Shown here: piece by piece, positions 1 to 35,200 of the stretch | Position numbering within the stretch: position 1 is the first letter of the stretch | Layout of the letters: each line of letters opens with the position of its first letter | Assembly: GCA_013204155.1 (NCBI GenBank) | Contig: JABMOK010000044.1 | Location: 1 to 35,200, forward strand | Source: Pseudohongiella sp. | GTDB taxonomy: Bacteria > Pseudomonadota > Gammaproteobacteria > Pseudomonadales > Pseudohongiellaceae | DNA length: 35,200 bases | Direction: 5' to 3' | Notes under the pieces: generated by a model | The model's input: only the letters and a program-made list of their open reading frames with translations | Database searches by the model: none | What the model was told of the DNA's origin: nothing | Program-made: the position numbers and the translations under genes

Positions 1-75
1 GGACGCCTGCAAAAATTACCCACAAAAATAATGGGGAGACAAATTGGACGCCTGCAAAAATTACCCACAAAAATT
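1..75. repeat. Two direct copies of a 29-base dispersed repeat
   Basis: Bases 1-29 and 46-74 are identical (beginning GGACGCCTGC and ending CCACAAAAAT), separated by 16 bases. Related, less exact copies lie at 2132-2153 (same orientation), 2178-2198 (inverted) and 8263-8279 (inverted), and a fragment starts at 3364. All are intergenic. The shape, short dispersed intergenic units sometimes in inverted pairs, resembles REP-type elements. No transposase of the matching kind is visible here. Confidence 0.75.
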
Positions 76-210
76 AGGGTCTATTTTGTTGTTTTTGATT
101 TAAGATCGACATGGCGTCTAATTTAGCCCTTAGGCACGATTGCTTGTCTGCTTTCTATACGAGTAAGTGATTGAATTATCTTTAAAGAAGCAGTTAATGA
201 ATAAACGGAA

Positions 211-2085
211 TTGCCCTGGAGCTTTATCCTGTATTTGAATTCTCTGTACGTGCTCAGCTCACCGGTGAATATTCTTAAATCCAGGATAGGCTGTGCCATT
301 TTTGCGATTCTGCCAATGTTTTTCCTCGCACTTTCCGCCGAGGCGGCCGAAAGCAGTGAGTCAGAGTTGCTTTTACTCGACGGCAACTGGAAAAAAGTCG
401 TTGGCCAACATTTGCTGCCGGTTGGTGATATGGCCGACCGAAGTATCTGGATAGACGTTCAAATTCCCGAGGAGTGGCCTGTTGATGTGTTAAATAGATC
501 CCCCTCAAACCCGAACATAAATCCGCGAATCGCCACCTACGTGCGTGAACTGCCCTTTTCCTCGCCCAGATCGGGTCTTTATTTGCAAGTTGGTGAAATA
601 TACTCGGCTTTCGATCTCTACCTGTCTAATCAGGCAGGGTCATTTACCAAGATTGCATCCAATGGTGATATCTCCTTTCCAAACAGAGATGGGCAGACGG
701 TCTTTAGCCCAATTGCGCTGCCCGAAATACCCGCAAACGCACGACTGGTATTGCAGATCAGCGCTGAAGGCTATCCTTCAACACGGCTAGTCACAGCGCC
801 GATACTTGGCGAGGCCGTTGCTGTCACTTCAAGAATTTGGATTACCCGCACGTTGGTGGCTCTTATCATTGGCGGATTTTTAGCCATTTCCATCCACAAT
901 TTGTTTCTCTGGGTAAGCGGCTCACGACGTCAATCGGAGTATTTGGCGATTGCTATGTTGTCGCTCACTATGATGATGCGTATTGCTGCCAACAATCAGC
1001 TGATAGATATATTGATTTGGTATGTTTTTGACGTTGTACCCACAACCGAGTTGGCATCCCGAGTAAGTTGGTTTACTTTTCCGATGGTCCTGCTTTTATG
1101 GGTTGGAATAATTCGCAGTCTTTTCCCCAAGGATGTAGGCCTCGTCTTGATGACGATTTTTATTGCCCCTTCGATGCTTGTGGTCGCCTCTGCACTTTTA
1201 ACAAGCCCCGAAGTCTACATCACGATTGGCACCTATTTTCGTTTGTTGATGCCGTTATTTTTCGTTCTGTCGGTCTATGTCGTTGTGCGGGTTTTGTGGA
1301 ATCGACGAGCCGGCGCCATGGCAATCTTCGTTGGCATCATCATATTTATAATCGGTCCAATTTATGATTTGGTATTTTATCAACAGGGTAGATATTTTTA
1401 TATAGAGGTCTCCAGTATCACGATGCTGACTTTCTGTATTCTGCAGTCGCTGCAGATTGGTCGCAGCTATACAAGGAGTCTTGAAGCGGCTTCGCAACTT
1501 TCTGGCGAGCTTAAGAGTCTCAATCAAAACCTGGAATCACAGGTTCAGGAACGTACTTCTGCGCTTCGAACCGCCAACGAAAATCTTGAGCAGCAAGCGA
1601 TGACAGATCCACTGACCAAGTTGGCCAACAGGCGTGCATTTATGGCTGTATTTGAAAGAGAAATTGAAAAGGTAAAGCGGTATCAGCGATCCTTTGTCTT
1701 AGCCATGGTCGATATCGATCTTTTCAAAGCCGTTAACGATACCTGGGGACATGATGTGGGCGACAAAGTAATAATAGCGGTTGCCGAAGAACTAAAAGGC
1801 ATAGGTCGAGATTCAGATGTCGTCTCGCGTTATGGCGGGGAAGAGTTTGTTATTCTGTTGCTCGAAACGGATGCCGAAACAGGGCGCCATGCGCTGGAGC
1901 GCATGCGTTCTAATATAGAGTCATTGGAAATTAATGTGGATGGTGCGTCGATCAAAGTAACTGCGAGTTTTGGTATGACAGTCTGTGTCAAAATGGAAGC
2001 ATTAAATGAGGTTCTGAAGCGGGCAGATGAGGCCCTCTATCAAGCCAAAAACAATGGCCGAAATCAGCTGGTCTTTAAAAAATGA
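211..2085 (+). CDS. Membrane diguanylate cyclase with 7TMR-DISM sensor
   Basis: This protein probably makes c-di-GMP from two GTP at the inner membrane in response to an extracytoplasmic cue. An N-terminal signal-like segment (about residues 20-48) is followed by a periplasmic beta-rich domain of the 7TMR-DISMED2 type (about 50-195). A block of seven predicted membrane helices (about 205-415), a short coiled coil (about 425-465) and a GGDEF domain (about 470-624) come next. The active-site loop is GGEEF at residues 542-546. The inhibitory I-site RxxD (RDSD, 533-536) sits exactly five residues before it, so product inhibition is expected. The start is unsure: 211 is TTG, and GTG at 265 would give a more standard signal peptide; neither has a clear ribosome site. 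It stands alone between repeat-bearing intergenic stretches. The family call is firm; the ligand cannot be told. Confidence 0.93.
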   Translation: MPWSFILYLNSLYVLSSPVNILKSRIGCAIFAILPMFFLALSAEAAESSESELLLLDGNWKKVVGQHLLPVGDMADRSIWIDVQIPEEWPVDVLNRSPSNPNINPRIATYVRELPFSSPRSGLYLQVGEIYSAFDLYLSNQAGSFTKIASNGDISFPNRDGQTVFSPIALPEIPANARLVLQISAEGYPSTRLVTAPILGEAVAVTSRIWITRTLVALIIGGFLAISIHNLFLWVSGSRRQSEYLAIAMLSLTMMMRIAANNQLIDILIWYVFDVVPTTELASRVSWFTFPMVLLLWVGIIRSLFPKDVGLVLMTIFIAPSMLVVASALLTSPEVYITIGTYFRLLMPLFFVLSVYVVVRVLWNRRAGAMAIFVGIIIFIIGPIYDLVFYQQGRYFYIEVSSITMLTFCILQSLQIGRSYTRSLEAASQLSGELKSLNQNLESQVQERTSALRTANENLEQQAMTDPLTKLANRRAFMAVFEREIEKVKRYQRSFVLAMVDIDLFKAVNDTWGHDVGDKVIIAVAEELKGIGRDSDVVSRYGGEEFVILLLETDAETGRHALERMRSNIESLEINVDGASIKVTASFGMTVCVKMEALNEVLKRADEALYQAKNNGRNQLVFKK

Positions 2086-2131
2086 AAATTGCATCACACA
2101 GGAAAACAAACGCGAAAAAGGGAAAATAAAC

Positions 2132-2198
2132 TGGACGCCAGCAAAATAAACCCCTGATTTGTTGTCTTTTGTCCGGGATTTATGTGGGTGCCCAATTT
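2132..2198. repeat. Inverted pair of the GGACGCC dispersed repeat
   Basis: A copy at 2132-2153 (TGGACGCCAGCAAAATAAAC...) matches the repeat at 1-74 with a few changes. A shortened copy at 2178-2198 lies in the opposite orientation (ATGTGGGTGCCCAATTT). The two could fold on each other imperfectly. They lie just after the diguanylate cyclase gene, a typical place for REP/BIME-like elements. The match was judged by eye. Confidence 0.5.
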
Positions 2199-2316
2199 AT
2201 TTTCTCTGAATTTGCCCCAATTTATTCCGCGCAAATTAGCTTATAATTAACACTTCTGGCACTATTTTAAGCTTATTCTACCTAACCACCTTTTTGACAC
2301 AGGAAAAAGAAGTCCT

Positions 2317-2769
2317 ATGCATACAGTCACACTACGCAAAATTATTTTTACTTGCCTGCTGGCAGCTCTCAGCGCCTGCGGCCCTGTTGAACAAGTGGCA
2401 GAGGAAGAGAGCGCGGCGACACAGACAATCCCTCTGGAAGGCTCCAACTGGCAGCTGGTACAGATAAAGGTGCTTGGCGGTTTCGTATTTACCCCGGAAG
2501 ATTCGGGTAAGTATGTGCTGAACTTCCGCAGTGAAAACCGGCTCACCGGTACTTCCGATTGCAATGATATTACGGGCACGTGGCTGCAAGAGGATTCCTC
2601 TCTGCGCTTTGAGCCATTTTCTGCATCCCGTAAATTATGCCCGCCGGGATCTCTGCACAATAATTTAGTATTGTACTTGAAGGATACGGTCGCCCATGAA
2701 TTCCGTGACGGTCATATGTTGCTGTCCACTACTACCGAAGGCATTGAAATGGAATTTGAATCTCGCTAG
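2317..2769 (+). CDS. META-domain (HslJ-like) lipoprotein
   Basis: The N-terminus is a lipoprotein signal: a basic start, a hydrophobic stretch and the lipobox LSAC with Cys21 as the expected acylated residue. The rest (about residues 38-148) is a META domain of the HslJ type. The typical GSNWQL opening, the LTGTSDCNDITGTW core and a conserved Cys pair are all visible. META proteins are envelope proteins; E. coli HslJ is heat-induced and linked to novobiocin resistance, but the exact job of the family is not known. The length (150 residues) is normal for a single-domain member. A purine-rich stretch (AGGAAAAAGAAG) precedes the ATG. The gene lies 51 bases before the next ORF on the same strand and might be co-transcribed with it. 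Confidence 0.88.
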   Translation: MHTVTLRKIIFTCLLAALSACGPVEQVAEEESAATQTIPLEGSNWQLVQIKVLGGFVFTPEDSGKYVLNFRSENRLTGTSDCNDITGTWLQEDSSLRFEPFSASRKLCPPGSLHNNLVLYLKDTVAHEFRDGHMLLSTTTEGIEMEFESR

Positions 2770-2819
2770 TTGTAAAAATAATTGCCAGACGAGTTTAAGG
2801 AAAGTCTAAGGGAAGGCAA

Positions 2820-3335
2820 ATGAATCTAGAACAGGCCGCGCTTATAGGTGAAATGATCGGCGGCATGGGTGTTGTGTTGTCATTGCTCTTTTTAGCATCT
2901 GAGTTACGCAGAAACACAAGACAGTCGCAGCGGGACGCCATGGCTTTATTAACGTCGAAGCGAAACGAAATGATGAATGTCTTAATGGAAAATCCCGAGT
3001 TGTCTGCTATTGTTTGGCGCTGTTTGTCAGGGCAGCGAGTTCCGGCGCATGAATGGTCGCGTTTTAGCGTTTATCTCTATACCAACATGGTAAACATTGA
3101 GTTAGGATTTAAAAAAATATGGGCCAATGAAGTTGACCCTGTAACCGCAGAAACGTGGCGAGAGGGGGCGGATTGGTGGCTTAAATACCCTGGAATGAGA
3201 TTCTGGTGGAAAACCATCCCGGTAGGCTTGTCGCATCGATTTAGGGGCTACATTGATCAGCGCTTAGAAGCTATCGAAGTAGATGGGAGGGAATGCGACA
3301 AGGTTGTCGCTTCGTTGCCTGAAAAGAACAAATAG
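2820..3335 (+). CDS. Small membrane-anchored protein of unknown function
   Basis: I do not recognise a named family. The N-terminus (about residues 5-27) is one hydrophobic segment followed by a basic RRNTR stretch, so a single membrane anchor with a cytoplasmic body is likely. The body is helical and rich in Trp and Arg. Its pattern, asking how old residues of a long helical bundle pack around Trp-rich segments (WWLKYPGMRFWW), is shared by many uncharacterised proteobacterial proteins of about 150-180 residues. A strong ribosome site (AAGGGAAGG) precedes the ATG. The stop codon TAG is the end of the first unit of a 10-base tandem repeat that continues past the gene. Confidence 0.75.
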   Translation: MNLEQAALIGEMIGGMGVVLSLLFLASELRRNTRQSQRDAMALLTSKRNEMMNVLMENPELSAIVWRCLSGQRVPAHEWSRFSVYLYTNMVNIELGFKKIWANEVDPVTAETWREGADWWLKYPGMRFWWKTIPVGLSHRFRGYIDQRLEAIEVDGRECDKVVASLPEKNK

Positions 3336-3355
3336 GAACAAATAGGAACAAATAG
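3326..3355. repeat. Tandem repeat, 3 x 10 bases, spanning a stop codon
   Basis: GAACAAATAG occurs three times without a gap. The first copy contains the stop codon of the upstream gene (TAG 3333-3335). Because the unit is 10 bases, the TAGs at 3333, 3343 and 3353 fall in three different frames, so all frames are closed. Confidence 0.9.
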
Positions 3356-3429
3356 AAATAAATCGGACGCCCGAAATCCCCGAATAACTCCCCAAGCGTT
3401 TTAGCGATCTCCAGACGAGTTGGACAGGC

Positions 3430-3462
3430 ACCCGCGTATGTTCCCGCTTTTATCTCGCGGGT
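3430..3462. other. Inverted repeat upstream of the FMN-binding protein
   Basis: ACCCGCG at 3430-3436 pairs perfectly with CGCGGGT at 3456-3462 across a 19-base loop. No T-run follows, so it is not a convincing terminator; it could be a weak mRNA hairpin or a protein site. Otherwise the gap 3356-3530 shows only a fragment of the GGACGCC repeat at 3364. Confidence 0.3.
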
Positions 3463-3530
3463 ATTATGTGTTCCAATAGTTTCTCGTTAATTCGCAAGAT
3501 AAAACAGAATATTGAAAAACGGATTTAGAT

Positions 3531-4127
3531 ATGTCTCCCCCGCCTACAGCTAGATCAGGCCGTCATTTCCTTGTGGTACTTGGGCTTATGGCCGCTGCCA
3601 TCCTGTTCGGTGAGGTTCAAAGCGTAATGATGGGTCTCGATAACAGGGCGCAGCAAATCGCTGCCCAGAGCGAAGAGCTTTCCGATGCCGGTCTTGAATT
3701 GCTGAAGGGCGTGATGCCCGGGGCAGAGAGTTTCGCTGAGAAAGAAGGGGAGTTACCGGTATTCAAGGCGTACCGTGCTGGCCCGGAAAGTTCAGAGCAG
3801 ACGCTGATGGGCTACGCTTTTCTGACCGCCGATATGCCGCCGGAGGAAGTTGGGTATAGCGGCCCTATCGAGGTGTTGGTGGGTATCGATCTGGAGGGGA
3901 ATATCACCGGCATCAAAGTGCTGTTTTACAAAGAATCGATTCGCAGGATATGGGGGGATTTTTTATCCAGAGACGGTTACCAGGAGCAATTTGCCGGCAA
4001 GCATGTCTCAGACCTGTTCGAGATAGGCAGTGATGTAGACGGAATCTCGCGAGCCACGATCACGGTGAGGGCGATGTCCAGAGAAATCCGCAATTCCGCC
4101 CGCCAGGTGGCTCAAGCCTATCTGTGA
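3531..4127 (+). CDS. FMN-binding domain protein (RnfG/NosR-like)
   Basis: A single N-terminal membrane segment (about residues 11-30) anchors a periplasmic FMN-binding domain (about 90-198). The conserved C-terminal block reads DGISRATITV at residues 170-179. It resembles the RnfG/NqrC/NosR flavinylation motif, in which ApbE links FMN to a Thr; here that would be Thr176. The size (198 residues) is close to RnfG, but there is no rnf, nqr, nos or apbE gene nearby. It is therefore an orphan flavoprotein, perhaps an electron carrier for a membrane partner encoded elsewhere. The RBS is poor. Confidence is good for the domain and low for the partner. Confidence 0.82.
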   Translation: MSPPPTARSGRHFLVVLGLMAAAILFGEVQSVMMGLDNRAQQIAAQSEELSDAGLELLKGVMPGAESFAEKEGELPVFKAYRAGPESSEQTLMGYAFLTADMPPEEVGYSGPIEVLVGIDLEGNITGIKVLFYKESIRRIWGDFLSRDGYQEQFAGKHVSDLFEIGSDVDGISRATITVRAMSREIRNSARQVAQAYL

Positions 4128-4228
4128 GAGAAAAAGGGGCAATCCAATTTAGTCTTAAAAAACCGCATTTGATCACCATTTGGTAGATGTTATTCTCCTT
4201 CTTATCGAACCCAACGGAAACAAACACT

Positions 4229-5086
4229 ATGTCGGCACTAGTATTGGATGGAAAGGCGCTAGCCAAAAAATTTGAGCATGAGCTGTCCCTCAGGATTGCT
4301 GCGTTAAAGAAAGCTAATCATGGAGCCACCCCGATTCTGGCGACTATTCTCGTTGGCGATGACCCGGCTTCAGCCACCTACGTTAGAATGAAAGGCAATG
4401 CCTGTGAACGTATCGGTATGGAATCTTTGAAGGTGGAACTACCTGCTTCTACCTCGACCCAGCAACTGCGCAACATAATCGAAGAGCTGAATAACAATGC
4501 CAACGTTAATGGCATTCTTCTCCAGCATCCGGTACCTGAACAGATAGATGAAAGGTTATGTTTTGATTCCATCGATGTGAGTAAAGATGTCGATGGGGTG
4601 ACCTGTATCGGTTTCGGCAGAATGGCGATGGGTGCAAAAGCTTATGGCTGTGCAACCCCCAAGGGGATAATGCGTCTACTCGAAGCCTACGATATATCCC
4701 TCGAAGGAAAGGAAGCCGTGGTTGTCGGCCGCAGCCCAATTCTAGGCAAGCCAATGGCGATGATGTTGCTAAATGCAAATGCAACGGTGACCATCTGTCA
4801 TTCCAAAACCTTAAATTTACCAGATGTTATCAAGCGGGCAGACGTTGTTGTCGGCACGCTAGGCCGTCCAGAATACATTAAGGCTGATTGGATCAAAGAT
4901 GATGCTATTGTTATTGACGCGGGCTCTCATCCAGGCGGAGTAGGGGATATAGAACTCGCCCCGCTGGTAGATCGTGTTCGTGCCTACACTCCCGTACCTG
5001 GAGGTGTTGGGCCAATGACAATCAATACACTGATTTACCAATCCGTGGAGGCTGGTGAGAAGAAATTGGCTGCGCTGATGGAATAG
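4229..5086 (+). CDS. folD: Bifunctional methylene-THF dehydrogenase/cyclohydrolase FolD
   Basis: FolD interconverts 5,10-methylene-THF, methenyl-THF and 10-formyl-THF in the cytosol with NADP, feeding purine and formyl-Met synthesis. The catalytic Tyr51 and Lys55 stand in the expected YVxxK arrangement. The stretch ILLQHPVP holds the conserved Gln of the folate site, although the usual PLP there is changed to [18 protein letters not shown] (nucleotide-binding loop) and PGGVGPMT are all present. The frame is open from an ATG at 4187, but the ATG at 4229 gives 285 residues, the normal length, so I use it. A hairpin starts on the stop codon. It is a single gene. Confidence 0.95.
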
Positions 5087-5118
5087 GAAAGGGCGGCTCT
5101 GTAGCGGCCCTATTTCCT
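5085..5118 (+). terminator. Likely terminator hairpin after folD
   Basis: AGGAAA-GGGC at 5085-5094 pairs with GCCC (5107-5110) and TTTCCT (5113-5118), with a two-base bulge and an inner GC/GC pair around the loop TCTGTA. It begins inside the folD stop codon. There is no long T-run, so termination strength is uncertain. Confidence 0.6.
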
Positions 5119-5159
5119 CTGAGGGCTGTTAAAAATACACCAATGAATGAGCTCTAATT

Positions 5160-5879
5160 ATGATTGATCGAGAAGTTGATATTCAAACAAAAGATGGCAC
5201 GATGAACGCGTTCATCACTCACCCCGAAGAAGGAGGCCCGCATCCACTGGTAATGTTTTTGATGGATGCGCCAGGTAAGCGTGAAGAACTGCACGACATG
5301 GCGCGCCGGTTGGGTTCGGCAGGGTATTACGTGATGCTGCCCAATCTTTACTATCGGCGGGTGCGCGAATTTCGGATAGAGAACGCCAGCAGGGAGGAGA
5401 TGTTTGCGCATATGAATTCGCTCAGCAACGCCCTGGTGTGTGAAGACATCGAGGCGTTACTGAATTTTTCGGACAATGACAGTGCCGCGCGTGACGGCAA
5501 GGTTGGCTGTGTCGGCTACTGCATGAGTGGCCCATTCGCATTTGCGGCAGCGTCGGCCTTTCCCGAACGGATCGCCGCCAGTGCTTCTTTTCATGGGGTC
5601 GACCTGATCACGGACAGTGCGGACTCACCTCATCTGGATGCCGAAAAGATCAAGGGTGAAATGTACTTCGGTTGTGCGGAAACAGACGAGTATGCCCCGA
5701 AGCAAATGATCGATGATCTGGAAGCCTATCTGGCGGACAAGAACTTAAAATCCCGTATCGAATGGTATCCGGGAACAGAACACGGATTTGTTTTCCCGTT
5801 GAGACAAGGCAAATACGACAAGGCGGCAGCCGAGCGGCATTGGGAACGGTTGTTGGCGATGTTTGGCCGTTGTTTGTAG
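5160..5879 (+). CDS. Dienelactone hydrolase family protein
   Basis: This is a cytosolic alpha/beta hydrolase of the dienelactone hydrolase family. The nucleophile is Cys121 in GYCMSG, with Asp176 (AETDEYAP) and His208 (TEHGFVFP) completing the Cys-Asp-His triad. The triad spacing matches classical DLH (Cys123, Asp171, His202). The length (239) is normal and no signal peptide is present. No chlorocatechol or other aromatic-degradation genes lie around it, so the true substrate is unknown; many relatives are general carboxylesterases. The ATG lies 73 bases after folD, beyond the hairpin, so it probably has its own promoter. Confidence 0.92.
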   Translation: MIDREVDIQTKDGTMNAFITHPEEGGPHPLVMFLMDAPGKREELHDMARRLGSAGYYVMLPNLYYRRVREFRIENASREEMFAHMNSLSNALVCEDIEALLNFSDNDSAARDGKVGCVGYCMSGPFAFAAASAFPERIAASASFHGVDLITDSADSPHLDAEKIKGEMYFGCAETDEYAPKQMIDDLEAYLADKNLKSRIEWYPGTEHGFVFPLRQGKYDKAAAERHWERLLAMFGRCL

Positions 5880-6184
5880 TAATACTCAGAGTGCGCTTAT
5901 CGCTGCATTTGACTATGGAACTATCGGTTAATAAGTGGGATACTTTATTACGTTCCAAAATTCCATTTTCCTTTCTTGTCTTTGCTATTCCCAGGGTTTA
6001 TCTTTTAGTTCGCTATTTTCCGTCAAAACGCCAAAGTGTATAAGGCCTGCTTTGCGAGGCTACAACAGGCATCGCAAATCGCACGCAGTCAGACGCGGCG
6101 GGAAGGGAATGGCACAGTAAAGATTACTTTTTATCCATTAGTTCACGAGACTCTAATAATCTGTAACAAAACGAGGATAGGGCT
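5880..6184. other. Intergenic gap, no gene seen
   Basis: These 305 bases hold short open frames without coding character or ribosome sites. No clear hairpin with a T-run, no repeat and no tRNA-like fold was seen. A GAGGAT sequence just before 6185 is the probable ribosome site of the next gene. Confidence 0.5.
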
Positions 6185-8068
6185 ATGGTTTACAAATTCA
6201 GTCATAAAATCGTTAAAGTCGCCGGGAAGAACCGCAAGCTAAACGCCATAAAAGATGTCCCGGATATCCGCGATCGCTGGTACGAACCCGCACTGATACA
6301 ACTAAAGCATAAGGTAGACAATCGCCGCTACGCCTACATTCGCGATCAGGGTGAAGAAGGGGCGTGCACGGGTTTTGGTCTGGCCGCAGCCATCGATGTG
6401 CTTAATCGCAAAAACGCTATACAAGAGTTCAAAGCCAGTGCCCGCATGCTGTATGAAATGGCGAAGAAGCATGATGAATGGCCGGGAGATCGTTACTCGG
6501 GTTCCAGTTGTCGAGGCGCCATACGCGGTTGGAAGAACATGGGTGTCTGCGCTGAAACTGACTGGCGCTTCGTGTCGAATAAAGCCGGAACCCTGAGCGT
6601 AGGCCGAGCGGTTGCCGCGCGCAGGAATGCACTGGGCGCCTATTATCGACTGCGGCCCGAGGTAAATGATTATCACGCCGCGTTGAACGAGGTAGATGCA
6701 ATCTATGTGTCCGCCGATGTGCACGATGGCTGGTGGGAGCCGAAGGCAAAGAGTAAGAATGCGACCGCTGTGATTCAGCCCAGCAGTACGCCATCCGGAG
6801 GCCATGCCTTCTGTATCGTTGGCTACAACGGGGATGGCTTTATCGTACAAAATTCATGGGGGAAAACCTGGGGCTCTAAAGGCTTCGCGCTCTGGCTTTA
6901 CGAAGACTGGCTGGCGAATATCTGTGACGGCTGGGTATTCAGATTAGCGGTACCTACACCGCAGATATTTGGCGTGACAGCGCGCTCTCGCGCCGAAGCG
7001 GGTTCGGAGTCTGCTAAGTCGGCGCCCAAGCGCCTTGAAATCGCCGGGCATTTTGCGCACTTCGATGACGGGAATTTTAAACCAAGAGGCGATTACTGGA
7101 GTTCGGCAGAAGACATACAGCACACGGCTAATCTGCTTAAGACCTCTGCTGACAAGTATCAGCATTTGTTGATTTTTGCCCACGGCGGACTCAATAGCCC
7201 GAAGGCCTCTGCGACCCGAATTGCTGCACTGAAGGACGGTTTTCGGCGTAACGGCATCTATCCCTTTCATATCATGTATGACACGGGTTTGGGCGAAGAA
7301 TTAAAAGATGCGGTGCTGCGGGCATTCACGAGTCAGCGTACCGAGGGTTTTTTGCGCGAGTTAGGTGACAAACTGATTGAGCGCACCGATACACTCATCG
7401 AGGACCTGGTACGCAAGCCCGTTACGCCACTTTGGGATGAAATGAAGCGGGATGCACGTGTTCCCTTTGAACAAGCCACGAGCAACAAAATTAATGATGG
7501 CACATTTGTGATTCAAACCTTTGCTGAGAGCTTGCGCGGCACTGGTATGAAGAACCATTTGGCGGGCCACAGTACGGGTGGTGTGTTGCTTGGTCATCTA
7601 TTAGGCGCGCTGGATCGACTCGGCATTCCAGATTTGATCGCCAGTTGCAGCCTGATGGCACCGGCTTGCACGATCGATTTCTATAAAACGCATTATCAAC
7701 CCAGGTTAGGAAAGTCTGCTAACGGCAAGGTTTCGCTCCCGGTTCTTGATATATACAATCTTAACAAGCAGCTGGAATTAGACGATCAGGTGGCGGCAGT
7801 ATACCGAAAATCACTGTTGTATCTGGTGTCCAGGTCTTTTGAACGGGCAACTGATGCAAAAATACTTGGCATGCAGCGCTACTCAGAAAAGCTTTCCGAA
7901 AATCCTGCGCTGAAGATTGTTTATTCCAATGGTAAAACCGGCAGTACCCGCAGCGAATCTCACGGTGGCTTTGACAATGATGTCAACACCATGAATTCTC
8001 TGTTGAAGCGCATTCTCGGTAAGGCACCTTCCTTGCCCTTTGCCAAGGAAGAGATGAAGGGGTATTAG
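6185..8068 (+). CDS. Papain-like (C1) peptidase fused to alpha/beta hydrolase
   Basis: The N-terminal half (about residues 20-255) is a C1 papain-fold peptidase. Its marks are the oxyanion Gln in RDQGEEG, nucleophile Cys61 in GACTGF, His207 in GGHAFCIVGY and Asn223 in QNSWGKTWG. The usual Trp after the catalytic Cys is replaced by Thr. The C-terminal half (about 290-620) is an alpha/beta hydrolase: an oxyanion-type HGG at 333-335, the nucleophile elbow GHSTGG with Ser463, and a probable catalytic His593 in SHGGFDND. There is no signal peptide or propeptide, so the protein is expected to be cytosolic and active without the zymogen step known for papains. Neighbours are unrelated. Both active sites look intact. 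Substrates are unknown; a role acting on an acylated or ester-linked peptide is only a guess. Confidence 0.9.
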   Translation: MVYKFSHKIVKVAGKNRKLNAIKDVPDIRDRWYEPALIQLKHKVDNRRYAYIRDQGEEGACTGFGLAAAIDVLNRKNAIQEFKASARMLYEMAKKHDEWPGDRYSGSSCRGAIRGWKNMGVCAETDWRFVSNKAGTLSVGRAVAARRNALGAYYRLRPEVNDYHAALNEVDAIYVSADVHDGWWEPKAKSKNATAVIQPSSTPSGGHAFCIVGYNGDGFIVQNSWGKTWGSKGFALWLYEDWLANICDGWVFRLAVPTPQIFGVTARSRAEAGSESAKSAPKRLEIAGHFAHFDDGNFKPRGDYWSSAEDIQHTANLLKTSADKYQHLLIFAHGGLNSPKASATRIAALKDGFRRNGIYPFHIMYDTGLGEELKDAVLRAFTSQRTEGFLRELGDKLIERTDTLIEDLVRKPVTPLWDEMKRDARVPFEQATSNKINDGTFVIQTFAESLRGTGMKNHLAGHSTGGVLLGHLLGALDRLGIPDLIASCSLMAPACTIDFYKTHYQPRLGKSANGKVSLPVLDIYNLNKQLELDDQVAAVYRKSLLYLVSRSFERATDAKILGMQRYSEKLSENPALKIVYSNGKTGSTRSESHGGFDNDVNTMNSLLKRILGKAPSLPFAKEEMKGY

Positions 8069-8140
8069 TTTCGATAAAGAGCGGCGTCGCTTCCAGGCTG
8101 AAAAATTGCAGCTGGATCTTATCCTGTAAATTAGAAAATC

Positions 8141-8281
8141 GGGTCAGATTTAATGATTCTGTTAACGTCTTGTCGCGACAAACCTGATCATAATGAAAAC
8201 GCGCGAATTAACCCCAAGAAATGTCTTTACTTCTATTCGGTGGTCAAGTAAATCTGCTCTCTATTTTGTGGGTGTCTAAGA
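8141..8281. repeat. REP/RAYT-like relics and a palindrome before the cupin gene
   Basis: The gap 8069-8363 contains GGGTCAGATTTAATG at 8141, a form often seen at REP-associated (RAYT) sites. It also has the perfect 12-base palindrome TTGTCGCGACAA at 8170-8181 and an inverted copy of the dispersed repeat (ATTTTGTGGGTGTC) at 8263-8276. No gene is visible in this gap. The RAYT likeness is from memory of such sequences, not a search. Confidence 0.35.
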
Positions 8282-8363
8282 TCCAAGTATCTAAGTTCCG
8301 CTCCAGGTTGCACGCGTAATTCATTCAAAGCGAATTTTTTAATAGAGGTAAGGGGAAGTAAAT

Positions 8364-8891
8364 ATGCAAAGATCTATCCTATTCATCACCTGTGCATTCA
8401 TCACCTGTGCATTCATTGGCACACAAGTATTTGCGCAATCGACACTGCCCGCGGTGGATGTGACGGCTTCACAAATAGAAACCTTCATCGATGCTCTCCC
8501 CAAAGATCGAATTAGCGACCGGCCTATTCGGGTGGTTGAAGTAGGAGGTTACAAAACCGGGGTATATGGCGTATTTCGACCCCAGTCGCTCTCTGGTGAT
8601 GCGATCCGACACGAAACCAGTGTGACCGAGATTTACTATATGCTGGAAGGGTCGGGAACACTTGTTACCGGCGGCAGTATAGCCGAGGAGCATCAAACCG
8701 GTATCAGTCCGAATACGAAAACACCGAATTTTGCGGGTACAAGAATTGATAATGGCGTTAGCAGAAAGGTTAAACCCGGCGATGTGGTAATCATTCCGGG
8801 CAGTGTTCCACATTGGTGGAGCAGTCTGGATTCTGACATTCGTTATCTGATTTTCAGGCCCGACCCCGAAAACCTGCAAACTGCCCGTTAG
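8364..8891 (+). CDS. Exported cupin-domain protein
   Basis: A Sec signal peptide (residues 1 to about 24, ending VFAQ) leads into a single cupin barrel. The metal-binding set is His83 and Glu89 in the first motif (HETSVTEIYYMLEG) and His150 in the second (PGDVVIIPGSVPHWW). The second His of the usual HxH is replaced by Thr85. The protein should therefore be a periplasmic small-barrel protein that may bind a metal; enzymes, isomerases and sugar- or lactone-binding proteins all occur in this superfamily, so no reaction is assigned. The signal peptide carries an exact 15-base tandem duplication that repeats ITCAF. A good ribosome site (GGGGAAG) precedes the ATG. The gene is flanked on both sides by GGGTCAG-type repeat relics. 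Confidence 0.85.
   Translation: MQRSILFITCAFITCAFIGTQVFAQSTLPAVDVTASQIETFIDALPKDRISDRPIRVVEVGGYKTGVYGVFRPQSLSGDAIRHETSVTEIYYMLEGSGTLVTGGSIAEEHQTGISPNTKTPNFAGTRIDNGVSRKVKPGDVVIIPGSVPHWWSSLDSDIRYLIFRPDPENLQTAR
8381..8410. repeat. 15-base tandem duplication in a signal peptide
   Basis: ATTCATCACCTGTGC occurs at 8381-8395 and again at 8396-8410, in frame, doubling five residues of the hydrophobic core of the cupin signal peptide. A partial third copy (ATTCAT) follows. Confidence 0.95.
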
Positions 8892-8914
8892 CAGGACGTC
8901 AGAGAAAACCCAGG

Positions 8915-8936
8915 GGGGTCAGGTCTCCATTTACAT
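8915..8936. repeat. GGGGTCAG-type relic after the cupin gene
   Basis: GGGGTCAGGTCTCCATTTAC and the next bases resemble sequences that flank REP-associated tyrosine transposases. A similar GGGTCAG core is at 8141, so the cupin gene sits between two. Identification is by eye only. Confidence 0.35.
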
Positions 8937-9058
8937 ATTGAAGGGTAATAGGGGAAGTGTTTAGATCATTGTAGTTTTTCTCTGGCCCAATTGTGCTTAC
9001 AAAACCCTGATAAACTGAGTACCATAGCCGAAAATTAACAGGCTAATGGATTTTGTTT

Positions 9059-9484
9059 ATGCCATACAAAATTACCCACGAAAGTTCGGACGGCGGAATA
9101 ATAACGACTTATTCGGGTGTAGTTACCGATGAAGAATTTATGGCATGCACCAAAGAGAAATTCCATATCGGTGAAAAATTCCTCTCAAATAAAGAAATAA
9201 ACTCGTATCGTTATTCGATTAGTGATTTCTCAGCTGTTACGGATTTTAAGGTTTCTGTAGATACAGTTAAGAACAATGCCTCTCGTTCTAAAGCCGTCAT
9301 GTCAGTCAACGACATTGGGTTAATGGCTGTAGTTGCCCCCAATGATCTGGAATTTGCTATGGGGAGATTGTGGCAGGCTTACGCGAGTAGCCAGGGTGAC
9401 AGGATAAAAATATTCAAGAGTAGAGAAGAAGCGGATATCTGGGTATGCGAAAATAAGAAAGACATAATTACACCAAACACTTGA
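9059..9484 (+). CDS. Small SpoIIAA/STAS-like protein
   Basis: This 142-residue soluble protein has the alternating strand-helix pattern of the SpoIIAA-like (STAS-related) proteins: an opening strand pair (YKITHES, GIITTYSGVV), a helix with DEEF, a central SISDFSAV strand and a C-terminal helix with a REEADIWV ending. Such proteins are usually small, with no known enzyme activity. The ORF can be opened at a TTG (9053), but GGA at 9048-9050 is correctly spaced for the ATG at 9059. A second protein of the same general type is on the other strand at 14392. Nothing around it suggests a partner kinase or phosphatase. The fold is a moderate-confidence call and the function is unknown. Confidence 0.7.
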   Translation: MPYKITHESSDGGIITTYSGVVTDEEFMACTKEKFHIGEKFLSNKEINSYRYSISDFSAVTDFKVSVDTVKNNASRSKAVMSVNDIGLMAVVAPNDLEFAMGRLWQAYASSQGDRIKIFKSREEADIWVCENKKDIITPNT

Positions 9485-9623
9485 CGGCGTTAGAGTCGAC
9501 TCATTGCCATTACAGTTCGAAACCAGGCTTGGCGGATTAATTGTTTTCGAGGCGTGTAGTATTTGATGTATTTGGCGCTAGGTTTATTTTATTAGTGTCC
9601 CCATTAGTTTGTAGAGTAATCAC

Positions 9624-10964
9624 ATGTCTGTTAAAGATCGCGTGAAGAAGATTAAACACATTGCCCGGGCCGGTCTGCCGGAGTCATCGGCTACGCTTGA
9701 AGAGGCACTTCGAGAAACGGGCATTGACCCTGATCGTCTCTCCATTTTTAAGCTTGGACAAAGGCAACACTTATTAGTCTCCGCCGTCGCGCCGTGGTTA
9801 AAGAGAATGTTCATCGGCCTGGGTCTCTGGCTGCTTGTTGTTGTTATTGAATTCTCTGGTTTTCATTTCGCCGAGTTTCTCCAGGCCGCATTCGCGTTAA
9901 TCATCGGGCTCATTATTTTGCAGGCCGCCTGTGAAGCGCTGATAACAGCTACCGAGAGACTGGCGGCGCGTCTGCACTGGAACCACTACGCGGCGGGAAC
10001 TGTCGCGGAAATTCTTTCCACTGCTCCCGAGCTTGTTGTGATCGCGTTTATAGTGCCGGTAAGTCCCACCATGGCTTTTTTGCTTACCTTGATTACCATC
10101 TATAACAATGCCCTGGTGTTCAGCGTCTACTCTTTTTTTCTCCCCAAGGACAAACGGGGAAAATTTCTAATGCCGGCACCGATTACCGAGGTGGGCACCC
10201 AAATTTTGATTGGTGGCGGGGCGATGGGATTGATTCTAGGTCTGGTAATGCTGACATTCAATTCAGAGCCGCAAGCAAAAAGCAGTTTTGCGCCGGTTGA
10301 TCTGCTATTCATCAGCCTCATTCTGGGAGCGATTTTTCTCTGCTATCTATATAAATTGGTGACCAGTTATGCTGAGGAAGAAGCCGAGGTGCGTGAGAAT
10401 CTCGGCATGTCCCAGGATGACATCGAGCAGCGGTTGAATCTGGTTTATGAAAATGTGGATAAAAGTTCTTTCGGCGTTATCGCGGGCTTGTTTTTAATTG
10501 GCCTGTTTGGCGCGGTAATAGGGGGCGAGCAGGTTTCCGAATTTGCCAGCACCATGATCAAAGATCTGGAAATCAACAATATCCTGACGGCATTAATACT
10601 GGCCATTTTTGCGGGCATGAGCGAATACGTAATTCTTTGGAAATCCCATCGTAAACAAGAATACGGGATTGCTCTGGCAAATGCCTTCGGCGGCATCACC
10701 CAGGTGATGTTTTTGGTGTTGCCATTCACGCTAGTGTGTATAGCTGGATATCAGCTTTTGATAGATCCTGAACATGTCGATTTGCCGATTCAGTTTTCGA
10801 TTACCAATATCTTTTTACTGATATTTTTGTTTCCCACATTTTATACGCTGTCCTCCTTGCTGGAGGAAGATCACACCCTGGGAATTCTGGACACTGTCAT
10901 AATGGTCGGGATATTTCTGTTTCTGATTGTATTACTAGTCAGTTATGGCTCGGTTAGCGGGTGA
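9624..10964 (+). CDS. Sodium/calcium exchanger-family membrane protein
   Basis: This is an integral membrane protein with about 10-11 hydrophobic segments after a cytoplasmic N-terminal region of about 50 residues. Two internally related blocks resemble the alpha repeats of the Ca/cation antiporter (CaCA) superfamily. The first has AAGTVAEILSTAPELVV (about residues 123-139). The second has AIFAGMSEYVI (about 328-338) followed by ALANAFGGITQ. Acidic residues in these blocks (Glu128, Glu136, Glu335) are candidates for ion coordination. An acidic cytosolic loop (about 250-280) sits between the halves. Expected role: exchange of Ca2+ or another cation against H+ or Na+ at the inner membrane. The motifs are degenerate, so the transported ion is uncertain. 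The stop codon overlaps a 16-base tandem repeat. Confidence 0.78.
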   Translation: MSVKDRVKKIKHIARAGLPESSATLEEALRETGIDPDRLSIFKLGQRQHLLVSAVAPWLKRMFIGLGLWLLVVVIEFSGFHFAEFLQAAFALIIGLIILQAACEALITATERLAARLHWNHYAAGTVAEILSTAPELVVIAFIVPVSPTMAFLLTLITIYNNALVFSVYSFFLPKDKRGKFLMPAPITEVGTQILIGGGAMGLILGLVMLTFNSEPQAKSSFAPVDLLFISLILGAIFLCYLYKLVTSYAEEEAEVRENLGMSQDDIEQRLNLVYENVDKSSFGVIAGLFLIGLFGAVIGGEQVSEFASTMIKDLEINNILTALILAIFAGMSEYVILWKSHRKQEYGIALANAFGGITQVMFLVLPFTLVCIAGYQLLIDPEHVDLPIQFSITNIFLLIFLFPTFYTLSSLLEEDHTLGILDTVIMVGIFLFLIVLLVSYGSVSG

Positions 10965-10999
10965 TGAGTATAGGAGTTGATGGATATAGGAGTAGATAG
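10963..10999. repeat. Tandem repeat, 2 x 16 bases, starting in a stop codon
   Basis: GATGAGTATAGGAGTT (10963-10978) and GATGGATATAGGAGTA (10979-10994) are two similar units, followed by a GATAG fragment. The array begins at the second base of the exchanger stop codon TGA (10962-10964). Further stops in the array close all three frames by 10999. Confidence 0.7.
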
Positions 11000-11001
11000 C
11001 C

Positions 11002-11014
11002 CCAGTTCAACTGG
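11002..11014. other. 13-base palindrome before cysK
   Basis: CCAGTT-C-AACTGG is palindromic around one central base. It lies in the 178-base gap between the exchanger and cysK. It could be a protein site or a short hairpin; nothing decides between them. Confidence 0.3.
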
Positions 11015-11142
11015 CCAGCAGAGGGAGGGCCATTTTGCCGGCATTCCTGCTCATAAGCATTAGGGATTTCCCCTTACGCTAAAAACTATTGTATATTTGC
11101 CTTGAGCCTATTTGTGGTGCCATTTAAGAAAAGGGACGAGCT

Positions 11143-12096
11143 ATGATCTACAGCAATATTCTTGAGACCATCGGTAATACACCTGTCGTTAAGCTGCAGC
11201 GATTGGCGCCTGACAATCAGCATATTTACGCGAAACTGGAAGCATTCAATCCACTAGCTTCGGTGAAGGACAGGCTCGCCATTGCGATCATAACTGACGC
11301 GGAAAGAAGAGGAACCTTGCAGCCTGGCCAAACTGTTATCGAGGCGACTTCCGGCAACACCGGAATTGCCTTAGCGATGGTATGCGCGGTAAAGGGTTAC
11401 CCGTTCGTGGCCACGATGGCTGAATCTTTTTCGATTGAGCGCCGCAAGATCATGAAGGCGCTAGGGGCGAAAGTTATACTCACCCCCGCGGCGGAGCGAG
11501 GTTCCGGTATGGTGCGGCGAGCCGAAGAATTGGCCGCCAAACATGGCTGGTTCCTGGCCAGCCAGTTTGATAATCCTGCCAATCCTGCCTATCACCGAAA
11601 TACCACCGGGCCAGAGATCCTAAGTGACTTCGCGGGCCGGGATCTGGACTATTTTGTCTCCGGTTGGGGCACGGGCGGTACCATAACCGGGACTTCTCAA
11701 ATGCTCAAACTCGCCCGGCCCGAAATTTCTATCATTGCCGTCGAGCCGGAGAACGCGGCGCTTCTCTCTGGAGCTGAGTGGCAGCCGCACAAAATTCAGG
11801 GTTGGGTGCCGGATTTTATACCGTCGGTTTTGGATAAGTCGGTTGTCGATGAATTGGTGCTGGTATCGGATGATGAGGCGATCAGCACCGCACAGGCGCT
11901 AGCGGCAAAGGAAGGAATATTCTGTGGAATCTCGGCAGGCGCCACAATGGCCGCCGCATTGAAAGTGGCAAAATCTGCTCCAGCGGGGAAAACATTTGTG
12001 GTCATGCTGCCGGATACCGGTGAGCGGTATTTGTCGACTCCTCTGTTTGCAGATATCTCCGAAGAGTCTGATGATGAATGGCTCGCTACTCAGTAA
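11143..12096 (+). CDS. cysK: Cysteine synthase (O-acetylserine sulfhydrylase)
   Basis: This PLP enzyme makes cysteine from O-acetylserine and sulfide, the last step of sulfate assimilation. The PLP lysine is Lys42 in NPLASVKDR. The substrate loop EATSGNTG, the phosphate-binding loop GTGGT and the C-terminal PDTGERYLST are all present; that last motif is typical of CysK-type enzymes. The length of 317 residues matches the family. A good ribosome site (AGGGACGAG) precedes the ATG. The gene stands apart from the cysB/cysH region some 16 kb away. Residues are intact and the call is firm, although CysK and CysM isozymes cannot be separated with full certainty from motifs alone. Confidence 0.94.
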   Translation: MIYSNILETIGNTPVVKLQRLAPDNQHIYAKLEAFNPLASVKDRLAIAIITDAERRGTLQPGQTVIEATSGNTGIALAMVCAVKGYPFVATMAESFSIERRKIMKALGAKVILTPAAERGSGMVRRAEELAAKHGWFLASQFDNPANPAYHRNTTGPEILSDFAGRDLDYFVSGWGTGGTITGTSQMLKLARPEISIIAVEPENAALLSGAEWQPHKIQGWVPDFIPSVLDKSVVDELVLVSDDEAISTAQALAAKEGIFCGISAGATMAAALKVAKSAPAGKTFVVMLPDTGERYLSTPLFADISEESDDEWLATQ

Positions 12097-12123
12097 AGCG
12101 AGCCGCGATCGGGACTGACCGAG

Positions 12124-12153
12124 AGAGCCGAAATGGTTTGAAGCCATCAGCTC
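12124..12153. other. Hairpin-forming segment after cysK
   Basis: AGAGC...ATGG pairs with CCAT...GCTCT around the loop TTTGAAG, with an internal bulge. No T-run follows. It might slow transcription past cysK. The minus strand looks superficially like a tRNA anticodon arm, which I rejected. Confidence 0.3.
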
Positions 12154-12229
12154 TACCGAACTACGGCAGCTAAAGTAAGCGAAGTATTTGGACAGGCCTC
12201 AATTATTTGCATACCAGAAGATTATCGAA

Positions 12230-12649
12230 ATGACTGATTCAACGATCGCTGGCAAGCCCTGGGCATTGTGGAAGATTGGAATTGTCACCGCTATCGCTTC
12301 GGCAATTGGCAATCTTGTGCTCATGATGCTTACAATATCTTCACTTGCCGTGCCAGATAGCTTTGCCCCACTCACTCCTGCGCCTATCGTTCTATGGTCA
12401 TTCATCGGTGCATTTGGCGCAATCGGTGCCTACGCATTGATTAGAAGAAGGAGCGATTCACCACAGAAAGTCTTTGCTGTCGTTTCGGTGCTGGTACTTA
12501 TTCTTTCGTTTCTTCCTGATGTGGTACTGGTAAATGTCGCCGAAGGACCTTTCGGCGGCGCGACTACGGGTGCAATCATCGTATTAATGCTCATGCATGT
12601 TATTTCTTTTGCGATTGTGGTGCCGATGCTGCGCAGCTTGGCGAAATAA
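12230..12649 (+). CDS. Small four-helix membrane protein (DUF6069-like)
   Basis: This protein of about 139 residues has four hydrophobic segments with the pattern seen in the DUF6069 family of small integral membrane proteins. A first helix carries the polar stretch IASAIGNLVL, a second follows PAPIVLWSFIG, a basic loop RRRSD comes next, then a helix with DVVLVN and a last helix ending at a cytoplasmic LRSLAK. I chose the ATG at 12230 because AGAAG lies at a suitable distance before it; the upstream TTG at 12188 would add an unlikely polar tail. No function is known for the family. It is not obviously linked to its neighbours. Confidence 0.72.
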   Translation: MTDSTIAGKPWALWKIGIVTAIASAIGNLVLMMLTISSLAVPDSFAPLTPAPIVLWSFIGAFGAIGAYALIRRRSDSPQKVFAVVSVLVLILSFLPDVVLVNVAEGPFGGATTGAIIVLMLMHVISFAIVVPMLRSLAK

Positions 12650-12807
12650 GCCGGCTATTGCTGCTGAGAATCATGCTGAAGCGGCGTTACACATCCGCTC
12701 CAGTCATTAGCCGGCAGTAGCGGCATCATCGCAACGCGATAGACCACGCCTCGTCTTGGGCGAACAAACTCGGCTACAAAATCCAAAGCTTTTGGAGATC
12801 CGGATAA

Positions 12808-14325
12808 ATGTCAGACCGACAAGCTAAATTTCTGCTCGCCGTAGCTCTGTTGCTTGCGTCGAGCATTATTCAGGCAGGCACACCGGTCATCAGGGCCAAT
12901 GATACTGTGGGAAGTATCGTAGTTTCTTCGACTGACTCGCTGAGTGTCAGCATTAGCATGACTGATGCAGTTGCCGGTCCCGTGGTCGATTGGTGGGTTG
13001 CCGTGGTGACTCCGCTGCCTGCTCCCGATGATGTTTACTTTTTCAATGGATCAAGCTGGACAACCGAAAGCGTTGTCGCGTACCAACAAGCACCCAGCAA
13101 TATAGATTCTCTCGAAATTCTTACTGTCTCGGATCTCCCCGTGGGCATGTATACATTCTATTTTGCTATCGATTCGAATCCCGACGGGAAGCTGGATATG
13201 GATTTACTGACAGTCGCCAGCGTCGAATTATCAGTACAAACTGTTGTAGAACAGACTCCAGGCTCTTGCGGCACAGGAACCGATATTTTTAGCGTGTCGC
13301 CATTAGAGAGCGATGCGTATTTTCAAATAGATCCCTTAGGTGCAACGAACCCATCCGGCCACACATTCCCTACGGCTCACACTTATATGATGCTCGCTGA
13401 CAACACGGTTGCTCGCGATGTTTTTTCCCCGAGTGCGCTACGCCTCAGCCAGGTGAATCTGGTGGAAAACTTGAGCACGGGCGATACCGATTACAGCATT
13501 AGCTTCACGCCCTGTCCCGAAGTAACCGGCTACTTTGATCATATGTCGTCTCTCAATAGCGAGATTAATAGCCAGCTCGGTTCGTTTGAGAATTGTAATC
13601 AGTACTTTGCCGGCGCCGAAGAGTACCGCTTCTGCTCTCAGTCTGTCGCAATCAATATCGAGGTGGGCTACAGGCTGGGAACTGTAGGTGGAGTTGCAGC
13701 TCAGGGCTCGGCGGCGCTCGATTTCGGTTTGCGCGATTCTCGAGTCACGCCTCTGCATTATGCCAATCCTGGTAGGCTGGTAAATTCCGACCAGGTGTAT
13801 GTTGTTTGCCCGTATGACTATTTTGGGTCAGGCGCGGTCAAAACGACACTTTTTGAGAAACTGGGTAGCGCCAGAACTGACGCGCCGGTGTGTGGCACTG
13901 TCGAATATGATATCGACAATACCCTGCAAGGGCGCTGGTATCTTCAAGATAGCAACGATTTCGGCGAGAGTGACCATATAGCACTTGTGCCTTCTAATAA
14001 GAAGCCGGTAACAGCCGGTGTTATTTCTATTGGTAATGGTGATGTGGGTACGGACGCGTACTTTTTTGATTATCAGGGTAGTGGGTTGATCAATAGAAAC
14101 TTTCGTGACGTCAGTCAATTCGAGACAGTTTATTGTTGGGATACGCTTCGAAATCGAGAAGAAGCTCTTGCTACAGGACACTCTCAAGCTCTTGGGGGAA
14201 TTGTTTTCATCAAGTTAATTGATGAAAACAATATCATGCTCGAGCGATCAACTCAGTCGAGTAGTTGCCCCGCCGGTGTTAGCGCACTCAACTTCGGTAG
14301 CAATGCTGTTGGTTTTGAAAGATAA
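12808..14325 (+). CDS. Exported orphan protein of 505 residues
   Basis: I do not recognise this protein. It starts with a clear Sec signal peptide (to about residue 23, ending IIQA) and has no later membrane segment, so it is periplasmic, secreted or surface-bound. The first third (about 25-150) has beta-rich, Ser/Thr/Val-rich sequence of the kind found in extracellular beta-sandwich domains (VYFFNGSSWTTES). The rest contains several Cys residues, among them CGTGTD, SFTPCPE, FENCNQ and FCSQS, which could form disulfides. No catalytic motif is evident. GGAG lies before the ATG, next to a 6-bp hairpin TCCAAA/TTTGGA. The coding sequence contains a 14-bp perfect hairpin near its 3' end, and an intrinsic terminator follows. 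Confidence 0.8.
   Translation: MSDRQAKFLLAVALLLASSIIQAGTPVIRANDTVGSIVVSSTDSLSVSISMTDAVAGPVVDWWVAVVTPLPAPDDVYFFNGSSWTTESVVAYQQAPSNIDSLEILTVSDLPVGMYTFYFAIDSNPDGKLDMDLLTVASVELSVQTVVEQTPGSCGTGTDIFSVSPLESDAYFQIDPLGATNPSGHTFPTAHTYMMLADNTVARDVFSPSALRLSQVNLVENLSTGDTDYSISFTPCPEVTGYFDHMSSLNSEINSQLGSFENCNQYFAGAEEYRFCSQSVAINIEVGYRLGTVGGVAAQGSAALDFGLRDSRVTPLHYANPGRLVNSDQVYVVCPYDYFGSGAVKTTLFEKLGSARTDAPVCGTVEYDIDNTLQGRWYLQDSNDFGESDHIALVPSNKKPVTAGVISIGNGDVGTDAYFFDYQGSGLINRNFRDVSQFETVYCWDTLRNREEALATGHSQALGGIVFIKLIDENNIMLERSTQSSSCPAGVSALNFGSNAVGFER
14200..14232. other. 14-bp perfect inverted repeat inside the exported orphan gene
   Basis: ATTGTTTTCATCAA (14200-14213) is followed by the 5-base loop GTTAA and the exact reverse complement TTGATGAAAACAAT (14219-14232). 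It lies in frame in the last 10% of the 12808-14325 gene. This is a far longer perfect stem than expected in coding DNA. Confidence 0.95.
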
Positions 14326-14361
14326 GGCAATAATAAAAGACTAAGATTAGTTTCTTTACTT

Positions 14362-14390
14362 CAGGAAGAATGGATGGCTTTCCTGTTTTT
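14362..14390 (+). terminator. Intrinsic terminator
   Basis: CAGGAA (14362-14367) pairs with TTCCTG (14380-14385) around a 12-base loop and is followed at once by TTTTT (14386-14390). It lies 36 bases after the stop of the exported orphan gene and 2 bases before the end of the convergent gene. The stem is short. Confidence 0.6.
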
Positions 14391-14391
14391 A

Positions 14392-14814
14392 TCAGTATTC
14401 CAGAGCCACACTATTTCTTTCGACTTCAGTTTCAGCTAACCAATCGATTGCTTCCCGTAGACCATCTGTAATCATTGCCGGAAATTTTCTGCGGACTGCT
14501 ACATCCAGACCTGGATTATAGTCAGCGATATTGTCCGCATTGACTACGAATACCATCCTGATCGGTAAGCCGCCAAATTTAAGATAGATCTCGTATTTAT
14601 CAATAATTTTTTCGTAGAAAATAATTTTGTTAACTGCGCTAATATTGCCACCTGCCTTGCGCATATCGATCAGCACTCTGGGCGCAGCAGAAGCGCGGCA
14701 ATGGAGCAGTATTTCCAAAAAGAAATCAATGGAGTCTTGCGGATCGTCATGATTACCCCTTACTTCGCAGAGTAGATAATCAGTTTTATCGAGAAGGTTA
14801 AATTCCAAGGACAT
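14392..14814 (-). CDS. Small SpoIIAA/STAS-like protein
   Basis: This 140-residue soluble protein shows the SpoIIAA-like (STAS-related) pattern: two opening strands (FNLLDKTDYLLCEVRGN), an amphipathic helix (QDSIDFFLEILLHC), a central strand PRVLIDMRKA, a long helix, then IRMVFVVNADN and a C-terminal helix ending in DWLAE. It has the same fold type as the protein at 9059-9484, but the two are not close in sequence. No anti-sigma or kinase partner is nearby. A TATAAT on the minus strand (14841-14846) could be its -10 element. Function is unknown. It is convergent with the exported orphan gene. Confidence 0.72.
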   Translation of the reverse strand: MSLEFNLLDKTDYLLCEVRGNHDDPQDSIDFFLEILLHCRASAAPRVLIDMRKAGGNISAVNKIIFYEKIIDKYEIYLKFGGLPIRMVFVVNADNIADYNPGLDVAVRRKFPAMITDGLREAIDWLAETEVERNSVALEY

Positions 14815-15144
14815 AATAGCCAGCCTGTTTGATAGACTGTATTATAGGAAATTCATGAGTCTTGGCTAATTGATACAAGTCAAGGAAAGTAGCGCAAATA
14901 GCATTTAAATCATCTCGCCTTTTTCTACGGCGCCCGGATGCATCGCCGAAAATCCGTGCTACCCCCCATGAAAGCCACCATTTTTGGGGAATTACTCGAA
15001 TACAGCGGCAAATTACTGGAGTTTTTGGCTCAGTTCAGGTTTCTCCGTTAGTATCGACAGAGCAGGGGCGCTAACAGAAACACGAGCCCCTGGTTTGTAA
15101 GCGACTAATTTGAAAACCACCAGGCAATGCACAAAAGGATCAAA
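14815..15144. other. Intergenic gap between divergent genes
   Basis: About 330 bases separate the STAS-like gene (minus) from yjdM (plus), so promoters for both must lie here. A minus-strand TATAAT is at 14841-14846 without a good -35. AAAGGAT just before 15145 is the ribosome site of yjdM. No gene, repeat or RNA fold was recognised. Confidence 0.45.
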
Positions 15145-15483
15145 ATGAGCAATATTCCCCCATGCCCGAGATGCAATTGTGAATACGCTTACCAGGATGG
15201 TGGGCTGTATATGTGTCCTGAATGTGCTCATGAGTGGACTCAGGAAGAATCGGAGGCCGAGCAGGCGGACAAACAGGTTAAAGACGCTAATGGCAATGTG
15301 CTCACGGATGGCGATACGGTTTCAGTGATTAAGGATTTGAAAGTAAAAGGCTCTTCCTCGGTAGTGAAGGTTGGCACCAGAGTAAAAAATATTCGTCTGG
15401 TGGAGGGCGATCATGATATCGATTGCAAGATTGATGGAATCGGTGCCATGAAGCTGAAATCAGAGTTTGTTAAAAAAGTTTAA
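15145..15483 (+). CDS. yjdM: PhnA/YjdM zinc-ribbon protein
   Basis: The 112-residue product matches the PhnA/YjdM family end to end. It begins with a zinc ribbon, two Cys pairs in CPRC and CPEC, and is followed by the conserved small beta domain with [20 protein letters not shown] and a basic C-terminus FVKKV. Despite the old name, E. coli YjdM is not needed for phosphonate use; its true role is not known. I start at 15145 because AAAGGAT is well spaced for that ATG, whereas an in-frame ATG at 15127 has none. No phn genes are near. Confidence 0.93.
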
Positions 15484-15712
15484 TTCTGCCTGATTTGCAA
15501 CTATGTGTTAGACAGGGCTATTCCTCTTGGCTGCAAGTCATTAGTTAACTTCTGCGCCAGATAAGTGCCTATTCAGACGGCTTTCCCTGGGGAGCGAATA
15601 GCGACGGTGACACTTACCGCACGCAGTAATCTGCGCGGCTGTAACCTTTTTGCTGGACTGGACGTCTACATACTAGTGTTTATTAAAACAGCAAAACCAC
15701 GAGGGCTTTAAC

Positions 15713-16357
15713 ATGAAAATTCCACACTGGCCGATATTACCCGCTTCACTGATTATTGCGAGCTCACTGATTAGCGCGCCGGCGATGGCCGCTTCGGTAA
15801 AGAATATCTCCCACCGCGTGGATGCCAGCAACCTCGAATCTGTCGAATTCGACATCTCTGTTGGGGAAATAGTGATAGAAGTGTATGACGGCGAAGAGAT
15901 TCAACTGGAAATTAGACTCGAAGCTCAGCGAAGCTGGTTCTCGCTGCGCAAGCGCAACATCGAAGACATCGAGCTTGAAGTTGGCGGAAGCGGAACTCGC
16001 GTTTTTCTGGGCATAGATGAGCGGAACATCGAACAGAATTGGCGCGTGATGCTACCGGCTAAACTTGCTGTGGATTTGAACGTAGGCGTTGGTGACATCC
16101 GTATCGAAGAATTTTCTAATAATCTGCAGATGGAAGTTGGTGTAGGCGCTGTTCGCGTTGAAGTTAACGGTACCGACTACGCTGAAATTCGTCTTTCCGC
16201 AGGCGTTGGTGACACCTCCATTCGAGGCTTCGACAATCACACCGATAACGAGCGCAGCTTCGTCAGTGCCGAGTCTTACTATCATGGAAAGGGTGAGTTA
16301 GAGATGGAGATGGATATCGAAGTCGGTGTTGGAGACGTTGAAGTTATAAATCGATAA
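15713..16357 (+). CDS. Exported beta-repeat protein (DUF4097-like)
   Basis: A Sec signal peptide (to about residue 26, ending PAMAA) is followed by a domain made of short repeated strands with the recurring VGVGD or VGxG motif: SVGEIVIE, NVGVGDIRIEEF, EVGVGAVRVEV, SAGVGDTSIRGF and EVGVGDVEV. This is the pattern of DUF4097/adhesin-like proteins that fold as right-handed beta structures. There is no lipobox and no second membrane segment, so it is probably a free periplasmic protein. Its function is unknown. The last codons and the stop TAA are the first unit of a 17-base tandem repeat that extends beyond the gene. Confidence 0.78.
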   Translation: MKIPHWPILPASLIIASSLISAPAMAASVKNISHRVDASNLESVEFDISVGEIVIEVYDGEEIQLEIRLEAQRSWFSLRKRNIEDIELEVGGSGTRVFLGIDERNIEQNWRVMLPAKLAVDLNVGVGDIRIEEFSNNLQMEVGVGAVRVEVNGTDYAEIRLSAGVGDTSIRGFDNHTDNERSFVSAESYYHGKGELEMEMDIEVGVGDVEVINR

Positions 16358-16417
16358 GAGTTATAAACCGATAAGAACTATAAACCGATAAAAACTATAA
16401 ACCGATAAGAGTTATAG
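16341..16417. repeat. Tandem repeat, 4.5 x 17 bases, spanning a stop codon
   Basis: Units at 16341-16357, 16358-16374, 16375-16391 and 16392-16408 share the form GAGTTATAAACCGATAA with few changes, and a partial unit follows. The first unit holds the final codons and the stop TAA of the upstream gene. Each unit has two TAA triplets and the period of 17 shifts the frame, so all frames are closed. Confidence 0.93.
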
Positions 16418-16698
16418 ACAGGGAATTAGAAATAGTGAGAAGTTAGAGAGCGCTTGTCGACATCAGCCCTGCAAAGCCAGCCTGTTGACAGCAATTAACT
16501 CTCTCATCCACCGGTGCTTTGCCGTAACGGTTTGGTAAAGTGATTCCCCCCGTCCTCAAGGATTCTCTAACTGCCCGCGGCCTGTTCATGCGGTAGGATT
16601 GCCGTTGTTTGCCTACTGTTGATAATTAATTCCCTGGGCTCTGAGAAAAGCGGAATACCTGCACAGTAGCAAGCAGATTTGAGGTCTAACAGTAGCCG
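16358..16698. other. Convergent intergenic gap with the repeat tail
   Basis: Beyond the 17-base repeat (to 16417) these 341 bases lie between the ends of two convergent genes. I see no gene, no strong terminator and no RNA fold in 16418-16698. Confidence 0.45.
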
Positions 16699-18267
16699 TT
16701 AGTCTTTGTCTTTCAGTTCGATCGCTCGAATCTCGGTAATCGGAATGGTCTGAATGTTTTTAAATTTTTCAGTATTCTGATGATAATCCTCCATGATGCT
16801 ACCGATGCTGGCATAGGTATCCGTCACAAAAACAGTCTCTTCATCTCGCGTCTTGCGAGTAATGCCGAAGCTGATCTTTCCTCGTATAGGCTGTGGTATT
16901 TGGTTTAGCATATTTTTGGTAGCCCATATTGAGCCGTTCCTGGCAAAATCACTGATTCTAGAGGCGTAGTTTATCGTGTCGCCAAGCAGGGTGAATTCGA
17001 CATGATCGCCGGCGTGATAACTGCCGAACCATTCCTGACCTTCGTTTAAGCCAATATTAAGAAAAATGTCGCTGAACCAGCCTTTGCGTGACTGCCACTG
17101 CCGGGTGATATCTTTCATCATCTGCTTCAGCTCCAGCGCACACTCAATCGCATTCTGTTTGTAATCGCAGTCCGGTTGAGGGAAGAAGTAGTAAACCATG
17201 CCATCACCGGCATGTTTGCCATAAGTGCCGTAGTACTTTCTGAAGATAGGTGCACTTGCCTGCCAGATGTCATTGATTAGATCGAAATACTCTTCCGCCG
17301 GAAGTTCCGAGCAAATTTTAATTGAGTTCTGTACATCGGCAACCATAACCGTGACGTCTGTCAGATAGGGCTTGCGCTTGTTAAGTAACTCATGAATGAC
17401 CCGGTTACGTTTACTGAGAAATTCCAGCAGAAAGTCATTGTGCAAAACTACTGGAGAATAGGTGAAGAAAATACCTTCTCGGTAAAAGCTGACATACAGG
17501 TCATGAGGAGCCAGAACGCCATCGTCACCAACCAGCATGGTAGGAAAGTGAACCATAGGCTCTTTGCCTAGAGGCTCCACGAGGGCATAGAGCAGTTCGA
17601 GCACTGAAAGCTCATCGGCATTCAGGTCGGAGTAAATCTTGATAAGTGCTTGCTGGCTTAGGCGTTTCTTGGCCGCCGCGAGATGGGGTTTTAACAATTC
17701 CATTAGCTGCTCTGGATTTTTGCCAGCGGCTGTACCAAACAGGAGCTTGATCAGGTTACGAGATCCTAGATCGTTTGGAAGGTCGCTGCCGATGTCGAAA
17801 AATGAGTCCTCCGCCTTTTTATTCCACCAAATTAGTTCCAGGTTGTTGTTGACCAAATACGTGGGACCAGGCAACTCGTCTATGGAACTGTCTAAAGTGA
17901 ACTTGGAAGTAGCCATGTCGGGTTGCAAAGAACGGGTGGGCGATCTGTGCCGACCTGCCGAGGGAACATCTTTCTGCAATTCTTCGCCGGAAACCGGAGT
18001 GGGGGTGCTTGTCTTTGATTTTGCAGTCACTCGCTTGTCTCCTATCTCTTTCGCTATTTGTGCCATGGTCAGACCCTGTTTTTTCATTTGTTTTACGCGA
18101 TTGATACGATCGATGGCCTCGTCCTCGAAATAACCCAGACGAGTGGCTCGGCCTTCATTGTCAGAAGTCTTCACAATCGGGCTGGGGAGGATGCCCAGAG
18201 CCACGTAGTTGTTTAGCGTTGCTCTGGAGATGCCGGTCATTTCGATAAGCTGTTTGCTGTTTAACAT
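16699..18267 (-). CDS. MerR-type HTH / MmyB-like domain / adenylate cyclase fusion
   Basis: Three regions are visible. Residues 1 to about 78 form a MerR-type helix-turn-helix (TGISRATLNNYV, then the wing and QGLTMAQIAKEIG). After a polar linker, about 131-290 resemble the MmyB-type PAS-like ligand-binding domain (GPTYLVNNNLELIWWNKKAE, RNLIKLLFG). Residues about 303-490 are a class III nucleotide cyclase. Metal-binding Asp311 (MVADVQNS) and Asp355 (KHAGDGM), adenine-specifying Lys351 and Asp430, and transition-state Asn433 and Arg437 (GDTINYASR) are all present. The protein should make cAMP from ATP and bind DNA, so it may act as a ligand-gated transcription factor and an enzyme together. No membrane segment is seen. 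Its own promoter region carries repeated TAGACAG sites. The ribosome site is weak. Confidence 0.88.
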   Translation of the reverse strand: MLNSKQLIEMTGISRATLNNYVALGILPSPIVKTSDNEGRATRLGYFEDEAIDRINRVKQMKKQGLTMAQIAKEIGDKRVTAKSKTSTPTPVSGEELQKDVPSAGRHRSPTRSLQPDMATSKFTLDSSIDELPGPTYLVNNNLELIWWNKKAEDSFFDIGSDLPNDLGSRNLIKLLFGTAAGKNPEQLMELLKPHLAAAKKRLSQQALIKIYSDLNADELSVLELLYALVEPLGKEPMVHFPTMLVGDDGVLAPHDLYVSFYREGIFFTYSPVVLHNDFLLEFLSKRNRVIHELLNKRKPYLTDVTVMVADVQNSIKICSELPAEEYFDLINDIWQASAPIFRKYYGTYGKHAGDGMVYYFFPQPDCDYKQNAIECALELKQMMKDITRQWQSRKGWFSDIFLNIGLNEGQEWFGSYHAGDHVEFTLLGDTINYASRISDFARNGSIWATKNMLNQIPQPIRGKISFGITRKTRDEETVFVTDTYASIGSIMEDYHQNTEKFKNIQTIPITEIRAIELKDKD

Positions 18268-18342
18268 GTTTGTTCAGGCCGTAGTCGTGAGTTATCAGTT
18301 GGTTACCAGGCGTGTAGAGGAGGCCCCAGCAACTAGATAGAC

Positions 18343-18372
18343 AGTATAAATAGACAGCTTAGGTATTGTCAA
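18343..18372 (-). promoter_or_regulatory. Sigma-70 promoter of the MerR-cyclase gene
   Basis: On the minus strand TTGACA (18372-18367, full consensus) is separated by 18 bases from TATACT (18348-18343). The start codon is at 18267, so the leader is about 70 bases. The spacer contains one TAGACAG site and the -10 element overlaps another. Confidence 0.65.
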
Positions 18373-18381
18373 CTGTATAAT
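18351..18381 (+). promoter_or_regulatory. Possible long-spacer promoter toward glpE
   Basis: TAGACA (18351-18356) and TATAAT (18376-18381) are spaced by 19 bases on the plus strand, the long spacing typical of promoters that MerR proteins activate by twisting the DNA. It would drive glpE at 18512. The -35 is imperfect, so this is a hypothesis. Confidence 0.4.
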
Positions 18382-18511
18382 TAGACAGTATAAGTAAGAG
18401 GTGGGCAGTATAACTGAGAGGCAGGCGGGATACGGGTCTGCTATCATTGGCAGTCATTCCTGCGATCGGCTTAGACAGCTTTGCAGAGGTTAAATAGAGA
18501 GCGGAGACGAG

Positions 18512-18829
18512 GTGAGTATTACGGTGAATTTCAAACGAATAGGTATTACTGAGGCCCGCGCGTTAATAAGCGAAGCCCCGCAAAACGGATTGCAGATTGT
18601 CGATATACGTGATGAGCAATCATTTCAGCAGGCGCATATCGAGTCTGCCAGTCATCTCGATAACGGTAATATTGAGGAATTTATCGCGAGCGCTGCCGTA
18701 GACAAGCCGCTGTTGATTTATTGTTATCACGGGAATATGAGTCAGGGTGCCGCCGCTTATTTTGCAGAACAGGGATTTACCGAGTCTTATAGCCTGGATG
18801 GTGGATTTGAGGCTTGGCAGGTCGAGTAG
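18512..18829 (+). CDS. glpE: Thiosulfate sulfurtransferase GlpE (rhodanese)
   Basis: A single-domain rhodanese of 105 residues that moves sulfane sulfur from thiosulfate to cyanide or a thiol acceptor such as thioredoxin, in the cytosol. The catalytic Cys71 lies in the six-residue active-site loop CYHGNMSQ, very close to E. coli GlpE (Cys65, CYHGNSS). The short length and lack of a second domain also fit GlpE. The start is GTG with GGAGACGAG just before it. It faces away from the MerR-cyclase gene and shares its regulatory region, which makes a joint control plausible. No glp genes are near. Confidence 0.92.
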   Translation: MSITVNFKRIGITEARALISEAPQNGLQIVDIRDEQSFQQAHIESASHLDNGNIEEFIASAAVDKPLLIYCYHGNMSQGAAAYFAEQGFTESYSLDGGFEAWQVE

Positions 18830-18894
18830 TTGCCAGACGGTGAAGAAAACAGGGATAGTTGATAAAAGGGGTCTGGATGTTGGATTTGTTGACG

Positions 18895-19326
18895 TCACTC
18901 GCTCTGGGAGTTCTCCAGGTCTTTTTTCTCAAATATCCGCTTGGCGCTCATCACGGTGACCATATAGATCAGCGTGAGCATTGCCCAGGCAAATACCTCA
19001 AGCGACCAGAGTTGGTGAGAATCCACCGAAATCAACTTCGCTATAATAATCATCCCCACCCATATAAGCAGCACCAGCAAAGGCAATGCCGCCACCAGAC
19101 GCCATTGGCCTGTCCAAGCCCTGAGTGCCGAAATGGGCAATACAGCACTTGCAGCCGCCACCGCAAGCACAATAACCGCGATTAGCAGGTTCCATACCCA
19201 GGCGAAGTCTGTCTCTTCTCCAGGCAGATTAGTGGTGGCGGCAAGTACGGGTTCGGGGCCGAATAAGGCAAGCAGGAGTACGCTCAAGCCTAATAGCGTC
19301 GGATGCTGGAGGAAATGCCGGGTCAT
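18895..19326 (-). CDS. Small membrane protein of unknown function
   Basis: No named family recognised. The 143-residue product begins with a signal-like hydrophobic segment (about 9-29, ending VLAA), then has three more predicted membrane helices (about 41-66, 75-97 and 105-127) and a charged cytoplasmic tail. Trp and small residues are frequent in the helices. It lies convergent to glpE with a 65-base gap. There is nothing catalytic visible. It might be a small subunit of a membrane complex, but no neighbour supports that. Confidence 0.65.
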   Translation of the reverse strand: MTRHFLQHPTLLGLSVLLLALFGPEPVLAATTNLPGEETDFAWVWNLLIAVIVLAVAAASAVLPISALRAWTGQWRLVAALPLLVLLIWVGMIIIAKLISVDSHQLWSLEVFAWAMLTLIYMVTVMSAKRIFEKKDLENSQSE

Positions 19327-19702
19327 ATGCTTGAATTCTCGCTATACGTCAGGATGCAGGGTCGCGTCTACGGAGGCACGATTAAAGCAAAGCCAAGCGG
19401 CTACGGAAAGCGTTGATTTAATCAGAGGCAGGTAATTCTTGAACCATGGCCGCGACTTACTCCGTTCTCAACGGGCCGGGCCGATATGGCAAGTGGCAGG
19501 CGACAACGGGGTGCCGCCGTTGGGGGAGGGTATCGCTGTTGTTCAGCCCACTTTTGTTCAGAGCACTTCTGTTCAGAGCACTTCTGTTCAGAGCACTTCT
19601 GTTCAGAGTACTTGGCTAATGCCGAGTCGCTGTTAATTTTACGCGCCGAATTCTAATCGGGCGGCGGCTAGCGCATACTATTGAATCTGGCGCGCGACCG
19701 AC
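19327..19702. other. Intergenic gap of 376 bases with a repeat array
   Basis: This gap lies between the start of the 18895-19326 gene and the end of the TPR gene. Its main content is the 15-base tandem array at 19541-19615. A short plus-strand frame (19439-19636) crosses the array and repeats the residues VQSTS, but it lacks a ribosome site and coding character outside the array. No other gene was recognised. Confidence 0.5.
19541..19615. repeat. Tandem repeat, 5 x 15 bases
   Basis: GTTCAGAGCACTTCT is repeated exactly at 19556-19570, 19571-19585 and 19586-19600. Diverged copies flank it at 19541-19555 and 19601-19615. Identical central units suggest recent expansion. There are no unique spacers, so it is not a CRISPR. 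Confidence 0.95.
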
Positions 19703-21316
19703 TTAGAGCTTGCTGTCTGGAATCCAGATATCGGCATAGGTAGTTGCCTCGTATAAATCTCTGTCGATTAGCGGATCGGATTCTCCTTTCTTCAGTAGCG
19801 CTTGTTGTACGCCGTAAAGCGACCAAATATTATGCGGGTGATCTTGCAAATCTGTGCGATAGACTTCAAGCGCATTATCATAGGCGCCGAGTTGCATATA
19901 GGCAGCACCTAACCAATGGCGCGGAGAAAATGGTAGCGGCTCGGGTTCGTCATAATTGAGGCTATCGTAGTAATCTGTGGCTAGCCGAAAAGCCGCCGCC
20001 GCCGCTTCCATATTTCCTTCTGACCAGGCGATCTCGCCTTCCAATATGCCAGCCAATGTTCCTACGATATTTTTACCGTCGTGAAATCGGAACCGGGCGG
20101 TAGTGGTTTCAGTCAATTGTTTGAGTTCCAGCATCGCCTGCTTGGCTTTCTCTGTATCGCCTGTTTTTAATGCGGCGTAGCCTTGTGAGAAATCGAACAT
20201 GCTGAGATTGACTTCGCCATTAGGAGCCTCGGTAATATCCAGCACTTCATCGAAGCGCCCAAAGCGCACTAATACCATTGCATGCATACCGGTACTATTA
20301 TTGAGTTTTGCTAAATCTTTCGCGGCCTGAATTGCGGCAGCGCTTTCTCCGCCCATGCTGGCAGCGTAAAACAGCATGGTCAAATTATGTGTCGGATAAA
20401 TAGCGAAGCCTTCACCAATGGCGGCTTTCTGGTCTGATTGCCAGGCCAGGATGTTGGCGCGCACAGCATCGTGCCACAAACCCATTTCGTTCCAGGTATG
20501 GCTGGGCATGTGATTGATATGGCTGGCTCCGGGAATTGACGAGCCAAGATAACGCGCACAAGGAGCAGCTAACTCAGGCGTCGCCGTAGATTCGGTTGCA
20601 TGCACCAGCAGGTGGCATGAGCCAGGGTGCCGGATGTCTTTTTCTAGCACACGCAGCAATGCCGCATGCAGTCGAATGACATTCGGATCATCCAGATCTC
20701 TGTAGCCTCGACGTTCTTCCATCAGGAAGAGTGAGTCCGCGTACAAAGTGCCGATGTCTAAATCATCAGGGTATTTTTCCGACAAGTCTCGCATCGCATC
20801 GGAATAGGCCTGGTCTTGAACGCGTCGAGTTTCGGGATGGAAATCCTCAACATAGCGTGGCTGTAAAGCGCGAATCATGTCGGCTTCTCTTGGGCTGGCA
20901 GACTGTATCCTGGCTAAAGCTTGTTGTTCGGCGTAATAGGCCCTGGGCGCCTCGCCCGTTGTCATCGCGCCATTGAGATACGAGCCCCAACTCCACGCCT
21001 CACCCCAATAGCAGATGGCACAATCAGGATCGGCAAAATGTGCGGCTTGAAATGAACGGGCGGCTTCGTCCTTTGCGTAGGAATACATCAATTGAAAGCC
21101 TTGATCGAAATAAGCCTGTGCCAAGGCATTGTCCGAGGAAATAGGAAAATGAAAGTCACCCATTGAGCTATCAAATAAGGCCATGGGTTGGTTAAAGGAA
21201 TCGGGATACTCAATATCCTGCGCGAGCACGGAAATAGATAGCACGGAAATAGATAGCGCGAGGGCGGAAATCAAGACAGCAAACTTCACACTGATACTGC
21301 TAAAAAGACGTTTCAT
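19703..21316 (-). CDS. Exported TPR-repeat protein
   Basis: A Sec signal peptide (to about residue 32, ending VLAQ) is followed by helical repeats of TPR type across most of the 537 residues (for example AYFDQGFQLMYSYAKDEAARSFQAA near residues 68-92, and ELKQLTE, AAAAAFRLATDYY and GAYDNALEVYRTDLQDHP nearer the C-terminus). A CxxC pair sits in DPDCAICYWG (Cys99 and Cys102), and a His-rich SHINHMPSHTW stretch is near residue 270. This combination is known from uncharacterised exported proteins; a metal or disulfide role is possible. AAGG precedes the ATG. It lies 71 bases behind the exported epoxide hydrolase on the same strand, so the two are probably co-transcribed. A 15-base duplication lengthens its signal peptide. 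Confidence 0.82.
   Translation of the reverse strand: MKRLFSSISVKFAVLISALALSISVLSISVLAQDIEYPDSFNQPMALFDSSMGDFHFPISSDNALAQAYFDQGFQLMYSYAKDEAARSFQAAHFADPDCAICYWGEAWSWGSYLNGAMTTGEAPRAYYAEQQALARIQSASPREADMIRALQPRYVEDFHPETRRVQDQAYSDAMRDLSEKYPDDLDIGTLYADSLFLMEERRGYRDLDDPNVIRLHAALLRVLEKDIRHPGSCHLLVHATESTATPELAAPCARYLGSSIPGASHINHMPSHTWNEMGLWHDAVRANILAWQSDQKAAIGEGFAIYPTHNLTMLFYAASMGGESAAAIQAAKDLAKLNNSTGMHAMVLVRFGRFDEVLDITEAPNGEVNLSMFDFSQGYAALKTGDTEKAKQAMLELKQLTETTTARFRFHDGKNIVGTLAGILEGEIAWSEGNMEAAAAAFRLATDYYDSLNYDEPEPLPFSPRHWLGAAYMQLGAYDNALEVYRTDLQDHPHNIWSLYGVQQALLKKGESDPLIDRDLYEATTYADIWIPDSKL
21225..21254. repeat. 15-base tandem duplication in a signal peptide
   Basis: AGCACGGAAATAGAT occurs at 21225-21239 and again at 21240-21254. 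In the TPR gene (minus strand) this doubles five residues of the signal peptide (SISVLSISVL). A second signal peptide in the window, in the cupin gene, has the same kind of change. Confidence 0.95.
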
Positions 21317-21387
21317 GATAGTTACCTTAATTTTTAAACGGCTTGATGCTTTTCATAGTTAACGGATCACGCGTAACGGGATCGCGA

Positions 21388-22800
21388 TTAATTGTCCCGC
21401 AGTAAACGGAAAAAGGCGTTCAGTTCACCCAGGTAGAGTTGCGGCTGCTCTACGGCGGCAAAATGTCCACCCTTGGGCATTAAAGTATAGCGGCGCAAGT
21501 CATAGGCGGCATCGACCCATGACTTGGGGGTGATGAATATTTCCGCCGGGAATACGGCAGCACCGGTTGGGACATCGATATAGCCCATGGGCTTTTCTGC
21601 GGCTGTATTCCGGTTCTCATAATAGATACGGGTCGATGAGGTGATGGTTTCGGTAAACCAGTAAATTGAAATATTGGTCAGTAGTTCGTCCTTGCTGATG
21701 TGCTCATCCAGGTCACCATCGGCTCCCTGGGGCATGTCAGTCCAGCCGTGGAATTTCTCCGTAATCCAGGCGGCCAATCCCGCAGGCGAATCATTTAATC
21801 CCACGCCCAGACTCTGTGGCTTGGTACCCTGAATCTGCTGATAAGCCACTTCGTTTAGCATGTAAGCCTGGCGCGCTGTGCGCAGATTATTTTCTTCCTC
21901 GGTGACGGCATCGCGCTGCGCTTCATCGGCAGGAGGTCCGGCCAGCACCATGTTCGAATGCAGGCCGATCAATCTATCGGGGTAATGGTTGGCAATATGG
22001 CGATTTATGATGGCACCCCAATCCCCGCCGGCAATGGCGTAGCGCTCGTAGCCAAGCCGTTCCATCAGGGCGGCCAGTACATGGGCAATTTTCTCAGGGC
22101 TATAACCGCGCTGATCGGGTATTCCGGAAAAGCCAAATCCGGGCAGAGAAGGGGCAATCACATGATAAGAATCAGTCGGGTCCCCACCATAGGCAGCGGG
22201 GTCTGTTAGCGGTCCGATGATGTTGGTGAATTCACTAATCGAACCGGGCCAACCATGGACCATCAGTAATGGAATAGCATTCGGGTTATCTGAACGCTGA
22301 TGAATAAAATGCATTTCCAGGCCATCAATTTCAGTCTTGAATTGATCGGCTTGATTTAATCGGGCTTCTTGCTCTCGCCAGTCGAAATCATTCTGCCAAT
22401 AGTCAAGCAGCTCCGCGAGGTAACTGGAGTCGGTTCCGTAATCCCAATGGGTGCCTGGAATCTGATCTGGCATTCGCCTGCGCTGCAGTCGTTGTTTTAA
22501 ATCGTTTATCGATGCTTCGGGTATAGATATTTCAAAGGGAGTTATGGGCGCGTTATTGTTCGCTAGTTTGCTGTTGTCAGTCATGGCATCACTTTTAGAG
22601 GGGGTTGCTGTGCGGGGTAAATTTGCAGGATTACTATTTGTGCCAGGCCGGTTTGCCGAGCCGCTGTCTGCAATTGGCGTGAGGTCGGCAAGTTGAGCAT
22701 CAGCGCTTGCCAGACCCAGACTCGAGAGCAAGCACACTCCAAGTAGACGAAGCAAAAAACCGCTTAATGATTTTTTTCTTGCTGCAATTTTTGTCGACAT
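21388..22800 (-). CDS. Exported epoxide hydrolase (EHN family)
   Basis: This is an alpha/beta-hydrolase-fold epoxide hydrolase that opens epoxides through a covalent ester. After a signal-like N-terminus (to about residue 35) and a long polar linker rich in Pro, Ser and Asn, the epoxide hydrolase N-terminal domain begins near residue 85 (PFEISIP). The core has HGWPGS (182-187), nucleophile Asp260 in GGDWGA, and the general base His446 in PKGGHFAAVEQP. Similar enzymes without the export leader are usually about 380-400 residues, so the extra 70-85 residues are export signal and linker. GAGG precedes the ATG. It heads a probable two-gene unit with the TPR protein. The native substrate is unknown. 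Confidence 0.9.
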   Translation of the reverse strand: MSTKIAARKKSLSGFLLRLLGVCLLSSLGLASADAQLADLTPIADSGSANRPGTNSNPANLPRTATPSKSDAMTDNSKLANNNAPITPFEISIPEASINDLKQRLQRRRMPDQIPGTHWDYGTDSSYLAELLDYWQNDFDWREQEARLNQADQFKTEIDGLEMHFIHQRSDNPNAIPLLMVHGWPGSISEFTNIIGPLTDPAAYGGDPTDSYHVIAPSLPGFGFSGIPDQRGYSPEKIAHVLAALMERLGYERYAIAGGDWGAIINRHIANHYPDRLIGLHSNMVLAGPPADEAQRDAVTEEENNLRTARQAYMLNEVAYQQIQGTKPQSLGVGLNDSPAGLAAWITEKFHGWTDMPQGADGDLDEHISKDELLTNISIYWFTETITSSTRIYYENRNTAAEKPMGYIDVPTGAAVFPAEIFITPKSWVDAAYDLRRYTLMPKGGHFAAVEQPQLYLGELNAFFRLLRDN

Positions 22801-22864
22801 AGTTGACCTCGGTTGTTGTTGGCTTCAATAGAGTTTGAGCCTAATAAATTTTAGAGTAAACGTG

Positions 22865-24031
22865 TTACCAGTGGGACAATACCTTGCTAATAATTTCCAA
22901 GGCTGAATCCAGTTCTGCGCGGGAAACATTGAGAGCAGGTAATAGACGGATACTGTTTCCTCCGGCTTTTACCACCAACAGTTTTTCATTCTGCAGGCGT
23001 GCAATCAGTTCGCTCGCTTCTATTTTACACGCCAGTCCTAACATCAGACCGGTGCCGCTGACTGATTTTAGAAGCGCACTGTGATTACTCACCAGTGTCT
23101 GCAGCTGTGCTTTAAGGTAGTCACCGGATGTTCTGACATTTTTCAGAAAATTCTCATCGGATACCTGTTCGATGACCGCGTTTCCAACCGCCATAGCCAG
23201 CGGGTTTCCACCAAAGGTGCTGCCATGAGTGCCAGCGGACAAGGCCGAGGCTAATTCTTCCGTCGCCAGACAGGCACCGATAGGAAAACCACCGCCCAGA
23301 CCTTTCGCTGTCGCCAGAATATCCGGGCTTATGCCAAATTGCTGATACGCATACAAGCTTCCAGTCCTGGCAACGCCGCATTGCACCTCATCGAACATGA
23401 GCAGTAAATCATGACGAGTGCATAAATCCTTCACCGCTTTAAGGTAACTCTGTTCTACGACACGGATGCCTCCTTCGCCCTGAACCGGCTCCAGTATCAC
23501 GGCCGCGGTATTTTCGCCGATTTGACCTTCGAGCGACTGGATATTGCCGAATTCGGCCTGATCGAATCCCGCGTCCCCGTGCAAAAAACCTTCGCAGTGA
23601 ACAGGATTGGCCGCCGCCGCAATGGCGGCGAGTGTGCGTCCGTGAAATGAATTGCTTAGGGCTATAATACGATTTCGCTGGCCCTGGCCTTTGTTGTAAA
23701 AGTGACGACGGATCATTTTAAAGCCGCATTCAATGGCCTCGGTACCGGAATTACAAAAGAACACGCGATCGGCAAAGGTATGCTTAACCAATTGCTTTGC
23801 CAGCTTCTCGCTGCCTTCGATACGGTAAAGATTCGAGGTATGCCAAAGTTTGTTCGCTTGTGTGGTCAGTGCATCGATAAGCACAGGGTGACAATGGCCG
23901 AGGCTGTTAACCGCGATGCCCATGGCAAAATCCAGATAAGTTTCGCCGCTGCGGGTGAATAAATAGGATCCCTTGCCGTGATCGAATTCCAATTCAGGGC
24001 TTCCATAGTTTTGCATGAGAGCAGAGGTCAT
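22865..24031 (-). CDS. argD: Acetylornithine aminotransferase ArgD
   Basis: A class III PLP aminotransferase that makes N-acetylornithine in arginine synthesis; relatives also accept succinyl-ornithine or diaminopimelate precursors. The PLP lysine is in ATAKGLGGGFPIG. The typical IAVNSLGHCHP, FFCNSGTEAIE, NSFHGRT and DEVQCGVARTG blocks are all present. The frame is open from an ATG at 24082, but ATG 24031 has GGGAAAG in front and gives 388 residues, the usual length, so I chose it. The gene is divergent from msrA and is not in an arg cluster. The call is good; ArgD and the succinyl-ornithine form cannot be separated by motifs. Confidence 0.92.
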   Translation of the reverse strand: MTSALMQNYGSPELEFDHGKGSYLFTRSGETYLDFAMGIAVNSLGHCHPVLIDALTTQANKLWHTSNLYRIEGSEKLAKQLVKHTFADRVFFCNSGTEAIECGFKMIRRHFYNKGQGQRNRIIALSNSFHGRTLAAIAAAANPVHCEGFLHGDAGFDQAEFGNIQSLEGQIGENTAAVILEPVQGEGGIRVVEQSYLKAVKDLCTRHDLLLMFDEVQCGVARTGSLYAYQQFGISPDILATAKGLGGGFPIGACLATEELASALSAGTHGSTFGGNPLAMAVGNAVIEQVSDENFLKNVRTSGDYLKAQLQTLVSNHSALLKSVSGTGLMLGLACKIEASELIARLQNEKLLVVKAGGNSIRLLPALNVSRAELDSALEIISKVLSHW

Positions 24032-24160
24032 AACACTTTCCCGGGTTATTAATAGCGTGGCGCTTTGCATCGTTGCGTGCATAGAATCCTACGACCTTCT
24101 GCAGGTGCTGTGTAGGAATCATGCGGGGAGAGAGTGTATCATTCAATTTAAATAAAATAG

Positions 24161-24835
24161 ATGGGTGAACAGATGTTGTTTCAAACCGGTAATAGCGCAC
24201 AGACACTCGTCGATAAAGAGTCGGCCGCGCCTGATCGTAGTGAGGCGATTGAATTTAATCCTGAGCATTTTGTTTCCGGCAACAGGATTGTCGAACCGGT
24301 GCCTGAAAATCTACAAAAGGCCATATTTGGCTTGGGCTGTTTTTGGGGCGCCGAAAGACTCTTCTGGGAAATGGCCGGGGTCTATAGCACGGCAGTCGGC
24401 TATGCCGGTGGCATTACGGTGAATCCGAGTTATAAAGATGTCTGCGCAGGGATGACCGGGCATACGGAAGTGGTAGTGGTATTTTTTGATCCCGCTAAAA
24501 CTACTTATCAGCAGCTCTTGGCGGTATTTTGGGAGTCCCATGATCCGACCCAGGGCATGCGCCAGGGCAACGATACGGGTACGCAATATCGTTCCGCGCT
24601 CTACTCAACGTCGGCGCCGCAGTTGGCGGCGGCCGAGGCAAGTGCCGCTATTTATCAAAGTGCACTTCGGGCTCGTGGCTATGGGAGTATAACCACTGAA
24701 ATCACGGCGCTAAATAAACTCTATTATGCCGAGGATTATCATCAACAGTACCTGGCCAAGAATCCTGACGGCTACTGTGCTCTTGCCGGGACCGGCACCT
24801 GCTTCCAGAGAGAGGGGCCAAGCGTAGTCAGCTAG
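24161..24835 (+). CDS. msrA: Peptide-methionine (S)-S-oxide reductase MsrA
   Basis: MsrA reduces the S-form of methionine sulfoxide in proteins, using thioredoxin. The catalytic Cys60 is in GCFWGAE, and the two recycling Cys residues Cys206 and Cys214 near the C-terminus match the three-Cys E. coli type. [12 protein letters not shown] and TQYRSALYS are also conserved. The N-terminal part of about 50 residues is the usual long leader of the E. coli-type enzyme. ATG at 24161 is used; ATG 24173 is possible. The stop overlaps that of the patatin gene, which converges on it in the shared CTAG. Confidence 0.95.
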
Positions 24836-25956
24836 TCTTGAAAGAATTCCCTAATTTCCGATTCCTTCGCCATCGCATCGGCATAGCCCAATTGCCTTAG
24901 TGCGGTACAAAAACCTTTCTCAAACAATACCAGGCTAAGCAAGGTGCCTGAACTGTCTTGCTTGATGTAGCGAGACAGCGTTTTCGGTAATTCCTCATAG
25001 TGCTCTGCGGCCATCTGGTTTAACTCTTTAGTTGGGGATATCTCCAGCAAGTTAATTGCTTGTCGAAATCCTGGTTGGTTTTTAATCCGTTTCGGCACGT
25101 GGGGCAGGACATCGTTCATGTGTCTTAGGAATTCGAGATCATTTTCCAGGGTATCGACGAATGCACTATTCAGTATGTGACCCAGGATTTGCGACAGGGA
25201 GGGGGCCTCTGCCGGCTCTTCTCGTGGCGGAAGCTTGGCGCTATTTGCGCTGACACCAATCGCCAATACACGACGGGCACCAAGATGAATGGCGGTGGAT
25301 GTCGGCGCAAGTTGTCGAACCGCACCATCGCCGTAGAAATGCCCCTCAATTTTGGTTGCCGGGAACAGTATTGGGATGGCAGAGGATGCCAGCAGGTGTT
25401 GCAGTTGAATGCGACTGCGCCGCCCAACGCGATGGGGCCCTTCCCAATCCTGCAAGCCTTTTATTCCCTGATAGAATGAGACGGATTCACCGCTGTGATA
25501 GGCAGACGCTGTGATACTTAAAGCATCCAGTAAGCCTTTATCTATATTAGTTTGAATTTGATCCAGTTTTAGAACGCGAGAGAGCAGTTCAGCCAGGGGT
25601 GAATTGTCCAGCAAGGCAAGTGCGGGATTATCCGGCTTGCTGGCAACCATGGATAATAGAGTAGAGGCATTGCTGAGGAAATTGCTCGATTGCGATACAT
25701 AGATTTGATCGCTGCTGATGTGCTTCCAGACATATTCCAGCAAACGCACACCGGTTCTTAGCCGATGTGCATGGGTAGCGAGAGAAGCCGCATTCAAGGC
25801 TCCAGCCGAGGTGCCTGCAATTATATGAAAGGGATTGCAGGCATCTTTGGGCAGTAAGTTGGCAATAGCCCGCAATACCCCCACCTGATAGGCCGCTCTG
25901 GCGCCACCTCCGGAAAGTATCAATCCTATTCGATCAGCCTTATTTTGTTTAAGCAT
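24832..25956 (-). CDS. Patatin-like phospholipase
   Basis: A 374-residue lipid acyl hydrolase. The oxyanion glycine-rich loop is GGGARAAYQ near the start, the nucleophile is Ser50 in GTSAG, and the catalytic Asp210 is in the DGA motif, giving a complete Ser-Asp dyad. No signal peptide and no long membrane segment are seen, so it should act in the cytosol or at the inner face of the membrane. It is not next to secretion or toxin genes. The 3' end overlaps msrA by four bases in convergent orientation. Substrate is unknown; phospholipid or neutral lipid turnover is the family role. Confidence 0.92.
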
Positions 25957-26138
25957 CCTTTCTGCACTTCATCCTGTGAAAACGCGTCAGTTGTTTTACT
26001 TGTTTACCCGGCAAGCCTCAAAAGCCCAGTTCATCGTTTGCATTAATTCCGCTGAAACAATGATTTACATGGTTTAGTTTATAGCAATGTTGCATGCAGG
26101 CAACTATCATATCCGCTTATCAATAACGAGATTCGACT

Positions 26139-27035
26139 GTGTCCCAAGCCAAGATTGATCCTCTGGTAATTGCCATCTCATCGCGCGTTCTGTTCGATCT
26201 TGCCGATAGCCATCGGGTGTTCGAGGAAGAAGGGCTGGATGCTTACCAAGCCTATCAGATAGCACGGGAGGACCAGCCGCTAGAGCCCGGGGATGCGTTT
26301 TCATTGGTAAAGAAGCTGCTTAATCTCAATGACTTACTGGAGGAATCCCCGGTCCAGGTTATCCTGCTCTCGAGAAATAGTGCTGACACCGGCCTGCGCA
26401 TCTTCAATTCTATTCAGCACTATGGACTGGATATCAGCCGCGCGGCATTCAGTGGCGGCGACAGTCCCTATCGTTACATCTCGGCTTTTAATAGCCATTT
26501 GTTCCTCTCCACCGACGGAGCAGACGTAAGACGTGCGCTGGAGCTGGGAGTGGCGGCGGCCACCATATTGCCTTCTAAAAAAAGCGCGCTGCAGCAGGAC
26601 AAGCTGAAAATTGCCTTTGATGGAGACGCCGTTTTATTCTCAGATGACTCGGAAAAGATATTTAAAAACAATGGACTGGAGGCATTTACTAAAAACGAAC
26701 GTGAGGCAGCGAAAGAGCCCCTCAGCGGTGGCCCTTTCAAGCCAGTATTGGCCGCTTTGCAGCAGATTCAAATGGCATTCCCCAGCGGTGAGGCGCCGTT
26801 GCGAACCTGCCTGGTGACTGCCAGAGCAGCGCCGGCCCATGAGCGCGTTGTGCGTACGCTGCGTGCCTGGAACATCCGCATTGACGAATCACTGTTTCTG
26901 GGTGGCTTGGATAAGGGCGAATTCTTACGCGCCTTCGATGCAGATGTGTTTTTCGATGATCAGGAAGGGCATTGTGATTCTGCCAGGAGTCATGTCGCTA
27001 CCGGTCATGTGCCCCATGGCGTTGCTAATGAATAA
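26139..27035 (+). CDS. Cytosolic 5'-nucleotidase (cN-I-like family)
   Basis: The 298-residue product belongs to the 5'-nucleotidase family related to vertebrate cN-I (PF06189 type). The HAD-like nucleophile motif appears as IAFDGDAVLFSDDSE in the middle of the protein, where Asp-x-Asp carries the catalytic acids. VILLSRNSADTGLRIF near residue 75 and VTARAAPAHERV near residue 222 are also conserved. It should release nucleosides and phosphate from nucleoside monophosphates. The start is GTG. The gene stands alone and converges on the exporter gene; their ends are 31 bases apart. Confidence 0.88.
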   Translation: MSQAKIDPLVIAISSRVLFDLADSHRVFEEEGLDAYQAYQIAREDQPLEPGDAFSLVKKLLNLNDLLEESPVQVILLSRNSADTGLRIFNSIQHYGLDISRAAFSGGDSPYRYISAFNSHLFLSTDGADVRRALELGVAAATILPSKKSALQQDKLKIAFDGDAVLFSDDSEKIFKNNGLEAFTKNEREAAKEPLSGGPFKPVLAALQQIQMAFPSGEAPLRTCLVTARAAPAHERVVRTLRAWNIRIDESLFLGGLDKGEFLRAFDADVFFDDQEGHCDSARSHVATGHVPHGVANE

Positions 27036-27049
27036 TAATATAATACAAT

Positions 27050-27089
27050 AGCTTATAGATTTATATTAATGTATTGAATTATATAAGCT
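27050..27089. terminator. AT-rich inverted repeat between convergent genes
   Basis: AGCTTATA (27050-27057) pairs with TATAAGCT (27082-27089) across 24 bases, between the ends of the nucleotidase (plus) and the TauE/SafE exporter (minus). The stem is AT-rich and the loop is long, so it is a weak candidate for a shared terminator. Confidence 0.3.
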
Positions 27090-27866
27090 GTAGTAACAGC
27101 CCAGGCTCAATAGAATCACAGTGAGTATCTGCTGCAGCGTTTTCTCTGACACTTTGCTGCTGATTCTGGATCCCAGGTGTATCGCCGGCAGCGAGCCTAT
27201 TAACAGGCTTAGTAGCAAACTCAGATCGACAAAGCCGCTAAATAGGTAACCGATACCCGCAATGAAGGTCAGCGGGACGGCATGGGCGATGTCGGTGCCG
27301 ATAATTCTCACCGCCGAGGTCTGGGAGTAGATGGTCAATAGGATTGCGGCGCCAAATGCCCCGGCGCCCACAGATGAAAGCGTCACGCAAACCCCGAGTA
27401 ATATGCCCATTAAGCAGGTAACGCGCCCGCGGTTTCTGTGCAGCATACCCATCAGCATTTCCGGTCTGTCTTCGATTGCATTTTTTCGCAATTTTTCTCT
27501 AAATATCAGTATGAAAGCGGTGATTATTAACATAGCGCCTAAACTTGAAGTTAATAATTCCTCGAACCTCTTCGATTGTTGAAAGTGGGTATCTAACAGC
27601 AGGGCATGAACCAGAAGCGCGGTCGGAATGCTGCCCAGTGCCAGTAAGGAGACGATCTTCCAGTCTACGTTGCCGCGTCGATGATGGGACAGGGCACCAC
27701 CGGCCTTGGTTATGGCGGCGTACAACAGATCTGTGCCGATAGCCACCGGCGCCGGATAACCAAACAGCAGTAGCAGTGGCGTCATCAGGGAGCCGCCGCC
27801 AACGCCGGTGAGGCCAATTGCAAAGCCAACACCTGCACCCGCCAGAATATGAAGTAGGAAATCCAT
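27066..27866 (-). CDS. TauE/SafE-family anion exporter
   Basis: An inner-membrane protein of 267 residues with eight or so membrane segments in two related halves. The first half has GVGGGSLMTPLLLLFGYP and the second SVGAGAFGAAILLTIY, the paired glycine-rich motifs of the TauE/SafE (DUF81) family. Members export sulfite, sulfoacetate or related organosulfur anions, though many are untested. I start at 27866 because MDFLLHIL opens the first helix; the longer ORF from 27932 would add a charged tail. It is transcribed away from cysB with about 150 bases between, so control by CysB and a sulfite link are plausible but unproven. Confidence 0.9.
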   Translation of the reverse strand: MDFLLHILAGAGVGFAIGLTGVGGGSLMTPLLLLFGYPAPVAIGTDLLYAAITKAGGALSHHRRGNVDWKIVSLLALGSIPTALLVHALLLDTHFQQSKRFEELLTSSLGAMLIITAFILIFREKLRKNAIEDRPEMLMGMLHRNRGRVTCLMGILLGVCVTLSSVGAGAFGAAILLTIYSQTSAVRIIGTDIAHAVPLTFIAGIGYLFSGFVDLSLLLSLLIGSLPAIHLGSRISSKVSEKTLQQILTVILLSLGCYYSLYNSIH

Positions 27867-27970
27867 CGTGCTTTGTCGCCTGAGGCTTGTGTATGGTGCT
27901 GCATAGCCTAAAGCGGTCCGGCTATACCTCAAAGGAATTTTTATGAATATTTTTATAACTAAATAGAATA

Positions 27971-29030
<1,060 letters not shown>

Positions 29031-29052
29031 CAGTTTACAGGCAGTAAAGTGG

Positions 29053-29787
29053 CTACTCAGGGCTTTTATCTTGCAGATTAGCGATATGCAGCCCACATTC
29101 CTTCTGGGTGCTTTCCTCCCACCACCAGCGACCCTCACGCTCATGCTGATTGGGTCTGACCGCTCTGCTACAAGGCTCGCAGCCAATGCTGATATAGCCT
29201 CGCTCATGCAGTGGATTGAAGGGCACGTCAAACATTCGGATGTAGTTCCAAACGTCCGCAGAAGACCAGTTCGCCAGAGGATTAACCTTGATTAGCTGAT
29301 GAGAGTCGGTTGAGAAGGTCTTGTCGATCTGGATAACAGGGACGTCGGCACGGGTCGGGCTTTGATCCCGGCGCTGACCGGTAATCCAGGCATCCAGTCC
29401 TGCCAGTTTCTGTTTAAGCGGCTCTACTTTGCGAATACCGCAGCATTCCTCATGGCCGTCAGTATAGAAGCTGTATAAGCCTTTGTTGCTGATCAGTTTT
29501 TTCAAGCTTTCGGGGTTTGGGTGCAGGGTTTCCAGGGTCAGGGAATAGTGATCCCGTACTTGCTCCATGAATTGGTAGGTTTCTGCATGCAGTCGTCCCG
29601 TATCGAGGGTGAATACCGGCGGACTTGGCTGCAGTTTGCTGGCCATCTCAATCAGCACCACGTCCTCGGCACCACTGAATGAGAGGGCAAAATTGGGGAT
29701 CTCCTTGATCACGGCGGCCATGATATCTTTCGGCTGGCTGTCCAGCAGACTGGCATTAAGTTGCAGAATTTCCTGAGCTGTCATCAT
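29053..29787 (-). CDS. cysH: APS reductase (assimilatory, [4Fe-4S] type)
   Basis: The product reduces activated sulfate to sulfite with thioredoxin. The PP-loop (SFSGAEDVV, about 36-44), the sulfate-binding region and the C-terminal nucleophile Cys231 in KECGLH are intact. Two more Cys pairs are present: CCGIRK (Cys115-Cys116) and GCEPC (Cys203, Cys206). These four bind the [4Fe-4S] cluster of APS reductases and are missing from E. coli-type PAPS reductases. It therefore most likely uses APS directly, as in Pseudomonas aeruginosa, and does not need APS kinase for this step. It converges on cysB with the repeat array between them. Confidence 0.94.
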   Translation of the reverse strand: MMTAQEILQLNASLLDSQPKDIMAAVIKEIPNFALSFSGAEDVVLIEMASKLQPSPPVFTLDTGRLHAETYQFMEQVRDHYSLTLETLHPNPESLKKLISNKGLYSFYTDGHEECCGIRKVEPLKQKLAGLDAWITGQRRDQSPTRADVPVIQIDKTFSTDSHQLIKVNPLANWSSADVWNYIRMFDVPFNPLHERGYISIGCEPCSRAVRPNQHEREGRWWWEESTQKECGLHIANLQDKSPE

Positions 29788-29933
29788 GGTGGATTTAGGC
29801 TGTTCTCATTAGGCGGTTTAGAGCTTCTGATCAGGAGCAGATCAGGCCGAACACATTCTCGGTCATTTGGCGTCTCTGGTAAAGTCATGCCATGGCCCAT
29901 TTAAAGCACGGCTGTCGGTAGAGGGAGCGGTGA

Positions 29934-29949
29934 TGTTTCACGTGAAAAC
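29934..29949. other. parS-like ParB-binding site
   Basis: TGTTTCACGTGAAAAC agrees with the parS consensus TGTTTCACGTGAAACA at 14 of 16 positions and contains the perfect 12-base palindrome TTTCACGTGAAA (29936-29947). No parAB genes are nearby. The match may be functional or chance. Confidence 0.5.
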
Positions 29950-29967
29950 TTCAATAAAAATAACTAG

Positions 29968-29980
29968 TTAGACAGTCTAA
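29968..29980. promoter_or_regulatory. Palindromic TAGACAG operator candidate
   Basis: TTAGACAGTCTAA is palindromic except for the central base. The surrounding 29 bases (29962-29990) match 18331-18358 upstream of the MerR-cyclase gene at 25 positions, with one gap. TAGACA (29969-29974) and TACAAA (29992-29997) could form a promoter toward thrH. The same regulator may act at both places. Confidence 0.5.
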
Positions 29981-30173
29981 AATAGAGAGCATACAAAATA
30001 CAGGTATTACATACCCGTTAATGTCCATATGTAGTGGGAAGCGTATTTTGGTGCTTGCCGATACTGTTCTGACTCCGCTATTTCTGCTAAATTGACGCTC
30101 CTTCTAAAGTGCTTTAAGGCTCATGGTTTTGAGTTTTGGCCTTGGACCCGTGAAACTGGAGAAGTAGAGACCG

Positions 30174-30788
30174 ATGGAAATAGCTTGCCTGGATTTGGAA
30201 GGGGTGCTTGTCCCTGAAATATGGATTGGATTTGCGGAGCGGACCGGTATCGAAGAGTTACGCGCTACCACGCGAGATATCCCTGACTATGACGTACTCA
30301 TGCGGCAACGACTCAGATTACTGGAACAGCATAATTTGGGACTGCCGGATATTCAGCAGGTCATCGCTGGAATGGAGCCGCTTCCAGGAGCCAAAGATTT
30401 CATAGAATGGTTGAAAAATCACTTTCAAGTAATTATTTTATCAGATACTTTTTATGAATTTTCTCAACCACTGATGCGCCAGCTAGGATTTCCGACACTG
30501 TTCTGCCATCGTCTCGTTGCGGATGCAGACGGGAAAATTATCGACTACAAATTAAGGCAGAAGGACCCAAAACGGCAGTCGGTAAAGGCACTGCATGCGT
30601 TAAATTTTCGGGTGATTGCCGCCGGCGATTCCTACAATGACACCAGCATGTTGGAAGAGGCTGATGCCGGCATTCTGTTCAAGGCACCGGCCAATGTCAT
30701 CGAGGAGTTTCCTCAATATCCTGCGGTACACAGTTATGACGAATTAAGAGAGGAATTCTGTAAGGCCAGTGAGCGGGATATTGATTAG
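30174..30788 (+). CDS. thrH: ThrH phosphoserine phosphatase/homoserine kinase-like
   Basis: The 204-residue protein matches Pseudomonas ThrH along its length. It is a HAD hydrolase with the nucleophile Asp7 in CLDLEG, ILSDTFYEF as the second motif, Lys in QKDPKRQ, and the metal-binding GDSYNDT motif. ThrH removes phosphate from phosphoserine and can pass it to homoserine, linking serine and threonine synthesis. GGAGAAG precedes the ATG at a slightly long distance. The gene stands alone behind the regulatory gap and converges on pabB. A TAGACAG-type palindrome lies about 200 bases upstream. The call is strong. Confidence 0.95.
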   Translation: MEIACLDLEGVLVPEIWIGFAERTGIEELRATTRDIPDYDVLMRQRLRLLEQHNLGLPDIQQVIAGMEPLPGAKDFIEWLKNHFQVIILSDTFYEFSQPLMRQLGFPTLFCHRLVADADGKIIDYKLRQKDPKRQSVKALHALNFRVIAAGDSYNDTSMLEEADAGILFKAPANVIEEFPQYPAVHSYDELREEFCKASERDID

Positions 30789-30823
30789 TAGGGAGCGCTT
30801 GTTGAGTGAGGGGATGCCAGCCT

Positions 30824-30840
30824 GTCGGCGGCTCCCCGAC
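30824..30840. terminator. Weak hairpin between thrH and pabB
   Basis: GTCGG (30824-30828) pairs with CCGAC (30836-30840) across seven bases in the short gap between these convergent genes. No T-run is present on the plus strand, so the evidence for termination is poor. Confidence 0.25.
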
Positions 30841-30844
30841 ATGT

Positions 30845-32263
30845 CTATTCTTTCTCCTGCTCCTGCTCCTGTAATACGCTGATTATATTGCTTATTTTAT
30901 GAAAGCATTCCTCGTATTCCGCATCACAATCCGAATCTGAGACGATACCTCCGCCGGCCCAGCAGAACAGCTGATCCTGCTGCCACAGGAGCGTGCGGAT
31001 AGTGATGTTACTGTCCATATTGCCGTTTGCACTCAGGTAGAAGACCGTCCCGCAGTAGGCTCTACGCGCCTTCGCCTCCAACTGCTCAATAATGGTCATG
31101 GCGCGTAACTTGGGCGCGCCGGTTACAGAGCCTCCAGGGAAACAGCTGGATAGAAGGTCCAGCGCATCCCGATCGTCGGCCAACTCTCCGCTTACCGAAC
31201 TGACCATATGATGTACGTTGCTAAAACTTTGCAAGTCAAATAACGCCGTCGCTTTGATGCTGCCAGTTTTGCAGACGCGGCCCAGGTCATTCCTGAGTAA
31301 GTCCACAATCATCAGATTCTCGGCACGGTCCTTCTCGCTTGCGCAGAGCTCGGCGGCGAGGCGTTCATCTGCCTCGATACTGTCGCCTCGGGGCCGGGTT
31401 CCCTTGATAGGTTGGGTGAGCACTGCTGTTCCAGTTAACTTCAGAAAGCGTTCTGGAGACAGGCTCAACAGGGCGCCGTTGCCCCAATTTATATAAGCCG
31501 AGAAGGGCGCACGCGTGGACTCGCGCAATAATAGATACGCCGCCAGCGGGCTGCCCGAGCAATCGGCGCGAAACTGCTGCGTCAGATTAACCTGATAACA
31601 ATCACCCGCGGCGATGAACTCGGCTATTTGTTTGAAGGCCTGGTTATAGTCTGCACGGGAGAGTTCCTTGGTGAAGGGTGATCGCAGTGAAAAATTCGTT
31701 GGCGCTAAAGCGGCCTGGAAATCCTCGTCAGCGCTCAGCCAATTCTGCATCCGTGTTTTTTCAGCCGTGGGACACTGAGGATGAAAAACTAAATGGCTCG
31801 ACTGCTTTAAGTGATCGACAATCACTGCCCAGAGATACACCCCGACAAAAGCGTCTCTGATCTCGATGGCATTTTTCCCATGCAGGGAAGGATAGCCAAG
31901 GTAGCCGAGTATTCCGCCCTGAAAAGGCAGCTCGGTTTCCCATTCGATCTGAGGGTCAGGCTCTGGAAGGTATTTTTGCTTTAACAATCGGATCCCATTA
32001 AAGAAATCGATGCCACTAATCTCTATTTCTGGATCGGAAACGCGAAGGCGGCCAGACTCTATTTTGATATGGGCGATCGGATTGGCCGACAGGATGTCGA
32101 AGCGCCCACAATTGCTTTGGTCATGACTGCTATCCAGAAACACCGGCATTTCCAGCGTGCTGAGACGAAGCATCAACTGCGCGCTATCAGGGTTATAGCG
32201 TAAGCGAGAGCTCAATTGAGATTTTGCATGCACAGCGGAGGGAGGGTTAGATTTTGAGGACAT
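30845..32263 (-). CDS. pabB: Aminodeoxychorismate synthase component I PabB
   Basis: PabB joins chorismate and ammonia to make aminodeoxychorismate, the first step toward p-aminobenzoate and folate. The 472-residue protein shows PIKGTRPRG, in which Lys (rather than the Ala of TrpE) marks PabB, and GGSVTGAPKLRAMTIIEQLE, AGGGIVSDSD and the C-terminal EYEECFHKISN helix. The start lies 6 bases after the roxA stop, so it is the third gene of the purB-roxA-pabB unit and may be translationally coupled. The last codons contain three copies of CTCCTG (30854-30871), giving a QEQEQE tail that is not part of the conserved fold. Confidence 0.95.
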   Translation of the reverse strand: MSSKSNPPSAVHAKSQLSSRLRYNPDSAQLMLRLSTLEMPVFLDSSHDQSNCGRFDILSANPIAHIKIESGRLRVSDPEIEISGIDFFNGIRLLKQKYLPEPDPQIEWETELPFQGGILGYLGYPSLHGKNAIEIRDAFVGVYLWAVIVDHLKQSSHLVFHPQCPTAEKTRMQNWLSADEDFQAALAPTNFSLRSPFTKELSRADYNQAFKQIAEFIAAGDCYQVNLTQQFRADCSGSPLAAYLLLRESTRAPFSAYINWGNGALLSLSPERFLKLTGTAVLTQPIKGTRPRGDSIEADERLAAELCASEKDRAENLMIVDLLRNDLGRVCKTGSIKATALFDLQSFSNVHHMVSSVSGELADDRDALDLLSSCFPGGSVTGAPKLRAMTIIEQLEAKARRAYCGTVFYLSANGNMDSNITIRTLLWQQDQLFCWAGGGIVSDSDCDAEYEECFHKISNIISVLQEQEQEKE

Positions 32264-32269
32264 GTAAGG

Positions 32270-34818
<2,549 letters not shown>

Positions 34819-35078
34819 CTAAACAGAAACAATAAGTTTTCGACGAATATTGCCCGCCGTTTCTTCAATGCGTTTTCGATAAATTACCAGACGCCAGCGA
34901 CGTCCTCCTAACTGATACCATAAAACGGCTGACCTGATTCCGGCGAGCAAAAGGGCGCGAATACGATTTGCAACATGCTCATTCTTGAGATGTTCCATTT
35001 TCCCCTGCACCTGGATGCGGTAGGGCAAGGCGCTAATTGTATCCTGATATAGCTCCGCTTGAGATGGTCCAATAGATC
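34819..35078 (-). pseudogene. hflD: hflD, 5' part removed by an insertion sequence
   Basis: The remaining reading frame matches the C-terminal 80 or so residues of HflD, a lysogenization regulator and peripheral membrane protein of about 200 residues. The stretch [20 protein letters not shown] is the conserved end of the family, and [15 protein letters not shown] precedes it. Upstream the frame runs into sequence belonging to a mobile element, so about 120 N-terminal residues are missing. In E. coli hflD is directly before purB, and the same order holds here, which supports the call. The rest of the gene may lie beyond the element, outside this window. A frame can still open at a TTG (35085) inside the element end, but a working product is unlikely. 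Confidence 0.85.
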
Positions 35079-35200
35079 TGTACAACCCAGTTAAGAGATA
35101 ATACTCATAACTGGAGGTAGAAGAAATGGCAGCAAGAAAGAAATACTCGAAGGAGTTTAAACTGGATGCGGTTAGCCTGGTGATTGATCAAGGCTACACA
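35079..35200 (+). mobile_element. IS3-family insertion sequence (left end, partial)
   Basis: The element probably begins near 35079 with TGTACAACCC, the place where hflD homology ends, and it runs past the end of the window. The inverted end and any target duplication cannot be checked because the other end is outside. Confidence 0.75.
35126..35200 (+). CDS. IS3-family transposase OrfA (partial)
   Basis: The first 25 codons of this gene are inside the window. They read [16 protein letters not shown] and continue, the typical start of the helix-turn-helix OrfA protein of IS3-family elements. A strong ribosome site (GGAGG, 35113-35117) precedes the ATG by eight bases. OrfB, the DDE catalytic part made by frameshifting, would lie outside. 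The gene is truncated by the window edge, not by mutation. Confidence 0.85.

Follow-up and report, generated by a model that had tools for sequence, protein, structure and literature searches.

The window analysed in this work, a 35,200-nucleotide stretch of DNA from Pseudohongiella sp., contains on its reverse strand a complete gene (positions 16699-18267, with the ATG at 18267 and the stop codon at 16699) that encodes a protein of 522 amino acids, as established from the open reading frame and its translation, the Pfam matches and the full-length relatives. The domain order in this protein, always on the reverse strand, is a MerR-type winged helix-turn-helix (HTH) domain (residues 1-82, 18022-18267), a linker predicted to be disordered (residues 83-124, 17896-18021), a PAS-fold sensor domain similar to those of MmyB and MltR that is extended by a C-terminal helical connector (residues 126-298, 17374-17892), and the catalytic domain of a class III nucleotide cyclase (residues 303-453, 16909-17361). 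In the Pfam analysis the MerR_1 domain (residues 4-73) scored 29.6 bits against a cut-off of 21.6, and Guanylate_cyc (residues 303-453) scored 40.4 bits against 21.9. In the whole-protein model (pLDDT 85) the HTH is compact and is followed by a linker modelled as disordered (pLDDT below 50 at residues 80-123), by a domain of mixed alpha/beta structure and by the cyclase. The N-terminal MerR-type DNA-binding region proposed in the initial annotation has been confirmed by the MerR_1 match, which was also obtained in 60 of 69 homologs, together with the helices of the model (residues 4-11, 15-23, 50-63 and 68-82) and residue conservation. The long C-terminal dimerisation helix of the MerR family was not found in the model, in which helix 68-82 runs from the HTH into the linker predicted to be disordered. 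Neither a LuxR HTH nor the Xre-type HTH of MmyB-family regulators was present among the Pfam matches of the 522-residue protein.

The cyclase domain was matched to CyaB of Pseudomonas aeruginosa (3r5g) both by sequence (E 1.8e-14) and by fold (TM 0.83 normalised to the target). The alignment identified the first and second metal-binding aspartates, Asp311 (17335-17337, D in 78 of 81 family sequences) and Asp355 (17203-17205, 79/81), the lysine that reads the substrate base, Lys351 (17215-17217, present in all 81), and the transition-state residues Asn433 (16969-16971, 78/81) and Arg437 (16957-16959, 77/81), all encoded on the reverse strand, so that the fold and the complete residue set of class III cyclases were found. 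These five residues had been correctly listed in the initial annotation, but Asp430, also included there, is not part of the set, since the adenine position corresponds to Thr426 (16990-16992, reverse strand), which is aligned with the threonine of the CyaB motif YTIIG. Position 430 is D in 53 and E in 25 of the 81 sequences, and position 426 is occupied by T, A, V or S (T in 53, A in 18, V in 6), with threonine in most members and alanine or valine in many betaproteobacterial ones. The combination of Lys351 and Thr426 suggests ATP as substrate, and a threonine at this position, as in CyaB, fits a class IIIb-type adenylyl cyclase, for which cAMP would be the expected product. Alanine or valine at position 426 may indicate an altered substrate preference in the betaproteobacterial members, and the product is therefore uncertain across the family.

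When the middle domain was modelled alone (pLDDT 88.9), a PAS fold was obtained whose top structural match was the MmyB-like protein MltR (3pxp, Z 8.9, 145 residues aligned, 3.6 Å). A Foldseek search with this domain returned, on its own, generic PAS domains, and its profile gave no real match against the PDB sequences, so that only the fold comparison was successful. The MLTR_LBD family, which is the MmyB ligand-binding domain, was matched at E<0.01 in 6 of 69 homologs (best value 2.8e-4), and no match was obtained in the 522-residue protein itself at E values up to 1. Residues Pro135, Ala136 and Asn149, nearly invariant in the family, are spaced like Pro110, Ala111 and Asn124, which are among the conserved residues of MltR (PMC3406030). 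The resemblance of the PAS-like middle region to the MmyB ligand-binding domain, which had been recognised without tools, was thus borne out by the 3pxp match and by the homologs. The ligand would be a small, probably hydrophobic molecule. In the MltR structure a fatty acid was modelled in (PMC3406030), and a lipid-like ligand for the PAS domain described here is only a guess.

In a scan that covered bacterial and archaeal genomes, 330 stretches were found to encode relatives of this protein. The best 80 of them, nearly all complete, belong to alpha-, beta- and gammaproteobacteria and keep the same domain order and length. The distribution of the family is patchy: of the 61 genomes of the genus, 26 contain a close ortholog, either whole or truncated at the end of a contig, and among 397 genomes of the phylum the middle domain was detected in 4, with open frames of 453-544 amino acids except for one fragment interrupted by a contig end. 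No relative was found in viral contigs, and plasmids gave only partial matches to the cyclase region, none of them covering 80% of the query. In the phylogenetic tree the labelled alpha- and betaproteobacterial sequences fall into separate groups (labels were taken from the record titles, and L080 and L097, titled just 'Proteobacteria', were assigned by us), and such class-wise grouping is the pattern that would be expected of an old gene with mainly vertical descent. Among the 81 family sequences the cyclase is the most conserved part of the chain, and in the HTH the recognition stretch ISRATLNNY (residues 13-21) is nearly unchanged. Two natural variants separate the two functions. In one of them (L066, positions 4431-5990, the same gene as L030), located on a very long branch, Asp311, Asp355, Asn433 and Arg437 have been lost and the HTH and operator half-sites are kept; in the other one (L162, positions 826-2163, from the complete genome G311), the first HTH helices are missing, with no HTH trace in any upstream frame and no visible operator, and the cyclase residues are intact.

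An alignment of close orthologs over their upstream regions brought out a predicted promoter for the gene itself (18343-18372, reverse strand), with TTGACA at 18372-18367, an 18-bp spacer and TATACT at 18348-18343, a layout shared by the orthologs, and also a series of repeats. Each repeat is a dyad of 11 bp around a central A/T, TAKAC-W-GTMTA; dyads are often paired 13 bp apart, and their half-sites lie in phase. One predicted operator pair (18338-18361) consists of TAGACAGTATA at 18338-18348, overlapping the -10 hexamer, and the imperfect TAGACAGCTTA at 18351-18361, in the spacer; the other pair (18369-18392) consists of the imperfect TCAACTGTATA at 18369-18379, overlapping the -35 hexamer, and a further copy of TAGACAGTATA at 18382-18392, upstream, with a distance of 13 bp within each pair. 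In the pattern scan of the window's genome (G000) the second pair was the only match with zero mismatches, and the first one gave two matches with two mismatches. With one mismatch allowed, the dyad was found in 66 of 80 ortholog upstream regions, compared to 1.4 expected from shuffled sequences; several of the 14 orthologs without it are alphaproteobacterial. In the 200 bp upstream of the gene, the 30 close loci contain 64 half-sites (mean 2.6 and maximum 6 in shuffles) and the 50 distant loci contain 80 (mean 2.5, maximum 7), the latter being about a thirtyfold excess, and the top 7-mer of the distant set, CTGTCTA, was present in 34 of the 50 loci compared to 0.75 expected. Elsewhere in the 876 kb of loci only 32 dyads were found, of which 14 occupy two fixed positions within the gene. 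Dyad-like sequences at +74 and +157 of the coding region occur in some twelve loci, L049, L041 and L061 among them, and they may be due to chance from conserved codons or be extra operators.

Across three bacterial classes both the recognition helix and the DNA motif are nearly fixed, which indicates that the protein binds its own upstream dyads, a conclusion that is well supported although indirectly. As this DNA signal is common to the family and precedes the gene itself, the members probably regulate their own synthesis, each at its own gene. The promoter has ordinary spacing, its -10 hexamer is covered by the dyads and its -35 hexamer is reached by them, which suggests that this control is autorepression. 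The strong form of the operator was confined to the gene's own promoters in the pattern scans of the window's genome and up to 21 relatives. No comparable operator was detected elsewhere in the window's genome by this pattern scan, which weak or rearranged sites would escape. A broad regulon was considered and rejected, because scans with 20-mer and 15-mer patterns in up to 22 genomes of the genus, in which weak sites could be missed, gave little beyond the own promoters and LexA-like boxes. The earlier proposal that a ligand could set local transcription is supported in a narrow form only, that of a predicted operator in the gene's own promoter. An operator-like site with two mismatches, CTGTCTAATCAGGCAG, is located at positions 622-637 of the window; such sites are about as frequent in the genome as expected by chance. 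In L059 (5540-5937) a full operator array precedes a 61-residue open reading frame that resembles the end of the MerR domain; this frame is likely the remnant of a tandem gene copy, and the array was therefore discarded as a second target.

Upstream of the gene, and divergent to it, the window contains a rhodanese-domain gene (18512-18829, forward strand; Pfam Rhodanese), which is the divergent neighbour in 21 loci and a possible second target. A further half-site, TAGACAG (18472-18478, forward strand), located 33 bp upstream of the rhodanese start, is weak. Close relatives alone share the rhodanese, a gene for a small membrane protein and a transporter-like gene as neighbours; no neighbour common to distant members was found, and the neighbours were consequently set aside as a functional guide. 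A small protein of 140 amino acids is encoded at positions 14392-14814 of the window (reverse strand) and has no Pfam match. The window's genome also encodes four cNMP-binding proteins and contains four other places matching class III cyclases.

We propose, with a probability of about 0.6, that the protein acts in the cytosol as a one-component sensor, repressing the gene that encodes it and emitting cAMP. The MerR-type HTH would bind the tandem 11-bp dyads around the -35 and over the -10 region of its own promoter, most likely repressing its own synthesis, and the MmyB-like PAS domain would sense its ligand and transmit the signal through the helical connector to a homodimeric class III cyclase. 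The cAMP produced would act elsewhere, for example on Crp-like proteins, and could be read by the four cNMP-binding proteins of the cell. The sensor directly precedes the cyclase, with a helical connector between them as in other PAS-linked cyclases, and is joined only loosely to the HTH, so that the cyclase is most likely what the ligand acts on, perhaps together with DNA binding; the DNA-binding end would set the amount of the sensor-cyclase rather than a broad regulon.

The upstream repeats could in principle be LexA (SOS) boxes instead of sites for this protein, since one element of the window, CTGTCTAATTATACAG, fits CTGT-N8-ACAG and most other matches of the 20-mer in the genome resemble LexA boxes. 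This explanation is hardly credible: CTGT-N8-ACAG was present in only 10 of the 80 upstream regions, compared to the 66 with the TAKAC-W-GTMTA dyad, which rules it out as the conserved upstream element, and in none of the 14 regions assigned to alphaproteobacteria, nine of which contain the dyad; besides, the matches in genus members that lack the gene have no GTCTA half-site. If the dyads are sites for the protein, they could also serve activation of its own promoter or of a gene close by, for instance the divergent rhodanese, through the classic untwisting of a long spacer by MerR proteins, which often activate from divergent promoters. The divergent position of the rhodanese in 21 close loci is in line with this. 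Nevertheless, the promoters described here have good -35 and -10 hexamers and a near-optimal spacer of 17-18 bp, with tandem dyads inside and upstream of it, instead of an operator within the 19-20 bp spacer of MerR-activated promoters; the dyads overlap the -10 hexamer, and the rhodanese is not recurrent beside distant members, all of which makes activation improbable.

A different possibility concerns the relationship between both ends of the protein, as DNA could gate the enzyme: the operator-bound form would be a silent repressor dimer or array, and the ligand-bound form would leave the DNA and become an active cyclase, so that promoter occupancy and cAMP output would be opposite states of one molecule. 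A single molecule would then read the signal, report it globally via cAMP and restore its own level, in an arrangement old enough to be found in alpha-, beta- and gammaproteobacteria. The presence of both outputs and one sensor on a single chain, the operator array, which invites higher-order assembly, and the joint conservation of both ends in almost all members are consistent with such coupling, but the 40-residue linker between HTH and PAS domains is predicted to be disordered, which argues against a tight coupling, and natural variants with a dead cyclase or without HTH exist, so that this proposal is considered unlikely. The cyclase domain might also be a mere dimerisation or nucleotide-sensing module of a transcription factor, with no turnover. 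The degenerate catalytic sets of a few members (fully in L066, by single changes in others) and the variable adenine-position residue point in this direction; however, the conservation of the metal-binding aspartate pair and of the lysine, asparagine and arginine in more than 90% of the 81 sequences, in what is the best preserved region of the protein, makes it very improbable. An autorepressing sensor that emits cAMP is thus the preferred reading. It is usual to regard second-messenger enzymes as one output and transcription factors as another, and this old and widely kept family puts both behind one sensor, with natural variants missing one half that allow the two functions to be compared. 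Should the ligand of the MmyB-like domain prove to be lipid-like, this family would connect cAMP with the state of the membrane or of fatty acids in bacteria that are common in the sea and in groundwater.

The premise of the initial annotation that class III cyclases usually occur beside membrane or sensor domains, and not beside a DNA-binding one, was too strong, because the CHD+LuxR proteins, such as the mycobacterial Rv0386, are described cyclase-HTH fusions (PMC3466318) that, like the protein studied here, carry a class III cyclase and an HTH on one chain. Compared by description, they differ in having a LuxR-type HTH and no MmyB-like PAS domain. The MmyB/MltR family (3pxp; PMC3406030) shares with this protein an HTH followed by a PAS-like ligand-binding domain with the equally spaced Pro-Ala...Asn signature, but its members, mostly from actinomycetes, have an Xre-type HTH and no cyclase. 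The class III cyclases linked to PAS, LOV or BLUF domains (OaPAC, bPAC) and the class IIIb enzyme CyaB, which is the closest solved cyclase, display the same succession of sensor, short connector and catalytic domain, with a different sensor and without a DNA-binding domain. LitR/CarH proteins (class II LitR PmlR2/PplR1; PMC9758184) are repressors with a MerR-type HTH and, as in the present case, with multiple sites over and near the -35 region of their targets, although these sites are TGTACA-N12-TGTACA, the sensing depends on B12 or a LOV partner, the controlled genes are light-inducible and no cyclase is present (PMC9758184). The exact domain order had been regarded as undescribed, which agrees with a full-text search of the open-access literature in which no MerR-cyclase protein was found. 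Cyclase-HTH fusions (PMC3466318), MmyB-like domains behind Xre HTHs (PMC3406030) and the common PAS-cyclases were already known, and what is absent from the open-access literature searched is their combination, its age and the conserved self-directed operator.
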